Below, one piece after another: positions 1 through 64,000 of a DNA stretch of 64,000 nucleotides; the stretch's first letter is position 1, and every line of letters starts with the position of its first letter. The notes beneath the pieces were generated by a model. The model was given only the letters and a program-made list of their open reading frames with translations. It was not told where the DNA came from and made no database searches. This stretch comes from Meiothermus sp. Pnk-1. GTDB lineage: Bacteria; Deinococcota; Deinococci; Deinococcales; Thermaceae. Location: contig NZ_QKOB01000004.1 in the NCBI RefSeq assembly GCF_003226535.1, positions 1 to 64,000 of the forward strand. Direction: 5' to 3'. The position numbers were made by a program, and so were the translations under genes.

Positions 1-105
1 GACCGCGTAAGCACGGGCCAGCTCCACCAGGCTCCTTTCCCCTTTGACCGCCTCCAGGGCGGCCTGGAACTTGACCTGGGGTGCTACTGCCTTGGGCTTC
101 TTCAT
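1..105 (-). CDS. IS3-family transposase OrfA, N-terminal part (runs off window)
   Basis: Reading leftward from the ATG at 105, 35 uninterrupted codons reach the window edge. The peptide opens MKKPKAVAPQVKFQAALEAV and continues with KGERSLVELARAYAV. This is the typical start of IS3/IS911 OrfA proteins, a basic segment followed by the first helices of an HTH (compare the FK-ALEALKGE-TVAELA pattern). An AGGAGG ribosome site lies just upstream (about 110-116). OrfA supplies the DNA-binding part of the OrfAB transposase. The remainder and OrfB lie outside the window, so intactness cannot be judged, and I could not define the inverted repeat. Confidence 0.7.
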   Translation of the reverse strand, partial: MKKPKAVAPQVKFQAALEAVKGERSLVELARAYAV

Positions 106-209
106 CTGGACCTCCTGATCTCTGCAGGATACATCAAAAGTATCGTCTAGGTTAAGGGGGTCATATCCTTGCCCCCAGCCTTCTCAAGATCAGCCGGTAT
201 ACTCGCACT

Positions 210-1979
210 ATGGAACAGACCCTAGACCTCACCTGGGACCTAAGCGACCTCTACGCCTCGCCCACCGACCCTAAACTCATTCACGACCTCGAGGCCGCCA
301 AAACCGAGGCCGGGGCCTTCCAAGCGCGCTATGCCGGGAAGATGGCTGGGCTCTCCCCCGCTGAACTCGAGGCGGCCCTGCGAAGATATGAAGCCATCCT
401 CGAGCGGGCCTACCGGCCTTTGATCTTCGCCAACCTGGCCTTCGCCACCGACACCCAGAACGACCTCATCAAGAAGGTGCAAGACCAAGCCCGCCAGGCT
501 CTTACCGAGGTGAACAACACCCTGCTTTTCGCCGAGATCGAGCTAAAGGCTATGCCCGAGGAGGAGTTTGCCAAATTCCTCCAAGCCCCTGAGCTGGCCG
601 AACTTCGCCACTGGCTCGCCCGGCTGCGGGCCTATGCGCCTCACACCCTTTCGGAAAAGGAGGAGCGGGTCTTCAACCTCAAGAACCTCACCGGAAGGAG
701 CGCTTGGAGCCAGTTCTACACCGAGTACACCAGCCGCTTCCGCTTCCGGGTGCAAGTGGACGGGGAGGAAAAAGAACTCAACGACCCCCAGACCCGCTCC
801 CTGCTCCGCCACCCTGACCCCGCCGTGCGCCGCAATGCTCATGCCGCTTTGTACGGCAAGTACGCCGAGGAAGCCCCCACCCTGACCTATATCTTCAACA
901 CCGTGTTCCAAGACCGCCTGACCGACCTCGAGCTACGCGGCTACCCCCACCCGCTGGGCCAGACCGCCCTCGACGACGAGCTTACCCCCGAGGAGATCGA
1001 GCGGCTCTTGGCCGCCACCGAGGCCCATTACCCCTTGGTGGAGCGCTACCACCGCCTCAAAGCCCGGCGGCTGGGTCTCGAGCGCCTGCCCAGCGCGGAC
1101 CGGCTGGCTCCTTGGGGCCAGGAGCCTAAGGTGAGCTACCTAGAAGCCAAAGAGATGACGCTCGAGGCCCTGGGCCGCTTCAGCCCAACGCTGAGGCAGA
1201 TCGCCCAGGAGTTTTTCGACCAGCGCTGGATCGACGTGCTGCCCAAAAAGGGCAAGCGGGGCGGGGCGTTCTGCTCGGGTGGGCTGCCCAGCACCCATCC
1301 CTACCTGTTGCTGAACCACACCGACGACCTCGACTCGGCCCACACCCTGGCCCACGAGATGGGGCACGGCCTGCACTATATGCTGATGCGCCAGCAGCGC
1401 CTGCTGAACTTCGGCGCCACCACCCCCTTGGCCGAGACCGCCAGCGTCTTCGCCGAAATCCTGCTGGATGACTTGATCCTCGAGCGCCTGAACAGCGAAG
1501 AAGAGCGCGCAGCGCTATTGGCTAACCGCCTCGAGGACGCGGTCAACACCGCCTTCCGCCAGGTGATGTACACCCGTTGGGAGCTCGAGGCCCAGCAAGC
1601 CCGTAAGGATGGGATCCAACCCGCCGAACTCTACAACCGGCTCTGGCGCCAAGAGAACCAAAAGCTCTACGGGCAAAGCATGGAGTTTACCGAGCTGGAC
1701 TGGGTAGCCTGGAGCGGTATCCCCCACTTCGTGCATTACCGGTTCTACTGCTATAGCTACGCCTATGGCTACTTGCTGGTGCTGGCGCTGTACAACCGCT
1801 ACCGGGAAGAGGGGCAGGCCTTTGTACCTAAGTACCTCGAGATCCTGGCCGCGGGCGAGTCCGATACCCCACAGGGCATTTTGGCCAAGGCCGGGATCAA
1901 CCCCGCCGACCCCGGATTTTGGGAGGGCTCTTTCCGGGTGATCGAGGGTTGGCTATCGGAACTCGAGGCGCTGGCCTAA
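210..1979 (+). CDS. pepF: Oligoendopeptidase F (M3 family zinc metallopeptidase)
   Basis: Cytoplasmic zinc endopeptidase that degrades oligopeptides. At 589 aa it is the usual PepF length. The zinc motif HEMGH is at residues 382-386 in the context LAHEMGHGLHY, and a downstream ETASVFAE segment supplies the third ligand glutamate. No signal peptide is visible. The start is well supported: a TATACT -10 box at 198-203 sits exactly 6 nt before the ATG, so the mRNA is probably leaderless. It stands alone, between the IS3 remnant and a TetR regulator transcribed the same way. Confidence 0.95.
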   Translation: MEQTLDLTWDLSDLYASPTDPKLIHDLEAAKTEAGAFQARYAGKMAGLSPAELEAALRRYEAILERAYRPLIFANLAFATDTQNDLIKKVQDQARQALTEVNNTLLFAEIELKAMPEEEFAKFLQAPELAELRHWLARLRAYAPHTLSEKEERVFNLKNLTGRSAWSQFYTEYTSRFRFRVQVDGEEKELNDPQTRSLLRHPDPAVRRNAHAALYGKYAEEAPTLTYIFNTVFQDRLTDLELRGYPHPLGQTALDDELTPEEIERLLAATEAHYPLVERYHRLKARRLGLERLPSADRLAPWGQEPKVSYLEAKEMTLEALGRFSPTLRQIAQEFFDQRWIDVLPKKGKRGGAFCSGGLPSTHPYLLLNHTDDLDSAHTLAHEMGHGLHYMLMRQQRLLNFGATTPLAETASVFAEILLDDLILERLNSEEERAALLANRLEDAVNTAFRQVMYTRWELEAQQARKDGIQPAELYNRLWRQENQKLYGQSMEFTELDWVAWSGIPHFVHYRFYCYSYAYGYLLVLALYNRYREEGQAFVPKYLEILAAGESDTPQGILAKAGINPADPGFWEGSFRVIEGWLSELEALA

Positions 1980-2052
1980 ACCCGTCCCTACTGTCGGAGC
2001 GCCAGGCCTGGCCCCGACACGACCTCGGGGGTGCCGGACATGCATCGCCAGG

Positions 2053-2068
2053 TGTAACGTTTGTTACA
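2053..2068. promoter_or_regulatory. Palindromic operator at the TetR gene start
   Basis: TGTAAC (2053-2058), a 4-nt spacer, then GTTACA (2063-2068) form a perfect inverted repeat ending 1 nt before the ATG at 2070. The position suggests autoregulation by the TetR protein, with the operator covering the transcription/translation start. The sequence and symmetry are visible; binding is inferred. Confidence 0.6.
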
Positions 2069-2069
2069 T

Positions 2070-2645
2070 ATGAGCCGGAGCAAGCAACCCCAAACCCGGC
2101 AAGCCCTGCTCGAGCAAGCTACCCAGTACGTGCTCGAGCATGGACTGCAAAACCTCTCCCTGCGCCCTTTGGCCCAGGCTTTGGGCACCAGCGCGCGAAT
2201 GCTGATCTACCACTTCGGCTCGCGGGAACACCTGATCAGCCAGGTGCTGACCCTGGCGGTATCCCGCCAACAGGCCGCCATGCAAACCCTGGCCACAAAG
2301 CAGCGCTTTGCAAGTCTGGGGGAATTGCTGGGCGCCTTCTGGGAGCGCTTGAGCGCCCCCCAATCCCGGGCTTTTTTGCGCCTGTTGTTTGAGGTAGACG
2401 TGTTGGGATTCTCGGGGCATCCAGTGTACGCGGGTTTCTCCAGGGCCGCCCTCGAGGGCTGGGTAGGGTTGATCGAAAGCCTGCTCGGGCAAATCCTGGG
2501 GCAAGGTGACCACCGGAGCCTGGCCACCCATATCGTCGCGAGCTTCAATGGGCTGATCCTTGACCTGCTGGCGACCAAGGATGAAGCCCGGGTAAATCGA
2601 GCTTTCCAGGCTTTTGTGCAAACGCTCACGTCGCCCGGCAGGTGA
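2070..2645 (+). CDS. TetR/AcrR-family transcriptional regulator
   Basis: 191 aa. Residues about 8-55 form the TetR N-terminal HTH (ALLEQATQYVLEHGLQNLSL, then LAQALGTSARMLIYHFGSRE, with the usual YxFGS/YxHFGS end of the recognition helix). The rest is an all-helical ligand domain without a family-specific signature. I chose the ATG at 2070 over the upstream in-frame TTG at 2061 because the TTG lies inside the TGTAAC/GTTACA operator. The effector is unknown. The adjacent HD gene ends at 2650 on the other strand, so the two are convergent. Confidence 0.85.
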   Translation: MSRSKQPQTRQALLEQATQYVLEHGLQNLSLRPLAQALGTSARMLIYHFGSREHLISQVLTLAVSRQQAAMQTLATKQRFASLGELLGAFWERLSAPQSRAFLRLLFEVDVLGFSGHPVYAGFSRAALEGWVGLIESLLGQILGQGDHRSLATHIVASFNGLILDLLATKDEARVNRAFQAFVQTLTSPGR

Positions 2646-2649
2646 GCGC

Positions 2650-3543
2650 TCAGTCCAGGACGAAGCGGTCTTCGGTGTCGTGCAACCGCACCCGCTTGAT
2701 GATGCGTTGGTCGCTATCCGAGCCCTCGAGGGTCATCGCCACCACGCTCACCAGGTGGCGAATTGGGCTGCGTATAACCTTTTTGGTGAGGGTTTCCTCG
2801 ACCTGGAAAATTCCGGCGGAGTTGTTCATGTACACCTGGATCTCCACCGGGGTGCGCTCCCCCTTGAGGATGTGCACCTCATCCACGGCCAAAGCGCTGA
2901 TGGAATGGATGTCCACCGAGCCCAGCGCGAAAGCCTTGCGCCCACGCCCCTTGGTGATGTCGGTGCCGTCAGCTACTGCGGTGATGCCGCCCTCTACGGT
3001 GAGGGGCTCGGGAGAGAGGTCGTGGCAGTTGATGCTGTGCAAGATAAACGCGCGCAGCTTGACCCGCTGTTCGGGATCAGGGTAGATCTGCTCCAAGATG
3101 CGGTCCACGATGGGAGTGGCCAGCATCACGCTGAACCCCTCATGGGCTACCCGGTGCACCTGGTTGCCGATATCGTGGAGCATGGTCGAGAGGAGAACCA
3201 CCAAGAAGGTGTCCTCAAGGTTCCCCGCCCCGCTCTCCACCACGTCGAGCTTGGCCCCCGACCCCGCGATGAGGGAGAGGATCGCCACGCTAGCCGCCCC
3301 GGTGAGCATGGCGTGGACCCGCCCGTGATCGTTATAGCCCAGCTTGCGCATGGTGATGTAGTTGGCCATGTCCCAGTGGGCTTTGGCCTCGGGATCGTTG
3401 TAGAGGATCTCGTAAGCCCGCAGGGCCCGGGGGTAGTTCCTGAGCGCTTCGCGAATGGATTGGTCGGCCTCGAGGTAGAGCTTAGACTTGGGGCTCGAGA
3501 CCAAAACGACGCGTTCTTGCACGTTGAGGTTAGCTTCTGACAC
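2650..3543 (-). CDS. HD-domain metal-dependent phosphohydrolase
   Basis: 297 aa. The HD core is visible: H at HGRVHAM, then the HD pair in STMLHDIGNQVHR, followed by further metal-ligand candidates around LHSINCHD. It is longer than the bare HD domain, and the C-terminal about 100 residues (KGERTPVEIQVYMNNSAGIF onward) look like an extra domain. HD proteins hydrolyse phosphate esters or nucleotides; the substrate is not evident here. The start is GTG at 3543, preceded by a TAGCAT box about 5 nt upstream (leaderless). It is convergent with the TetR gene. Confidence 0.8.
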   Translation of the reverse strand: MSEANLNVQERVVLVSSPKSKLYLEADQSIREALRNYPRALRAYEILYNDPEAKAHWDMANYITMRKLGYNDHGRVHAMLTGAASVAILSLIAGSGAKLDVVESGAGNLEDTFLVVLLSTMLHDIGNQVHRVAHEGFSVMLATPIVDRILEQIYPDPEQRVKLRAFILHSINCHDLSPEPLTVEGGITAVADGTDITKGRGRKAFALGSVDIHSISALAVDEVHILKGERTPVEIQVYMNNSAGIFQVEETLTKKVIRSPIRHLVSVVAMTLEGSDSDQRIIKRVRLHDTEDRFVLD

Positions 3544-3599
3544 ACCCCATGCTACGCCATCTCTACCCTGGATGGGCGTCCTGGCTCACGCATCAACCT

Positions 3600-4409
3600 T
3601 TACTCGCCCTTGAAATTCGCCGCCCGCTTCTCCAGAAAAGCCCGGGTCCCCTCTTTCATGTCCTGGGTCTGGCAGGCCAGGCCGAAGAGATCGGCTTCGA
3701 TCTCGAGGGCCTCCGCCAGGTCGAGGTGCTCTCCCCGCGCCACCGCTTCCTTGGCCAAAGCCAAAGCCACCGGGCCGTTTTTTAGGATCTGCCGGGCCAA
3801 CTCCTGGGCCGCCTGCAGGGCGTCTTCAGCCACCCGGTTGACCAGGCCCAGCTGCAAAGCTTCCTCGGCAGGGACGTGCCGACCAGTGAAGATCAGGTCG
3901 AGCGCCCGCCCTCGCCCGACGAGGCGCGGCAGGCGCTGGGTCCCGCCGAAGCCGGGGATGATCCCTAACCCCACTTCGGGCAGACCCAGCTTGGCTTTTT
4001 GGCTGGCTACCCGAAGGTCGCAAGCCAACGCCAGCTCGAGCCCCCCTCCCAGGGCAAAGCCGTTGACCGCCGCGATGGTGGGTACCGGCAACACCGCGAT
4101 CTCGTTGAATACCGCCTGGCCCAGCAGGGCGAACTCGCGCGCGGCGAACACATCCGCGATCCCTGCAATCTGGTTGATGTCGGCCCCGGCCACAAAGGCC
4201 CGCCCCTCGCCGGTGAAGATGGCCACTCTGGCCTCGGGATCTTCGGCGATGACCTCGCTCACCTGGGCCAGCTCCAGCAGCACATCCTGATTCAGGGCGT
4301 TCAAGGCGTCGGGGCGGCGGATGGTGACGGTGGCGATCCCGCCCTCCACCGCGTAAGAGAGGTATCGGAACTCGGGGATCTCGAGCGTGAAAGCGTCTTC
4401 CTGGTTCAT
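3600..4409 (-). CDS. Enoyl-CoA hydratase/isomerase
   Basis: 269 aa crotonase-fold protein. The oxyanion-hole elements AGADI and GFALGGGLELALACD are present, as is the catalytic-loop region GLPEVGLGIIPGFGGTQRLPRLVG with the conserved glutamate. It hydrates trans-2-enoyl-CoA in beta-oxidation or a related acyl-CoA route. I use the ATG at 4409 because GGAGG lies 6 nt upstream; the in-frame TTG at 4415 is too close to that ribosome site. The start is 2 nt from the stop of deoD, so the two genes form an operon and are probably translationally coupled, though their functions are unrelated. Confidence 0.9.
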   Translation of the reverse strand: MNQEDAFTLEIPEFRYLSYAVEGGIATVTIRRPDALNALNQDVLLELAQVSEVIAEDPEARVAIFTGEGRAFVAGADINQIAGIADVFAAREFALLGQAVFNEIAVLPVPTIAAVNGFALGGGLELALACDLRVASQKAKLGLPEVGLGIIPGFGGTQRLPRLVGRGRALDLIFTGRHVPAEEALQLGLVNRVAEDALQAAQELARQILKNGPVALALAKEAVARGEHLDLAEALEIEADLFGLACQTQDMKEGTRAFLEKRAANFKGE

Positions 4410-4411
4410 CG

Positions 4412-5134
4412 TCAACCTCCTTGGTTTGCCATCTGCACACAGGCCTCGAGGGCCACCCGGGTCATCCGGTCAACCCCCTCTTGGATCAACTCGGGGGCTA
4501 CAAACTGGGTATCCCCCACCTTATTCACCACCGCCAGTACCGCCCCGGCTTTCATCTTCCGCATCTTGGCGATGAGAAAGAGGGCCGAGGACTCCATCTC
4601 CGCCGCCAGAGCGCCGAAGGGGGCCATGGCCTGGCCGTGGTGCTCCAGCGGGGAGTAGAAAGCGTCCTCGGTGACGATCATCCCGACGTGGTGGGGATAG
4701 CCAAGGCGGCGGGCGGCCCCTACCAGCTGCTCGAGCACCCCGTAGTCCGGAATGGGCGCGTAGGGCCTGCCGCCCAAGTACTGCCGTGTGGTCCCGTCGA
4801 AGGGGACTGCGGCTTGGGCCACCACCAACTCAGGGGCTTTGAGGTCGTCGCTAAAGACCCCGCAGGTGCCGACCCGTACTAACACCTTGGCCCCTAGCTG
4901 GGCTAGCTCCTCTACCACAATGGCCGTGGAGGGGCAGCCCATTCCGGTAGTCTGCACCGAGACCGCTAAGCCCTGGTAGGTGCCGGTGAAGCCCAGCAGG
5001 CTACGGTAGGTAGTGTAGGGTTTGGGGTCCTCGAGGAAATGCTCGGCGATCCACTGGGCCCGGCCTGGATCGCCCGGCAAGAGCACGTAAGGGGCCACCT
5101 CCCCTGGCTTTGCGCGCACGTGTAAAGGCGTCAT
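4412..5134 (-). CDS. deoD: Purine-nucleoside phosphorylase, DeoD/hexameric family
   Basis: 240 aa. Phosphorolysis of purine (deoxy)ribonucleosides to base plus (deoxy)ribose-1-phosphate in nucleoside salvage. Family features: N-terminal MTPLHVRAKPGEVAPYVLLP with the phosphate-binding GDPGR, then TTGMGCPS, RVGTCG, and the nucleoside-binding AAEMESSALF. The start is the ATG at 5134: a TATCCT -10 box lies a few nt upstream (revcomp of 5142-5147), giving a near-leaderless transcript, whereas the TTG at 5140 would lie against the box. First gene of a two-gene operon with the enoyl-CoA hydratase. Confidence 0.93.
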   Translation of the reverse strand: MTPLHVRAKPGEVAPYVLLPGDPGRAQWIAEHFLEDPKPYTTYRSLLGFTGTYQGLAVSVQTTGMGCPSTAIVVEELAQLGAKVLVRVGTCGVFSDDLKAPELVVAQAAVPFDGTTRQYLGGRPYAPIPDYGVLEQLVGAARRLGYPHHVGMIVTEDAFYSPLEHHGQAMAPFGALAAEMESSALFLIAKMRKMKAGAVLAVVNKVGDTQFVAPELIQEGVDRMTRVALEACVQMANQGG

Positions 5135-5178
5135 ACGCAAGACAGGATACAGGGTGCAAGGGGTAAGAAGCGAATGGC

Positions 5179-5805
5179 TCAGCCCAACCGCAGCTCGGGC
5201 AACCCCTGTACCAGGTGTTCGTCGTGGGTGGCGAGCAGCACCGCAGTGCCCAAGTCGCGGGCCAGCTCGAGCATCAAAGCCAGCACCCGCTCGGCATTCC
5301 GGCGGTCCAGGCTGCCGGTGGGTTCGTCGGCCAGCAGCAGCTTGGGTCGCAGGTAGAGCGCCCGCGCCACCGCCACCCGCTGCCGCTCCCCGCCGGAGAG
5401 CGCTTGAGGGCGCAATCGGGCACGGTCTGCCAAGCCGATCCGCTCCAGCAGCTCGAGCCCCCAGGCTGGGTCTACCCGGCCCGCCAGATAGCCGGGAACC
5501 AGCACGTTCTCGAGGGCGGTTAGCTCGGACATCAGGTAGTGGTGCTGAAATACTAGGCCCAAGTAACCCAGCCGCAACCGCGCCAGGGCCTCTTCACCCA
5601 AACCCCCCAGGTTGGTTGCTCCCCACCACACCTCGCCCTCCTGCAGGGCCAACAGCCCGGCCACCAGGTGAATCAGGGTGGTCTTGCCACTCCCCGATGG
5701 CCCCAGGATGACCCGTACCTCCCCCGGGGAAAGCTCGAGGTTGAAGTCCTTGAATAGTTCGACCTCAGGGTACCGATAGGCCAGGCGAACGGTCCGCAAC
5801 ACCAC
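5179..5805 (-). CDS. ABC transporter ATPase, LolD/MacB-like
   Basis: 208 aa ATP-binding subunit. Walker A GPSGSGKT (residues 35-42), Q-loop Q87, signature LSGGERQ (136-142), Walker B LLLADE (156-161) and switch H in THDEHL. Size and sequence match the LolD/FtsE/MacB group, which pairs with FtsX-fold permeases. No permease gene lies beside it, so its partner is elsewhere. Start: the frame stays open far upstream, but a TATGCT -10 box (revcomp of 5812-5817) lies 6 nt before the GTG at 5805, marking a leaderless start. It is divergent from the Crp/Fnr gene, so the two promoters share about 100 bp. Confidence 0.88.
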   Translation of the reverse strand: MVLRTVRLAYRYPEVELFKDFNLELSPGEVRVILGPSGSGKTTLIHLVAGLLALQEGEVWWGATNLGGLGEEALARLRLGYLGLVFQHHYLMSELTALENVLVPGYLAGRVDPAWGLELLERIGLADRARLRPQALSGGERQRVAVARALYLRPKLLLADEPTGSLDRRNAERVLALMLELARDLGTAVLLATHDEHLVQGLPELRLG

Positions 5806-5904
5806 CCCCAAAGCATACCAACCCCCGTGATCCCCCTCGCCAGCCCAACTATGCCCCTTTTCGTATCTTGCGCTGATCCGGCGGAGGCGCTTAGAGTGGG
5901 GACG

Positions 5905-6582
5905 ATGCTGCGCGACACCACCCTGCTGGCCCAGACTCCTCTTTTCCGGGGAGTCCCGCCTCAGGCGCTCGAGATCGCCCAGGAAGCCTTCATCGCCCGC
6001 TTCTATCCGGCGGGGGCCACGGTCTTCAAAGCGGGCGATCTGGGATCCGCGCTCTATGTGGTACAACAGGGCCGGGTGCGCATCTTCCGCACCTATCTCG
6101 ACGACCGCGAGCGGGTCTTTGCCTTCTTGGGCCCCGGCGAGGTCTTCGGGGAGATGAGCCTCCTGGACGACGAGCCCCGCAGCGCGAGCGCAGAAGTGGT
6201 CACCGACTCGGTACTCTTGGTGCTCTACCGCGAGGCTTACCAAAGCCTGATCCGCCGCTATCCACAGGTGGCCCACAACATCGCCGGAATCCTGGCCAAA
6301 AGGTTGCGCGAGGCCGACCTCGAGCTGGAAGTCCTCTCCTTTGAGGAAGCCCGGGGCCGGGTAGCTTATGCCTTGCTCAAGCTTTACCGGCAGGGGTTTG
6401 GCGAGAACGGCCGGATGAAGCTCACCCACCTCGAGCTAGCCCAGCTTTCCGGCACCAGCCGTGAGACCGTGACCCGAGTACTCCACGCCCTCAAAAACGA
6501 AGGGTTGTTACGGGTCACCGGGGGGTACGTGGAGATCGTGGACACCACTACCCTAGAAGAAGTCTTGTACGGTCTTCGGTAA
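5905..6582 (+). CDS. Crp/Fnr-family transcriptional regulator
   Basis: 225 aa. N-terminal cyclic-nucleotide-binding beta-barrel (GATVFKAGDLGSALYVVQQG, then LGPGEVFGEMSLLDDEPRSA), a long dimerisation helix, and a C-terminal winged HTH (KLTHLELAQLSGTSRETVTR). There is no cysteine cluster, so it is not an Fnr-type iron-sulphur sensor. Whether it binds cAMP is uncertain. The start is the ATG at 5905: TAGAGT at 5892-5897 plus 7 nt gives a leaderless mRNA. The 26 upstream in-frame codons carry no homology-like sequence. Confidence 0.88.
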   Translation: MLRDTTLLAQTPLFRGVPPQALEIAQEAFIARFYPAGATVFKAGDLGSALYVVQQGRVRIFRTYLDDRERVFAFLGPGEVFGEMSLLDDEPRSASAEVVTDSVLLVLYREAYQSLIRRYPQVAHNIAGILAKRLREADLELEVLSFEEARGRVAYALLKLYRQGFGENGRMKLTHLELAQLSGTSRETVTRVLHALKNEGLLRVTGGYVEIVDTTTLEEVLYGLR

Positions 6583-6678
6583 AATCTATTGACCTATGGG
6601 ACAACATCACCGCCTGGCCAGCGCCGTGAACCGAGATGGCCCGTTGGTACGCTGCTCGATTCCCCAAAGGGGGAACCG

Positions 6679-7350
6679 ATGAGCCGACCGACCGTATGGA
6701 TCGCCCCCTCGGTGCTGGCCGCCGACTTCACCCGCTTGGGCGAGCAGGTTCGAGAAGCCCAGGAAGGTGGGGCCGATTTGATCCACGTGGACGTGATGGA
6801 CGGGCGCTTCGTGCCCAACATCAGCATGGGGATCGTGGTGGTGGAGGCCATCCGGCGGGTCGCGCGGGTTCCTTTGGATGTCCACCTGATGATCGTGGAA
6901 CCCGAGAAGTACCTGGCCGATTTCGTACAGGCCGGAGCCACCTACCTCACCTTTCACGCCGAGGCCACCCCTCATGCCCATCGGGCCGTGCAGCGCATCC
7001 GCGAGCTGGGGGCTAAACCGGGACTGGCGCTCAATCCGGCCACTCCTTTATCCTTTTTGGAACCCCTGCTTCCCGACCTCGATCTAGCCCTTTTGATGAC
7101 GGTCAATCCCGGGTTTGGTGGACAGAAATTTATCCCAAGCTCCACGCAACGTTTGCGCGAGTTACGGACGCTGCGCGACCGGCTCAACCCGGCCTGCTTG
7201 ATCGAGGTGGATGGGGGGATCACCCCCCAAACCGTGGCCCAAGTATCGGGAGCCGACATCCTGGTGGCGGGCTCGAGCGTGTTTAATGCCCGCTCGAGCA
7301 TCCGGGAAAATATCAACACCCTGAGGAAGAACTATGCGCTTACGGGTTGA
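6679..7350 (+). CDS. rpe: Ribulose-phosphate 3-epimerase
   Basis: 223 aa TIM-barrel enzyme of the pentose phosphate pathway interconverting ribulose-5-P and xylulose-5-P. Signature segments: [22 protein letters not shown] (metal His/Asp), [17 protein letters not shown], and EVDGGI with the catalytic Asp. The ATG at 6679 follows an AAAGGGGGAA ribosome site; the open frame upstream to 6589 is not part of the family. Its last 17 bp overlap comB. Confidence 0.95.
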
Positions 7351-8089
7351 CCTGATTCCCCGCGAAGAGCTGGCCTTTGCCGACGTGGTGCTGGTGGTGG
7401 ACGTGATCCGGGCCACCACCACCGCCGCGGCGTTCCTGGAGGCCGGGGCCAGCGCCCTCTACCTGACCCCCTCGATCGAATCCGCCCGGGCCTTCAAGGA
7501 CGAGGACGTGGTCCTCGGGGGGGAGGTGGGGGGGCTCAAACCCCAGGGCTTCGACCTGGGCAATAGCCCCCGGGAGGCGCTCGAGGCCCCCGTGGGGGCG
7601 CGCACGGTGGTGATGAGCACCACCAACGGCACCAAGGCCGCCCACCTGGCCGCCCGCTCGGCCAAGCACGTGCTGCTGGCCTCGCTGTACAACGCCCACG
7701 CCGCCGCCCGGCTGGCCCACGAACTCGCCACCGAGGAGGTGGCGGTGTTGTGTGCGGGCAAGGAGGGCCGGGTAGGCCTCGACGATACCTACACCGCCGG
7801 GGTGCTGGCGGAGTTTTTGCAGCTGATGGGCCAGTACGACCTCGACGACGGGGCGCTGGTGGCCCTCTCCACCCGCCGCACCTACCCCGACCCGCTCGAG
7901 CCCCTCTCCCTCTCGGCGGCGGCCCAGGCGCTCAGGCAGGTAGGCCTCGAGGACGACGTACCCTTCTGCGCCCAGGTGGCCAAATCCCCCGCCGTGCCCC
8001 TGCTAGAGGGCCGCAGCGGGGAGGCCTTGATCTTCCGGCGGGGAAGCTCGCAGCGCTCGAGCCAGGTAGGGATCCCGGTGGTGTCGTAG
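7334..8089 (+). CDS. comB: 2-phosphosulfolactate phosphatase-like protein (ComB family)
   Basis: 251 aa. The family core is clear: [38 protein letters not shown] and [10 protein letters not shown]. In methanogens ComB dephosphorylates 2-phosphosulfolactate on the way to coenzyme M. Many non-methanogenic bacteria, including Thermus relatives, carry the gene without a known coenzyme M pathway, so its role here is uncertain. It overlaps rpe by 17 bp and is probably co-transcribed. Confidence 0.85.
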
Positions 8090-8095
8090 CGGGCT

Positions 8096-9418
8096 TCAGC
8101 GGGAGGCCAACAGCCGCAAGAAGTTGCGGCTGGCCTCGATGCCCTTCTCGTAGTTGATCAGGTCGAACTTCTCGTTGGGCGAGTGCAGGTTGTCGTCATT
8201 GAGGCCCATCCCCAGGAGCACTACCGGGATAGCTAGAGTCTCCTGGAAGCTCGCCACGATGGGGATGCTCCCGCCGGAACGGGTAAAGACCGGCTTGCGG
8301 CCCCAAGCGGCCTCGAGCGCCTGTGCGGCTTTGCGCATATAAGGCGAGTCCAAATCGGTCAGCACCGGCTTTCCGCTACCATGGGAGAGGATCTCCATCC
8401 GGTAGCCTGCGGGCTTGATTTGCTGGAGGTAAGCGGTAACGGCTTTTTGGATCGCTTCAGGATCCTGATCGGGGACCAAGCGCATGGAGAACTTGAACCC
8501 CGCCTTGGCAGGGATCACCGTTTTGGAACCCTCTCCCTGATACCCGCCCCAGATGCCGTTGACGTCCAGGGTGGGGCGAACCCAGGTGCGCTCCAACGCC
8601 CCCCAACCGGGCTCACCCGGCAGGGCCTCAGCGCCAATGGAGGAGGCGAACGCCGCTGCGTCAAAGTTCAGGCTGGCCAGGTTGGCGCGTTCCTCCTCGG
8701 TAAGCCCACGCACCGCATCGTAAAAACCGGGGACCAGAATCCGCCCGTCTTCGCCCTTGAGCTTGGCGATCATCCAAGCCGCCGCGTGGATGGGGTTGGG
8801 AGCAGCCCCGCCGTACACGCCGGAGTGCAGGTCGCGGTTGGCCCCTTCCAGCCGAACTTCCATGTACACCAACCCGCGCAGCCCGTACTCCAGGCTCGGC
8901 ACCCCAGGGGCGTACATCGCCCCGTCGGAGATGAGCAGCACATCGGCCCCTAGGCGCAGGGCATTGGCGCGCACAAAGGGCTCGAGGTTGGCGCTGGAGA
9001 TCTCCTCCTCCCCCTCAATCACGAACTTGACGTTGACCCTAAGGTCAGCCCCTAGATCCTCGACCGCGGCGATGTGGGCGTAGATCTGGCCCTTGTCGTC
9101 GGAGGCCCCCCGGGCGTAGAGCTTGCCCTCTCGAAGGGTGGGCTCGAAAGGCGGGGTGTGCCACAGCTCGAGCGGGTCCGGCGGCTGCACGTCGTAGTGG
9201 CCGTAGATGAGCACGGTGGGGGCCTGGGGGTCCACAATTCTCTCGGCGTAGACGATGGGGTGACCGGGAGTGGCGATCACTTCGGCCTGGAACCCCAGCG
9301 CGGAGAGCTTAGCCTCCAGCCAGCGAGCCGCCTGGGCGACGTCTTCCTTATGGTCGGGACTAGCCGAAACCGAAGGGATGCGCAAGAACTCGATGAGGGC
9401 GTCTAAATGCTTGTTCAC
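8096..9418 (-). CDS. M20-family metallo-dipeptidase/acylase
   Basis: 440 aa zinc peptidase. Metal and catalytic segments run in order: YGHYDVQPP (His, catalytic Asp), GASDDKGQIY (bridging Asp), IEGEEEISS (catalytic Glu and Glu ligand), LLISDGAMY, and a C-terminal motif ending SPNEKFDL. The middle holds the dimerisation/lid domain. It probably trims dipeptides or N-acyl amino acids. The start is GTG at 9418: a perfect TATAAT box (revcomp of 9426-9431) lies 7 nt upstream, another leaderless case. Confidence 0.9.
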   Translation of the reverse strand: MNKHLDALIEFLRIPSVSASPDHKEDVAQAARWLEAKLSALGFQAEVIATPGHPIVYAERIVDPQAPTVLIYGHYDVQPPDPLELWHTPPFEPTLREGKLYARGASDDKGQIYAHIAAVEDLGADLRVNVKFVIEGEEEISSANLEPFVRANALRLGADVLLISDGAMYAPGVPSLEYGLRGLVYMEVRLEGANRDLHSGVYGGAAPNPIHAAAWMIAKLKGEDGRILVPGFYDAVRGLTEEERANLASLNFDAAAFASSIGAEALPGEPGWGALERTWVRPTLDVNGIWGGYQGEGSKTVIPAKAGFKFSMRLVPDQDPEAIQKAVTAYLQQIKPAGYRMEILSHGSGKPVLTDLDSPYMRKAAQALEAAWGRKPVFTRSGGSIPIVASFQETLAIPVVLLGMGLNDDNLHSPNEKFDLINYEKGIEASRNFLRLLASR

Positions 9419-9447
9419 GCTACGGATTATATGGGCGGAGCGGCTTT

Positions 9448-10176
9448 TTAAGCACTCTCCGAGCTGGGCTCGGATTTCTGCCGCTCGCTGAGCTCGCGCA
9501 GCAAGGCCAGCCGCAGCCGAGTCACCTCGCTCTCGAGCCGGGCTTGTTGCGCATCGAGCTCATCCCGCAGCTTGATGATCTCCTCCACCCCGGCCAGGTT
9601 CACCCCCAGCTCCTGGGTCAGCCGGCGGATCTCGCGCAGCTTTTCTACGTCCCGCTCGGAGTATAGGCGGGTCTTCCCCGAAGAGCGTTTGGGAGACACC
9701 AACCCTTTGCGCTCATACAACCGTAAAGTCTGTGGGTGCATATCTACCAGCTCCGCAGCCACCGAGATCACGTAGACCGGGCGGTCTTTGGCAGCGGACT
9801 GCTTCTTGGCTGGGGGTTCGAGCTCGCGCGGGGCGGGCAGGGCTGGGGGAGACTTGAGGGCCTCGAGCTTCTCTCCCAGTTCGGCCTTGAGGCGCAATAC
9901 CTCTTCGCGGAAGCGGGTTTCGAGGGCGTATAACTCATCCCGCAGCTTGATGATCTCCTCCACCCCGGCCAGGTTCACCCCCAGCTCCTGGGTCAGCCGG
10001 CGGATCTCGCGCAGCTTTTCTACGTCCCGCTCGGAGTATAGGCGGGTCTTCCCCGAAGAGCGTTTAGGCCGGATCAACCCTTTTCGCTCATACAAGCGCA
10101 GGGTCTGCGGATGCATATCTACCAGCTCCGCAGCCACCGAGATGATGTACACCGGACGGTCCTTCTCCCCTGCCAT
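9448..10176 (-). CDS. Tandem-duplicated MerR-type regulator, HspR-like
   Basis: 242 aa holding two complete HspR/MerR units. Residues about 7-90 and 130-215 share the signature [20 protein letters not shown], then [16 protein letters not shown], with [17 protein letters not shown] in the helix. HspR is the heat-shock repressor that recognises CTTGAG inverted repeats (HAIR) and is normally a single unit acting as a dimer. This one is a covalent head-to-tail pair with a proline/alanine linker. The ATG at 10176 is used; a TATACT box lies about 9 nt upstream, and a CACCTTGAT word there may be a HAIR half-site. No dnaK or clp gene is adjacent, so targets are unknown. Confidence 0.85.
9559..9690. 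repeat. 132-bp direct repeat, copy 1 (in the HspR-like gene)
   Basis: By eye, bases 9559-9690 are identical to 9934-10065, an offset of 375 bp (125 codons). Identity at synonymous positions implies a recent duplication or ongoing gene conversion between the two halves of the regulator. Confidence 0.9.
9934..10065. repeat. 132-bp direct repeat, copy 2 (in the HspR-like gene)
   Basis: Second copy of the perfect 132-bp repeat at 9559-9690. It encodes the segment from the wing of the HTH through the following helix. Outside this block the two units have diverged (for example, different residues after [12 protein letters not shown] and in the coiled segment). Confidence 0.9.
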
Positions 10177-10263
10177 ATCAAGGTGAGTATACAAAATCTT
10201 ATACAGCAATGATCAATCAAGCTGCACAAATATCAGGCGAATCCTCTGTGGCTCGTGGGGGGT

Positions 10264-12003
<1,740 letters not shown>

Positions 12004-12248
12004 ACGCATTATCCTAACGCTTTGCACGGGTTTGCCCAGCCCAAACCTGCGGCGGCCAACGTGGATAGCCCGCCCCCCTGGCCTGAAAGGCCCGGGAGGC
12101 GCGGTGCTCGAACGCCGTGACCGATCGGGAAGCGGTGGAGTAAAGGCGCTTGGAGCCTAGGCTGGACACCCCGCAGCCGGACAAGCGGTGGAACCCCCGC
12201 CGAAGGTGGCGGCTGAAACGCCCGGTAAGGCCCCGATGGTGTATTCGG
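12004..12248 (-). other. Intergenic region between aldehyde dehydrogenase and malic enzyme genes
   Basis: 245 bp containing the leaderless malic-enzyme promoter (TAGGAT next to the start). An open frame crosses it, but its composition is unlike the neighbours and it lacks a ribosome site. I see no RNA gene and no clear terminator. Confidence 0.5.
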
Positions 12249-13841
12249 TCACATGCCCAGGGTCTTGGCCCAGTCGGTGGGTTCCTTGGCCTGGGCGTAC
12301 TCGGTATCCATTTGGGCAAGTTGGAGCTTGCCGGAATATTCTTCGTTTACCGCCTGCCAGTAGGTGTACTCCTCGATCACCCAGATGCCCGACTCGCGCG
12401 CCCCGTTGCCGCTCGCGCGAATACCCCCAAAAGGCAGGTGCGCCTCGGCCCCTACGGTGGAGTTGTTGATCGAGGTCATCCCGGCCTTGATGCCGTTCTT
12501 GAACAGGTAAGCCCAGCCGCGGTGATTGGTGTAGATACTGGAGGAAAGCCCATATGGGTGGGCGTTCGCCGCTTCGATAGCCCCCTCGATCCCGTCTACT
12601 TTGACCAGGTTGACAGTGGGGCCAAAGACCTCGGTCTCGAAGATCTTCATGCCGGGGGCAGCCTCCCAGACCGTGGGCCAGCCGAAGTGGCCAGCATCCG
12701 GGTCGCCTTTGAAGTGCGGATAAGGGTTCTTCGCGGTGATGCGCCCCTTACCGAAAAGGAGCTTGGCCCTGTCCTGGGAAGCCCATTCGTAGTGCCTAGC
12801 CCACCCCGCGTAGAAACGCTCATTCATGAAGGGGCCATAGGTGATCGGCTCGGTCAGCAAGGGGTTGCCGATGGCGGTAGCCTCGGTTCGCTCGAGGAAG
12901 CGCCGCTTGAACTCCTCATAGATGGGCGCGTCCACCAGGATGTTCCCCGCGCTGGTACAGCGCTGCCCGCCGGTGGCGAAAGCGCTCCACCAAGCCCCCT
13001 CGAGCGCCAGCTCGATATCAGCATCGCGCATCACCACCAACGGGTTCTTGCCCCCTAGCTCGAGGGTGGGGCGGATCAGGTTGCGCCCGGCGATCTCCCC
13101 GATACGGCGACCCACCGCGCTCGAGCCGGTGAAGGCGAATTTGTTGAATAGCCCCTCATCCATTAGCTCAACCAACCACTCCCCGGTAGAACCGCCTCCC
13201 CCGCCGAAGACCACGTTGAGCACTCCAGGCGGTAGCCCAGCCTCCTCGAAGAGCCGGGCGAAAACGATGGAGAGCGTAGGGGAGTCGTCGGAGGGCTTCC
13301 ACACCACGGTGTTCCCGGCGAGCACCGCGGGGATGATCTTCCAAGAGGGGACCGCGATGGGGAAGTTCCCGGCGGTGATCATCCCTACCACCCCCAGGGG
13401 GCGGCGGAAGGTGAAAAGCTCCTTGCCCGCCATCTCGCTGGGCACGGTCTGGCCATAGAGGCGACGGCCCTCCGAGGCGAAGAACACCGCGGTGTCAATG
13501 GCCTCCTGCACATCCCCGCGGGCCTCCTTGAGGGTCTTGCCGACCTCGCGCACCAACAGCCGCGCGAGCGTCTCCTTTTCACGGGTCAAGGCGGTGGCGA
13601 AGTTCAAGAGGGTCACGCCCCGCACCGGGGCCGGGGTGCGTGACCAGCGCTCGAAGGCCTCCCGGGCGATTCGGGCCGCCCGTCGCAGGAGGTCTTTGCT
13701 GGCTTCGGGAAAGCGGGCCACCACGTCGGCGTGGTCTGAGGGGTTACGGCGCTCGAGGGCCTTACCCTCCCACACCTCTTCCCCGCCGATCCAGTGGCCG
13801 AACTCGAGGGTATGGCCGTACTTAGCAGGAGATGTCCTCAT
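12249..13841 (-). CDS. NAD(P)-dependent aldehyde dehydrogenase
   Basis: 530 aa ALDH-superfamily enzyme oxidising an aldehyde to the acid. Catalytic cysteine in GGQRCTSAGN, general-base glutamate in LELGGKNP, cofactor-loop segment GNTVVWKPSDDSP and FTGSSAVGRRIG. It may act on a semialdehyde such as glutamate or aminoadipate semialdehyde, but no proline dehydrogenase or lysine gene is nearby to decide this. The start is the ATG at 13841, with GATAAT (13848-13853, minus strand) 6 nt upstream. Confidence 0.88.
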   Translation of the reverse strand: MRTSPAKYGHTLEFGHWIGGEEVWEGKALERRNPSDHADVVARFPEASKDLLRRAARIAREAFERWSRTPAPVRGVTLLNFATALTREKETLARLLVREVGKTLKEARGDVQEAIDTAVFFASEGRRLYGQTVPSEMAGKELFTFRRPLGVVGMITAGNFPIAVPSWKIIPAVLAGNTVVWKPSDDSPTLSIVFARLFEEAGLPPGVLNVVFGGGGGSTGEWLVELMDEGLFNKFAFTGSSAVGRRIGEIAGRNLIRPTLELGGKNPLVVMRDADIELALEGAWWSAFATGGQRCTSAGNILVDAPIYEEFKRRFLERTEATAIGNPLLTEPITYGPFMNERFYAGWARHYEWASQDRAKLLFGKGRITAKNPYPHFKGDPDAGHFGWPTVWEAAPGMKIFETEVFGPTVNLVKVDGIEGAIEAANAHPYGLSSSIYTNHRGWAYLFKNGIKAGMTSINNSTVGAEAHLPFGGIRASGNGARESGIWVIEEYTYWQAVNEEYSGKLQLAQMDTEYAQAKEPTDWAKTLGM

Positions 13842-13877
13842 GCTCTCATTATCCCGCGAGGGGGATTCGGCGCAAGA

Positions 13878-15903
<2,026 letters not shown>

Positions 15904-15907
<4 letters not shown>

Positions 15908-16614
15908 ACCTGGCGGAGCTCCCCGTGGACGATGCCCACCGCGATAGGGTACATGACGGCCTTTTTACCCGGCACTTGCAGGGAGCCATCCGGCAGCAGC
16001 CAGTACACCATCCCCACTCCACCCACAGGCCGCACCAGCCGGGGCTCCGGGGGCAGGCGGTACAGCAGCGGACGGCGGGTTTCCTCAATGAAGCCGAGCA
16101 GGGCGACACCCCGTTCCCGGGCGGGTTTGCGTTCCACCATCAGCGCCGAGCCCTCGGCGAGGGAGAGGTCCTCCAAGCGCAGCGCGTCCCTTTCCAGCGT
16201 GGCCAGGAAGAAGCCTGCGTAGCTGGGCCGGGTGGGGAGGAGGCGGGTGTCGAGATGGGCGTGCGTGGGCGCTTCCTCCCCCACACAGGCCGGGACCAGC
16301 GCCGGGTAGTAGGGCAGCGCGGTGAGGCCGGGGGTGGAAGGGAAATCCCCGGTGGAGCCCTCCCCCATCAGGAAGTCCATGGAAGGTAGGTGTAGCGCGC
16401 GCAGCAACGCCTGCAACCGGCCCACGCTCACGTCCCGGATGTCGTGGGCCCCTCGCTCGAGCTTGGCGATGAGGGAGGGAGACACCCCTGCGGCCAGGGC
16501 CAGCGCCTCGCGGGAGAGGCCCAGCTTCTCCCGCCGGGCCATCAGCAGCCGTGCCCAGTGAGGGCTGCTGCTCTCTGAGCGAAGGGAGGCTGTACGGAAG
16601 CTCTTCTTGGGCAT
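15904..16614 (-). CDS. XRE-family repressor with C-terminal sensor-like domain
   Basis: 236 aa. N-terminal HTH (MARREKLGLSREALALAAGV, then SPSLIAKLERG, residues about 25-65). The C-terminal about 130 residues are beta-rich (RPSYAGFFLATLERDALRL, LYRLPPEPRL) and resemble the S24/LexA-like fold, but without an obvious Ser/Lys catalytic pair. The start is placed at 16614: TACAAT plus 6 nt precedes it (minus strand 16626-16621), mirroring the divergent gene; the ATG at 16632 would lie inside the operator. Co-transcribed with the recombinase, it is the likely master repressor of the ICE. Confidence 0.8.
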
Positions 16615-16631
16615 GGGAATATTGTATTGCA

Positions 16632-16667
16632 TGTAATATATTGCCACTTATAAGGGAACATATTACA
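16632..16667. promoter_or_regulatory. Shared operator between divergent XRE genes
   Basis: TGTAATAT (16632-16639) and its reverse complement ATATTACA (16660-16667) form an inverted repeat with a 20-bp spacer. It lies between two back-to-back leaderless promoters that both use TACAAT plus 6 nt (minus strand 16626-16621, plus strand 16664-16669). The arrangement is a typical repressor/antirepressor switch. The same word recurs at 22923, 28146-28162 and 43971. Confidence 0.7.
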
Positions 16668-16675
16668 ATTAGTGT

Positions 16676-16930
16676 ATGGAGTGCCCGAACATCATTCGCC
16701 AGTTGAGGAAACAGGCGGGTCTGAGCCAGGAGGCACTGGCGGTGGAAGCAGGGATCACCGTTTCGCTACTGACGAAATACGAGCGGGGGGAGGTGCGGCG
16801 GCCTTCGCTCTTGTGCAGCCGCAAGCTGGCGAAGGTGCTGGCCTCGCGGCTGGGCGTGAGCGAGGAAAGGCTGCTGTTGCAGATTGCGGAGGGATTCGAG
16901 TGCCGTCCAAGCCACGACGCATCCGCCTAG
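16676..16930 (+). CDS. Small XRE/Cro-like regulator
   Basis: 84 aa, essentially one HTH_XRE domain: IIRQLRKQAGLSQEALAVEA, then GITVSLLTKYERG, residues 5-60. It is leaderless: TACAAT (16664-16669), 6 nt, then the ATG. It faces the longer XRE repressor across a common operator, as in Cro/CI pairs, and is first of the rightward genes leading into replication. Confidence 0.85.
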   Translation: MECPNIIRQLRKQAGLSQEALAVEAGITVSLLTKYERGEVRRPSLLCSRKLAKVLASRLGVSEERLLLQIAEGFECRPSHDASA

Positions 16931-17044
16931 TGCGCCACTACAGCCAAGCTGAAGACTTCTCATCTTTTATCCGGCGAGCCCTGGAAATCGTACTAAATTC
17001 GAGAGATAACCAGGGTGCGCTCTGCGCACCCGGAGGTGAAGCGC

Positions 17045-17464
17045 ATGGAGGAACGGGATTACTATCTGATGACACCACACCAGAAATCCATCGTGCTCTC
17101 CCTACCCATAGGGACCACCGAGAGGTTGCTGCACTCCGCCCAGGAGATGCTGGCGCTGCTCCCGAACACGAAACCCTATCCAGAGATCGTTTTTGAACTC
17201 CAGGGGGCAGGGGCGCTGCTGCATCCGCTGTCGCTGCTGTGCGACCGGCTCCAGGACCTGCTGGCGATGACCGGCAGAACCCGCTTCGCCTCGCGGGTCA
17301 CCGGCATGGAGACAGCCGGACTGCGGCTGGTGGTGAGGGGTAGGGGGCTGGCCTGGCTCGAGGTCCAGGTCTGGCGGGGGGAGAGTCTGGAGGTGCTCTC
17401 CTACGAACTGGAGGAAGAAGCCGATGACGAAGGACACCTTGACGCGCTCCATCGAGACGGTTGA
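17045..17464 (+). CDS. Hypothetical protein upstream of ICE primase
   Basis: 139 aa, unrecognised. Predicted cytoplasmic, with no signal or membrane segment. It contains MTPHQKSIVLSLPIGTTERL and an acidic C-terminus (ELEEEADDEGHL). A GGAGGTG ribosome site supports the ATG at 17045 rather than the GTG at 17015. Its 3' end overlaps the primase gene by 41 bp, so the two are co-expressed; a replication-accessory role is only inferred from context. Confidence 0.65.
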   Translation: MEERDYYLMTPHQKSIVLSLPIGTTERLLHSAQEMLALLPNTKPYPEIVFELQGAGALLHPLSLLCDRLQDLLAMTGRTRFASRVTGMETAGLRLVVRGRGLAWLEVQVWRGESLEVLSYELEEEADDEGHLDALHRDG

Positions 17465-18362
17465 CCTCCCCGCGCTGGTGGCCGAGATCTGGCCGGAATC
17501 GGGGGCCAGGCCGGGGCGGGCGGGGCTCTGCCGGGCGGTGTGGCGGGGGGATGCGCACCCCTCGCTCTCGCTCTTCAGGGTGCGGGGAATGTGGTTCTGG
17601 AAAGATCACGCCACCGGGGAGAGCGGCAACGCCTTCCATCTGCTGCTCCGGGCGGGGATGGGCAAGGAGCAGGCGGCGGAGATGATCAAGGCCCGGGCTG
17701 AGCAGCCCGTACCCGCACCACTTCACGGGCCACGCCCGGGCGCAGAACGACGCACACCCAGGGGCCTCACCCTCGAGGAGCGGCGGGCCCTCGAGCAGGC
17801 TCAGGCCCACCTCGACGAGGAGGCCATCCGGGGACGGGGCCTCACCCTCGAGCAGGCCCGGCGGGTGGGGCTGGGCAAGAGCCGTCAGGGGGACCTGGTG
17901 ATCCCCGTTCTGGGGCCTGACGGTCAGGTTCAGGCCATCAAGGCGAGGCTGGCCCGGGCGCGGGAGTTTCGCTACCGTTACCTCACCCCGGGCCGGGGAG
18001 CCCCGGCCTGGTTCTCCCCCGGCTTCAGGAAGCACCCCGAGCGGCCCGTCCTGGTGATGGAGGGAGAGCTCAACGCCATCGCTAGCTGGTTCGCCCTGGC
18101 CGGGGAGGTGGACGTGGTGGGCCTTCCAGGGGTGGAGGGCGCTGTGCCCTGGAGCCACCTCACGGGTCGGCGGGTCTACCTCTACGCCGACGGGGACGAG
18201 GGGGGCAGGTCGGCCCTGGAGCGCTGGAGGGGCGAGGCGGCCCACGTGAGGGTTGCTGCGTTTGTCCTCGAGCCGCTGCCGGAAGGCCTGGACGCCTGTG
18301 AGTACGCCGCCCGGTGGGGCCAGGCCGCCCTGGGCGAGCGGCTCCGGCGGACGATCCCCTGA
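17424..18362 (+). CDS. Toprim-domain DNA primase-like protein
   Basis: 312 aa. The N-terminal part (residues 5-90) resembles the CHC2 region of mobile-element primases: GLCRAVWRGDAHPSLSLF and WFWKDHATGESGNAFHLLL. The C-terminal half is a Toprim fold: the acidic nucleotide-binding glutamate in VLVMEGELNAIAS, then VVGLPGVEGAV and the acidic pair in VYLYADGDEGG. It would make primers for element replication. It overlaps the gene before it and sits directly upstream of an AAA helicase-like protein. Confidence 0.75.
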   Translation: MTKDTLTRSIETVDLPALVAEIWPESGARPGRAGLCRAVWRGDAHPSLSLFRVRGMWFWKDHATGESGNAFHLLLRAGMGKEQAAEMIKARAEQPVPAPLHGPRPGAERRTPRGLTLEERRALEQAQAHLDEEAIRGRGLTLEQARRVGLGKSRQGDLVIPVLGPDGQVQAIKARLARAREFRYRYLTPGRGAPAWFSPGFRKHPERPVLVMEGELNAIASWFALAGEVDVVGLPGVEGAVPWSHLTGRRVYLYADGDEGGRSALERWRGEAAHVRVAAFVLEPLPEGLDACEYAARWGQAALGERLRRTIP

Positions 18363-18406
18363 AAGAAAACACCCCACCCCGCCAGGTGGGATGCAAAGGA
18401 GGTTTT

Positions 18407-20359
18407 GTGGTTGAGAGTATACCATCCTTGGATCAGAAGCTGGTAAGCCGGGAGACGCTTCCTTCGCCGCGAAGCGGGGAGGAAGTCCTTCCCGGCTATC
18501 CCCGTTACCGCGTCCAGGGTGGGCGCATCGAGGAGGCCCGGACGGGGAAAGAGGGCGAGGTGTCCTACGTCCCCCTGGCCAACTTCGCCTGCCGCATCCG
18601 CCGCGAGGTGCGCCGTACCGACGGGGTGCAGGCCGAGCTCTTGTTCGAGCTCGAGGGCCACACCCCGGCAGGCCCTCTACCGCAGGTGCGGGTGCGGGCG
18701 GCCGAGTTTGCCGCCATGCACTGGCCGGTGCGGGAGTGGGGGGCCCGGGCGATTGTCACGCCGGGGATGGGGGTGCGAGATCGGCTCAGGGCGGCCATCC
18801 AGCACCTCAGCGATCCCGAGCGGGCCACGGTCTACGCCCACACCGGCTGGATCGAGCGGGACGGGGAGTGGGTCTACCTGCACGCGGGCGGGGGGATTGG
18901 CCCGAGGGGGAGCGTGGGGGGGTTGGAGGTGGACCTGCCCCCCGAGCTGGCGGGGTTTGCCCTGCCCCACCCGCCCACCGGGGAGGAGGAGCGGGAGGCG
19001 GGGCGGCGGCTGCTCGGGTTTTTGGAGGTGGCCCCCCGACGGGTGACCTGGCCCCTCCTGCTCTACGCGATGGGAGCCCCCATCAACCACCCGATGGGGA
19101 GCCTCTACCTCTCGGGGCTCACCGGTGCACGCAAAACCTCCCTCGCCCTGTTGCTGCAAGCCCTGTGGGGCCACACCGCACCCCACCCGCCGGTGAACTG
19201 GGAGGCCACCGCCAACGCCCTTGAGGCGCTGGCCTTCACCGCTAAAGACGCGCTTTTGCTCGTGGATGACTACGCCCCCACCGGGCACGAGGGCAAGCAG
19301 AAGGAGCTACAGGCCAGGGCCGCGCGGCTGTTGCGCAACCAGGGCAACGCCAGTGGGCGGGCCCGGATGCGCCCGGACGGAGGCCTCCAGCCCGACCGGG
19401 CTCCCCGGGGTAGCCTCATCATCACCGGCGAGGACCTGCCTCCCGGCCACAGCGTGCGGGCGCGGTGCCTGATCCTCGAGCTCGAGCGGGGGGAGGTGGA
19501 TTTACAAGCACTCTCCCGGCTGCAAGGCGAGATGGAGGGGCTTTCCGCAGGGCTGGCGGCCTGGGTGTGCTGGCTGGCCGGGCGGCTCGAGGGGGTGCGG
19601 CAGGGGGTGCGCTTGCGCAGCGCCGAGCTCCGGGAGCGCTACCCCGGCCCCCACGGGCGCACCACCGACGCCCTGGCCCGGCTATACGCGGTGTGGGAGG
19701 CTTTGCGGACGTACTGGCTCGAGGCGGGGGTGCTGGATGAGGCGGAGGCGGTGGGCCTCAGCCTGGAGGTGGAGGCGGCCTTGCGGGCGGTGGGGGAAGC
19801 CCAGGGGGGCTACCAGCGGGACACCGATCCGGTGGAGCGGTTCCTGCCGCTGCTCATGGCGGCCCTCTCTTCAGGGCGGGCTCATCTGGGCAACCGCCAC
19901 AACGCGGCAGAGCCTCCGACCGAGCCCGAGCGCTGGGGCTGGCAGGCCAGGGCCGACGGGTGGGTTCCCCAGGGGGCGCGGGTGGGGTGGGTGGACGAGC
20001 AGGGGGTTTACCTCGAGCCCGCCGCTGCCTACGCTGCGCTGAACCGGCTGGCCGCCGAGATCGGGGAACCCCTGCCCACCCCTCGCACCCTGTGGAAGCG
20101 CCTGGGGGAGCGCGGGCTGATCCGCTCGCAGGAACGGGGTGGGCGGGTGCGCTACGGGGTGGCGGTGCGGATCGGGGGGGTGCCCCGGGACGTGATACAG
20201 ATCTCAGGGGGTATCCTCGCCAAAACTCCCAACAGTCCCTACGAGGGAGAAAGCGCCGTCCAGCACGAGGGAAAAGGCGTAGGGAGAAAATCGGCTGTAG
20301 GGAGTTCGGTTTCTCCCTACGCCCCGGAGGAAGGAGGCGGGTGGGGCGTTGAGCTGTAA
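18407..20359 (+). CDS. Replicative helicase-like ATPase (DUF927-type)
   Basis: 650 aa. N-terminal about 220 residues match the layout of DUF927/mobile-element proteins (VSYVPLANFACRIRREVR; ATVYAHTGWIERDGEWVYLH). A central P-loop in the variant form GLTGARKTS (residues 237-245) is followed by Walker B ALLLVDDYAPT. The C-terminus holds a winged-helix-like segment (TPRTLWKRLGERGLI). The start is GTG at 18407 with AGGAGG 4-5 nt upstream; the frame open before it overlaps the primase gene. It likely works with the primase to replicate the excised circle. An iteron-like repeat field follows immediately. Confidence 0.75.
   Translation: MVESIPSLDQKLVSRETLPSPRSGEEVLPGYPRYRVQGGRIEEARTGKEGEVSYVPLANFACRIRREVRRTDGVQAELLFELEGHTPAGPLPQVRVRAAEFAAMHWPVREWGARAIVTPGMGVRDRLRAAIQHLSDPERATVYAHTGWIERDGEWVYLHAGGGIGPRGSVGGLEVDLPPELAGFALPHPPTGEEEREAGRRLLGFLEVAPRRVTWPLLLYAMGAPINHPMGSLYLSGLTGARKTSLALLLQALWGHTAPHPPVNWEATANALEALAFTAKDALLLVDDYAPTGHEGKQKELQARAARLLRNQGNASGRARMRPDGGLQPDRAPRGSLIITGEDLPPGHSVRARCLILELERGEVDLQALSRLQGEMEGLSAGLAAWVCWLAGRLEGVRQGVRLRSAELRERYPGPHGRTTDALARLYAVWEALRTYWLEAGVLDEAEAVGLSLEVEAALRAVGEAQGGYQRDTDPVERFLPLLMAALSSGRAHLGNRHNAAEPPTEPERWGWQARADGWVPQGARVGWVDEQGVYLEPAAAYAALNRLAAEIGEPLPTPRTLWKRLGERGLIRSQERGGRVRYGVAVRIGGVPRDVIQISGGILAKTPNSPYEGESAVQHEGKGVGRKSAVGSSVSPYAPEEGGGWGVEL
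18463..18482. repeat. Dispersed 20-mer, copy 1
   Basis: A 20-bp sequence starting TTCGCCGCGAAG and ending CGGGGAGG is identical to 27538-27557. It also has a one-mismatch neighbour at 27565-27584. It includes the short palindrome TTCGCCGCGAA. Here it lies sense in the helicase gene. Confidence 0.75.
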
Positions 20360-20600
20360 TTGGGGGGGTATATCGCCAAAACTCCCAACAGTCCCTACAG
20401 GCGGCATATTTGCGTGCTGGACGAAGAAAAAGCGTAGGGAGAAGGGGGAGCGGGGAGAGCAATTTTCTCCCTACGGGCAGGAACAACGTCCTGGACAGCA
20501 AAAAGCCTCGAAAAAGCCCGGGGCGTCGGGAGATGACCTCAGAGGGATAAAATGCGCTCCAGGACGGCAAAAGATCGGTGGTGTAGGGAATGTAGGGAGT
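20217..20600. repeat. Iteron-like repeat field, candidate replication origin
   Basis: Nine copies of GTAGGGA or its complement TCCCTAC lie between 20233 and 20598. A 26-bp direct repeat (TCGCCAAAACTCCCAACAGT plus CCCTAC) occurs at 20217-20242 and 20373-20398. Looser units joining GTCC(A/T)GGAC-type words, an A-rich run and GCGTAGGGAG recur near 20258, 20415, 20488 and 20558. The field begins in the last codons of the helicase gene and fills the 256-bp intergenic space after it. The position and repeats suggest an oriV; binding by an initiator is inferred. Confidence 0.6.
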
Positions 20601-20615
20601 TCTGAAAGGGGTTAT

Positions 20616-20762
20616 ATGGGTCCTTGGGGGGCGCTGCTGGAGAAGATCCCGCAGGTGGCGGAGAAGGTGCGGCGGATGGGCTGCCGCCGGTTGCGGCTGG
20701 TGGTGGACGGAGAGGTGGTGTACTGGGGGTTGCTGGTGCCGGTGGTGGTGCGGAGATGCTGA
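20616..20762 (+). CDS. Small hypothetical protein
   Basis: 48 aa (MGPWGALLEKIPQVAEKVRR, then MGCRRLRLVVDGEVVYWGLL). The ATG at 20616 follows a GAAAGGGG ribosome site. The frame upstream is the repeat field and is not coding. It overlaps the next start by 7 bp. Function unknown. Confidence 0.55.
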   Translation: MGPWGALLEKIPQVAEKVRRMGCRRLRLVVDGEVVYWGLLVPVVVRRC

Positions 20763-21076
20763 TCCGACCCAGAGCCAAGATCGTGGCCCTCTCCCTCAGG
20801 ATGCCTCCCGGCGAGATCGTGATCCGGGCCTGGCACGATGGGGAGCTGGCCCTCTCGAGGCCGGTGGAGGCAGGCGGCGAGGTGTGGCGGGAGGTGCGGG
20901 TGCGGGAGCGGTGGGGATGGCGCACCCTCTACGATCTGGTGGCCGAGAGCGCCTTTGAGGAGGCCCTGTTGCGGGGACGGGCGCAGTTCGAGAGAGTACA
21001 GGAGGATTCCAGGGTATGCTACACCTGGCGGCTGGGAAAGCCGCGTGGCGTGAGCGATAGGGAGGTGGACGGTTGA
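20756..21076 (+). CDS. Hypothetical protein
   Basis: 106 aa, rich in beta-strand-like alternation (KIVALSLRMPPGEIVIRAWH) with an Arg-rich end. The start at 20756 overlaps the stop of the 48-aa gene, and its own stop overlaps the next start. Not recognised; possibly part of a replication or maintenance mini-operon. Confidence 0.55.
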   Translation: MLIRPRAKIVALSLRMPPGEIVIRAWHDGELALSRPVEAGGEVWREVRVRERWGWRTLYDLVAESAFEEALLRGRAQFERVQEDSRVCYTWRLGKPRGVSDREVDG

Positions 21077-21327
21077 TCCTGAAGCTGAACGGGATGGTGG
21101 TTGAGCGGGAGGTCTTCGTCTCGCACCGGGGCCTGGGGGTGTGGTTCGTGCGACAGCCGAACATCCACGCCTTCGAGGCGGTGCATCGGGACAAGGACGG
21201 AAGGGAGGAGGTCATCGGGCGCTACGGCAGCTTCGACGAGGCTTTCTGGGCGGCCACCGAAGCAGCGGACGAGGCCCACGCCCATTTTGTGTATGAGGAG
21301 GAGGAAGAGGACGAGCTGCCCTTTTGA
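21073..21327 (+). CDS. Small acidic-tailed hypothetical protein
   Basis: 84 aa starting at TTG 21073 (a TTGA overlap with the previous stop) with GGAGGTG about 6 nt upstream. The sequence is WFVRQPNIHAFEAVHRDKDG followed by an EEEEEDELPF acidic tail. Function unknown. Confidence 0.55.
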   Translation: MILKLNGMVVEREVFVSHRGLGVWFVRQPNIHAFEAVHRDKDGREEVIGRYGSFDEAFWAATEAADEAHAHFVYEEEEEDELPF

Positions 21328-21350
21328 AGTTCTGAAATAAACGTAGCAAC

Positions 21351-22871
21351 ATGCAGAACATCGAGACCATCGCCGTTCGGTATGGCCATCAGGTGGAGGG
21401 GCTGCTGGAGCGGCTGGGCGCACGGGGCCCGGCCAGGGGAGCGGGCGACCTCCTGGACCAGGTGAAGCACCTCCTCGACGAACCCGGCCTGCGCCGGGTG
21501 CGCCGGTTTCTGAGGCTACGCAACAAGGTGATCCACAACAAGCCCCCCGAGATGCCCATGCCCTCGAAGGAGCAGGTGGAGCAGGCGGGGCAGGAGGCGG
21601 TGGCGGCGCTCAAGGAGGTGCTGGCAAGACATCAGGCCCAGGCGAGCCCACCGCCCAGAAAGGCTGCGCCAGTGAAGGGCCATCGGCCCCCGGCTAGCGC
21701 CGGTACTCAGGAGCCCCCCGGCCCGGTCTACCGCATCCGGGAGCGGACGGGGGCCTATGTCATCTGGGTCGGCCCGGCAGGGGTGTGGGTGGTGGCCGAG
21801 GGGCGGGAGGCCAGGGAGCAGGCCCGGCTGGACGCGGAGGTGCGGCTGGTCACCCGCTTCCCCCGGATGGCGGTGAAGGCCCTCCGGCGGGATGACCGGC
21901 TCGAGGCTCGAGTCCGCTGGGGCCGCCCACGGCTCTCCCCGGAGGAGGTCCGCGAGGCGGTGCGGCTGCTGACCCACACGGAGCCTGCCGCTCGGGTGGC
22001 GCAACCTTCCGGTAGCCCCCAAGGGTCAGAACACCGGATGCGCACGGTGAAGCTCAAAGACATCCCCGCCGCCTTCTACGTGGGGCCGGTGGGGGTGCTG
22101 GTGGTGGCGGATCATCCCCACATCGCCGAGATCGAGGCCAGGCGGGTCTGGGAGGACTCCCAGGGCGCTCTCTCGGTGGTCCCGGCGGTGCTCGTACCCA
22201 CCCTGAAGGAGCCTCAGGGACGGGTGGACGGGGTGCTGGCCTTGCGCGACGAGGGGGCCATCCGGGAGTTCCTGCGCGGCAGGCGGGCGCTGGACGACGA
22301 CGAGGTGGACCGAGTGGCGGGGTGGTTGGGCAACCGCACCGCCCCGGTGCCCCCTATCCGCCCCAAGGGGGGGCGCTACCGGCTGAAGGGGGAGGAGGTG
22401 GCGGAGGGACGCACCAAGGCCCCGCCCGCCTTCGTGGTGGAGCTGGTGCCGCCGGGTCCTCCGCCCAAACCCAACCCCGCCCTGACCGCTTTGCGGGCGG
22501 TGGGCTGGCGGGTGGTGTTCCTGCCGGAGCTGGTTGTGCTCGTGTTGGTGGCCCTGTACCGGCCGGGGGCGGAGAGCGCCGGGCCGCTCTTCCTGGTGGG
22601 GCTGGTGCTGCTGCGCTTCTTCGCCCTGTACGGCGACCCCCAGGGTTGGAAGCGCTGGACGCTGCTGGGGGTAGGAGCGCTGGAGCTTTTCTTCGTCTGG
22701 GTTGCCTTGGATGGCCCGAGAGGAAAGTTCGACCCGGGCAAGCTGCTCTCGAGGTGGGAGTGGATGATCTTCCTGGTACCGGGCCTGGTCTCCGTCCTCC
22801 GGGGAGTCTGGCCCTCCTGGCCGCGCTGGGCGGCCCTCGAGGCGCAGCGCTCCCGCGGCCGAGTGCGCTAG
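21351..22871 (+). CDS. Membrane protein with two repeated NERD-like segments
   Basis: 506 aa. Residues 1-85 are helical and resemble DUF4145-type domains (FLRLRNKVIHNKPPEMP). Two segments follow with a similar start: GAYVIWVGPAGVWVVAEGRE (about 132) and AAFYVGPVGVLVVADHPHIA (about 240). That hydrophobic GPxGVxVV pattern is typical of the NERD nuclease-related fold, though the catalytic residues are not evident. Four hydrophobic helices lie in the last 130 residues (VVFLPELVVLVLVALY, FLVGLVLLRFFALY, WTLLGVGALELFFVWVAL, WMIFLVPGLVSVL). It may be a defence or DNA-processing membrane protein; the function is not established. Confidence 0.55.
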   Translation: MQNIETIAVRYGHQVEGLLERLGARGPARGAGDLLDQVKHLLDEPGLRRVRRFLRLRNKVIHNKPPEMPMPSKEQVEQAGQEAVAALKEVLARHQAQASPPPRKAAPVKGHRPPASAGTQEPPGPVYRIRERTGAYVIWVGPAGVWVVAEGREAREQARLDAEVRLVTRFPRMAVKALRRDDRLEARVRWGRPRLSPEEVREAVRLLTHTEPAARVAQPSGSPQGSEHRMRTVKLKDIPAAFYVGPVGVLVVADHPHIAEIEARRVWEDSQGALSVVPAVLVPTLKEPQGRVDGVLALRDEGAIREFLRGRRALDDDEVDRVAGWLGNRTAPVPPIRPKGGRYRLKGEEVAEGRTKAPPAFVVELVPPGPPPKPNPALTALRAVGWRVVFLPELVVLVLVALYRPGAESAGPLFLVGLVLLRFFALYGDPQGWKRWTLLGVGALELFFVWVALDGPRGKFDPGKLLSRWEWMIFLVPGLVSVLRGVWPSWPRWAALEAQRSRGRVR

Positions 22872-22878
22872 CATTTTC

Positions 22879-22895
22879 GGCAACGCCGTGTTGCC
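22879..22895. promoter_or_regulatory. Inverted repeat in front of the VirB9-like promoter
   Basis: GGCAAC (22879-22884) and GTTGCC (22890-22895) flank a 5-bp spacer. The repeat ends next to a perfect TATAAT box (22897-22902), which is 6 nt before the ATG at 22909. An operator between -35 and -10 is likely. An ATATTACA word (22923-22930) follows within the first codons. Confidence 0.6.
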
Positions 22896-22908
22896 ATATA
22901 ATGCCCCT

Positions 22909-23730
22909 ATGAAGGCAATAAGATATTACAAGAAGCTGTTCGCCATGTTCATGCTGCTGGCACCGCTGGCCCTGGGGCAGTCGGTCCTGAAGACCTACTA
23001 CGCCGAGGACCTCACCCGGGTGCCGGGGATCATCGAGGTCTCCCCGGGGTTCACCACCGTGATGGACTTCTGGGACACGGTGAGCACCCTGGCCTCGGCC
23101 AAGGGCGAGCTCTTGCGGGTGGAGAGCGCCGGGCCGCGCATCCTGGTGTCGGCCACCCAGAAGGCCGGACAGACCGACCTGGTGGTGGAGGTGGCCGGGC
23201 GCACCCTGCTCTTCACGCTCAAGATCGGGCCGGGGACCGGGCCACGGCGCTACGTGATCGAGCTTTCCCGGGCGCGGGGAAGCGTAAGCGCACCGGCCAG
23301 CACTTATATCCCACCGGCGAATCCGGCTCCAGTCCCTGCACCCGCACAAGGGGCGTCTCAGGCGCCTGCTGCGCCCCTTGCGCCTGAGACGGTGCGCTTC
23401 ACCACCACCGCCCAGGTGCCCTCGGATAGCAAGGGCACGGTGACGGTCTTTTTCACCCTGGAGAACCGGGGGAACCGCACGCTGGCGGCGGACCCCGGCA
23501 GGCTGGTGATCACCCAGGGGGGCAACCGGGTCGCGTACTCCCTGAAGAGGGAACCGCTGCGCACCCTGATCAACCCCGGTGAGGCCCAGTCGGGCCTCAT
23601 CACGCTGGAGAACGTCAAGCCCGGAGAAATCAGCCTCGAGTGGAGCCTGGTGGAGATCGGGACCGGACGGGCGCTGAGCCTGAAGCGCTCGGTGATGGCG
23701 GGGACGCGGATCGAGCTCGAGGGCAAGTAG
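22909..23730 (+). CDS. Secreted VirB9/TrbG-like protein
   Basis: 273 aa with a clear signal peptide (cleavage near LAPLALG-Q, about residue 23). Residues 35-115 match the layout of the VirB9 N-terminal domain: IIEVSPGFTTVMDFWDTVST, then RILVSATQKAGQTDLVVEVA and a TLLFTLKI strand. A Pro/Ala linker and a C-terminal beta domain follow (FTTTAQVPSDSKGTVTVFFT). VirB9 forms the outer-membrane core of the T4SS together with VirB10. The assignment is by pattern, moderate. Leaderless start with TATAAT plus 6 nt. Confidence 0.6.
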   Translation: MKAIRYYKKLFAMFMLLAPLALGQSVLKTYYAEDLTRVPGIIEVSPGFTTVMDFWDTVSTLASAKGELLRVESAGPRILVSATQKAGQTDLVVEVAGRTLLFTLKIGPGTGPRRYVIELSRARGSVSAPASTYIPPANPAPVPAPAQGASQAPAAPLAPETVRFTTTAQVPSDSKGTVTVFFTLENRGNRTLAADPGRLVITQGGNRVAYSLKREPLRTLINPGEAQSGLITLENVKPGEISLEWSLVEIGTGRALSLKRSVMAGTRIELEGK

Positions 23731-24318
23731 ATGAAACGGGCCAACGGGGAGACCCGCCTGGCCGAGAAGCACCGGCGGCTGATCCACAGCCTGCACCACC
23801 GGGGGCCGGTGCTGCTGGAAGGCTTGCTCGAGCAGATGCCCCGGGCCACCTTCTACGACCTGGTGCGACGAAAGTACCTGGTGGCCGTGCCCACGGTGAT
23901 CGGCAAGGCGGTGGTGGTGGGCCCCCGGGGACGGGTGGAGGTGCTGGGGCTGACCCGCTTCTACCGGCCCCGGGCCACGGCGGTGGCCGACGCGGTGCTG
24001 CTGCGGAGGGCGATCCGCGTCGCGGAGCGGGAGAGGTGGCGCTTCCAGGGGAGAAATCCCCGGGGACGAATCGCTTTCCTGAGCCGGGACGGGGAGCGGA
24101 TGATCCTGGTGGCCAGCCTCAGGGCGTACACCACCCACAGCCTGAAGAACACCCTGCGGCGCATGGGCTGGTACAGCCGGAAGCAGCAGGGAGAGGCCGA
24201 GCGGGTGCGGGTCTACCACCCCTATCCCAGGCGGTTTGACCACATGGTGAAGGAGGGGGGGCTGGAGGTGCGGGACATGAAGGAAATCTTGCCCCCGGAG
24301 GCCGGGCTTGAGGGTTGA
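23731..24318 (+). CDS. Hypothetical DNA-binding-like protein
   Basis: 195 aa. Its ATG directly follows the TAG of the VirB9-like gene. The N-terminus reads as a winged-helix (HRRLIHSLHHRGPVLLEGLL, then EQMPRATFYDLVRRKYLVAV). The middle is basic and might contain a nuclease-like fold (RIAFLSRDGERMILVASLRA). No relaxase motif (three-His cluster or catalytic Tyr) is visible. Possible roles are replication-relaxation or DNA processing; unproven. Confidence 0.5.
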   Translation: MKRANGETRLAEKHRRLIHSLHHRGPVLLEGLLEQMPRATFYDLVRRKYLVAVPTVIGKAVVVGPRGRVEVLGLTRFYRPRATAVADAVLLRRAIRVAERERWRFQGRNPRGRIAFLSRDGERMILVASLRAYTTHSLKNTLRRMGWYSRKQQGEAERVRVYHPYPRRFDHMVKEGGLEVRDMKEILPPEAGLEG

Positions 24319-24331
24319 GAAGGGGGCAAGA
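24291..24331. repeat. Inverted repeat pair CTTGCCCCC / GGGGGCAAG, left copy
   Basis: CTTGCCCCC (24291-24299) and GGGGGCAAG (24323-24331) can form a stem across the stop codon of the gene ending at 24318. The same arms recur at 25747-25791, at the other side of a two-gene cassette. Confidence 0.6.
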
Positions 24332-24421
24332 AGGAGCAAAAAAGAACCCTCGGAACGCCGGACGGCCAGAGCTCGGTTTTCAATGTCCACGAGCGGCTAG
24401 CTCGATATAATGATAACAGAG

Positions 24422-25090
24422 ATGCAAACAGGACTGAAAGAGCTTTTTGACCGCGCCCTCGCCGAAGGGGTACAGGCGATGGGTGAGCGGTACGGCTTCG
24501 GCGAGGCGGACGGAGCCATCGTCAGGCCCACCCTGGAGGCCGCCCTGGAAGCGCTGCCTCCTCCGCACCGCCGCTTCGTGCAGGAGTACCTGGACTACTA
24601 CCGACGGCGCTTTGTGGTGATGGGAAAGGAGGGGGCGGAGGCGGTGCTGCTGGTGTGGAGTCTGGAGGAGCCGCTGGTGAGGGCGCTGGCCCTGAACCAG
24701 GTGCCCGACCTGGAGCGGCTACCGTGGGGGGGAAGGCGGCCTTTGCGGGAGGACTTCAGGGATGCGCCCCTACTCACGCCGCGGGAGGCCCTGCGGCAGA
24801 TCGCCCATATCCTGAGAGCGGAGGGTTTCACCCCACGGGAGGAGCCGGTGCTGCTGCGCCCGGAAAGCGAGGAGCTGGTGGCCGAGGTAGCAGCCCGGCT
24901 AAGGATGGTGCTCCAGGGACGAAGCCTCGAGGAGACCGCCCGGCGGCTGGTGGAGCGTAACCTGGCCTGCTGGGAGGAGGAAGGCGAATCCCCTCAGGCG
25001 GTGGCGGTGGTGGACGTGGGCGGCCCCATCCCGGTGCTGCTGGCCTTTGACGACCCCCGGCCCCTGGTGTGGGAGGGGGCAGCGGCATAA
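24422..25090 (+). CDS. Hypothetical ICE protein
   Basis: 222 aa, helical, soluble, unrecognised. It contains FVQEYLDYYRRRFVVMGKEG and a C-terminal VAVVDVGGPIPVLLAFDD. The upstream ATG at 24410 lies inside a TATAAT box (24406-24411), so the ATG at 24422 is used, 10 nt after the box. First gene of a two-gene unit with 25103-25729. Confidence 0.55.
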   Translation: MQTGLKELFDRALAEGVQAMGERYGFGEADGAIVRPTLEAALEALPPPHRRFVQEYLDYYRRRFVVMGKEGAEAVLLVWSLEEPLVRALALNQVPDLERLPWGGRRPLREDFRDAPLLTPREALRQIAHILRAEGFTPREEPVLLRPESEELVAEVAARLRMVLQGRSLEETARRLVERNLACWEEEGESPQAVAVVDVGGPIPVLLAFDDPRPLVWEGAAA

Positions 25091-25102
25091 AGGAGGAATA
25101 CA

Positions 25103-25729
25103 GTGCGGGTAGAGGTGTTTCCCGGTGTCTTGAACAGCGATCAGATCGAGGGATGGCTGGCTCGAGGCCTCGCGGCGGAGCTCGACCGGGCCACCGTGAG
25201 CGACCTCACCCCCAGGCCGGTGCGCCTTCCCATCTACGAGGGCGGGACGGCCCGGGGTTTTCTGGAAGGGCGGCTGGTGGGCCGCGAAGAAGGAGCCCTG
25301 GTCATCGAGGGGACCTTTGAGGACACGCCGGTGCGGGTGGCGGCGGGCTGGAACGAGGTGGCGCGGGCTTTTGACCTCGAGGACACCCCGCTCTACCTGT
25401 GGCGGTCCCGGCAGCTCCCCGAGGAGGGGTGGCAGGCCTGGCGGGCCGATCTGGAGCGGCTGGGCCTGGAGGAAAAGGCCGGGCTGCTCAAGGATGGCCC
25501 GCTCTGCCGGGCCGAGCCTACCCCGCAGAACGCCTGGGCTTTCTGGCTGGCGGCCTGGCGCTTCGGAGGCCGGGTGGCCCTCGACCTGGGGATGCGGCGG
25601 AGGGGCCTCGAGCGGGCCTTCGCTGCGCTCAAGGAGCGCCTGCCGGAGCTGCCCGAAAACCTGCTCGAGCGCAGCCGGGAAGCCGAGGGTTGGGGGAAGG
25701 CTGAGGTCAGGCGGGTTTTCCGCGCGTAG
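25103..25729 (+). CDS. Hypothetical ICE protein
   Basis: 208 aa, unrecognised. The GTG start at 25103 has an AAGGAGG ribosome site 6-7 nt upstream. It is rich in Trp, Arg and Leu (LYLWRSRQLPEEGWQAW; AWAFWLAAWRFGGRVAL). No membrane segment. It ends in front of a strong terminator. Confidence 0.5.
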   Translation: MRVEVFPGVLNSDQIEGWLARGLAAELDRATVSDLTPRPVRLPIYEGGTARGFLEGRLVGREEGALVIEGTFEDTPVRVAAGWNEVARAFDLEDTPLYLWRSRQLPEEGWQAWRADLERLGLEEKAGLLKDGPLCRAEPTPQNAWAFWLAAWRFGGRVALDLGMRRRGLERAFAALKERLPELPENLLERSREAEGWGKAEVRRVFRA

Positions 25730-25735
25730 AACAGG

Positions 25736-25760
25736 AAAGGGGGGTTCTTGCCCCCCTTTT
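25736..25760 (+). terminator. Rho-independent terminator
   Basis: AAAGGGGGG (25736-25744), a 6-nt loop, CCCCCCTTT (25751-25759) and a further T. The same downstream arm can also pair with GGGGGCAAGAA at 25781-25791 (11-bp stem with TTCTTGCCCCC at 25745-25755), which would serve the convergent gene. The site therefore probably terminates in both directions. Confidence 0.8.
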
Positions 25761-25793
25761 CTCCATCCATATTGATTTACGGGGGCAAGAAAG

Positions 25794-26384
25794 CTACCAC
25801 CACGGCGCGGCCATCACGTGCCCCGGCTCGAGGCCAAGGCCCGCCAGCTTCCCCCGCAGGCTTGCGGCCTTGCGCGGGGTGGGAGCCCCCCAGCGCTGCC
25901 CCACGAAGCGCAGGGCGAAGGCCTCGACCTTGCGGGCGAGCTGGGCCACGGAGTAGCTGCCCGCGTCGTACTCGACGGCGATAGGCCCCTCCGGGGCGTA
26001 CCAGTAGGCGTCGGGTTGCTCGCGGTAGTGGATGCGGTGGGTGTCGGTGCGCCAGGAGGAGGGCGGCACCCCCAGGATATGCCGCATCTCGCCCACCCCG
26101 GCCAGGTGGCGCAGCAGGGGCGGCCCCAGCCGGGCGACCCAGAGGTAGGGGGTGAAAAAGCGCACCTCGAGGAGCCGGTTGGCGTGGTGGGAGGGGTTCA
26201 AGACCGCCCGCACCACGTGCAACCCCATGGCGTGGGCTTCCCTTTCCGAGGGCGTCACTCCGTAGTGGCGCATCAGTTGGCCCTCGCTGAGGGCCAGGTC
26301 GCAGCCCAGGGCCAGGCGGATGCACTCGAGGGCCTCCTGACGCTCACCTCCCCGCAGGACTTTGGCTTGCATCCGGTACAACAA
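25794..26384 (-). CDS. Hypothetical protein with nuclease-like C-terminal segment
   Basis: 196 aa. The TTG at 26384 has GGAGGTG 9 nt upstream; an ATG at 26372 is the alternative. The segment DTHRIHYREQPDAYWYAPEG, then IAVEYDAGSYSVAQLARKVE has the E-x-D / K spacing expected of a PD-(D/E)XK-like or replication-relaxation fold, and an HTH-like stretch precedes it (LMRHYGVTPSEREAHAMGL). It overlaps the end of the VirB10 gene by about 40 bp. It could be a DNA-processing partner replacing a relaxase accessory protein; speculative. Confidence 0.5.
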   Translation of the reverse strand: MLYRMQAKVLRGGERQEALECIRLALGCDLALSEGQLMRHYGVTPSEREAHAMGLHVVRAVLNPSHHANRLLEVRFFTPYLWVARLGPPLLRHLAGVGEMRHILGVPPSSWRTDTHRIHYREQPDAYWYAPEGPIAVEYDAGSYSVAQLARKVEAFALRFVGQRWGAPTPRKAASLRGKLAGLGLEPGHVMAAPWW

Positions 26385-28143
26385 GGATCACCACCTCCGT
26401 TCCTTTGTCGGCCTGGGCCACCCGCACCACCGCCTTCTTGTCCTGCTGGAGGGCGAAGAGGTTAGCCAGGCTACCGGCCATGAAGAGCTCCAGCGGCGGG
26501 GTTTGCGAGGACTGGGCCACGCCCCCGCCCGGCAGCACGGTCACGCTCTTGGCCTGGGAGGCGGCGGTGACGTAATCGCTCACCCCGCGCAGGCTTCCCC
26601 GGATGAGGTCGGCGGCGATGGAGGGGGCTTCCTCCCGCACCTTAGCCGCCACCCCCAGCGTGCCCTCGGCGTCGAGCAGGGTGGCCGAGGTCGCGTACTC
26701 TCGGCCATCCTTGATGACCCGGGTGAGCTTCCCCTTGAGGCGGCGGGTCTCGTCCAGGGTGACCTCCCCCACCCAGGTCGAGCCGTCCTCGGCGTCTACG
26801 GCCACCGCGCCGGGCGTCCCCTCGGCGATGAGCACCCCCACCCCCAGGCGGCCCCTGAGCCGGGTGCCCAGGGAGTAGGGGGAGGCCGGTAGGGAGGCGG
26901 CGGTGGAGGTGGTCTGTGAGGTCGGGGTGGTCGGTGGAGCAGAGAAGGTAGGTGGTGCAGCGGGGAGGCTCGGCGGCGGGGTGGGGGCGGCAGCGGCAGG
27001 AGGCTGGTTCGGGCCTCCCAGCAGGTAGAAGCTCCCCCCCTGGCCGCCCTGACCGCTCACCTGCTGCACCGCGAAGGTGGATTGGGTCTCCTTCTTGAGG
27101 GTGAGGCTGCTGCTACCCGCAGCCGCTGAGGAAGGGGCCGAGGCCGACTGCCCCTGGAGGGTGGCCGCCACGTCGTCGGCCACACTGCCGGTTACAGGCC
27201 GGGAGGAGGAGCTCGGAGCAGCCGCCGTTGCAGGGCGTGCAAGGGTGAGGGGCTGAGCGGCCCCCTGACCCCCTCCGGCGGTGTAGAGGGTGAGGGGCTG
27301 AGCGGGAGCAGGTTGGGCGGTCTGACCGCCCTGGCCGGTGGAGCTGGGTTGTACGGGCTGGGCCCCCAAGGTAGCCCCTGCGGGGCTGACCGCGGTGTAG
27401 AGGGTGAGGGGCTGGGGCGGCGGCGCAGCGGCTCCGGTAGTCCCGGAAGCCGGATACCCCGAAGGGGGCGGCGGCACCTCGGAATAGCCGCTAGGAGGCG
27501 GGGGAAGGTTCTGGTTGCTGGCAGCAGAGGCGCTTGTTTCGCCGCGAAGCGGGGAGGCGCTTGTTTCGCCGCCAAGCGGGGAGGACGGCGAAGGGGCCGC
27601 GCTACCCGGGCTGGTGGAGGCCGGGGTCTCTCCCGACGGGGCACCCGTAGCGGCACCGCTCTGGGAAGGAGAATCCGCCGGGGCGGGCGCAGCCGTGCTT
27701 TCGCGGGGCGAAACATCCCCCGGAGCGGTAGCCTGGGGCGCTTTAGCGGTAGCCACCGGCACCGGCAGGCCGCCCCGGGCCGGGCCGGTCTCGCGGGTGG
27801 AGAGGGTGAACCACAGGGTGGTCGCCGCGATCAGCCCCACAAAGCCCACCGCGATCTGCTTGGGGCGCGAGGGCACCCATTCCCCGGTGAGCTCGTCGTA
27901 GCGGTCGAGCAGGCGGTGCTTGAGGGTGAGCAGGGCGCTGCGCCGCTCCACCGCCCGGGCGGTCTCCGCCTCCGGGGTGGGGAGGTCGTCGAAGACCACC
28001 CCGGACTCGAGCAAATCGGCCAGTTCGGGATTCTCCTTGCGCAACCGCAGGAGAAGTTCGTCAAACGCAGGGTCGGTGGGTGGGGGCACCGGGGACTTGA
28101 GGGCGGCCTCCACCTGCTTCTTGACTTCTGGATCAAGGCGCAT
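26344..28143 (-). CDS. VirB10/TrbI-like T4SS core protein
   Basis: 599 aa. Cytoplasmic N-terminus (1-95), one transmembrane helix (about 96-115), then a long Pro/Ala/Ser-rich periplasmic linker (about 118-440) and a C-terminal domain (from about SPYSLGTRLRGRLGVGVLIA) with beta-barrel-like strands, SIAADLIRGSLRGVSDYVTA and a final VVRVAQADKGTEVVILVV. This order is that of VirB10, which bridges inner and outer membranes. The linker holds a 27-bp tandem duplication (27530-27583) and PPPSGY repeats. It is transcribed divergently from virB2-virB6 across a shared palindromic operator. Confidence 0.75.
   Translation of the reverse strand: MRLDPEVKKQVEAALKSPVPPPTDPAFDELLLRLRKENPELADLLESGVVFDDLPTPEAETARAVERRSALLTLKHRLLDRYDELTGEWVPSRPKQIAVGFVGLIAATTLWFTLSTRETGPARGGLPVPVATAKAPQATAPGDVSPRESTAAPAPADSPSQSGAATGAPSGETPASTSPGSAAPSPSSPLGGETSASPLRGETSASAASNQNLPPPPSGYSEVPPPPSGYPASGTTGAAAPPPQPLTLYTAVSPAGATLGAQPVQPSSTGQGGQTAQPAPAQPLTLYTAGGGQGAAQPLTLARPATAAAPSSSSRPVTGSVADDVAATLQGQSASAPSSAAAGSSSLTLKKETQSTFAVQQVSGQGGQGGSFYLLGGPNQPPAAAAPTPPPSLPAAPPTFSAPPTTPTSQTTSTAASLPASPYSLGTRLRGRLGVGVLIAEGTPGAVAVDAEDGSTWVGEVTLDETRRLKGKLTRVIKDGREYATSATLLDAEGTLGVAAKVREEAPSIAADLIRGSLRGVSDYVTAASQAKSVTVLPGGGVAQSSQTPPLELFMAGSLANLFALQQDKKAVVRVAQADKGTEVVILVVPDASQSPAGR
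27530..27583. repeat. 27-bp tandem duplication in the VirB10 linker, containing the dispersed 20-mer
   Basis: Two head-to-tail 27-bp units (27530-27556 and 27557-27583) differ at one base. Each holds the 20-mer that is also found, identical, at 18463-18482 in the helicase gene. In this gene it is antisense to the coding strand and reads as SPLRGETSA / SPLGGETSA. Confidence 0.75.
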
Positions 28144-28145
28144 AT

Positions 28146-28176
28146 GGTAATATCATATTACCCGTAAAAGGGTAAT
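28146..28176. promoter_or_regulatory. Nested palindromic operators between virB10 and virB2
   Basis: GGTAATAT (28146-28153), C, ATATTACC (28155-28162) is a perfect palindrome. ATTACCC (28157-28163), 6 nt, GGGTAAT (28170-28176) is a second one overlapping it. The site touches the virB10 start on the left and precedes virB2 on the right, so one repressor could silence both transfer operons. It shares GTAATAT with the XRE operator at 16632-16667. Confidence 0.7.
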
Positions 28177-28201
28177 AAAAAGTCGCAATGGAGGAACGGC
28201 G

Positions 28202-28543
28202 ATGCACAAAATCGGACTCGTAGCGAAGAGGCTGGCGGCCCTGCCGGAGGCGCGCGGCCTGCTGATGGGGCTCGTGCTGGTGGGGCTGGGCAACGTAGCC
28301 CACGCCCAGGCGGAACAGGCCTTCAACAACCTGACCACCGCCATCTGCAACATTTACAACGCCATGAAAGGCGGCTTCGGGCTGGCCCTGGTGATCATCA
28401 TGTTCGCCATCGGCGCGATCAGCCTGATGATCGGTGGGAAGAAGGCGGTCCCGATCATGATCGGCGCGGCGATAGGCGGGGTGATCCTGGCCGCGGCCCC
28501 CGCGTTCGCCAAGATTTTCATCTCCAGCACCTCCAACTGCTGA
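28202..28543 (+). CDS. VirB2-like pilin subunit
   Basis: 113 aa. A long signal peptide ends near NVAHA-Q (about residue 36), followed by two hydrophobic helices: GGFGLALVIIMFAIGAISLM and KKAVPIMIGAAIGGVILAAA. This is the VirB2/TrbC topology: a small two-helix prepilin that assembles the conjugative pilus. A GGAGGAA site precedes the ATG. The stop overlaps virB3 by one base. Confidence 0.8.
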   Translation: MHKIGLVAKRLAALPEARGLLMGLVLVGLGNVAHAQAEQAFNNLTTAICNIYNAMKGGFGLALVIIMFAIGAISLMIGGKKAVPIMIGAAIGGVILAAAPAFAKIFISSTSNC

Positions 28544-28851
28544 TGCGCCGCCGGGTGTACCGCCTCTACCAGCCCATCACGATTGTGGGCCTCGAGCTGT
28601 GGCAGCTTCCGGTCATCGGGCTGGGCTTCGTGATCGGCCTCCGGCTCATGGAGGGGGTACACCCGGCCGCCGGGCTCCTGACGGGGGCGGTGACCGGCTA
28701 TCTGGCGCTGATGCTGGCGGAGAAGCTGCGGGAGCGCTACCCCGGGGCCTCCCTGCTACAGGAAGCGCTGTGGCTCACCCAGAGCGACCGCTACACGCCG
28801 GGGAAGGATCAGGAGACCACGCCACTTTCGATTCGTCATGACCGCGAGTAA
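28543..28851 (+). CDS. VirB3-like inner-membrane protein
   Basis: 102 aa with two N-terminal hydrophobic helices (LWQLPVIGLGFVIGLRLM; AAGLLTGAVTGYLALMLAEK) and a polar tail. Size, topology and place between virB2 and virB4 fit VirB3/TraL. Its end overlaps virB4 by 14 bp. Confidence 0.75.
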   Translation: MRRRVYRLYQPITIVGLELWQLPVIGLGFVIGLRLMEGVHPAAGLLTGAVTGYLALMLAEKLRERYPGASLLQEALWLTQSDRYTPGKDQETTPLSIRHDRE

Positions 28852-31378
28852 TACCAGCCTGCTCAACCGGCCTCGGGAGCGCACGCTCACCGAGGAGTTT
28901 CCTTACTGGGAGATCCACGAGGGGGTGATGTTCCTCGAAGACGGGCGGTGCGAGGTGGGGGTGGAACTGGTGCTCAGGCCCACCCTGCTCCTGATGCAGA
29001 GCGAGCTCGAGGGCCTGCTCTACATGGTGCGCAGCGTCCTCAGGAACGGGGTGCCCCAGGGGACGCGGGCCCGGCTCTTGGTGGAGGCGGCTCCGGCCCC
29101 CGAAGGTTCGGTCACGGCCTATAAGGAGGCCTTCGAGCCCACCCACCCCACCGCCCGGGCCATCGGCGAGGAGCGCCACCGGCACTGGCACGACCTGTGG
29201 GCCAGAGGGCAGGTGATGGAGCGGCGGGCCTTCCTTACCGTCAGCTACGGCCACAAGCGACCCCGGCGGCTCCCCTTCGGGGGGGCCGAGTTGGCCCAGC
29301 GGGTCAAGGAGGGGGCCAAAATCCGCGAGCGCATCCGCATGATCGCCAAGGGCCGGGGGGTGGAGGTGCGGGAGATGGACTCCCAGGAGGTCTTCGGCCT
29401 GGCCTACCGCTACCTCAACCCCGGCCTCCGGCAGGGCGGGGTGCCCCGCTACCGCCCCACCTGGCAGCGCTACCCGCGCAAAGCGGTGGAGAAGATGCCG
29501 GGCCTCAGGCCCCCCACCCTGCGCACCCAGCTCCTGCGCAGCGAGGTGGACAACTCCTTCCGCGAGGCCCTCTACGTGGGGGGGCGCTGGCTCGGCATGT
29601 TCACCCTCTACACCATCCCCGACGAGACCTACACCGAGATGGGGGACGTGCTGGCCCTGGCCGGAGGGGGGGAGTTCTACCTGGTGGTGGACTTCTACCA
29701 CGAGCCCTACGAGAAGGCCCTCAAGGCGCTCAAGGCGCGGGCGCGGCGCTTCTACGCGGCCAGCGCCAACACCGAGACCTACGTGGACCCCAACATCCTG
29801 GTGGGGCAGCGGGAGACCGAGGGGGCCATCCAGCACATCTCCCAGTCTGGTGACCACGTCTACCGGGTGGGGGTGGCCCTGATCCTGATCGAGAAGGAGC
29901 GGGAGGCCCTGGAGCGCCGCTCGAACCAGGTGGTGGGGCGGCTTTCGGAAATCCCCGGCAACCCCTTCCGGCAGCTCAGGAACGGGCTCTTCGAGCCCTG
30001 GAAGAGCCGGGCCCCCTTCGGCGGGGGGATGAGCGACGAGGTGGTGAGCCTGCTGGAGTCCAACGCCGCCGACCTGGTGCCCCTCACGGGGGCCTGGAAG
30101 GGGCACGAGAAGCCGGTGGTCATGTTCCACAACCGCTTCCTCTCCCTCACCCGCTTCGACCCCTTCACGCCCTCCACCGCCAACTGGAACGGGATCATCG
30201 CGGGCGGCTCTGGCTCGGGCAAGACCTTCTTCACCCAGTACGTGCTCTCGGATTTGCTCCGACGCGACGAGGTGGACGTGGTGATCCTCGACCGGGGGAA
30301 GAACTACGAGGCGCTGGTGGAGGCCTTCGGCGGGGTGTTCATCGACATCCGCCCGGGCGGGGAGACGGCGGTGAACATGTTCGACCTGGAGGAGGGGGAG
30401 GCCGAGCCGGGCCCCGAGAAGCTTCAGGACGTGCTGCGCTTCTTGCGGGCCATCCTGCCGCCGGGGGAGGACCGCACCGAGGAGGCCGTCGAGAACGCCA
30501 TCCTCGAGGCGGCCATCGAGCAGACCTACAAGCGCGCGAGCCCCGACCTGCCCCAGCCGGACGGGAGCTACAGGAAGGTCTACCAGGGAGCCAGGCTCTC
30601 CGACCTGGTGCAGACGCTGGTGCTGCTGGACGAGGTGGGCAGCCGCCCGGCCTCCTCCTCGGAGAAGGAAGTGGCGCGGAAGCTGGCCCTCAGGCTTCAG
30701 TCCTGGGTGGGCGACAGCCCCAAAGGGCAGTTCCTCGACCGGCCCACCAACGTGCCCCTCTCCGAGGCGCGGGTGGTGTGCTACGAGCTCGAGGGGCTCA
30801 AGGACGACCTGGAGATCATCGGCACCCTGCTGATCGCCGACCTGGTCTGGAAGCGGGCCAAGCGGCAGAAGGACGGCAGGGGGCGGCGGGTGCTGGTGGT
30901 GCTGGACGAGGCCTGGAAGGTCTTCCAGAGCCCCTACGCCAGCCGCCTCATCGAGGAGCTGTACCGGCGCTTCCGCTTCCTGGGCGGGGGCATCTGGAGC
31001 ATCACCCAGAGCCTGGCCGACTTCGCCGGGGAGGGCCCCCGGGCCTTGCTGGCCAACACCAGCTTCCACTTCCTGCTCCGGCTCTCCCGGGGCGAAGCCG
31101 AGCTACAGGTGATGCGCGAGGTGCTGGGGATGCCCGACCGGGCCATCGCGGTGCACGAGCGGCTGACCGGGGTCAAGGGGGTCTACTCCGAGGCCCTGGC
31201 CTGGATTCGCACCGGCGAGGGCAAGGAGGGCGAGGTGATCGTGGTGCGGCCCAGCCCGGTGGACTACTGGCTGTTCACCTCCACCAAGGAGGAGGTGGCC
31301 CGCAGGCGGGAAATGGTGCGCAAGTACGGCGACGTGATGCGGGCGGTGCGGGCGCTGGCCTACGGAGAAGAAACATGA
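28838..31378 (+). CDS. VirB4 family T4SS ATPase
   Basis: 846 aa cytoplasmic ATPase that powers pilus assembly and transfer. Walker A GGSGSGKT at residues 456-463 in the context GIIAGGSGSGKTFFTQY, Walker B VLVVLDEAWKVF, and the downstream GGGIWSITQSLADF segment typical of VirB4. The N-terminal CagE/TrbE-type region spans about residues 20-420. The stop overlaps the next ATG (ATGA). Confidence 0.92.
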   Translation: MTASNTSLLNRPRERTLTEEFPYWEIHEGVMFLEDGRCEVGVELVLRPTLLLMQSELEGLLYMVRSVLRNGVPQGTRARLLVEAAPAPEGSVTAYKEAFEPTHPTARAIGEERHRHWHDLWARGQVMERRAFLTVSYGHKRPRRLPFGGAELAQRVKEGAKIRERIRMIAKGRGVEVREMDSQEVFGLAYRYLNPGLRQGGVPRYRPTWQRYPRKAVEKMPGLRPPTLRTQLLRSEVDNSFREALYVGGRWLGMFTLYTIPDETYTEMGDVLALAGGGEFYLVVDFYHEPYEKALKALKARARRFYAASANTETYVDPNILVGQRETEGAIQHISQSGDHVYRVGVALILIEKEREALERRSNQVVGRLSEIPGNPFRQLRNGLFEPWKSRAPFGGGMSDEVVSLLESNAADLVPLTGAWKGHEKPVVMFHNRFLSLTRFDPFTPSTANWNGIIAGGSGSGKTFFTQYVLSDLLRRDEVDVVILDRGKNYEALVEAFGGVFIDIRPGGETAVNMFDLEEGEAEPGPEKLQDVLRFLRAILPPGEDRTEEAVENAILEAAIEQTYKRASPDLPQPDGSYRKVYQGARLSDLVQTLVLLDEVGSRPASSSEKEVARKLALRLQSWVGDSPKGQFLDRPTNVPLSEARVVCYELEGLKDDLEIIGTLLIADLVWKRAKRQKDGRGRRVLVVLDEAWKVFQSPYASRLIEELYRRFRFLGGGIWSITQSLADFAGEGPRALLANTSFHFLLRLSRGEAELQVMREVLGMPDRAIAVHERLTGVKGVYSEALAWIRTGEGKEGEVIVVRPSPVDYWLFTSTKEEVARRREMVRKYGDVMRAVRALAYGEET

Positions 31379-32742
31379 GAAAGCTCTTTTTCCTGCTTTT
31401 GCTCCTTCCGGGGATAGCCCTGGCCCAGGACTACTTCATCGACCTGTCCCCTACCCCGGTTTCGCTGGCCCCGGGGAAGAGCGCCAAGGCCACGCTGGCG
31501 GTGCTGCCGGATGGGTTTACCGGAACGCTCCCCATCGCCGTCACCGGGCTGCCCCAGGGGGTGACCTACAGCCCCACCAGCATCACCGTCTCGGACCCCA
31601 AGAAGAACGCCACGGTGGATATGGTCTTCACGGCGGCGGCCAACGCCCCGACCAGCTCGAGCGCCGCCAAGATCACCGTGGGGCAGAAGACCTACTTCTT
31701 CAGCGTGGTGGTGGACCCGGCGGCGGAGCCCCCCTCCCAGAACCCGGCCGGCCTCGAGGCCATCTGGAACCAGGTGCAGCAGTGGGGAAGCACGGCCTGC
31801 GCCACCATCAACGCCTTCAGCCTGGAGAGCGTGCGCTGGGTGTGCACCCTCTACCGCACCCTGAACCGGGCGGTGGGGATGTGGGACGAGGTGAAGCAGG
31901 ACTTTGACATGCTCAAAAAGGAAGGCTTCATCACCGGGGTGAGCTACCTGGTCAACGGGCTGGGGGCGGAGCTGGGGCTGGCCCAGGCCAACGCGGGGGT
32001 GGATCAGCTCGAGCGGGACTTCCTCGCCCTCAGGCGCAACTACCGCCAGATGGTGGCCAAGATTTCCACCTGGCTGGCCCGGGTGCGAGAGAAGCAGGTC
32101 GAGGCCATCCAGAACAACCCCTACCCCAACGGCAGCCCCTCGTGGTGGGCGGTGGAGGCCATCAAGCTCAACCCCAACCTGTTGCTGAGCGAGCTCGATA
32201 CCTTGCGCGCGCAGGAGAGATTGGCCAAGCTACGGACCAAGGTCGAGGCCAACGCAGCGGCGGCGGAGAAGCAGGTCGAGAACGCCACCAACCAGACCCA
32301 GGACGACCTCTCCAAGGCCCTCCAGGTCACCAACCCCCTGCCCTCACAGGAGGGCGAGGCCGAGCAGGTGGTGCGGCGGGCCAAGGAGGCCAACTCCACC
32401 CGCGAGGTGCTGGAGGTGCTGGTGGACGCGCAGGCCAAGATCATGCGGCAGAACCTGACCAACACCCAGGACGTGGTGGCGGCGGTGCGGCAGACTGCCG
32501 CCCAGCAGGCCTACACCACCCAGCAGCTCACCAACCTGATCGAGATCGAGCTCCAGCGGCGGGCCGACGAGGTCAACGCCTGGAAGGCCGAGGTGGAGCG
32601 AACCATGGCCGAGGTCAGCGAGGAGGCCGCGGACCAGACCGCCAACCTCAGGATGCTGGCCACCCTCTCCCGCACGGTGGCCTGCCCGGACGGGGTGCTG
32701 GGGCCGGGGCAGGACGGGACGGTCACCTGCATCCGCCCGTAG
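31375..32742 (+). CDS. Secreted coiled-coil protein, VirB5-position
   Basis: 455 aa. Signal peptide MRKLFFLLLLLPGIALA, then an Ig-like beta domain (SPTPVSLAPGKSAKATLAVL), and a long helical region (about 180-430) with coiled-coil character and a Cys pair (STACATINAF, VRWVCTLYR). VirB5/TrbJ proteins are secreted, helical and lie between virB4 and virB6, which supports the call. The extra N-terminal beta domain is unusual for VirB5. The frame is open far upstream inside virB4, but the ATG at 31375 is set by the ATGA overlap and signal peptide. Confidence 0.65.
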   Translation: MRKLFFLLLLLPGIALAQDYFIDLSPTPVSLAPGKSAKATLAVLPDGFTGTLPIAVTGLPQGVTYSPTSITVSDPKKNATVDMVFTAAANAPTSSSAAKITVGQKTYFFSVVVDPAAEPPSQNPAGLEAIWNQVQQWGSTACATINAFSLESVRWVCTLYRTLNRAVGMWDEVKQDFDMLKKEGFITGVSYLVNGLGAELGLAQANAGVDQLERDFLALRRNYRQMVAKISTWLARVREKQVEAIQNNPYPNGSPSWWAVEAIKLNPNLLLSELDTLRAQERLAKLRTKVEANAAAAEKQVENATNQTQDDLSKALQVTNPLPSQEGEAEQVVRRAKEANSTREVLEVLVDAQAKIMRQNLTNTQDVVAAVRQTAAQQAYTTQQLTNLIEIELQRRADEVNAWKAEVERTMAEVSEEAADQTANLRMLATLSRTVACPDGVLGPGQDGTVTCIRP

Positions 32743-32751
32743 GAGGCCACG

Positions 32752-34143
32752 GTGCGTAGGTTTGTTCCCATCTTCCTGATGATCCTGGTGGGGCTGGCCG
32801 GGGTGGCCCTGGCCGACGATCCTCAGGTGCCGCCGCCCAGCGGCACCGCGCAGCAGCAGAGCCTGGTCCAGAGCTTCTTTGACCTCTCGCGCTGGCTCCA
32901 GAGCATCAGCCGCGACCTGGGCCGCCTGGAGAGCGGGATTTCGGGGCTGGCCCTGGCCCTGGTGATGCTGGGGTTCGTCTACGGCATAGTCCAGGGAATC
33001 CTGGGCGGCGGCCTGGAGGCCATCAAGGGGGCCTTCACGCGGCTGGCGGTGGTGGGGCTGCTGCTGTCGCTGTTCAACAGCGGCTTCGTCGGCAATACCG
33101 TGAACGGGGCTATGGAGAAAGCGCGGGAGTGGGGCACCGACTCGATGACGGCCACCCTCTCCGACGCCGGGGATAGCCTCGACGCGCTGGCCATGCGGAT
33201 CATCCCCTTCATGGGGGCGGTGGGGGCGGTCAAGGTCATGACCGCGAAGGTCGCTGAGAACGCGGCCAAGAGCGCGGTCACCCGGTCGGTCGCCTCCGGG
33301 ACAGGCGCAGGGGCGGGCAAGGTGCTCCAGTACCTCAACTGGACCACGCTGCTCCTGATTCCGCTGATGCTGTTCTTCTTCATCCTCATCGTGGTGGCCT
33401 CGTTCACGGTGCAGGTGGGCCTGGCCCTGTTCCCACTGGCCGCAGCCCTGCTCATCTTCCCCAGGGGTTCAGCGGCGGACTGGTTTGGCAAGTGGGTGGC
33501 GGCGGTGATGGGGGCGCTGCTCATCGTGATCCTGCTGCCCATCGGCTTCAAGGCGGCGGTGGAAATCGGGATCAACCGTCCAGTGTACCTGGTCAACAGC
33601 CACGTGGACCAGGCGCTGGACAAGATGAAGGCGGTCAAGGAGAAGAGCGAGGAGGCCTTGGAGGTGGCTAAAAGTGACGAAAACTGCGGCCTCAATCCGT
33701 TGTGCGCCCTGGGGGCTAAATTCGACGCGGCGAAGACCGAACTGACCCTAGCGCTACAGGCGTTGCAGACGGTGGTCACGGCCTGGCTGCTGGGGGTTCT
33801 CCTGTTGCTGTGCGGCATGGCGGCGGCGGGCTACATCATGTTCAACGTCGAGCGGGTGGCCATGAGTTTCATCGGCGGCTTCGTGGCTACCGGCGTGCGC
33901 CAGATGATGGGCACGGCCTCCCTGGGCGGGCGGGTGTACAGCGGGGGCGCGGCGGCGCAGGGTGGAACCGCAAGCCCCGCAAACCCGTCTGTTGTCCAGG
34001 TCAACCCGCGCCCGGTGAGCTACGATATACAGCCCTACTACGGGTACAGCCAGGGCGAGGTGATCGAGGGCGAGTGGAGGCCGGTGCGGGAGTTGCCCAA
34101 CCCCGCGCCGCGCGGCCTGCCCGAATCGTCCAGCGATAGCTAA
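32752..34143 (+). CDS. VirB6/TrbL-like polytopic membrane protein
   Basis: 463 aa. Signal or anchor at the start, then several hydrophobic helices (GLALALVMLGFVYGIVQGIL; LLLIPLMLFFFILIVVASFT; VGLALFPLAAALLIF; MGALLIVILLPIGF; TAWLLGVLLLLCGMAAAGYI) and a glycine-rich polar tail. TrbL/VirB6 forms the inner-membrane pore of the T4SS. GTG start with GGAGG upstream, 9 bp after the VirB5-like gene. Confidence 0.8.
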   Translation: MRRFVPIFLMILVGLAGVALADDPQVPPPSGTAQQQSLVQSFFDLSRWLQSISRDLGRLESGISGLALALVMLGFVYGIVQGILGGGLEAIKGAFTRLAVVGLLLSLFNSGFVGNTVNGAMEKAREWGTDSMTATLSDAGDSLDALAMRIIPFMGAVGAVKVMTAKVAENAAKSAVTRSVASGTGAGAGKVLQYLNWTTLLLIPLMLFFFILIVVASFTVQVGLALFPLAAALLIFPRGSAADWFGKWVAAVMGALLIVILLPIGFKAAVEIGINRPVYLVNSHVDQALDKMKAVKEKSEEALEVAKSDENCGLNPLCALGAKFDAAKTELTLALQALQTVVTAWLLGVLLLLCGMAAAGYIMFNVERVAMSFIGGFVATGVRQMMGTASLGGRVYSGGAAAQGGTASPANPSVVQVNPRPVSYDIQPYYGYSQGEVIEGEWRPVRELPNPAPRGLPESSSDS

Positions 34144-34162
34144 GGCTGCTTTGAGAGGAAGC

Positions 34163-34390
34163 ATGGAACTGAACACTTCTGATCTGATCGAAGGCAAGGA
34201 GCTGCTCGGACGCTGGTTCACCCACCGGGGCCGCGACTGCGTGGTGCGGGCGGTGGGCAAGGTACAGGAAACGCCCGGTCGGGCCGGGAATGAGGTGGGC
34301 ACCTGGCAGCTCGAGGTGGACGGGCAGGTCCTCGAGCGGGTCTACGGCACCCTGGACGCGGCCACCCGGAGGTTGGCAGAACGGGTATGA
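34163..34390 (+). CDS. Small hypothetical protein before virD4
   Basis: 75 aa, soluble (LLGRWFTHRGRDCVVRAVGK). A GAGGAA ribosome site supports the ATG at 34163 over the TTG at 34151. It overlaps virD4 by 4 bp. Role unknown; possibly a coupling-protein accessory. Confidence 0.6.
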   Translation: MELNTSDLIEGKELLGRWFTHRGRDCVVRAVGKVQETPGRAGNEVGTWQLEVDGQVLERVYGTLDAATRRLAERV

Positions 34391-36648
34391 GCGTGGCCCG
34401 GCGGCAGTCCCTGCTGGAAGTCCCCACCTCCCAGAAGCTCCTACGGTTTCTGGGAGGCTTGGTCATTCTGGGCACCCTGGCCGGAGCCCTCTGGCTGGTG
34501 GCGCAGAGCGCAATGGAGGTGGCCTCGCAGATGATGCGGGCCGGGTGGGGCGGCCCTTTGAAGGCGGCTTCGCCCGGGGAGCTGATCCTGCGCTGCAACA
34601 CCGACTTCACCGGCGGTTGCTCGCGGCTGTTCAACGAGCTCTGGCAGAAGGCCCTGCCGCTGGACACCCTGCGGCTGGTGGTGGCGGCGGGGTTCGCCCT
34701 GGGGATGCTGCCCTTCCTGATCCGCCCGCGCCGCCCGCGCAAGCTGCCGGGGCAGGGGCGCTGGGCCACCGCCAAAGACCTGGCGGGCTACCTGGGCGAG
34801 AAGGGAACCGGCTGGTACGGCCTGTTCGAGGGCAAGCCGCTACGGGTGCCCCCCATGGAGCGGCGCACCGGGACGCTGGTGGTGGGCAAGCCGGGCGGGG
34901 GCAAGACCACCGGCTACTACCAGCCGAACCTGCTGCTGGACGCCCGCGACGGCTGGAGCGCGGTCGTGTTCGACCTCAAGTGGCCCGACGAGGGCGGGCT
35001 GATGGAGGCGGTGAGCTACTACCGCCACTTCGGGCGGGCGGTGTACACCTATACGCCCTTTGCCGAGGGCTCGGCCCGGATCGCCCTGCTGGAGGGGGCC
35101 GAGAACCCCCAGGAAGCCTCCAACATCGCCGACATCCTGGTGCCCCGGGTGGCCGACGGGGGGGCGGAGTTCTACGCCAACCTCGAGCGGATGCTGCTGG
35201 CCGGGCTGGTCTGGATCGAGGGGCAGGAGGGGCGCTACTCCCTGCGGCACATCCTCGAGGTGCTGCGGCAGGGCAAGGAGGAGCTCAAAGCCTACGCCGA
35301 GGTGCGCCCGCACCTCAAAGAGCGGATCGGGGCGGTCTTGCAGACCCGGGAGGACATCCTGGCGGGAGTGGTGGCGGGGCTGGCGGGGAAGCTGGCCCTC
35401 TTCGAGAACGACCGCCTGGACGCCTCGAGCCTGCCCGGGACGGGGGCCGTGCCCTGGGAGCGCTTCTTCGGCGAGCCCAGCCTGCTCTACATCGGCATCC
35501 CCCAGGAGCACCTGGAGGGGGGCAAGGCCACGGCCCTCTTGTGGCTGGTCAAGCGCATCCTGGACCGGGAAATCCACCGGGCCGCGGCCCGGGGCGGGGG
35601 GACGCTCAAGACCCTCACCTCGGTCTACCTCGACGAGTTCACCGCCTTCGGCAAGCTCCCCGGCATCGAGGACAACCTCAAGACCATGCGCTCGAAGGGG
35701 GCAGCCTTCCACATCAGCGTGCAGAACCTGGCCAACGGGCGCTCGGTGTACGGGCGGGACGTGTGGGAGAGCATCCAGGGCACCTTCGGGCAGCAGGTGT
35801 ACCTGCTCGAGCGCCTCTCGGAGGAGGACCGCAAGTGGCTGGCCCGCACGCTGGGCTACGAGACGGTGGTGGGGTACTCAAGAAGTTCCTCCAAAAGCGG
35901 CTTCCTCTCGGGCAGCGAGGGAGAGGGGGAGCGCGAGGAGGCCCGCTTCCTGCTCTCGGCCGAGGAGATGCGCGAGGTCAAGAAGGGCGAGACGGTGGTG
36001 ATCCTCGACGGCAAGCCGCCGGTGCGCACCTACCTGGGGGGGATGTGGGAGCGGCGGCACCCCCTGCACGCCCTGTACGAGAAGGCCAGAAGGCTCAGGG
36101 CGGGACAGGGCGGGACTCCCGCGCCGCGCCCTGAGCAGGCCGCCGAACCGCCCGCACCGCTACCCCACGCTCCGCTCGGTGAAACTACGCCACCTTCGCC
36201 GCCGGTGACCGGGGATCCAGAAGCCAGCGATCCCCGCAGCCTGGAGTCTTACATTCGCCGCCTGGCGTCCACGATGCCGGTGTTTCAGCGCTACTACCAC
36301 AAGAAGACCACCACCGGGATTCGCTTCGTGCTGCCCGAGGGCTTCCCCCCGCCCGAGACCGCCTGGGTGCGGGAGGGCTGGGTCGAGGTGCGGGGCCAGA
36401 AGGAGCTCTCGCTCAACCTCACCAGCCGGGGGCTGGAGGCCCTGGAGAAGCCTTTCGTGGCGGCGCTGGTGCGTTGGTGCCGGGTGCGGGAGTGGGCGAG
36501 GCGGCAGGGCGTGGACGGCCAGGCCGAGGTCTGCATGAGCGGCGAGGAGGCCGAGACCGTCCTGCGGGAGTACGCGAAGAAGCTCCCCACGGAAGAAGGA
36601 AAGGTGCGGGTGGCGGTGCGGCTGGAGGCCCTGGGAGATGGAGCTTGA
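34387..36648 (+). CDS. VirD4/TraG-type coupling protein
   Basis: 753 aa. Two N-terminal membrane helices (FLGGLVILGTLAGALWLVAQ; LRLVVAAGFALGMLPFLI), Walker A GKPGGGKT at residues 167-174, Walker B VYLDEFTAFGKLPGIEDNL and the ISVQNLANG segment typical of VirD4. It couples the DNA substrate to the T4SS channel. The C-terminal about 200 residues (from about 590) are an added domain not usual in VirD4, with a Pro-rich linker first. Confidence 0.92.
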   Translation: MSVARRQSLLEVPTSQKLLRFLGGLVILGTLAGALWLVAQSAMEVASQMMRAGWGGPLKAASPGELILRCNTDFTGGCSRLFNELWQKALPLDTLRLVVAAGFALGMLPFLIRPRRPRKLPGQGRWATAKDLAGYLGEKGTGWYGLFEGKPLRVPPMERRTGTLVVGKPGGGKTTGYYQPNLLLDARDGWSAVVFDLKWPDEGGLMEAVSYYRHFGRAVYTYTPFAEGSARIALLEGAENPQEASNIADILVPRVADGGAEFYANLERMLLAGLVWIEGQEGRYSLRHILEVLRQGKEELKAYAEVRPHLKERIGAVLQTREDILAGVVAGLAGKLALFENDRLDASSLPGTGAVPWERFFGEPSLLYIGIPQEHLEGGKATALLWLVKRILDREIHRAAARGGGTLKTLTSVYLDEFTAFGKLPGIEDNLKTMRSKGAAFHISVQNLANGRSVYGRDVWESIQGTFGQQVYLLERLSEEDRKWLARTLGYETVVGYSRSSSKSGFLSGSEGEGEREEARFLLSAEEMREVKKGETVVILDGKPPVRTYLGGMWERRHPLHALYEKARRLRAGQGGTPAPRPEQAAEPPAPLPHAPLGETTPPSPPVTGDPEASDPRSLESYIRRLASTMPVFQRYYHKKTTTGIRFVLPEGFPPPETAWVREGWVEVRGQKELSLNLTSRGLEALEKPFVAALVRWCRVREWARRQGVDGQAEVCMSGEEAETVLREYAKKLPTEEGKVRVAVRLEALGDGA

Positions 36649-36847
36649 GGCGCGGGAGTTCTGGCGGCTGCTGGAGCACGCCACCTGGGTGGTGTGGGAG
36701 GGGCCGCTCTGCTTCGTGTGGCTTCCCGGCGAGGGTGGCCGAGTATTCCGATACGAGGATGCTCGTGTGGTGGTGCTGGCCGAGGGCGAAGCGGCCCTTG
36801 AAGTGGCCCGCCGGATGGGGGTGAAGGATGCGCTGGCTGTGGCTTAG
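36638..36847 (+). CDS. Small hypothetical protein after virD4
   Basis: 69 aa soluble protein (LEHATWVVWEGPLCFVWLPG). Start ATG at 36638 with GGAG immediately before it, overlapping virD4 by 11 bp and the next gene by 20 bp. Unrecognised. Confidence 0.55.
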   Translation: MELEAREFWRLLEHATWVVWEGPLCFVWLPGEGGRVFRYEDARVVVLAEGEAALEVARRMGVKDALAVA

Positions 36848-37319
36848 TTTGCTGCTGGCGACGGGGATGGCGCAGGAGAGCGCGCCTGCCCTCTCGGAAG
36901 CCGAGGTGACCCGGCTCCTGGCCGCCGCCCGCAGCGAGGTGCTCCTGGAGATGAGCGTCTTCGACGACCGCGCCGTGGCCGAGGGCTACCGGGTGGCGGT
37001 GGGCGAGCGGGGGGCCAGGGGGTACATCCTCACCCGGGGGGACACCGCCGAGATCGGGGCGTCTTACCTCCCCTGGGCCTCCATCCTGAGCGGGACGGGG
37101 GCAAGACTGCTGGCCTACACCCGGGGGGACTACGTGGTGGTGGACCGCCAGGTGGCCGTCATCCGCGAGACGCGGATGGGGCTGCCGGTCTACCGGCTGG
37201 AGGAGAACCCGGGCCGGGTGGCGGCCCTGGTGCGGCAGTTCGTGGACGCCTACAGGGTGGCCCGCCCCTACTCGGTGGAGGGGCTGGTGCGACGTAGCGC
37301 GCAGAAATACGTGAGGTAG
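36828..37319 (+). CDS. Secreted protein resembling a degenerate phospholipase D half
   Basis: 163 aa with a short signal peptide (LLLATGMA-Q). The rest follows the order of one PLD half-domain: LLAAARSEVLLEMSVFDDRA, a central strand-turn, then LLAYTRGDYVVVDRQVAVIR where an HxKxxxxD motif would be, and a helix VAALVRQFVDAYR. The His and Lys are absent (R, D), so catalysis is unlikely. Similar layouts occur in the genes at 40828, 41415 and 42760. Inference from pattern only. Confidence 0.45.
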   Translation: MRWLWLSLLLATGMAQESAPALSEAEVTRLLAAARSEVLLEMSVFDDRAVAEGYRVAVGERGARGYILTRGDTAEIGASYLPWASILSGTGARLLAYTRGDYVVVDRQVAVIRETRMGLPVYRLEENPGRVAALVRQFVDAYRVARPYSVEGLVRRSAQKYVR

Positions 37320-37322
37320 CGA

Positions 37323-37571
37323 GTGGAACGAGTCATGCGCATCGCAGGTTGGGCCGGAGTGGTGGTAGGGCTTTCGGGCGTGCTGCCGGGGGTTTTTCTT
37401 CTCCGGGGAGGCATGATCGAGTTCGGCATGGTGCTCTTGTTGCTGGGGGCCATCCTGCTGACACACGTAGAGGTGCTCGAGGAGATGCGGCAGGTGCGGC
37501 GGGCGCTGGCCCGGATCGCCCTGCATACCGAGCGGCCTCCGGCTCCGAAGGAGGAGGCCAGTGTTGATTGA
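37323..37571 (+). CDS. Small two-helix membrane protein
   Basis: 82 aa. Two hydrophobic stretches (MRIAGWAGVVVGLSGVLPGV; MIEFGMVLLLLGAILLTHVE) and a polar coiled tail. GTG start at 37323, 3 bp after the previous stop. Unknown T4SS accessory. Confidence 0.6.
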   Translation: MERVMRIAGWAGVVVGLSGVLPGVFLLRGGMIEFGMVLLLLGAILLTHVEVLEEMRQVRRALARIALHTERPPAPKEEASVD

Positions 37572-37827
37572 CGAGCAAGGGCAGGGGGTGGGCGCATTCA
37601 CCCTGGAGGAGTGTGGCCACTCCGGGCGGCTGCTGTGGTTGGCGACCTGGGCCGCCGGGCGGTTCGGCCTGGGGGCGGAGTTCGTGGACGGGGCTCGCCT
37701 GCACGACGTGGGCAAGCTGTATGTACCGCGTTACGACCTGCTGAAGAGACCGCTCGACGAGTTCGAGGAGAGCGTGGTGCGCTTCCACGTCCTGGAGTAC
37801 CTGGAGGCGGAATGGCCCGACTGTTAG
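37561..37827 (+). CDS. Mini HD-domain protein
   Basis: 88 aa. [14 protein letters not shown] and [20 protein letters not shown] give the H...HDxGK core of HD-GYP phosphodiesterases, including the KP that follows. The GYP half and downstream ligands are missing, so it is either a stripped regulatory binder or inactive. It overlaps both neighbours (11 and 16 bp), so it is translated as part of the transfer operon and is not an obvious relic. Confidence 0.6.
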
Positions 37828-38270
37828 CCCTGCTGGTCCTGGCCTCGTGGGGGCTGGCCTGTGGCCGCATCCCCCCTGACCTGGCGGGCTGGGCGGCCTA
37901 CTACGCCCGGGGCTACGGCCTCGACCCCGACCTGCTGGTGGCGCTGGTCTGGGTGGAGAGCCGCTTCTGCCCCGATGCGGTCTCCCCCGAAGGGGCGGTG
38001 GGACTGGGGCAGATCATGCCCGCGACCGGGAAGGCCATCGGCATCTCGCAAGAGCGCCTGGCCCACCCGCAGTGGAACCTGTGGGGTACGGCCCGGCACC
38101 TGCGGCAGCTATGGGACAGCTTCCGGGACTGGAGGTTAGCCCTCGCCGCCTACAACGCCGGGAGCGGCGCGGTGCGCAAGTACGGGGGCATTCCCCCCTA
38201 CCCCGAAACGCAGAAATACGTGAGGGACGTGCTATGGGTGTACCGGTGGTTGAAGAACAGAAAAGCGTAA
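37812..38270 (+). CDS. VirB1-like lytic transglycosylase
   Basis: 152 aa. Signal peptide ([14 protein letters not shown], possible lipobox cysteine 17). SLT domain with catalytic glutamate in [34 protein letters not shown] and [14 protein letters not shown]. It opens peptidoglycan for the transfer channel. The start at 37812 overlaps the HD gene, and the end overlaps the ATPase gene by 37 bp. Confidence 0.88.
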
Positions 38271-39199
38271 TCCGGGTACACGAGCGCTTCCCGGAGGAGT
38301 TCGCCCGGCTCATGGAGCGGCTGCCCCCCTGGGTGCGGGTGGAGGTGGAGGGGCACCGGGACAGCCTGGACGAGATCGTGCTCGACCTGGGCAAGCCCCT
38401 GATCTACACGGCGGCGGATCAGGTCTACGTCCTGGAGGGGCGGGAGGTGTCGAAGGACGACCTCTCCTACCTGACCCACCGTCTGGGCGGGTTCAAGGAG
38501 AACAACCGGGCCGGGCTCGAGGGCACCCTGCACCGCGTCAGCCGCATCCAGGACGCCTACGGCGAGACGGTGGGAGTGACCATCCGCATCGGGCGCTTCG
38601 TGATGGGGGTGGCGGAGGCGCTCCGGCCCTGGCTCGAGCAGAGCGGCTCGCTGCTGGTGGTGGGGCCGCCCCGCACCGGCAAGACCACCCTCTTGCGGGA
38701 CATCGTGCGTATTCTGGCCGGGCGCTACGGTCCCCGGGTGGCGGTGGTGGACACCTCCAACGAGATCGGAGGGGACGGCAAGCTCACCCACCCCGGCATC
38801 TCCCCGGCCCGGCGGCTCCAGGTGCCCGATCCGCCCTCGAAGAACCAGGGCTGGGTGATCTACCAGGCCATCGCCAACCACTCGCCCGAGGTGGTGGTGG
38901 CCGACGAGATCGGCTACAACGAGGACGTGTTCCAGTGCCTCACCGCCTCGAGGCGGGGGGTGCGGGTGGTGGCCACCGCCCACGGCGAGACCATCCTCGA
39001 CCTGCTGGAGAACCCGGTGCTGCTGCCCATCCTGGGCGACCCGGAGGGTGGCAGGCGCAGAAGCCGCCCCTCCTTCGCGATGTGCCTGGAGGTGCGGGGC
39101 AAGGGGAAGTTCGTGCTCTACCCCGAGTTTGCCGAGGCCCTGGACACCCTGCTGTCGGGGGGTGAACCCGAGGGCTTGCGACTGGGGAGGTGGGATTGA
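38234..39199 (+). CDS. Ycf45/SpoIIIAA-type secretion ATPase in the VirB11 position
   Basis: 321 aa. Walker A GPPRTGKT at residues 144-151. The adjacent segments [53 protein letters not shown] and [17 protein letters not shown] follow the Ycf45/SpoIIIAA family rather than VirB11, whose Asp and His boxes differ. SpoIIIAA is itself a distant VirB11/GspE relative that energises a secretion-like channel. By context it probably acts as the T4SS assembly/secretion ATPase. The ATG at 38234 lies inside the transglycosylase gene; the frame open further upstream is not conserved-looking. Confidence 0.8.
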
Positions 39200-40824
39200 T
39201 GCAGAGATGGATACTGGCCTTTTTGATTCTGGCCGGGATAGCGTTGGCCCAGGACCCCCGCTACCCCGACACCACGCGCTACCTGGTGAGCGCCCCGGAC
39301 TATCGTCTCGAGCGGCTGCCCCTTTTGAAATGGCCCTTCATCGAGGTCTTGCGGGCCGACCGCTGGAAGCAAAACCAACAGGCGCGGGCGGAGGGCAAAG
39401 CGCCGGTGGCCCACGAGTGGCGGCTGCCCATGAGCGACCTCACCACCACCCAGGAGGTGGCCCGCGACCTGAGGCGGGCCTGGCAGCGCTTCGAGGAGCG
39501 CTATTACTGGCACGTCATCACCCGGCTCAACAACCCCGCGCTCTACGCGGTGTACTGCTGGGCCGGGCTCAAGGGGCCCGACCTCGACCCACCCCTGCCG
39601 GAGGTGCGGGTGGACGTGCCCTCGGGGACGGTGCCGCAGGGGTTTGACCCGGGGCTGGGCTGGCCCTTACCGGCGGCCCAGGGGCAGCACATGCTGGACG
39701 CCTACTGGCCCATCCCCCAGGTGGATACCGGGGACTTCTGCGACAGCCTCGGCCTGCAAATCCTGCCCCTGATGTACGTCCCTGGGTTCTGCATCGACAT
39801 CGAGGCCATCGGCTTTTCCTGGTGCACGCCGGGGTATGAGGAAGGCGAGCCCTTGTGGTTCAACGACGCCGAGGCGCAGAACCGGGTCTCGGACGGTATC
39901 GCCCACGCCATAGCCACCTACTACCCCGACTACCAGAAGGACGTGCTGATAGCACTGAGGCCCCGGGTGCCCACCGATTTATCCGATCCTACCCGGCTCA
40001 GGGTCTTCGCCCCCATGCCCTGGCAGGCCCACGTCCTCGAGGGGGGGGCGGTGGTCACGCCGGTGATGCGCACCCTGGACGGGCTTACCCCGCAGAACCT
40101 GGTGAGCGAGGCCCAGGGCATCTTCAACACCCTGCGGCAGGCCCTGCCCCGCCTCCCCGAGGCCGAGCGGCTGGCGGGGACGGCCTACTACTACCAGGCG
40201 GTGCGGGGGCTCTCCCGGCTGCCCTTCCTGGCCCCGGTGAGCAACCAGCTTTCCGGCCTCATCAGCGGGATGGACGAGAAGGTGATGGAGAAAGCCCTGC
40301 TGGCCCTGGCCGCCGCCGACGAGGGGAGCAAGCTGGCCGGGAAAGACCTCTTCATCAACAGCAAAAACGCCCCCGGAGCCTGGCGGCTGGAGGAGATCAA
40401 GCGCTGGTTCCCCCCTTCCAACCCCTACATCTACGAGCGGTTCGGCTACGTGAGCTTCTTCCAGGTGTGGAACCGGGCCGAGGTGACCACGGTGCCCGAC
40501 TTTCGCGCCGACCGCAACCCGCTGGGGGTGGCGGCCTCACTGGGGATGCGGGCCATCTTTTACTGGTGGGTCCCGGTGCGGATCAAGGTCAACCTGATGC
40601 CCAACCCGCCCTTCATCTCCCTCTCGGGGTCGCTGGACTGGCCCCGGCCCATCCCGGTGCCCCCCTACGTGCTGCCCTTCAGCGCCGAGCGCACCTACTG
40701 GGGCTGGGTGAGCGTGCCCGAAGGGTATGAGGTGCCCAGGGTCAAAGGCACCCCGGGGCTGGGGGTGAGCGGGGTGGATATTCCCGGCTTCGGGCCGGAC
40801 GTGTACGACATCCTGTTGAGGTGA
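39199..40824 (+). CDS. Large secreted protein, possibly TraU-like
   Basis: 541 aa with a signal peptide ([17 protein letters not shown]). Cysteine-containing motifs CDSLGLQILPLMYVPGFC and FSWCTPGYEEG recall F-type TraU, a periplasmic mating protein, but I cannot confirm family membership. Its start overlaps the ATPase stop (TGATG) with a GGGAGGTGGG ribosome site. The first of a run of secreted proteins continuing to 43974. Confidence 0.5.
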   Translation: MQRWILAFLILAGIALAQDPRYPDTTRYLVSAPDYRLERLPLLKWPFIEVLRADRWKQNQQARAEGKAPVAHEWRLPMSDLTTTQEVARDLRRAWQRFEERYYWHVITRLNNPALYAVYCWAGLKGPDLDPPLPEVRVDVPSGTVPQGFDPGLGWPLPAAQGQHMLDAYWPIPQVDTGDFCDSLGLQILPLMYVPGFCIDIEAIGFSWCTPGYEEGEPLWFNDAEAQNRVSDGIAHAIATYYPDYQKDVLIALRPRVPTDLSDPTRLRVFAPMPWQAHVLEGGAVVTPVMRTLDGLTPQNLVSEAQGIFNTLRQALPRLPEAERLAGTAYYYQAVRGLSRLPFLAPVSNQLSGLISGMDEKVMEKALLALAAADEGSKLAGKDLFINSKNAPGAWRLEEIKRWFPPSNPYIYERFGYVSFFQVWNRAEVTTVPDFRADRNPLGVAASLGMRAIFYWWVPVRIKVNLMPNPPFISLSGSLDWPRPIPVPPYVLPFSAERTYWGWVSVPEGYEVPRVKGTPGLGVSGVDIPGFGPDVYDILLR

Positions 40825-40827
40825 GCG

Positions 40828-41418
40828 ATGCGCTGGACGTATGCACTGGTACTGACGGTTTTCCTCGGAGGAGGAAGCCTGGCCATTGACGCCAAGGACT
40901 TCAAGACCGCCTATGACCTCCTGCGCAACGGGCTGTGCAGCCTCAAGATCACCTGCTTGCTGCCCAAGGACATGATCTACCCGGCGGACTGGCAGGCCGA
41001 TGTGGAGGCGCGGCTGGCCCGGGCGCGGGAGGTGCTGCTCATCGGGGACGTGCAGTCCTTCCAGCCGGTCCTGGGCTACCTCGACGCCTGGCTCAGGACC
41101 ACCGACCCCACCCGCAAGCAGAACCGCCCGCAAATCTTTGCGGTGGTGCCCCAGGAGCAGATGGTGTGGTTTCGCGGCTGGACGGAGAACCCCGAGCTGG
41201 CCGGACTGGTGAAGGTGGCGGCGAGCAGCAACGAGAACGAGCCCCTGGGGGTGGTGGGGCGCACCGGGCTACCCCTGCTGATCCTCGATAACCAGGCGGT
41301 CTACCTGCCCACCTGGTGGCAGCTCGAGGGCCCCACCCTGCGCCAGGTGCTCACCTGGGGGCGGCTGCTGGTGGACCAGATCAGGGCCGCCAACCAGCGC
41401 AAAGAGGAGGTCAAATGA
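40828..41418 (+). CDS. Secreted protein, PLD-fold-like (degenerate)
   Basis: 196 aa with signal peptide (LVLTVFLGGGSLA). Layout: ARAREVLLIGDVQSFQPVLG, RPQIFAVVPQEQMVWFRG, then RTGLPLLILDNQAVYLPTW in the place of an HKD motif, lacking His and Lys. The stop overlaps the next ATG. It probably belongs to the same exported group as 36828 and 41415. Confidence 0.45.
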   Translation: MRWTYALVLTVFLGGGSLAIDAKDFKTAYDLLRNGLCSLKITCLLPKDMIYPADWQADVEARLARAREVLLIGDVQSFQPVLGYLDAWLRTTDPTRKQNRPQIFAVVPQEQMVWFRGWTENPELAGLVKVAASSNENEPLGVVGRTGLPLLILDNQAVYLPTWWQLEGPTLRQVLTWGRLLVDQIRAANQRKEEVK

Positions 41419-41819
41419 GGCTTCTGGCCCTGCTGCTTCTTCTGGGGGCGGCGTTTGCCCAGGGGCAGCAGCAAATCCTCTTCCAAACCCCCAACCTGGC
41501 CCAGGCGGTGGGTTGGGTGGCGGGCGTGGGGGGACAGGACGCCCTGGTGATCGGCGACCTGCCCGACCCCGCCTTCGCCCGCGCCCTGCCGCCCCGCACC
41601 CGCGTCCTGGTCTCGGGGGCCCTGCCCTCGTGGGTCAGGACCGGGATGGAGGTGCGTTACCTCAAGGGGCTCAGGGGCCGGGGGATGCTGCTCATCGACC
41701 GGAGGTATTTCGTGGTGAGGGACAAAAAGGGTCTATGGACGGTACTGGCCAGCCCGGAGATCGGGATGCAGGTGGCCTACTACCTCGAGCAGCTCTGGCA
41801 GATGGGAGGGCGGGGATGA
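41415..41819 (+). CDS. Short secreted protein, PLD-fold-like (degenerate)
   Basis: 134 aa with a signal peptide (LLLLLGAAFA-Q). GGQDALVIGDLPDPAFARAL, LKGLRGRGMLLIDRRYFVVR and a final helix MQVAYYLEQLW parallel the end of the 36828 protein. No catalytic HKD. The start at 41415 is fixed by an ATGA overlap. Confidence 0.45.
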   Translation: MRLLALLLLLGAAFAQGQQQILFQTPNLAQAVGWVAGVGGQDALVIGDLPDPAFARALPPRTRVLVSGALPSWVRTGMEVRYLKGLRGRGMLLIDRRYFVVRDKKGLWTVLASPEIGMQVAYYLEQLWQMGGRG

Positions 41820-42763
41820 GGGCCGCGCTCTTCCTTCCGTGGCTCATGGGCCTGGCCCTGGCCCAGGGGGTGGACTGCTCGAGCGTCCCGCCCTCGCTCA
41901 TCCCCACTTTGAGCGCCCGGCCCACCCCGAGCGTGAGCGTCTCCCCGGGGGGGCTGGCCGCGCCGGGGAGCTTCGCGGTGCAGGCCGACGCCCGGGCCTA
42001 CGTGGCGTCGGCCACCCTGAGCGTGAGGGGCGAGCAGAGGTGGGGAGACTACGGCCCGCAGGTGCTGGCGAGCTGGGGCGGCTCCCCTACCGCCACCGCG
42101 AACTTCGGTCCCCTCGCCGCGAGCGCCAACGGCACCTACACCTTCACCCTCTCCGCCCAGGTCTGCTACCGGCTGAACGGGGCGGTGGTGGGGGAGGAGC
42201 TCAGCGCCCAGGCCCGGGTTCCCGTGTTCATCCCCTGGACCACCGCCGACCTGCCCTGGTTCTTGTGGAAGGAGGCCGAGGCCGCCAACTACATCAAGGG
42301 CCTGGCGAACGACGTGACGGGAGGGCAGCCCATGTTCGTCGAGGGCCTGGTCACCGGGTTAGCCGAGCCGGTGCGGGCGGTGCTGCGCGACTACCTGGTG
42401 AAGGGCTACCTCAACCAGGGGAACTTCCCGCCCGCCTGCGCGGGGTGGTGTTACGCCATCGCGCCAGTGCAGCTTCGCCTTTACGCGGTGCAGGGGGTAG
42501 GGGAGCTGTTCCAGCAGGGCTGGGCCAGCCTGGGGCTGTACGGCGGCCAGAAGGACAGCCGCTCGTACGAGCTCGGCACCAAAGGGGTGGCGGGGGTGCT
42601 CGTGGTGCGGGGATACCGCCACGACTATATCCTGCTGTCTGCGCGGGGCGATTTCAGCGACGCGACCCAGGTGATCGAGATGCCCAAGGGGGCTAGTGAG
42701 TTATTCCGCAAGGCCCTCTCCCTCTCGGCCTTGCAGCAGAATGCGCGGGAGGTGCGGCCATGA
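41816..42763 (+). CDS. Secreted hypothetical protein with Ig-like N-terminus
   Basis: 315 aa. Signal peptide (LPWLMGLALA-Q), then a beta-rich Ig-like part (SVSPGGLAAPGSFAVQADAR, ANGTYTFTLSAQVCYRL) and a helical/mixed C-terminal half with a CAGWCY motif. ATGA overlap with the gene before, and a 4-bp overlap with the gene after. Probably periplasmic or surface exposed; unrecognised. Confidence 0.5.
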   Translation: MRAALFLPWLMGLALAQGVDCSSVPPSLIPTLSARPTPSVSVSPGGLAAPGSFAVQADARAYVASATLSVRGEQRWGDYGPQVLASWGGSPTATANFGPLAASANGTYTFTLSAQVCYRLNGAVVGEELSAQARVPVFIPWTTADLPWFLWKEAEAANYIKGLANDVTGGQPMFVEGLVTGLAEPVRAVLRDYLVKGYLNQGNFPPACAGWCYAIAPVQLRLYAVQGVGELFQQGWASLGLYGGQKDSRSYELGTKGVAGVLVVRGYRHDYILLSARGDFSDATQVIEMPKGASELFRKALSLSALQQNAREVRP

Positions 42764-43974
42764 GGTGGGCCATCGGCGTATTTCTGGCGATGGGGTTCGC
42801 GACGGCCCAAACCACCAGCGGCAGCCTCTCCGACCTGGCCGGGCTAAAGCAGGTGCTCAACGCACCCGGGGAGCTGCACCTGGTGGTGCCCCAGATCACC
42901 CCCTGGGCCTTGCAACTCGCGCAGTGGCGCACGGCGGGGCCCACCACCTTCTACATCCCCCAGAGCGAGGCCCCCAAGTACTGCGGCAGCCCGCTCCCCA
43001 TCCGGGTGCTCCCCGGCAGCGTCAAGGAGCCGCTGGGCCTCATTGTGGGGCAGGGCGGCAGCCTGGAGGGGATCGCCCTCCGGGGGTTGGGGCTCATCTA
43101 CGACCCGGGCTGGGCCGAGAACGACCGCATCGCCCTGTGGATGGGCCTCTCGGGGCCGCGGACGGGGCGGGCCTGGGTGGAGGGGAGCTGGACGGGCAGC
43201 CTCACGGCCCGGGTGGAGTTCCAGGTGACGGAACGCTACCTGGGCGACCCCGTAAGCAGCAGCTACCTGTTCAACCACGTCTGGAACGGGGCGGTGCAGG
43301 ACGTGCGGGTGCAGGGGTATGACCCCTACCGCATCTACACCGGGGAGACCCTGCCCCTGGTGGAGGCGGGCGGGACGGGGCGGGGGGATTGCACGCTGCG
43401 CTCGGTGACCACCGTGGTGGAGGTGGGGGTGGACACCAACCGGACGGCCCGGTACACCGGCCCGCTGGGGAACAACTATACTTTCAGCTTCAACCCCGGC
43501 ACCGGAATGGAGACCTTCCGCGCGGTGGAGTACGCCGCCACCTGCGGCCCCTTCGGGTGTGGGTGGCGCGGGTACTACATCTACGACCTCCAGGGGCGCA
43601 ACCGGGGCAGCGGCTCGGGCACCCAGTGTGGATGGAACTGGTGTACGCAGGCGGACATCTATCCCCTCCGGTACGAGACCCGCAAGACCCAGGAGGAGGT
43701 CACCGCGCGGATTCGGCCCTGGCTCGAGCGCACCGTGTGGCAGGCCCAGGGCACCTTCCCGGTGGAGCCGGGGGGGATCGTGCGGGTGAACGGACAGGCC
43801 TACCAGATCCCGGGGCTGGAGGGCTACGGCAGAAGGCCCCAGGGGGTGGGGATCGAGTGGATGCGCGGGGAGCCCTACGTGAGCTACCTGGCCCGGTCTA
43901 CCGGGATCATGGGCGGGGAGGTCTACCGGGGACAGGTGATGAGCGTTCGGGAATATTGTACAAAAGTGAGGTAA
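42760..43974 (+). CDS. Large secreted hypothetical protein
   Basis: 404 aa with a signal peptide (GVFLAMGFATA-Q). N-terminal 100 residues again look like a PLD-type half (GELHLVVPQITPWALQLAQW; GPTTFYIPQSEAPKYCG). The middle is beta-rich with a cysteine cluster (CGPFGCGW, TQCGWNWC). It may be an adhesin or mating-pair component. Last gene of the overlapping transfer operon; a new promoter region follows. Confidence 0.5.
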   Translation: MRWAIGVFLAMGFATAQTTSGSLSDLAGLKQVLNAPGELHLVVPQITPWALQLAQWRTAGPTTFYIPQSEAPKYCGSPLPIRVLPGSVKEPLGLIVGQGGSLEGIALRGLGLIYDPGWAENDRIALWMGLSGPRTGRAWVEGSWTGSLTARVEFQVTERYLGDPVSSSYLFNHVWNGAVQDVRVQGYDPYRIYTGETLPLVEAGGTGRGDCTLRSVTTVVEVGVDTNRTARYTGPLGNNYTFSFNPGTGMETFRAVEYAATCGPFGCGWRGYYIYDLQGRNRGSGSGTQCGWNWCTQADIYPLRYETRKTQEEVTARIRPWLERTVWQAQGTFPVEPGGIVRVNGQAYQIPGLEGYGRRPQGVGIEWMRGEPYVSYLARSTGIMGGEVYRGQVMSVREYCTKVR

Positions 43975-43977
43975 TAT
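43971..43977. promoter_or_regulatory. GTAATAT operator word before the SLH porin gene
   Basis: GTAATAT, contained in a candidate TAATAT -10 box (43972-43977), lies 9 nt before the ATG at 43987. It shares the core with the operators at 16632-16667 and 28146-28162, suggesting common control. Confidence 0.45.
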
Positions 43978-43986
43978 GTTATTGCT

Positions 43987-45387
43987 ATGCTTTCACGAGA
44001 ACAGCGTTCGCGTCTGGCAAAAACCGCCCTCTCTGTCTGGAGCGCCAGTCTAGGGCTGGCCCTGGCCCAGCAGGCCCCCTTCACGGATGTCCCCCCCACC
44101 CTGGAGGACATCCGTTTCCTCTATCAGAAGGGCATCGTGCAGGGCTACCCCGACGGCACCTTTCGGGGGCGTGAGTATATGACCCGCTATCAGGCCGCCG
44201 CCATGCTCTACCGGGCCTACCTGGTCTTCGCCGACGACGTGGCGCGCCGGGTGAGGGAGGCCCTGGCCCAGGACTCCCAGGCCCGGCTCGAGGAGGCTTT
44301 CGCGGCCATCCGTGACCTTCAGGAGGCCCTGAAGATCGTGCAGGAGGCGATGGCGGACTACCCCGAGGTCAGGGCCGACCTGGAGGAGACCCGCAAGAAC
44401 GTGGAGGGGCTGGCCGAGGAGCTGGCCCAGGTCTCGAGCCAGATGGTCACCCGCGAGGAGATCGGCGACCTCATGGCCTCGGTGGGCGCGCTGGAGGGAC
44501 TCATCCAGCGGGGTGAGGAGGGCCTGAAGGCCCTCCAGGCCCGGGTGAACGTCCTCGAGGGGGCCTTGCGGGACCTCGAGGGGCGAATCCAGGCCGGGCA
44601 GGGGGAGCTCAACAAGAAGGTCTTCGACCTTGGCGGGCGGGTGGACGCCCTGGAGAAGGGGGGCCGGAACCGTCCGAAGCTCAGCGTGGGGGGTTCGGTC
44701 GGCCTCTCGGACGGACAGCCGGACGGGGAGGTGTTCGTCCGGGGTGAGGCGAACGGGGTACGGCTCGCCGGACGGGTGAACCCGGACGGGGTACAGGTAC
44801 GGGCCGAAGGGGGCGGGCTCACCCTCGAGCACGTCCAGAAGGACGGGCTCTCGGAGAGCCGGGCCGGGTATCGGCTGTTCGAGGGGGTGGCCCTGGGGCT
44901 GGAGGTGGGCTACGGCGACTCGACCTTCGGGGTGGCCCGGCTCATCCACGAACCGGACGGGGGCCTGATCCCCGGGGTGGTGGCCGAGGCCGGGGCGGGC
45001 GCGGGCTTCCACGAGGGCAGCCTCTCGCGCAACCTGCTCTTCGTCCGGGCGGGCTACCGCTTCGGCGGCGTGACCCCCAGCCTGGGGTACTGGCGCTACC
45101 AGGGCGAGGAGCCCTACAGCCTGCTGGAGGGGCGGCTGGACTGGCAGGCCGACTTCGGCAGCCTCGGGGGGTACTACCGGCTGGTGGCCTTCCCCGGAAG
45201 CGGAAACAGGGGCAGCGAGTGGGGGGTGCGCTTCACCTCGAGCGCCAACCCCTTCGTGGAACTCGGGGTGCGGGGTACGGAAGGGCTGGTGGCCGGTGAG
45301 CCAGGCAGCTTCAGCTTCCGCTACCAGAACGCCACGGCCAGCCGGACGGACTTCACGGTGCGGGTGGGGTACAGGCTGGAGTTCTAG
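43987..45387 (+). CDS. S-layer-homology outer-membrane porin (SlpA/OmpM-like)
   Basis: 466 aa. Signal peptide (about 1-28), one SLH domain (FTDVPPTLEDIRFLYQKGIV, then QGYPDGTFRGREYMTRYQAA), a long coiled coil (about 85-220) and a C-terminal beta-barrel-like region ending in an aromatic residue (RVGYRLEF). In Thermus and Deinococcus such SLH proteins tether the outer envelope to peptidoglycan-bound polymers. Presence in an ICE is unusual and suggests remodelling of the surface for mating or exclusion. It has its own promoter region. Confidence 0.8.
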   Translation: MLSREQRSRLAKTALSVWSASLGLALAQQAPFTDVPPTLEDIRFLYQKGIVQGYPDGTFRGREYMTRYQAAAMLYRAYLVFADDVARRVREALAQDSQARLEEAFAAIRDLQEALKIVQEAMADYPEVRADLEETRKNVEGLAEELAQVSSQMVTREEIGDLMASVGALEGLIQRGEEGLKALQARVNVLEGALRDLEGRIQAGQGELNKKVFDLGGRVDALEKGGRNRPKLSVGGSVGLSDGQPDGEVFVRGEANGVRLAGRVNPDGVQVRAEGGGLTLEHVQKDGLSESRAGYRLFEGVALGLEVGYGDSTFGVARLIHEPDGGLIPGVVAEAGAGAGFHEGSLSRNLLFVRAGYRFGGVTPSLGYWRYQGEEPYSLLEGRLDWQADFGSLGGYYRLVAFPGSGNRGSEWGVRFTSSANPFVELGVRGTEGLVAGEPGSFSFRYQNATASRTDFTVRVGYRLEF

Positions 45388-45396
45388 GAGGCAGCG

Positions 45397-46023
45397 GTGA
45401 AAAAGTCTGTGCTTCTCGGGGGGGCCGCGCTGGCCCTCCTGGTCTCTGGATGCGACGTGATCTCAGGGGTGGCCGGGGAGTTCCAGCCTGCCGCCCTGGT
45501 GGAGGTGACGGGGGCGCTCGAGGGGATGTGCGTTCGCCTGGACGCCCTGAAAGAGGGGAAGCTGACCGGTAGCTGGGAGGGGTGTGCGAAGCCGTACAGC
45601 TTCCGGGTGAACCTGCCGGACGGGGCGTACACCCTGGTCGGACAGGCCGGACGGGACGGCCTGGTCTACCAGGAGGGCCGGACGGACGCCACCGTGAAGA
45701 AGGGGGGGCGGACCACGGTGCCCCTCTCCCGCAAGCGGGTGAGCGTACAGGTCACGGCGGCCTGGCTCGACCCGGCGCAGGGCGGACTGGCCGAGGCGTG
45801 GATGCTCCCCCAGGAGGCGGTGGGGGTGCCCACCTACGCCGACGAACCCCCCTCGAGCCTGAAAGGGCGGGTGCTGGTGGCGCGGGAGGTGGTGGCCCAG
45901 GCTAAGGCCACCCTCTCGGTGCCCACCGGGAAGGACGTGGCCTTCCGGCTGGTGCAGGGAGAGACCCAGGGGGTGACCCGGGTGAGCCGCCTGGAGGCGG
46001 ACGGGAAGGTGGTGGTGCCGTGA
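45397..46023 (+). CDS. Lipoprotein
   Basis: 208 aa. GTG start at 45397 with AGGAGG upstream. Lipobox LLVSGC (Cys at about residue 19). Two beta-rich segments (YSFRVNLPDGAYTLVGQAGR; RVSVQVTAAWLDPAQGG) resemble carboxypeptidase-regulatory-like folds. It follows the SLH porin by 9 bp, so the two may work together at the envelope. Confidence 0.65.
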   Translation: MKKSVLLGGAALALLVSGCDVISGVAGEFQPAALVEVTGALEGMCVRLDALKEGKLTGSWEGCAKPYSFRVNLPDGAYTLVGQAGRDGLVYQEGRTDATVKKGGRTTVPLSRKRVSVQVTAAWLDPAQGGLAEAWMLPQEAVGVPTYADEPPSSLKGRVLVAREVVAQAKATLSVPTGKDVAFRLVQGETQGVTRVSRLEADGKVVVP

Positions 46024-46364
46024 ACGAGGAACCCCGGACGGACACCCCCTGGGCCTTGTGGGTACTGGCGGGGCTGGCCTACCTGGGGTACCTGACGATG
46101 GCAGCCCTGGATGCCCCCACCCTGCTGATCGTCGTAGGGCTGGCGGTGCTGCCTGCCCTGCGGCTGCTGCCGGACGGGATGCTCCTCGGGGTGGGAGTGG
46201 GGGTGGGCTGGTTCGTGAGCGGGCTGGGTCTGCACCCGTTCACCCTGGTGGGGCTGGTGCTGGCCTCGCAACTGCTGGCCCTAGCCGGTGGCCGGAGCGA
46301 GCGGTGGGGGTGGCTTATCGGAATGGCGGTGGGCTATGTGGGCGGACTGTGGGTGTCCCGATAG
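46020..46364 (+). CDS. Polytopic small membrane protein
   Basis: 114 aa with three to four hydrophobic helices (ALWVLAGLAYLGYLTMAALD; TLLIVVGLAVLPAL; MLLGVGVGVGWFVSGLGL; LVGLVLASQLLALAGG). GTG start overlapping the lipoprotein stop. Function unknown. Confidence 0.55.
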   Translation: MNEEPRTDTPWALWVLAGLAYLGYLTMAALDAPTLLIVVGLAVLPALRLLPDGMLLGVGVGVGWFVSGLGLHPFTLVGLVLASQLLALAGGRSERWGWLIGMAVGYVGGLWVSR

Positions 46365-46815
46365 GACACCCCGGACAGGACAGGTAGGGACACCCTCCTG
46401 AACCGATAGCTTTTGTTGCTTTCTTGTCCTAACTTCCCTCCCCCCCGGACACCCCCTGTCCTTTCGCGCGTGGGAGAGAGAAAAACGCTAAAGTGGGCGA
46501 GGTTGAAAATGTCCAGTGAGGATAAGGAAAACGACGTGCAGGCGAGAGAAAAGGTCGCTGAACCCCCTCAATCGGACAGGGTGGAGGGACAGGAGGTACA
46601 CCCCCCGGACACCCCCCCTGTCCTGTCCGTGGACACCCCTGAAGGACAGGTCGGACAGGGCAGGGACACCCCGGATGGACACCCTGGGACACCCAGGGTG
46701 GACAGGGTGGGACACCCCCCGGACACCCTGAAGGACACCCCCCCTGTCCCGGCAGAGAGGGTAGGGACACCCCCCGGACAGCCTGGTGCGGACACCCCGG
46801 ACACCCCCCTGTCCG
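46364..46815. repeat. Dense GGACA repeat field
   Basis: About 14 copies of GGACACC fall between 46364 and 46806, with many more GGACAGG/GGACAGC and complementary CCTGTCC words between them, often 8-13 bp apart. The field starts before the coding region (46364-46508) and continues into its first 100 codons, where it dictates a low-complexity Asp-Thr-Pro-rich peptide. The density and its extension outside the gene argue for a DNA-level role such as an iteron set, a partition site or oriT. Confidence 0.75.
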
Positions 46816-47903
46816 GCAAGACCCGGACCCGCTGGAAGGAGGCGTACCGGAAGGTGTTTGGGGAGGTGGATGGCCTCTTCGAGGCGCGGGTGCGCCGGGC
46901 GATGGGCTTGATGGAGCGGGGTGAGGCCAGGAGCCGGGTGGAGGCGCTGGCTGCTTCGCGGAGCGAACACCTTGAAGCGGTGCGTCCCTGGAACCCGGAC
47001 CACGAGTTCGACCCCCTGGTCCTGGGGCCGGGCGGCAGGCCGGTAGAGGCGGGGCGCATCCTGCCCCCGTCACCGGACGAGGAAGGGGAGCCAGGGGGCA
47101 AGACTGCCCCCATGAGCGAGGGGGAGGCACAGCCGGACAGGCCTGTTTCCTCGAACCGCAATCGGGCGAAGTGGCACGAGGCCTACCGGACGGTGTTCGG
47201 GGAGGAGCCGGACGGCCCGCTGGCCGAGGCCCGCATCCGGGCGGCCATGAACTTCTACGACCCCGGACGCTCGGTCGGACGGCGGAAGGCCCTCGAGGCC
47301 GTCCGGGCGTCCGAAGAGGAAGCCGCCGGTCGGACGAGGGAGCTCACGGAGGTCCTGGGGCCGGACGATCCCCTGGTGGGACGGGGTTCACGCCCCGTAC
47401 ACCGGACGGACGAACCGGACGAGGAACCGGAGTTGGGTGGGACCGCGTACCTCCCCCTGCCGAGCGGGGTGGCGCTGATGAAGATCGGACGCCTCGAGGC
47501 CGAGGTCGAGGAGCTTCGCCGGGCAGTGGCCCGGCTGGAGGCGGGCCTGCACCGCACCGAGACCCGGCTGGGGGGGATGGCCCCAGGGCTTCGGGCGTTG
47601 CGGGAGGCCGCCCGGGAGGCCCGCGACCTGGCCCTGAAGGTGAGCCATAGGGTAGACACCCTCGCGCCTGCTTCCTCTTCCGAGGAGAAGTCCGCGCCTC
47701 CGGGCAAGAAGGAGATACGGGAGCTCCGGGCACGGATGGACGAGGAGCGCGGGCGGATACTGCTGGAGGTGGAGAACCGGCTGGAGGAGGCCGAGGAGCT
47801 CATGCGGCGCTCGACGGAGAGCCGCATCGCGGCGCTGGAGTCGTGGGTGCGGCGGGTGAGCCGGTATCTTGGAATGGGTAAGAAAGGAGGACTGTTCAGA
47901 TGA
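46509..47903 (+). CDS. Protein with two repeated helical domains and coiled coil, encoded over the GGACA field
   Basis: 464 aa. The ATG at 46509 has GAGG 6 nt upstream. Residues 1-100 are a low-complexity segment. Two related units follow: TRWKEAYRKVFGEVDGLFEA and AKWHEAYRTVFGEEPDGPLA, each continuing into ARVRRAM/ARIRAAM helices and about 110 residues apart. The C-terminal 140 residues are a coiled coil (KIGRLEAEVEELRRAVARLE). Paired helical units plus a dimerising coil would suit a DNA-binding partition or replication protein acting on nearby repeats; this is inference. Confidence 0.6.
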   Translation: MSSEDKENDVQAREKVAEPPQSDRVEGQEVHPPDTPPVLSVDTPEGQVGQGRDTPDGHPGTPRVDRVGHPPDTLKDTPPVPAERVGTPPGQPGADTPDTPLSGKTRTRWKEAYRKVFGEVDGLFEARVRRAMGLMERGEARSRVEALAASRSEHLEAVRPWNPDHEFDPLVLGPGGRPVEAGRILPPSPDEEGEPGGKTAPMSEGEAQPDRPVSSNRNRAKWHEAYRTVFGEEPDGPLAEARIRAAMNFYDPGRSVGRRKALEAVRASEEEAAGRTRELTEVLGPDDPLVGRGSRPVHRTDEPDEEPELGGTAYLPLPSGVALMKIGRLEAEVEELRRAVARLEAGLHRTETRLGGMAPGLRALREAAREARDLALKVSHRVDTLAPASSSEEKSAPPGKKEIRELRARMDEERGRILLEVENRLEEAEELMRRSTESRIAALESWVRRVSRYLGMGKKGGLFR

Positions 47904-48052
47904 CCCTCGAGCACGTCGCTTTAGTCTGGCAGAACGGGGTGGGCTTCGGCTTCAAGGCCGGGGTGGGGGTGGGAATTGCGGTGGGTCTGCTGCTGGCCTG
48001 GCTGTGGCTGGCCTGGCTGTGGCGGTGGGTGCGTTCGCAGGCCGGGCGCTGA
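47900..48052 (+). CDS. 50-aa single-helix membrane protein
   Basis: MTLEHVALVWQNGVGFGFKA followed by a Gly/Val/Leu/Trp helix (VGIAVGLLLAWLWLAWLW) and a basic tail RWVRSQAGR. The start overlaps the previous stop (ATGA at 47900-47903), which supports real, coupled translation. It is the last gene of the element that I can assign. Confidence 0.6.
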   Translation: MTLEHVALVWQNGVGFGFKAGVGVGIAVGLLLAWLWLAWLWRWVRSQAGR

Positions 48053-48253
48053 ACGACGCGGGCCTCCTCGGGGACAGGGATGCCCAGCCAGACCTTGGGG
48101 TGGACGAACTGAGCCCCGGGCACGGCCAGCCGGGTGGTGAAGGAGGGGTGGACCCAGGCAAGCCCCTCGAGCAGTTCCCCGAAGCCAGCCTGGATGGGGC
48201 TCACTGACCACCCCGGGTGACAGACGCCTTTCCTCCCGCCCGCCGTAGGAGTG
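48053..48253. other. 201-bp junction region, likely near the right side of the ICE
   Basis: No gene I can support. A minus-strand frame (from about 48204) gives a plausible peptide (SPIQAGFGELLEGLAWVHPS), but it runs antisense into the 50-aa gene and has no ribosome site; it may be a truncated leftover. No convincing direct repeat of the coaD-side DNA (14373-14425) was found here. Confidence 0.4.
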
Positions 48254-48724
48254 TCAACGCGGCTTGAACCTCACTCGGGTGAAGCCTAGAGTCTCGCTGT
48301 CGAAGGAGTAGCCCCGGCTCAGGTCAGCCTCCGGCTGGCTAGGATCAGCGAACGTCATCAGATCAATCAACGGCTCTAAAGTTCGGTCTAGCAAGACCGT
48401 CAAGCCCAGCCACTCCTCCCGCGCTCGCTCGAAGGCTGCACGATCGAGCAGGAGTTGCTCGAGTTCCATCACCCCTGCCCGCAGTCGGACCAGGTCCTTT
48501 AGGTAGCGCAGGTAGGCCTCATCCATGGGTTCCACTGGTCGAGCGGCAAGACCCAACAGCAGGGCATTGACTTGTCCGTTCAGCTCCGAGACAGCCTGGG
48601 TTACTGCGGCCGCGAGCTCGAGGCCTCCTGGGCCAGGCTCCCGAGCCAGACGGCTCAGCGCTTCGGCTGCCTCGAGTAGGCTCCCCCGCAGCAACTCTAG
48701 ATCAGGATCAGACATGGGCTGCAT
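48254..48724 (-). CDS. Hypothetical helical protein
   Basis: 156 aa, all-helical (SLLEAAEALSRLAREPGPGG; LKDLVRLRAGVMELEQLLLD). The leaderless ATG at 48724 has TATACT (revcomp of 48731-48736) 6 nt upstream; upstream in-frame codons are not used. Not recognised. It is divergent from the vWA lipoprotein gene. Confidence 0.6.
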   Translation of the reverse strand: MQPMSDPDLELLRGSLLEAAEALSRLAREPGPGGLELAAAVTQAVSELNGQVNALLLGLAARPVEPMDEAYLRYLKDLVRLRAGVMELEQLLLDRAAFERAREEWLGLTVLLDRTLEPLIDLMTFADPSQPEADLSRGYSFDSETLGFTRVRFKPR

Positions 48725-48813
48725 GTTGCCAGTATAGACCTGGGACCTTTGCATACCGCCCAGCAGGTCATCCAAACATCCTTGGTCTAGTTCTTACTGT
48801 TAGACTTAAGTCC

Positions 48814-50316
48814 ATGAACAAGGTTCGTTTTTTGTTAGCGTTAACTGCATTGCTATCAGCTTGTTCTGTCAGTCCCAGCAAGGTGAATCTTGGTCAGGAA
48901 CGACCCGACCCTGATGCTGTCACTGTTCAGTTCGATCCCATAGGAGGTACGGCTGGGGGTGTAAGCGCACAGGGGATCGACATCAGCCTATGCGTCTTCA
49001 CCCTGAATTATCCGCACCAGTCGGGGTACAATCCTACCGAAGTCAAAGCCGATGCCATCGGTCGATGCCCGCCCAGCAGTGAGCCCTTCCTCCTCACAGC
49101 GTTCCTGGAGCTAGAACGCAACCAGGGCGGGGTCTGGACCAAGGTTGCCACCGGCCCCCGGGTCCGTAAGGAGGTGGGAGCGGCAGGTGCGACCTGGAGG
49201 CAGTACGAGCTGGTCGTTGTGGCCACTTGCCGTGACGGAGTCTACCGAAGCAAGCTCAACATCGAGGCGGTCAACCCTGATGGCGGGGTGATCGCGATTC
49301 CGCTAGCACGGCGGTACTCCAACGAGCGCAATGTTCAGTGCAGACCCCGCGCAGTATCGTTGGTGGTCGATGATACCGGCTCAATGGGCAGCGTCATCGG
49401 AGCGGTCAAGGCTTCCCTCGCCGGGTATATAAATAGCATCCCTGAGGACGAGTACACCCTGTGGAACCTGATCACCTTCAAAGACGACGTCAGGGTCCTG
49501 GGCACCACCACCGACCGCAACGCCATCCTTGGTTGGGTAAATGGCCTCTACGCCTGGGGTGGCGATGACTGTCCCGAGAACGTGCTAGGCGGAATCAGCT
49601 CGGGGATCTTGGCCCTTTGGCCTTATGTGGACCACACTCGAGATCTGGTGGTAATCACCGACGCCTCAGCCCAGCCCGGCGACGTGAGCGGGATCCTCGC
49701 GGTGGCCAAGCTCAACAATGTCCGGGTGAACGTGCTGCTCTCAGGGGATTGTGGTCTCCCGCCCGCTTCGGTATCCAGCCGGGCAGGCATTGGCGTTCAG
49801 AGCGTGAGCACAACGGCGCTTTCTAGCCAGGTCGTGCTCAAGCGCATCGCCGAGGAAACCGGGGGCAAGTACTTCTACCTCCCCGGCGGAAGCCAGTCCG
49901 ATTTCGAGTATGCCCTGGGTGAAATCTTCAACAACATCCGGGACACCGACCCTTCCACGGTAGACCGTGAGCCCCCCAGTGTTACCGTGAGCGTTACCCC
50001 ATCTACCCTCTGGCCACCCAACCACAAGCTGGTCGAGGTCAAGCCTGCTGTAAGTGCCAGCGACAACCTCGACCCTACCCCAAGGGTGGAGCTGGTCGGG
50101 GTGAAGGTAAGCGAGCCCGACGACGGCCAGGGCGACGGGAACACCGCTGATGACGTGCAGATCACCACTAACGGCCGGATCTTCGTGCGGGCCGAGCGCA
50201 GCGCCCAGGGCAACCGCCGCGTCTACACAGTCACGTACCGGGCCACCGACGCCAGCGGGAACACTGGCTACGGCTCGGCCGACGTGGTGGTACCCCATGA
50301 CCGCTCCGGAAAGTAG
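48814..50316 (+). CDS. Von Willebrand factor A-domain lipoprotein
   Basis: 500 aa. Lipobox LLSAC (Cys about residue 17). Central vWA domain with MIDAS motif DDTGSMGS, the following VNGLYAWGGDDCPEN and DLVVITDAS. The C-terminus is an Ig/HYR-like domain (PPSVTVSVTPSTLWPPNHKL; YRATDASGNTGYGSADVVVP). A surface-exposed adhesive or ligand-binding protein. Leaderless start: TAGACT (48801-48806), 7 nt, ATG. Codon choice is a little less G+C biased than the ICE genes. Confidence 0.82.
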   Translation: MNKVRFLLALTALLSACSVSPSKVNLGQERPDPDAVTVQFDPIGGTAGGVSAQGIDISLCVFTLNYPHQSGYNPTEVKADAIGRCPPSSEPFLLTAFLELERNQGGVWTKVATGPRVRKEVGAAGATWRQYELVVVATCRDGVYRSKLNIEAVNPDGGVIAIPLARRYSNERNVQCRPRAVSLVVDDTGSMGSVIGAVKASLAGYINSIPEDEYTLWNLITFKDDVRVLGTTTDRNAILGWVNGLYAWGGDDCPENVLGGISSGILALWPYVDHTRDLVVITDASAQPGDVSGILAVAKLNNVRVNVLLSGDCGLPPASVSSRAGIGVQSVSTTALSSQVVLKRIAEETGGKYFYLPGGSQSDFEYALGEIFNNIRDTDPSTVDREPPSVTVSVTPSTLWPPNHKLVEVKPAVSASDNLDPTPRVELVGVKVSEPDDGQGDGNTADDVQITTNGRIFVRAERSAQGNRRVYTVTYRATDASGNTGYGSADVVVPHDRSGK

Positions 50317-50667
50317 GCTACTGAAGGTTCGCAACGCCGGGCGGGTCCGCCCGGCGTTGCCGGCTGCGGAGAACTCGACGCTTCTCCAAGGGCCAGGGCG
50401 CCCGTATGAGGATGCGCCTGCCGTCGTATATCTGTTGGCGGTAGACGTCGGACCCTGCGTAAGCGCGCTGACCGGAACGGAGGTATGCGGGCCTTAAAAA
50501 CACGACCGCGGCCATACATAACACCTAGACACCTAACCCCCCTTGCGGGGGGCTTCGGTGCAGGAAGTAAAACCATCAGCACTCGGCTGTGGCAGCCTTC
50601 GCAGGCGTCCTCAGTATGTCACTTCTTATTGCCGTTATCAAGTATTATATTCCCAGGAGGTAAAGCC
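50317..50667. other. 351-bp intergenic region with two strong hairpins
   Basis: A 14-bp perfect stem (50331-50344 with 50347-50360, 2-nt loop) follows the vWA gene, and a G6/C6 hairpin lies at 50537-50552. Between them I see no tRNA or gene. The last 30 bp carry an AT-rich stretch (TATTAT near 50643) and AGGAGG for the next gene. Confidence 0.5.
50331..50360 (+). terminator. Hairpin after the vWA lipoprotein gene
   Basis: GCAACGCCGGGCGG and its exact complement separated by GT. It is very stable but has no T-run, so it may be a terminator that relies on the stem or an mRNA 3'-end stabiliser. Confidence 0.6.
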
Positions 50668-51387
50668 ATGTACGACAGCATCCGGCTGATGGTCGGCGGC
50701 CTCGGGCTTTTGTCGCGGGAGATGGTCATGCGGAACTACATCGCTTACAAGCACGGGGATGGCCAGGCTTTCGAGGCCCTGGTGGCGCACTACGGCTACC
50801 TGGCGTTCGAGAAGGCTTTCCGGCTGTTCCACCGCCTCGGCGACGAGGCCCGTGACCTGGCCCAGGAGCTTTTGTGTGAAGTGGTGGAGGTGCTCTCGAA
50901 ACCGCTTCCCTCCGGCTCCAAGAACCTCACCTTCTGGGTGAACGTGGCCCTCGACCGCAAGGTCCGGGAGCGGCTGACCCAGGACGGCGTGGGCACGTAC
51001 CGCGAGAACCGGCTTCTCAAGAAGCTGGTGGCGGTGCGGCTGGAGCTGGAAGGGGAAAAGGGACGCGCCCCCACCCACCCCGAGCTGGCGCAGGCCCTCG
51101 GGGTCGATGAGGAGACCCTCGAGCGCCTTCTCGCTGTGGAGGAGGCAAACCGCATTCTCAGCCTATCGGCTCCACACCCGGAGACCGGCACACGGCTGGA
51201 GGAGATGGTTGCGTCAACCGAAGAGGAAGACGTGCTCGAGGAGCTTGAGGAAGCCCTGGAGAAAGCCCGACTGGGGCTGAAGGCTGAGGAACTCTCTACC
51301 CTCGACCGCTTCCTGGCGGGAGAGGAAGTCTCCCAGGCCAATCTGGACGCCCTGGCGGCGACGCTCAAGGCCCGCATGGTCGCATAG
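50668..51387 (+). CDS. Sigma-70-family-like protein
   Basis: 239 aa. Residues 30-110 resemble sigma region 2 (AFEALVAHYGYLAFEKAFRL; DEARDLAQELLCEVVEVL; then TFWVNVALDRKVRERL in the 2.3/2.4 position). GRAPTHPELAQALGVDEETL at about 135-155 matches region 3. Region 4 is not obvious, and the acidic C-terminus (EEEDVLEELEEALEKARLGL) may be regulatory. The ATG at 50668 follows AGGAGG. It could direct transcription of accessory genes, possibly its neighbours that share terminators. Confidence 0.6.
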   Translation: MYDSIRLMVGGLGLLSREMVMRNYIAYKHGDGQAFEALVAHYGYLAFEKAFRLFHRLGDEARDLAQELLCEVVEVLSKPLPSGSKNLTFWVNVALDRKVRERLTQDGVGTYRENRLLKKLVAVRLELEGEKGRAPTHPELAQALGVDEETLERLLAVEEANRILSLSAPHPETGTRLEEMVASTEEEDVLEELEEALEKARLGLKAEELSTLDRFLAGEEVSQANLDALAATLKARMVA

Positions 51388-51401
51388 CAGGCAAGCCTTT
51401 T

Positions 51402-51440
51402 TGCCTTCCGAGGATCATCCCTGTCCTTGGAAGGTTCTTT
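51402..51440 (+). terminator. Rho-independent terminator, copy 1 of a twin pair
   Basis: CCTTCCGAGGA, a 9-nt loop, TCCTTGGAAGG (one G-T wobble), then TTCTTTTTT. A near-identical hairpin stands at 52095-52137. Confidence 0.85.
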
Positions 51441-51453
51441 TTTGGGCCGGTGG

Positions 51454-51714
51454 CTAGTTCATCGGGCCGCGCTCGCGGAAGTAAGCCCCGTTGCTGTCCC
51501 ATACCGGCACCAGACGCCCGTTGAGACACCCCTCGAGGAACTCGAGCATCCGTGGGGCAGTCTGGCATTCGATAACCACCGTATCGCCTGAAACATCAAG
51601 CAGAGGCTCTTCCCCGAGTGACGCAGCCATGTGGCGCAGAAAGCAGGCCAGGTCCTCCGGGTGATCGGTGTCAACGAAGCGAACTCGGGTTCCTTCGTGA
51701 ATTGCTTTAGGCAT
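51454..51714 (-). CDS. Small hypothetical protein
   Basis: 86 aa (VRFVDTDHPEDLACFLRHMA; LEFLEGCLNGRLVPVWD). The leaderless ATG at 51714 has TAAGAT 6 nt upstream on the minus strand. Not recognised. Confidence 0.55.
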   Translation of the reverse strand: MPKAIHEGTRVRFVDTDHPEDLACFLRHMAASLGEEPLLDVSGDTVVIECQTAPRMLEFLEGCLNGRLVPVWDSNGAYFRERGPMN

Positions 51715-51862
51715 AGCTCCATCTTAACGCAAAATGGCCGGGAAAGCCCGGCGCATCTGCGGTCAGGAGGGGAAAAGGCTTCCCCTTCCACTTTTTATGG
51801 TACTCGAGGGGGATTGAAGCGGTCAAGATTGAACAATACAATATTGTCGTCAGGAGGTAAAA
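51715..51862. promoter_or_regulatory. Divergent promoter region with small hairpins
   Basis: Contains the leaderless promoter of the minus-strand gene, a stem GCCGGG/CCCGGC (51737-51752), and before the plus-strand gene a palindrome ACAATATTGT near 51840. The palindrome may be an operator. Confidence 0.45.
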
Positions 51863-52078
51863 ATGGAAAAGGTTTTTGTCTGTCCAGATCTGCGCACCGG
51901 CGAGAAGCTTGCGGAGTTGCTCTACCTGGGCTTCAAAGCAGGTGGACTCGTCGAATGGGAAGGAGACCAGGGTTGGCTCAAGCCCGCCTATAGGATCACT
52001 TTCCGCAGTGAAGCCCTTCAACGGGGTTTTGTGGAGTTTGTGAGGGCTCTCTTCCCTTCGGTCGTCATCCTCGACTAA
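51863..52078 (+). CDS. Small hypothetical protein
   Basis: 71 aa (MEKVFVCPDLRTGEKLAELL). The ATG at 51863 has CAGGAGGTAAAA upstream, almost the same leader as the sigma-like gene at 50668 (CAGGAGGTAAAG), and the same terminator type after it. Unknown function. Confidence 0.6.
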   Translation: MEKVFVCPDLRTGEKLAELLYLGFKAGGLVEWEGDQGWLKPAYRITFRSEALQRGFVEFVRALFPSVVILD

Positions 52079-52094
52079 CCCTTCCGTCCTTCTT

Positions 52095-52137
52095 TGCCTT
52101 CCGAGGATAATCCTTTTCCTTGGGAGGTTCTTTTTTT
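52095..52137 (+). terminator. Rho-independent terminator, copy 2 of a twin pair
   Basis: CCTTCCGAGGA, loop, TCCTTGGGAGG, then TTCTTTTTTT. Sequence and flanks match the 51402 terminator with only a few changes. Confidence 0.85.
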
Positions 52138-52151
52138 GCACAGAGTGTACC

Positions 52152-52652
52152 CTAGCGCAGCAGGCGCGGATCGAGGAAGAGCGGCTGGGGTTCGCCGGTG
52201 CGCACCTCCCTCATCGCGGGGTGGCGGGGGTTGAGCAGCAGGTTGAACTCCACCGGCACCACCGCCGAGGGAACCCGCAGGGCCAGCGAGCGCAGGCTCA
52301 GGGCCCACTCGCTGCCCAGCCTCTGGGTGGACTCGGGGTAGGGCTCGGGCAACTGCCGCCAGTCGGGGGGCAGTTCGCTCAGCTCCTCGACGTGGGGATC
52401 GGGGATCTCCACCTCGATGGCCACGAACGCGGCCAGGTGAGCCCGGTCGTCCACGTGAACCAGCACCTCCAGGATGCCGGTGGAGAGGTGTTCGGCCAGG
52501 TACACCACCGGGACGATCCCCTTCGGGACGCTCTGCGAGCGTACACCCAGGGGGACCCCGAGGCGGTTCCAGCGTCCGGGGCTCTTAGCTGCCCCTTCCC
52601 CGGTGAAGGCGGCGTGGGCGTAGCTGCGGGAGGTGATCCGCCAGGCCCTCAC
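52152..52652 (-). CDS. RES-domain toxin (NAD+-depleting)
   Basis: 166 aa. RES family layout: WRITSRSYAHAAFTGEGAAK, then SPGRWNRLG, then PVVYLAEHLSTGILEVLVHV, with the Arg, Glu and Ser implied by the family name in place. Characterised RES toxins degrade NAD+ by phosphorolysis or hydrolysis. The GTG start overlaps the antitoxin stop (GTGA), the usual order in RES-Xre type II modules. Confidence 0.85.
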   Translation of the reverse strand: MRAWRITSRSYAHAAFTGEGAAKSPGRWNRLGVPLGVRSQSVPKGIVPVVYLAEHLSTGILEVLVHVDDRAHLAAFVAIEVEIPDPHVEELSELPPDWRQLPEPYPESTQRLGSEWALSLRSLALRVPSAVVPVEFNLLLNPRHPAMREVRTGEPQPLFLDPRLLR

Positions 52653-53047
52653 GTCACCAGGCCGTCCTCCAGGCGGCCCAGGAGGTGCTCCACCGCCTGG
52701 AAGCCAGGTTCGGTGTCCAGGTACGCGAGGGGGCTCGAGCCGTGCAGGAACACCTTGGGGCTGTTCATCCAGGAGGCCGCCAGCTGGGGCGAGCCGAAGA
52801 GCTCCTCGGCACGGCGCAGCAGGTAGATCACCCGGTACAGGCGGTTGGACTGCTCCCGGTTCAGGCGTCCCAGGCCCTTGTAGCGGTGGACGCTGCTGCG
52901 GGGGATGCCGGCGGCTTCCAGCACGTCGTGCTGGCTGAGGCCGTAGTGCCGGGCCACCTCGGTGATGAGTTCGACCGGCAACCCCTCCCGGACGCTCGCC
53001 ACGTCAGTGGGTGAGCCGTCGAAGCGGAGGGGGAGCACTGTTCCCAT
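52649..53047 (-). CDS. Xre/MbcA/ParS-type antitoxin of the RES pair
   Basis: 132 aa. HTH region LITEVARHYGLSQHDVLEAA, then GIPRSSVHRYK, and the C-terminal Xre-MbcA-ParS domain (AEELFGSPQLAASWMNSPKV, FLHGSSPLAYLDTEPGFQAV) whose end inserts into the RES active site in known complexes. The start at 53047 is chosen from a CATAAT box 7 nt upstream with TTGACT 17 nt before it; the ATG at 53056 overlaps that box. A TCCCATATGGGA palindrome at the start may be its operator. Confidence 0.85.
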   Translation of the reverse strand: MGTVLPLRFDGSPTDVASVREGLPVELITEVARHYGLSQHDVLEAAGIPRSSVHRYKGLGRLNREQSNRLYRVIYLLRRAEELFGSPQLAASWMNSPKVFLHGSSPLAYLDTEPGFQAVEHLLGRLEDGLVT

Positions 53048-53079
53048 ATGGGACATTATGGCGTTCCACCTTGAACAAG

Positions 53080-53270
53080 TCAACGCTCCAGCCCCAACCT
53101 CCTCGCCGCCCGCAGGGTGCGGGGGGCCTGGGAGAGATCGGCCTCGAGGTAGTCCCGCCCCCGGCGGAAGCGGGCGTCTTCCCCGTAGCGCTTCGCCAGC
53201 ACCCGGAAGTAGTCCGCGCTGAAGTGCAGGAAGGCGGTGGCCGCCCCCCCATCGAAAGACAACCAACCCG
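53080..53270 (-). pseudogene. Gene fragment cut by the IscB element
   Basis: About 62 codons look coding (GWLSFDGGAATAFLHFSADY, then YFRVLAKRYGEDARFRRGRD) and end at 53080. Going upstream the frame runs into element DNA at about 53270 and loses any family-like sequence, so the N-terminus is missing. It lies just upstream of the toxin-antitoxin operon in the same direction. Identity unknown. Confidence 0.5.
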
Positions 53271-53596
53271 TAAGTCCTGACTGCGCGGCGCACAGGCAGG
53301 TCGTAGACCCCATGGCTGAAGCCAGGGGCTTGGAGCCCGTCTATGACGAGGCCAAGCGATGGAGCCCATGGACAAGGCGCTGATGTCGCTACGTTGCGAA
53401 CAGGTTCAAGACCCACTCCGGGGTGCTTCCCCAGCCCCGGACCCTGGCAGTCCCGGTTGCAGACAAGCTTTGGGGTGTGCGCGAAACGGATCGGGACGTG
53501 CACCGGTTCGCAACATGGCCGAGGGGAGCGGTACGGGAGCGTCCGCCCATATCCGTCACCAGCCCCGTAAGGGGTCCCGAAAGGGAAGGAGAAAAC
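53271..53596 (+). ncRNA. Omega-RNA-like region upstream of the iscB remnant
   Basis: A G+C-rich, non-coding, hairpin-rich 326 bp stretch ends right at the iscB start. Just before the gene, two tandem GNRA-tetraloop hairpins are visible: CCCC-GTAA-GGGG (53563-53574) and TCCC-GAAA-GGGA (53575-53586). A GGGGCTTGGAGCCC stem lies near the other end. IscB omega-RNAs are encoded at exactly this place, with the guide taken from DNA flanking the element's left end. The exact 5' end is not determined. Confidence 0.55.
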
Positions 53597-53692
53597 ATGG
53601 TTTTCGTGCTGGACAAAAGAAAAAAGCCGCTCATGCCTTGCAGCGAGAAGCGTGCTCGGTTCCTGCTCACCCGAGGCCGGGCGTTTGTAGTT
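53597..53692 (+). pseudogene. iscB: Truncated IscB (OMEGA nuclease), PLMP domain only
   Basis: The N-terminal residues MVFVLDKRKKPLMPCSEKRA plus RFLLTRGRAFVV are the PLMP domain that defines IscB, the transposon-encoded ancestor of Cas9. A GGAAGGAG ribosome site stands 5-6 nt upstream. After about 32 codons the sequence stops resembling IscB, and no RuvC or HNH domain follows; the frame stops at 53833 inside the next gene. The element is a 5' remnant. Confidence 0.8.
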
Positions 53693-53701
53693 CTACCTAT
53701 A

Positions 53702-53729
53702 TTGTTAAGAGTCCCGAGTCATCTAAATT
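53702..53729 (+). promoter_or_regulatory. Promoter of the oxidoreductase gene, at the IscB breakpoint
   Basis: TTGTTA (53702-53707), 16-bp spacer, TAAATT (53724-53729), then 7 nt to the ATG at 53737. This is a leaderless promoter that begins about 10 bp after the last IscB-like codon. Confidence 0.65.
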
Positions 53730-53736
53730 CGAGGCT

Positions 53737-55137
53737 ATGCTGGAAGTTAACCGCCGATGCAACAGCATCGAAGAGCTCAGGCATGACCCTGAGCTTCTTG
53801 ATAGTCCAGTCGGTCGTGTTTTTCCGGGCGTGAATCATTCACTCCGGGCGGTTCGCCCCGACCTACCCCCAACTTCAGCAGATATCGTGATTATTGGAGG
53901 CGGGATTATTGGCAGCGGCATAGCCTGCCACCTCTGGCACGTACCCAGCCTGCGGCGCCGGATGATCCTGCTGGAGAAACACTCCTTCCTCGCTGGGCAG
54001 TTCTTCCAGGCCATGAACGCCACCGGGCAAAGGGTCATGCGCAGCCCCTACGAGCACCACATCGCCCCGGACGGCGACATGCAGATGCTAGACTTCGCTC
54101 GTCTTCACCTCGACCAGTTGACGTCGCTCGAGCGCGAGCAGGTCTGGCTGGGCCTCTCGGGCCAGCGCGCCGTAGTCCCGCTCGACGTGTTCATCGGCCA
54201 CTCGACCCACATGATCGGGGTACATCAGCTCCGCAAGATCGCCTACCGCGCGCGGGTAATCTCGGTTAGACCTGACCCGGGGCGGGACGGATATCTGATC
54301 GCTACCGCCGAGGGGCCGGTCATCCGGGCCAAGACAGTCATCCTGGCAGCGGGCAACCGCGAGGCTGTGTGGCCGCAGGTTTTCTCGGAGGCTGCCCGCC
54401 GCTATCCCGCGCAGGTGTGTTCGGTATACGCGAAGCCAGCGCTCAACCCGGGCCAGACGATCGCCGTCGTCGGTAGTGGGCTCAGCGCGGCCCACACCAT
54501 CCTCCGGGCGCTCGAGGCCGGAGCACGGCCCGTGTGGATCCTACGCCGCGAGGAGCGTTACCGGTGTGCCGATTTCGACACGGCTTATTTCCGAACGGAG
54601 GGTATTGCGCGGTTCCGGCGGCTGCCTAGCCTGGCCCGGAAGGTCGGTACGTTGCTGGAGGAATCCCGTGGCAGCATCATGCTGGAGTTCCTGCCGCGGC
54701 TGGGCAGCCTAGAAGAAGCGGGCGTCTTACGGGTTCACCGTCATGCCACGGTGTTGGCTGTCCGAGCATCAGCCAGCGGCCGCCTCGAACTCAACCTGTC
54801 ATCGGGCGCCGATGAGCATGTGGACTTGGTGATTTTGGCGACCGGCCTATCCCCTGACACGCAGCTTCTGCCGGATGAGGTCGAGCTCCTCGCCGATCGT
54901 TACCCGGTCCTGGAGGACGGCACGCTTGAGGTCAGCGGCCACCCAGGCCTCTTCGCAGCCGGGCCACTGGCCTCTTTGACGCTTGGTCCCGCCGCCAAGA
55001 ACGTGGATGGGGCTAGGCTGGCCGCACAAGTGATCATCCCGGCACTCATCGAAAAATTCAGTGGCAGCCGTCCAGCTTCCTTCACGGTTCGGGGGAATTT
55101 CGCCGTCAGTTTCCCGCTGAAGGCAGGTGTGCGATGA
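53737..55137 (+). CDS. FAD/NAD(P)-binding oxidoreductase (monooxygenase-like)
   Basis: 466 aa. FAD Rossmann motif IIGGGIIGSG at about residues 51-60, a second dinucleotide motif VVGSGLSAAHTI at about 249, and a flavin-domain end ILATGLSPDTQLLPDE. This two-dinucleotide layout is that of lysine/ornithine N-hydroxylases and related flavoprotein monooxygenases; the substrate is unknown. Leaderless start at 53737. First gene of the metabolic island, with an ATGA overlap to the next gene. Confidence 0.75.
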   Translation: MLEVNRRCNSIEELRHDPELLDSPVGRVFPGVNHSLRAVRPDLPPTSADIVIIGGGIIGSGIACHLWHVPSLRRRMILLEKHSFLAGQFFQAMNATGQRVMRSPYEHHIAPDGDMQMLDFARLHLDQLTSLEREQVWLGLSGQRAVVPLDVFIGHSTHMIGVHQLRKIAYRARVISVRPDPGRDGYLIATAEGPVIRAKTVILAAGNREAVWPQVFSEAARRYPAQVCSVYAKPALNPGQTIAVVGSGLSAAHTILRALEAGARPVWILRREERYRCADFDTAYFRTEGIARFRRLPSLARKVGTLLEESRGSIMLEFLPRLGSLEEAGVLRVHRHATVLAVRASASGRLELNLSSGADEHVDLVILATGLSPDTQLLPDEVELLADRYPVLEDGTLEVSGHPGLFAAGPLASLTLGPAAKNVDGARLAAQVIIPALIEKFSGSRPASFTVRGNFAVSFPLKAGVR

Positions 55138-55595
55138 CCCAGCACCGGTCAGGCGCTTACTACCTCCCCGAGGAAGAGTTGGAGCGCGCCATGGTACTCA
55201 TGCGCTACGGAACGTCCGAGCTCCACGCGGTCTTCGGGCTCTGCCACGTCGCCCAGGATCTGACCGCACAGCTGTGCTGGATCGAACGCGCAAGCCATAG
55301 CGAGCGGGCTGCTGAGCTGTTGGAGGATCTGGAGGCAGAGGGGCAGCGCGAGGCCGACAGCCTGATCCAGCTCTTGAAGTCCGCAATCTGTGAGGAATGG
55401 GGCTACTGCAGGCGCCGTGTGACGGATGGGCTCGGCGATCCCCGCCGCCTGGTTCAAGAGCTTTCCCGCCTCATTTACAACTACTTATGCTTAGACGAAA
55501 AGGGGGTGAGAGCCGTAGATCGATCTTGGGTACTCCTGGCAGCGGTAGTGCTTGCGAGATCAGACTTGGGAAAACTCTGCCGCTGTGCGGGTTGA
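55134..55595 (+). CDS. Hypothetical helical protein of the metabolic island
   Basis: 153 aa, helical, Cys-containing (HAVFGLCHVAQDLTAQLCWI; EEWGYCRRRV; GKLCRCAG). Coupled to the oxidoreductase by ATGA. No family recognised. Confidence 0.6.
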   Translation: MTQHRSGAYYLPEEELERAMVLMRYGTSELHAVFGLCHVAQDLTAQLCWIERASHSERAAELLEDLEAEGQREADSLIQLLKSAICEEWGYCRRRVTDGLGDPRRLVQELSRLIYNYLCLDEKGVRAVDRSWVLLAAVVLARSDLGKLCRCAG

Positions 55596-55641
55596 GAGGA
55601 GTTAGGGTCTAGGTTTCCTTGCAGACACGACGGAGGGAAAG

Positions 55642-56298
55642 ATGCTGAGGTCGAAGGACTTGCACATGGCGGCTACCATCGACATGGAGAGCCGCACCAT
55701 CATGGTCTCAGGGGCGATTGATGTCAACCGGGTCACTATCGTCATGCGGGTGCCGATCCCGGAGCCCGGGGAATACACGCTGGTCAAGGCGGAGACCAAC
55801 CTGACCGATGAGCCCTGGCTGTGCTGGCAGATCACCCTCGGAGAAGGGGTTTCGCTCCCGCTGCAAAACCCTACGAATCTGCTGCTTTCGCGCCAATTCC
55901 GCAAGGCCAAGTACCTGGCGGACCGGGGCGCGATCCTTTTCTGGGATGGCGAGGTCCGTCCGGGCGACGCCATCTTCAAGATGGCGCGGCTGAACATCTC
56001 CGGCAACTACATGATCCTGTCGCATAACCGCGGGGGGTTAACCGACGGCATCTTTGACGAAGACGAGGACGAGTCCGACGATACCGGGCTTGAGCAGGAC
56101 ACCCCGCGGATCGACCTGCCCGGGGCCTTGGACCGCTACTACGAGCACATCACGAGGCACGGCTTCGGTGACGATCTGCCCAAGATTGAGGTCGAAACAC
56201 CGGTAAGGATCGTGCAGCCTGGGGAAATCGACATCCTCTCCTTCACGAACCTCCCCCAAGCCCATTCGGGCGGCATCCGGCCGCGGGAGCGAGCCTGA
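55642..56298 (+). CDS. Hypothetical protein of the metabolic island
   Basis: 218 aa. Beta-rich first 140 residues (SRTIMVSGAIDVNRVTIVMR; YLADRGAILFWDGEVRPGDA), then an acidic linker (DEDEDESDDTG) and a polar tail. The ATG at 55642 follows GAGGGAAAG. No family recognised. A terminator follows. Confidence 0.6.
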   Translation: MLRSKDLHMAATIDMESRTIMVSGAIDVNRVTIVMRVPIPEPGEYTLVKAETNLTDEPWLCWQITLGEGVSLPLQNPTNLLLSRQFRKAKYLADRGAILFWDGEVRPGDAIFKMARLNISGNYMILSHNRGGLTDGIFDEDEDESDDTGLEQDTPRIDLPGALDRYYEHITRHGFGDDLPKIEVETPVRIVQPGEIDILSFTNLPQAHSGGIRPRERA

Positions 56299-56320
56299 AG
56301 GAGTGCTGGTGCCGTTCAGA

Positions 56321-56345
56321 GGAGGCCTTATGGCCTCCGCTTTTG
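56321..56345 (+). terminator. Rho-independent terminator
   Basis: GGAGGCC (56321-56327), TTAT loop, GGCCTCC (56332-56338), then GCTTTTG. It separates the first three island genes from the ABC exporter operon. Confidence 0.8.
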
Positions 56346-56361
56346 TAGGATCAGCCGGCTT

Positions 56362-57348
56362 ATGATTGTCCTGGAGGGGGTTTCCAAACGCTACCGGGTG
56401 CTCGAGCCCGGGCGTGGCCTCGGGGGCTTCGTGCGGAGCCTGGTGAAGCCGCGTTACCGGGAAATTACCGCCCTGGACAACATCAGCCTCACCGTCCCGC
56501 AGGGGCAGGTGGTCGGCTACATCGGACCCAACGGGGCAGGCAAGTCCACAACCATCAAGATCATCGCGGGGATCGTCCGCCCCTCGGCGGGTCGGGTTGT
56601 TGTGGCGGGCCGAGACCCGTTCCGCCAGCGCACCGCCCACCAGCTGGAACTCGGGGTGGTGATGGGCCACCGCACCCGGCTTTTCTGGGACCTGCCGGTG
56701 CTGGAGTCGCTCCGCTACCACGCCAAGGTGTATCGCCTCAGCCAGAGTGGATTGGATCAGCGCATCGGTGCCATGGCCCGGCAATTCGGCATCGAGGGGT
56801 TGCTCTCGCAGCCGGTACGCCAGCTGAGCCTTGGACAGCGCGTCCGGTGCGACTTGGCCCTCGCCTTCCTCCACCACCCCAGGGTGCTCCTGCTCGATGA
56901 GCCTACCATCGGCCTGGACTTCGACAGCAAGGCGTTGCTGCGGTCCGCTATCCGTCAGGTGGCCTCTGATCTACAGACGACCGTCATCCTGACGTCGCAC
57001 GACTTGGACGATGTTGAAGCCTTGAGCGATCGTATCGTCCTGCTCGACGAGGGCCGAGTCCTCTACGACGGAACCCTCCGACAACTCCGAGCCCAGCACG
57101 GCGTACTCCCCGAGCTCCGGCTAAGGCTCGAAGCCGGGGCGGATCAGGTGCGCGCTTGGCTTGAGGGGCTGGGCGGAGTACGGGAGGTCTACACCCACGA
57201 CGGCTGGGTGTGCGTCGCCCATGAGGGGGGAGGAGCCCCTGCGGCTGTGCTTGCGCGCCTTCTTCCACAAACCCCGGTCAGGGAGATGACCACCCACGAA
57301 CCCTCGATCGAGGAGGTACTCCGGCGGGTCTACCGGGGAGCAAGGTAG
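56362..57348 (+). CDS. ABC-2-type exporter ATPase
   Basis: 328 aa. Walker A GPNGAGKS (about residues 55-62), signature LSLGQRVRCDLA, Walker B VLLLDEPTIGLD, switch HDLDDVEA. A C-terminal about 90-residue domain follows, as in DrrA/NatA-type exporters. It energises the two permeases that follow. TAGGAT (56346-56351) lies 10 nt before the ATG. Confidence 0.9.
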   Translation: MIVLEGVSKRYRVLEPGRGLGGFVRSLVKPRYREITALDNISLTVPQGQVVGYIGPNGAGKSTTIKIIAGIVRPSAGRVVVAGRDPFRQRTAHQLELGVVMGHRTRLFWDLPVLESLRYHAKVYRLSQSGLDQRIGAMARQFGIEGLLSQPVRQLSLGQRVRCDLALAFLHHPRVLLLDEPTIGLDFDSKALLRSAIRQVASDLQTTVILTSHDLDDVEALSDRIVLLDEGRVLYDGTLRQLRAQHGVLPELRLRLEAGADQVRAWLEGLGGVREVYTHDGWVCVAHEGGGAPAAVLARLLPQTPVREMTTHEPSIEEVLRRVYRGAR

Positions 57349-57350
57349 AG

Positions 57351-58142
57351 ATGATCCCTTATACCGCCAACCTCCGTGTCGGATTTCAGCTGGCCCTCGC
57401 ATACCGTAGAGCGGCCGCGGTCTGGGTCGTCGGAGAGCTGGCGCTCCTGGTGGCATTTTACTTTTTGTGGCGCGCGGTTTTCCTTTCCGTACCCGCAGGG
57501 TCATTTGCGGATCGGGACTTCGCTGCTTTCTACTTGTACTTATTGACCGCGCGACTCGCAGCGCGATTCACCGGCGGGCCTGCCTGGGGGTTCTTTGCCC
57601 AGCGCGTCCGTGTGGGAACCGTTGTGTACGACTTGGTACAGCCGGTCGAACTGGAGTATGCCCTCCTAGCCCGGTGGTTAGGGCAGAAGGCCGGACAGTT
57701 GGTCATGGCGCTGCCGGCCTACGCCACCGCAGCGTTCGTCTCCGGGGCCTGGAGCGCTGGCGAGTGGCGGTTGGGGTGGTTCTTCCTGAGCCTGGTGGTG
57801 GGTTTTGCCTGTGCCTACTTTTTCGAGTTCTTGATGAGCCTCTCGGCTTTCTACACTAGCGCGCAGCAGGGGATCAACGAAGCCAAGGCCCTGGTCGTGG
57901 CGCTCCTGAGCGGGGCATTTTTCCCCATTGACCTGCTGCCGGATCGCTACGCCCTTCTAGCCAGTCTGCTGCCTTTCCAGGCCTTTATCTACCTTCCTGC
58001 GCGCATGCTGCAGCCGTCCATGCCGGAGAGCGAGATCTTCCGCGGACTGGCGGTGCAGCTGTTCTGGCTCCTGGTGCTTGCTGCAAGCTCCCGCTTCCTC
58101 CTCGGACGAGTACGCCAGCGGTTCAACGTGCAAGGAGGATAA
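57351..58142 (+). CDS. ABC-2-type permease (DUF990-like), subunit 1
   Basis: 263 aa with about six hydrophobic helices (AAAVWVVGELALLVAFYFLW; LGWFFLSLVVGFACAYFFEF; LFWLLVLAASSRFLLG). The DLVQPVELEYALLARWLG motif is typical of this permease family (ABC2_membrane_6). 2 bp after the ATPase gene. Confidence 0.8.
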   Translation: MIPYTANLRVGFQLALAYRRAAAVWVVGELALLVAFYFLWRAVFLSVPAGSFADRDFAAFYLYLLTARLAARFTGGPAWGFFAQRVRVGTVVYDLVQPVELEYALLARWLGQKAGQLVMALPAYATAAFVSGAWSAGEWRLGWFFLSLVVGFACAYFFEFLMSLSAFYTSAQQGINEAKALVVALLSGAFFPIDLLPDRYALLASLLPFQAFIYLPARMLQPSMPESEIFRGLAVQLFWLLVLAASSRFLLGRVRQRFNVQGG

Positions 58143-58940
58143 ATGACCCACTACCTCGCCCTCGCGCTGGCCGCCCTGAGGCTGCAATTCGCGACCTGGA
58201 AGCAGTACCGGGTGGACTATACCGCTGGCGTGCTCACCGTGCTCCTGGAGCAGGCCCTGACCCTGGTGCTTTTCTCCGTCATCTTCACACACGTGCCGCA
58301 AGTCCGCGGCTGGACCTTCCCCGAGATGCTCGTGCTTTACGGGTTGAACCGAATGGCGCTCGGCCTTGCCGACACTCTGGGGGAGAGCCTATGGTGGGTC
58401 GGCAGCTACGCCCAGGACGGCAGCCTGCTGCTCTACAAGCTCCGTCCGCTCGGGGTACTCTTCCAGCTCCTCACTGAGCGGATCCACTTCGAGCGGATTT
58501 CAGGATGCCTGACCGGGCTGATCCTGGTCCTCCATGGAGCGTCCGCGGCCGGGGTGGAATGGACTGCCGGTAAGGTTGCCACGGTCCTCTTATTTGTTCT
58601 CCTGGGCGCGTTCATCTATCTCGGGCTCATGATCCTGGGGGCTGCCGTAGCCATGCGGGTCATCGGCAGTTTGGACGCCATCACGACCTTGTGGAGCTTA
58701 ACCGAGTTCGCCAAGTACCCGCTTCCCATCTTCGGTCGAACCGGGGCCTTTCTCCTGACGTTCGTCGTCCCGCTGGCGCTGACCGGCTATGTTCCTGCCG
58801 CTCTCCTGCTCGACGAGCACACACGCACAGCAGGCACCATCGCCCTTGCCGAGGCTTTGGTCGCTGCCGGCGCGTTCTTCGGCTTGTGCCTGCTGGCGTG
58901 GTCGTGGGCCCTCCGCGCTTATGAGGGGACTGGGAACTGA
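58143..58940 (+). CDS. ABC-2-type permease (DUF990-like), subunit 2
   Basis: 265 aa, about six helices (GVLTVLLEQALTLVLFSVIF; ILVLHGASAAGVEWTAGKVA; TIALAEALVAAGAFFGLCLL). LLLYKLRPLGVLFQLLTERI parallels the DLVQP segment of subunit 1. The ATG directly follows the TAA of subunit 1. The two subunits presumably form a heterodimer exporting the product of the island. Confidence 0.8.
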   Translation: MTHYLALALAALRLQFATWKQYRVDYTAGVLTVLLEQALTLVLFSVIFTHVPQVRGWTFPEMLVLYGLNRMALGLADTLGESLWWVGSYAQDGSLLLYKLRPLGVLFQLLTERIHFERISGCLTGLILVLHGASAAGVEWTAGKVATVLLFVLLGAFIYLGLMILGAAVAMRVIGSLDAITTLWSLTEFAKYPLPIFGRTGAFLLTFVVPLALTGYVPAALLLDEHTRTAGTIALAEALVAAGAFFGLCLLAWSWALRAYEGTGN

Positions 58941-58975
58941 GAGCCAACCTGCGGCGATAGCGGTGGGGGTGCTTA

Positions 58976-59950
58976 ATGGGCATGAGGTATCGCAAGGTCG
59001 GTAAGTGGGGCCTTCAGGTCTCCGAGATCGCCCTGGGTGCCTGGGCCAGCTTCGGAGATTGCGTGAAGGATGTGGGCGAGGTCAAGAAGATCGTGTGTCT
59101 GGCCTACGAGTCCGGCGTCAACTTCTTCGATAACGCGGACACCTATGCGAACGGATGCGCTGAAGAACTCATGGGCAGCGTGCTCGCCGAGTACCCACGC
59201 AGCACCCTCGTCCTCGCCTCGAAGGCGGGATGGCCTGTGTCCGGGTGTCCCAATAGCCAGGGCCTCTCCCGCAAGCACCTGCGCGCCTCTCTGCAGGCCA
59301 GCCTTCAAAGGCTACGAACGGATTATCTGGATATCTACTTTGCTCACCGCCACGACCCGGATGTACCCCTCGAGGAGATTGTCACGACCATGAGCGCGTT
59401 CGTTGATCAGGGGCTTATCCTCTACTGGGGAACCAGCGAGTGGCCTGTCGCACGGCTGGCGGGTGCATGCGAGTTTGCCAGGGCGAATGGGCTGCATCCA
59501 CCTATCTGCGAGCAGGTTGACTACTCGATCCTTTACAGGAAGCGGTGGGAAAACACCCTGGCGCCGGAGGCGGAGCCGCTCGGATTGGGCTTGATGGCCA
59601 CGAGCCCGTTGGCGATGGGGGTGCTCACCGGGAAGTACGACGACGGGATCCCCCCCGGTAGCCGGTTGGCCCGGCATAAGGTGCTGAAGGAAGCTCTGCT
59701 GACGCCTCACAACCTCGCTCGTGTGCGGGAATTGGCGGCGGTCGCTGCCGAGCACGGAATGACCCGGGCTCAGCTCGCGCTAGCTTGGGTTTTGCGACGC
59801 AAGGAGCTTTCATGCGCCATCGTGGGAGCCACCGGGATAGGGCAGCTTCAGGAAAACCTTGGTGCGGCCGGGGTAGTGCTCGCACCCGAGGCCGTGGCAC
59901 AGATCGAGCGGATTATAGGTGGCAAAAGCTCAACCGCGAGCACCACTTGA
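58976..59950 (+). CDS. Aldo/keto reductase
   Basis: 324 aa TIM-barrel NADPH oxidoreductase. Catalytic residues in FFDNADTYANG (Asp, Tyr), LVLASKAG (Lys) and DIYFAHRHD (His). Closest in layout to KefB/YajO/Kvbeta-type AKRs. Start at 58976 with GGGGGTG upstream; an ATG at 58982 is possible. Same direction as the exporter. Confidence 0.88.
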   Translation: MGMRYRKVGKWGLQVSEIALGAWASFGDCVKDVGEVKKIVCLAYESGVNFFDNADTYANGCAEELMGSVLAEYPRSTLVLASKAGWPVSGCPNSQGLSRKHLRASLQASLQRLRTDYLDIYFAHRHDPDVPLEEIVTTMSAFVDQGLILYWGTSEWPVARLAGACEFARANGLHPPICEQVDYSILYRKRWENTLAPEAEPLGLGLMATSPLAMGVLTGKYDDGIPPGSRLARHKVLKEALLTPHNLARVRELAAVAAEHGMTRAQLALAWVLRRKELSCAIVGATGIGQLQENLGAAGVVLAPEAVAQIERIIGGKSSTASTT

Positions 59951-59983
59951 CCACCTACTGTCCTTATCGGAGTTGGCGACGGT

Positions 59984-60811
59984 ATGCACGCACGGGACAA
60001 ACCTCTCCCGATCCTCCGAGCAACTACCCGCCGGGAACGCCTCGAGAGGGCCCGGCACATCGCAGATTGGATCCTGGGCCATTACTCGGACGCGGTTGTG
60101 GCCATCGGAATCTATGGGTCCACCGCACGGGGCTCCGACGAGCCCTACTCCGACCTGGAGATGTCGGTCCTCATGCGAAGCTCACCCACCCCCGGCAGGG
60201 ACGAGCGCTACGTGCAAGGGCTCAAAATCAGCGTCGAATTCCACACCGTGGGGTCGGTCTACCGGCGCCTGCAGCGGGTAGACCTGACCTGGCCCTTGTG
60301 CGTAGACCAGTTTGTCTCGGTCTTATCCCTGTACGACCCGGAGGGGCACTGGCCCAAGCTAAAGCTGCTCGTTGATCAGCTGCCGTCCGGATCGTTCGTG
60401 CAAGCCATTCGCGAGGGGATCGTGGGGGAATTGTTGGAGAACTTCGCCAAGCTGGAGAATGCCCGAAAACGCGACGACGCCCCTGCAATGCGATGGATCG
60501 CCTGGAACCTCGCGTGGGATGTGGCCATGATCTCCGCCCTCATGAACCGGGCATACTTCACCTCTTGGTCGCGCACACCCGACGAGATCCTCCGACTGCC
60601 GTCGCTGCTGCCCGCGGTTAAGAGCCTCGTGGAGAAGTTCCGCAACGGCGATCTGCGCAGCGCCAAGGGGCTCCATCGTTGTTGCGAAGCCGCAGTGAGG
60701 GGGGTTGTGCAACATGTGGCAACCCTTGGCGTCCACGTCCAAGTCGAACCGTCCCTGGCAGGACCTCCCCGGGAGCAGATCGGGGGAGGTGGGCCCGGAT
60801 CGAAACGATAA
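59984..60811 (+). CDS. Nucleotidyltransferase, kanamycin-nucleotidyltransferase-like
   Basis: 275 aa. NTase motif GIYGSTARGSDEPYSDLEM (about residues 42-60) with the G-S-x10-D-x-E metal site, and a helical C-terminal domain like that of KNTase. Such enzymes adenylylate hydroxyls of aminoglycosides or other small molecules; in this setting it could be self-resistance or tailoring. 33 bp after the AKR gene. Confidence 0.75.
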   Translation: MHARDKPLPILRATTRRERLERARHIADWILGHYSDAVVAIGIYGSTARGSDEPYSDLEMSVLMRSSPTPGRDERYVQGLKISVEFHTVGSVYRRLQRVDLTWPLCVDQFVSVLSLYDPEGHWPKLKLLVDQLPSGSFVQAIREGIVGELLENFAKLENARKRDDAPAMRWIAWNLAWDVAMISALMNRAYFTSWSRTPDEILRLPSLLPAVKSLVEKFRNGDLRSAKGLHRCCEAAVRGVVQHVATLGVHVQVEPSLAGPPREQIGGGGPGSKR

Positions 60812-60829
60812 GCGTTGTGGAGGAGGAGG

Positions 60830-61324
60830 ATGGCTAATAAGGACACCCGAACACTCGAGGAAAGGATAGAGGAACTACAGGCGGTGGTGACGAAGCTCTT
60901 CGTCCAAATGGATGCCCAGCGTATTGGAGGTCCGGGGAATGCCGGTGCTGCTGATGGCGGCGAGTTGCCGGACTTTGGCCCTTGGATGGACACGACATGT
61001 TGCTACGCCAGGGTCATCGCCCTTCGGACCGACCTCCAGGGTCGCTTCCAGTTTGCCACACTTAAACTGCTGCACGACTGCTCTGATGAGCGCCGACCTG
61101 CCTGGAGAGAGGGCGCCATCTTCGACCTGCGCAACCCGGCCTGGGAGGCTGAACTGAAGCGAGCCCAGAACTATGACCTGCTGGTTGGTGTAAGGGTTCT
61201 TCCGGACGGACGAGTCGTCGGGATCGAACTGGCACGCCCTAACAAGAAACCCCGGGCCTCGACGCCCGGCGTTTCCCAGTTGCGAGCGGAAAGGGCACCA
61301 AAAGTGGACAAGGAGGCTCCGTAA
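60830..61324 (+). CDS. Hypothetical protein of the metabolic island
   Basis: 164 aa. Short coiled N-terminus (TRTLEERIEELQAVVTKLFV), then an unrecognised domain (WMDTTCCYARVIALRTDLQG; NYDLLVGVRVLPDGRVVGIE). The ATG at 60830 follows GGAGGAGGAGG. No family recognised; conserved-looking context only. Confidence 0.6.
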   Translation: MANKDTRTLEERIEELQAVVTKLFVQMDAQRIGGPGNAGAADGGELPDFGPWMDTTCCYARVIALRTDLQGRFQFATLKLLHDCSDERRPAWREGAIFDLRNPAWEAELKRAQNYDLLVGVRVLPDGRVVGIELARPNKKPRASTPGVSQLRAERAPKVDKEAP

Positions 61325-61351
61325 CTTTAGAAGGTGGTGAAGTCCAGAGCT

Positions 61352-62575
61352 ATGCCCCCAACGGCCCCAGTCCCACCCTTTGACCCCCTGTCGCCGGAGG
61401 TCCTTGCCGACCCCTATCCAGCGTACGCGCGCCTGCGTATGTCGGACCCTGTGCACTGGGGGATTCCCCACACGCGCGCCGGAGCGTGGTATGTATTCCG
61501 CCACGCCGACATCGCGAGCCTCCTCAGGGATCCGCGGTTGTCGCGACGACGACCGGCTACTGGGAGGGGAGTCCCCTCTGGAAGACCCATTTCCGAGCCA
61601 TACCGTGGCTTTTTGCGGATGATGGCTCAACAGGTGGGATTTCAGAATACTGTTGGTCACGCTCGTCTGCGGGCGGTGATGGGGCCGCTTTTGTCTCCGC
61701 GTGCAGTCGCTGGTGTAGTCCCGCGAGTCGAGTGGGTCGCCCGCAAGCTGCTACAGGACATCGAGGACCAGCATTCCATGGATGTACTCAACGAGTATGC
61801 TCTTCCGCTGGTACTCAGGGTGTTGGCGGAATTGCAGGGCGTTCCGGAGAGTTCGTTCGAGGAGTTGCGCGCCTGGATCGGGGTGATCTCCAGTGTGAGC
61901 TCTTCCTCTCCCAAGGAAGAGCTTCTAAGAGCCAACCGGGCGGTGGCCGAGTATGGCCAGCTGGTAGAAGGACTCGCGGGGGAGGCTGGGGGGAGCCCCC
62001 AGGGAACCGTGCTGGCTGGCATGTTAGCTGCGCGGGAATTAGGACAGGTCAGCCAAACAGAATTCGTCGCGAACCTGCTGGCCTTGCTCGACGCTGGTAC
62101 CCAGACCACCGCTGACTTCATTACGAACAGCGTGTTGGTACTCTTGAGCCACCAGGACCAGCTCAAGCTTCTCAGGGAGGACCCGCAGTTGCTGGGCTAC
62201 GCAGTCCAGGAACTCTTGCGCTTCGAAAGCCCAGTGCAGATCGTTGGCCGCTGGGCAACTGAGAGCTTCGTTTTTCAGGGTAAAGGGATCGAGCGGGGCC
62301 AAGTCGTGTACCTAGTCCTGGGCTCGGCTAACCGTGATCCCAGCTGGGTGAGCGATCCGGACCGGCTTGACTTAAAAAGGAAGCTGGACCGTACAGCAGC
62401 CTTTGGCGGAGGAACCCACTATTGCCTAGGTGCCCCGCTAGCCCGCCTGATAGGGGGAAAAGCTCTAGAGATTCTTCTACAGTGGAAAGGCAGCTTGTCT
62501 TTGCAGACCAGCAGGCTTATATGGCGGCCCGCGTTCGGGTTTCGTGGGCTTACTGAGCTGAGGGTATCATGGTAA
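61352..62575 (+). CDS. Cytochrome P450
   Basis: 407 aa soluble bacterial P450. Heme-ligand motif FGGGTHYCLGAPLAR with Cys358, I-helix LLALLDAGTQTTADF (threonine for oxygen activation), and the E-x-x-R of the K helix in QELLRFESP. It hydroxylates or couples a small molecule and needs a redox partner that is not encoded here. The ATG at 61352 fits the usual P450 N-terminus; a GTG at 61334 is the alternative. Confidence 0.92.
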   Translation: MPPTAPVPPFDPLSPEVLADPYPAYARLRMSDPVHWGIPHTRAGAWYVFRHADIASLLRDPRLSRRRPATGRGVPSGRPISEPYRGFLRMMAQQVGFQNTVGHARLRAVMGPLLSPRAVAGVVPRVEWVARKLLQDIEDQHSMDVLNEYALPLVLRVLAELQGVPESSFEELRAWIGVISSVSSSSPKEELLRANRAVAEYGQLVEGLAGEAGGSPQGTVLAGMLAARELGQVSQTEFVANLLALLDAGTQTTADFITNSVLVLLSHQDQLKLLREDPQLLGYAVQELLRFESPVQIVGRWATESFVFQGKGIERGQVVYLVLGSANRDPSWVSDPDRLDLKRKLDRTAAFGGGTHYCLGAPLARLIGGKALEILLQWKGSLSLQTSRLIWRPAFGFRGLTELRVSW

Positions 62576-62700
62576 TGGCAGCATGCGTATTTCAGAAGAT
62601 TCGAGCCACACTTTTCGTCGGAAGCCGAGCCGGTGATTCAGTAACTCACCTTACGCGGCAAAGCTGAGAGACTGTCGTAAAAGTCCGCTATACTTGAAGG

Positions 62701-63126
62701 GTGGCTTCTACACGGAGATCTTACCCCAGCGACCTGTCGGACGCGGAGTGGGCCATCCTGGAGCCGTTGATCCCCGCCCCCAAGCCCGGTGGCCGACCCG
62801 CAAAGGTGCCGAGGAGGGAGATCGTCAGCGCCATACTTTACGTCCTGGAAAACGGCATCAAGTGGCGGGCCATGCCCCATGACTTACCCCACTGGTCTAC
62901 GGTCTACCACTACTTCCGCAAGTGGCAGAAGGAGGGGGTCTGGGAGCGGGTGGCCCAGGCCCTGGTCCGGTGGGATCGGGAGCGAGAAGGAAGGCAGGCT
63001 TGCCCCAGCGCTCTTGTCATGGATAGTCAGTCCGTCAAGACCACGGAAAAAGGGGGCCCCGGGGACACGACGGGGCGAAGAAGGTCAAAGGGAGAAAGCG
63101 GCAGAACACGGGGGGCCGTCTCTTGA
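62701..63126 (+). pseudogene. IS5/IS427 transposase, N-terminal part
   Basis: GTG start at 62701. Residues PSDLSDAEWAILEPLIPAPK, then LYVLENGIKWRAMPHDLPHW and the first catalytic Asp in LVMDSQSVKTTEKGG. Downstream of about 63050 the family sequence (GAKKVKGRKR) continues in another frame, so there is a frameshift in a G/C run, either the programmed shift common in IS427 or damage. Confidence 0.8.
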
Positions 63127-63344
63127 ACGGAAGGGGTGTGGGGCGGCAGTCCCCGACCAGACCGCAGTTCGGTTGGTCGGGGAAGGATAGCCCCGCCAGG
63201 ACAAAGTCCTGTATACTGTTTTTGTAGGTCGTCCCCGGAACGGGGATGCGCGTAAAGGGAGCCGCAGGCGAGTGTCCTACACACGTTTGAGCCTGTGAGG
63301 ATGGTCGCGCGAAACTCCAACCAAAGTTGGTTGCGAGTAGTTCA
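63127..63344. mobile_element. tnpB-less mini-element resembling IS200/IS605 ends
   Basis: About 217 bp of non-coding DNA replaces the middle of the IS5 transposase. Left: TTGA, then a 13-bp stem with one bulge (63151-63164 with 63170-63182). Right: CCAAC-CAAA-GTTGG (63317-63330), then GCGAGTAGTTCA. Subterminal hairpins without terminal inverted repeats or target duplication, and a TAGTTCA-type right end, are typical of IS200/IS605 elements. A TATACT box at 63212-63217 could start a short RNA. Family assignment is inferred. Confidence 0.5.
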
Positions 63345-63754
63345 TGGCCTTTGTCCACCCGGCCAATGAGCACGACAAGTGGGGTGGGCAGGCGTTGCTT
63401 TTGGGGATGGACCTCTCCTTGTGGCCCCGGGTGCGCAAGCTCTTTGTGGACTGGGGCTACCGGGGTTTGCGGGAGGTGGCTAGGGGGCTGGGACTGGAGC
63501 TGGAGGTGGTGGCCCGTCCTTACGCGGGGGTGCGGGGGGTCTGGGTGCGGGAGGGGGAGGAGGTGCCGGAGATCCCGCGGGAGGGTGGGTTCAAGCCCCT
63601 GCCCAAGCGGTGGGTGGTGGAGCGGACCTTTGCCTGGATGGGGCGAAACCGACGGCTGGGGAAAGATTACGAGTACCCCCCTGAGGTAACGGAAGCCTGG
63701 ATGTATTTAGGCATGATACGCTTGCTGGTGAAGCGGCTGGCCAGGGCCGCTTAA
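63344..63754 (+). pseudogene. IS5/IS427 transposase, C-terminal part
   Basis: Continues the family sequence after the insertion: FVHPANEHDKWGGQALLLGM with the second Asp (VDWGYRG) and KRWVVERTFAWMGRNRRLGK with the DDE glutamate. The ATG at 63344 is fortuitous. Together with 62701-63126 it gives nearly a full transposase lacking about 10-15 residues. Confidence 0.8.
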
Positions 63755-63806
63755 GCTGGAGGAGGGGACTTTTACAACAGTTTCTGAAATGGCATAGATT
63801 GAAAAG

Positions 63807-64000
63807 GTGAATCCCCAGCCCCTGGATTTGTACACCGATTACTTGTTGAGCAGCTTTGGAGCGGCGACGGCCACAGGATTGTCGCGGATGGTGGATGGAG
63901 CCATAAGCCACGACCAGATCACCCGCATGCTGGGGGGAGATTGACAAGGCTCGGTGCAGTTGTGGCGCAAGGTCAAAGCCACGGTGCGAAAGATACAGCG
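63807..64000 (+). pseudogene. IS4-like transposase start with in-frame stop (runs off window)
   Basis: GTG at 63807 opens VNPQPLDLYTDYLLSSFGAA, then MVDGAISHDQITRMLGG, the N-terminus of an IS4-type transposase. A TGA at 63942-63944 interrupts the frame, after which QGSVQLWRKVKATVRKIQ continues the family sequence. So it is a nonsense-mutated copy, or read-through would be required. The IS5 element inserted just upstream. Confidence 0.65.

Follow-up and report, generated by a model that had tools for sequence, protein, structure and literature searches.

Most Gram-negative type IV secretion systems (T4SSs) are credited with three ATPases, of which VirB11 is one. Which ATPase holds that place in the conjugation systems of the Deinococcota is the question raised by a locus of Meiothermus sp. 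Pnk-1, in which a gene at 38234–39199 encodes an ATPase within a row of T4SS genes. The window analysed here is the whole stretch of 64,000 nucleotides that holds this gene (contig NZ_QKOB01000004.1, positions 1 to 64,000, forward strand). A preliminary description of the same DNA had assigned the ATPase to the Ycf45/SpoIIIAA type rather than to VirB11, placed it in the VirB11 slot of a T4SS, taken it for a family adopted as a conjugation motor and seen in it a link to sporulation-channel ATPases. It held that a tree placement or best hits within VirB11, or a separate VirB11, would speak against this, and it proposed a structure prediction and a survey of Deinococcota elements.

The ATPase gene and the operon around it

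Between 28.2 and 39.2 kb of the window the genes run in the order VirB2, VirB3-place, VirB4, P1, P2, VirD4, three small ORFs, VirB1 and the ATPase (Table 1), and several adjacent pairs overlap or nearly touch. R388 has the same order B2-B3-B4-(B5 place)-(B6 place). Of the components by which a conjugative T4SS is recognized, VirB4, VirD4, a VirB2 pilin and VirB1 are present, and the ATPase does adjoin VirB1 and secreted proteins as the preliminary description had it (SLT 84 bits), with VirB4 and VirD4 also nearby. VirB4 scores 175 bits on the F-type TraC model TIGR02746 against 90 bits on VirB4_CagE, both scores lying below the curated cut-offs. Profile searches gave no family match for the VirB3-position protein, for relatives of P2 or for other operon proteins, and P1 and P2 are putative equivalents of VirB5 and VirB6 by position and topology only. 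Among the operon proteins scanned there was no family match to the VirB8/VirB9/VirB10 core complex, although distant homologues may escape such profile scans. For a relaxase the only candidate is a weak Replic_Relax match at 25794–26384. The SLH-domain protein downstream is kept beside the ATPase in Thermus plasmids.

Two further features of the window were noted in passing. The small secreted proteins at 36828–37319, 40828–41418 and 41415–41819 appear by eye to have phospholipase-D-type folds, without a family match. Past the T4SS region, the gene at 50485–51387 matches sigma-70 region 3 and may be an element-borne sigma factor; a similarly annotated gene occurs on Thermus plasmids.

Table 1. 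Features of the window and, in the last row, related partial ORFs elsewhere
Feature	Coordinates	Strand	Basis
Large serine recombinase, candidate integrase of the element	14282..15907	-	PF00239, PF07508, PF13408
Replication-relaxation-type protein, possible relaxosome part	25794..26384	-	PF13814 26.9 bits, cut-off 25.3
VirB2/TrbC pilin, 113 aa	28202..28543	+	PF04956 38.9 bits, cut-off 27.9
VirB3-position small membrane protein, 102 aa	28543..28851	+	Place between VirB2 and VirB4
VirB4 ATPase, closest to F-type TraC	28838..31378	+	PF19044 81.6 bits
P1, secreted, VirB5 position	31375..32742	+	Signal-like N terminus; conserved between VirB4 and P2
P2, polytopic membrane protein, 7 hydrophobic segments, VirB6 position	32752..34143	+	Topology, conserved position
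VirD4/TraG coupling ATPase	34387..36648	+	PF02534 78.8 bits, PF10412, PF12696
Small secreted protein, 163 aa	36828..37319	+	Conserved between VirD4 and ATPase, Deinococcus included
Two-segment membrane protein, 82 aa	37323..37571	+	Topology, locus comparison
88-aa ORF	37561..37827	+	Present only in closest elements
VirB1-type lytic transglycosylase, 148 aa	37824..38270	+	PF01464 SLT 84.5 bits
Ycf45/SpoIIIAA-superfamily secretion ATPase, 321 aa	38234..39199	+	PF19568 67 bits, tree, AF2 fold, dN/dS
Walker A, GPPRTGKT	38663..38686	+	Direct reading and alignment
Asp-box equivalent, DTSNEIGG, Ycf45-type	38750..38773	+	Alignment
Walker B, ADEIG (residues 223-227)	38900..38914	+	Alignment
His box, ATAHG region	38972..38986	+	T248, H250 invariant (alignment)
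Secreted element protein, 544 aa	39190..40824	+	No family match
Secreted element protein, 196 aa	40828..41418	+	Locus comparison
Secreted element protein, 404 aa	42760..43974	+	Locus comparison
SLH-domain and coiled-coil protein, candidate envelope anchor	43987..45387	+	PF00395 41.6 bits
C-terminal-half ORFs of the ATPase	G043:C18:30270-30677; G038:C2:724446-724853; G028:C52:2033-2440; Meiothermus taiwanensis plasmid NZ_CP021131 267977-268354		

The ATPase ORF opens with ATG, has 37 nt in common with the 3' end of the VirB1 gene, and overlaps at its own end the start of the next gene at 39190. Its GC content by codon position (0.71/0.44/0.93) is what a coding sequence in a GC-rich genome typically shows. 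The true start may lie slightly downstream of the annotated ATG, since the N termini of relatives align at about residue 11–12 and residues 1–11 are disordered in the AF2 model. The ORF and the motifs earlier quoted from it, ADEIG included, are all present; a 10-residue motif occupies residues 173–182 and ARRLQVPDP residues 192–200. In a 13-sequence alignment the Walker A, Asp, Walker B and His boxes are all invariant, G144, G149 and K150 of Walker A among them. With dN/dS values of 0.09–0.135 against four close relatives (about 0.1), the ATPase is under purifying selection.

Family and predicted fold of the ATPase

Pfam PF19568 (Spore_III_AA) matches the ATPase with 67 bits against a gathering cut-off of 27 bits, which places it in the SpoIIIAA/Ycf45 superfamily. 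On T2SSE, the model of the VirB11/GspE/PilT family, it reaches 14 bits, below the cut-off of 24.9, and it is absent among the matches listed for the VirB11 model TIGR02788 (cut-off 250 bits), on which R388 VirB11, our positive control, scores 295 bits. On the NCBI SpoIIIAA model TIGR02858 it scores 96.7 bits and falls short of the equivalog cut-off of 281, while the true SpoIIIAA proteins scored here reach 377–380. The Asp box separates the families further: it reads DTSNEI in element and Ycf45 proteins, DERSEIAG in SpoIIIAA and IEDxxE in VirB11.

The name Ycf45 stands for ATPases with an R3H domain that occur in cyanobacteria, plastids, Chloroflexota and other groups. The window ATPase carries the DTSNEI(A/G)GDG Asp box of Ycf45 and has its nearest sequence relatives there; element and Ycf45 proteins share 35–46% identity, the DTSNEI box, a DEIG Walker B, a THG His box and an R92/H100/R101 linker motif. 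They differ in length, Ycf45 proteins of this set having mostly about 475–660 aa and element ATPases about 310–390 aa, and in the C-terminal tail with PTPase and R3H domains, which the Ycf45 of Scytonema (the one tested) possesses and the element proteins do not; a Pfam scan of the window ATPase found neither domain. With SpoIIIAA the window ATPase shares the superfamily and the layout of an N-terminal part and an ATPase part, but it has DTSNEI in place of DERSEIAG and GPPxxGKT in place of SPPxxGKT. Nor is the setting that of a spoIIIA operon, as the neighbours are T4SS genes and no other sporulation genes were seen in the element. To judge from its sequence, then, the window ATPase is Ycf45-like rather than SpoIIIAA proper, so that of the supposed sporulation-channel link only shared superfamily ancestry stands, and the SpoIIIAA identity itself (97 of 281 bits) falls away.

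We built a family tree of 83 sequences comprising VirB11, PilT/PilB, SpoIIIAA, Ycf45 and element ATPases. A long branch with support 100/99 has VirB11 and PilT/PilB on one side and SpoIIIAA, Ycf45 and the element ATPases on the other, and a position of the window ATPase within VirB11, PilT or GspE was not found in this tree. Ycf45 and element rows stand apart from SpoIIIAA (96/83), with the exception of L116, an element row on a long branch that lies outside this group. Chromosomal Ycf45 proteins form their own clade (100/100) outside of which the element rows fall, and the tree does not settle whether the latter are a single lineage. A tree constrained to hold the element ATPases and VirB11 together is worse by 40 log units (AU p 0.02). 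In profile scores, motifs and tree position alike, VirB11 and the element ATPase are different families, and on this point the preliminary description was borne out by both best hits and tree.

A search of PDB sequences returned no solved relative of the ATPase. Its AlphaFold2 model (pLDDT 88.5, pTM 0.85) aligns over residues 28–321 with PilT/PilU, DotB, PilB, GspE and CpaF (Z 16–18) and over residues about 24–298 with VirB11 HP0525 (Z 14–16), so both lobes align to PilT, DotB, GspE and VirB11. The protomer is thus predicted to be two-lobed, like PilT, DotB or VirB11, and the N-terminal lobe and RecA-like lobe with four boxes that mark the secretion ATPase superfamily are both there in predicted fold and alignment. 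Because the Z-scores are tied across several secretion ATPase families, the fold is silent on which of these the ATPase works like.

Distribution in the Deinococcota and the search for a VirB11

A tblastn search of the ATPase family across 72,556 plasmid records found relatives on Deinococcota plasmids only, plus the Ycf45 of Scytonema and the SpoIIIAA of Pusillibacter; two further matches, with E above 0.1, were rejected as relatives. Iterative profiles over the collected loci revealed the same gene cluster in Thermus, Meiothermus-like genomes, Allomeiothermus, Oceanithermus and Deinococcus. At 31 of the 39 loci, VirD4 is followed on the same strand and within 7 kb (median distance about 1.2 kb) by the ATPase gene, and at four others this gene adjoins VirB4-P1-P2. 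Among the listed loci with relatives, at least 80 from genomes and nine viral, L131 and L132 are the only ones with adjoining T4SS genes, and both are of the Deinococcota type. L131, a Thermus-type T4SS in a Hydrogenophilus MAG (JAOAEZ010000015.1), was considered as a case of spread to Proteobacteria and set aside: it is probably mis-binned, being a MAG contig with a sequence nearly identical to a Thermaceae copy (L107).

We then turned to 111 genomes of the window's phylum. Surveys at phylum and at order level covered this same set, so Deinococcus itself appears to be represented chiefly by plasmid records. Of the 111 genomes, 23 carry the ATPase, 25 carry VirB4 and 23 carry both (Fisher p 8e-22, a value that overstates independence given the kinship of the genomes). 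The two apparent counterexamples with VirB4 and no ATPase (G003 and G096) are uninformative, because their VirB4 contigs, of 7.7 and 15.9 kb, end before the position of VirD4 and the ATPase. Pairing of the ATPase with VirB4 is a rule in the Deinococcota, and the proposed survey thus ended in a fixed association of ATPase and T4SS (23/23 with VirB4). One genome, a single 3.1-Mb contig, holds the element, so some copies are integrated.

Co-inheritance of the genes is seen as well. Over 20 loci, distances between ATPases track those between VirB4 proteins with r 0.976 and those between VirD4 proteins with r 0.947 (Mantel 0/5000 each); VirB4 and VirD4 track one another with r 0.981, a correlation about as tight as that of the ATPase with VirB4. 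At three loci (L018, L127, L117) the ATPase still adjoins VirB4-P1-P2 although the stretch lacks a VirD4, an arrangement that speaks for a link with the channel and not with the coupling protein. Three orphan copies (L015, L016, L115) have neither VirB4 nor VirD4 within reach, and chromosomal Ycf45 outside these elements is represented in the 111 genomes only by fragments and one orphan contig.

Several divergent or partial forms were encountered. At L117 (G041:C444, 3696–4946) a divergent ATPase with a damaged Walker A (GPGSRKT) and the Asp box DTSGEV lies beside an otherwise intact VirB4-P1-P2. ORFs of 165 aa that correspond to the C-terminal half of the ATPase, without Walker A, recur in the Thermaceae as remnants or a split form (Table 1). 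The genome from which the window comes carries a second, truncated relative of 151 aa without T4SS neighbours (G000:C18:17327–17704; L002, L123). Seven IMG/VR contigs (L211–L217) encode Ycf45-type proteins and no T4SS genes, and the three of them that were tested form a tight group near Chloroflexota.

A VirB11 equivalog over cut-off was found in 0 of the 111 genomes. Seven of 11 complete Deinococcota plasmids have no other T2SSE-family match over cut-off, and the other four have PilB/PilT-like genes tens of kilobases away from the ATPase. The window's own genome has three T2SSE matches over cut-off, two in pilus-type genes that lie 150 kb off on the window's contig and a third on a different one. 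As candidates for a separate VirB11, these and the matches on the four plasmids were rejected, since they are PilT/PilB (97/87 clade); there is none in the window element, nor did the wider sample yield the VirB11 that would have spoken against the preliminary description. On pMESIL02, pOCEPR01, pDEIPR02 and D. gobiensis P2 (L081–L084, L088–L091), several have their own PilB and PilT type ATPases, which suggests plasmid-borne type IV pili alongside the T4SS on several of them.

One published assignment bears on this search. Plasmid pTA69 of Thermus aquaticus was described as a conjugation plasmid in which virB1, virB2, virB4, virB6 and virD4 were named in one cluster and 'virB11' was assigned to gene pTA69-34 (PMC4605624). 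Its conjugation system is the same T4SS as that of the window element. By order-matched numbering (VirB1 13, VirD4 16, VirB4 20) the ATPase would be about gene 11, unnamed in that report, and we found no T2SSE-family match elsewhere on the plasmid, genes near 34 included. These results call the published virB11 assignment into question. DNA donation in Thermus also occurs by transjugation (TdtA, ICETh1); there the ATPase is of the HerA/FtsK type, and T4SS homologues are absent (PMC5365140).

Role of the ATPase

We consider it probable (about 0.7) that the protein serves a conjugative T4SS specific to the Deinococcota as its third ATPase, belongs to the Ycf45 branch of the SpoIIIAA/Ycf45 superfamily and occupies the position held by VirB11 in other Gram-negative systems. 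Behind this reading are its family and position, its near-perfect co-occurrence and co-inheritance with VirB4, the lack of a VirB11, the conserved motifs and purifying selection. Like VirB11, TrwD and DotB, it has a predicted two-lobed fold, a gene setting of VirB genes and VirD4, and the standing of a third T4SS ATPase. The ATPase would form a hexamer that binds the VirB4 ring from the cytoplasmic side, and its ATP hydrolysis would drive assembly of the VirB2 pilus and/or switch the channel to DNA transfer; at the base of this ring it may thus play the part known from VirB11 and DotB. As to adoption as a conjugation motor, the preliminary description agrees with the position, the co-inheritance, the intact catalytic motifs and the predicted fold, from which we infer both the adoption and the motor role. 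We lean, by somewhat better than even odds, towards regarding the Deinococcota T4SS as a conjugation machine in a class of its own, whose hexameric motor beneath VirB4 is a recruited Ycf45-branch ATPase that has replaced VirB11.

VirB4 is closest to F-type TraC, and F systems work without VirB11, so a third ATPase is in principle dispensable. The ATPase may instead be an accessory addition: an F/TraC-like ancestor would never have had VirB11, and the protein would serve another step such as envelope assembly, DNA processing or regulation. The preference of VirB4 for TraC (175 over 90 bits) is consistent with such an origin, as is the absence of VirB11 from F systems and all Gram-positive T4SSs stated in a 2025 review (PMC12857230). 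The Ycf45 family is, moreover, widespread without T4SSs, and chromosomal Ycf45 elsewhere, unlike the element ATPases, does not lie beside T4SS genes, which implies a different role for the family at large. The three orphan copies and the damaged Walker A at L117 also count against the motor reading. Against an accessory role, the ATPase has the two-lobed fold, as predicted, and all four secretion-ATPase boxes, as in VirB11 and PilT, and its tight distance correlation with VirB4 and retention in clusters without VirD4 suggest a role in the channel. We regard the accessory explanation as the main alternative, though a less likely one. The term 'VirB11 slot' is right by position, but the system may descend from a VirB11-less, F/TraC-like T4SS.

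Far less probable is a gene without any role in transfer, either carried along as cargo or left behind by a host as a stranded Ycf45. Orphan copies and fragments do exist, but linkage to the T4SS contradicts this: there is no chromosomal Ycf45 in the 111 genomes save fragments and one orphan contig, presence tracks VirB4 in 23 of 23 and dN/dS is about 0.1. Lowest of all we place a very diverged true VirB11 that merely resembles Ycf45; operon position and the common superfamily fold would fit it, whereas the 100/99 branch parting VirB11 and PilT/PilB from SpoIIIAA, Ycf45 and the element proteins, the AU p of 0.02, the Ycf45-specific Asp box and the below-cut-off T2SSE and VirB11 models all argue against it.

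The reading as a third T4SS ATPase from the Ycf45 branch means that Deinococcota conjugation systems use an ATPase family other than VirB11. In the 2025 T4SS review, Thermus and Deinococcus are unmentioned and the VirB11 passages name no substitute ATPase (PMC12857230), and our literature search found no paper naming both SpoIIIAA and VirB11. A resemblance of SpoIIIAA to type II/IV secretion ATPases has been described (PMC2703783), and the element ATPase gives the old idea that SpoIIIAA works like one of them a concrete case. The papers found on Ycf45, judged by title and abstract, appear to be mostly plastid genome reports, with no functional study among them. Ycf45 is kept in cyanobacteria and plastid genomes, and a relative that sits on plasmids, is genetically tractable and is linked to a defined machine gives direct access to the function of Ycf45-type ATPases. 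If replacement of VirB11 is the true history, this would be the first Ycf45-family protein with a known machine, and it would show SpoIIIAA/Ycf45 ATPases to be able to substitute for VirB11.
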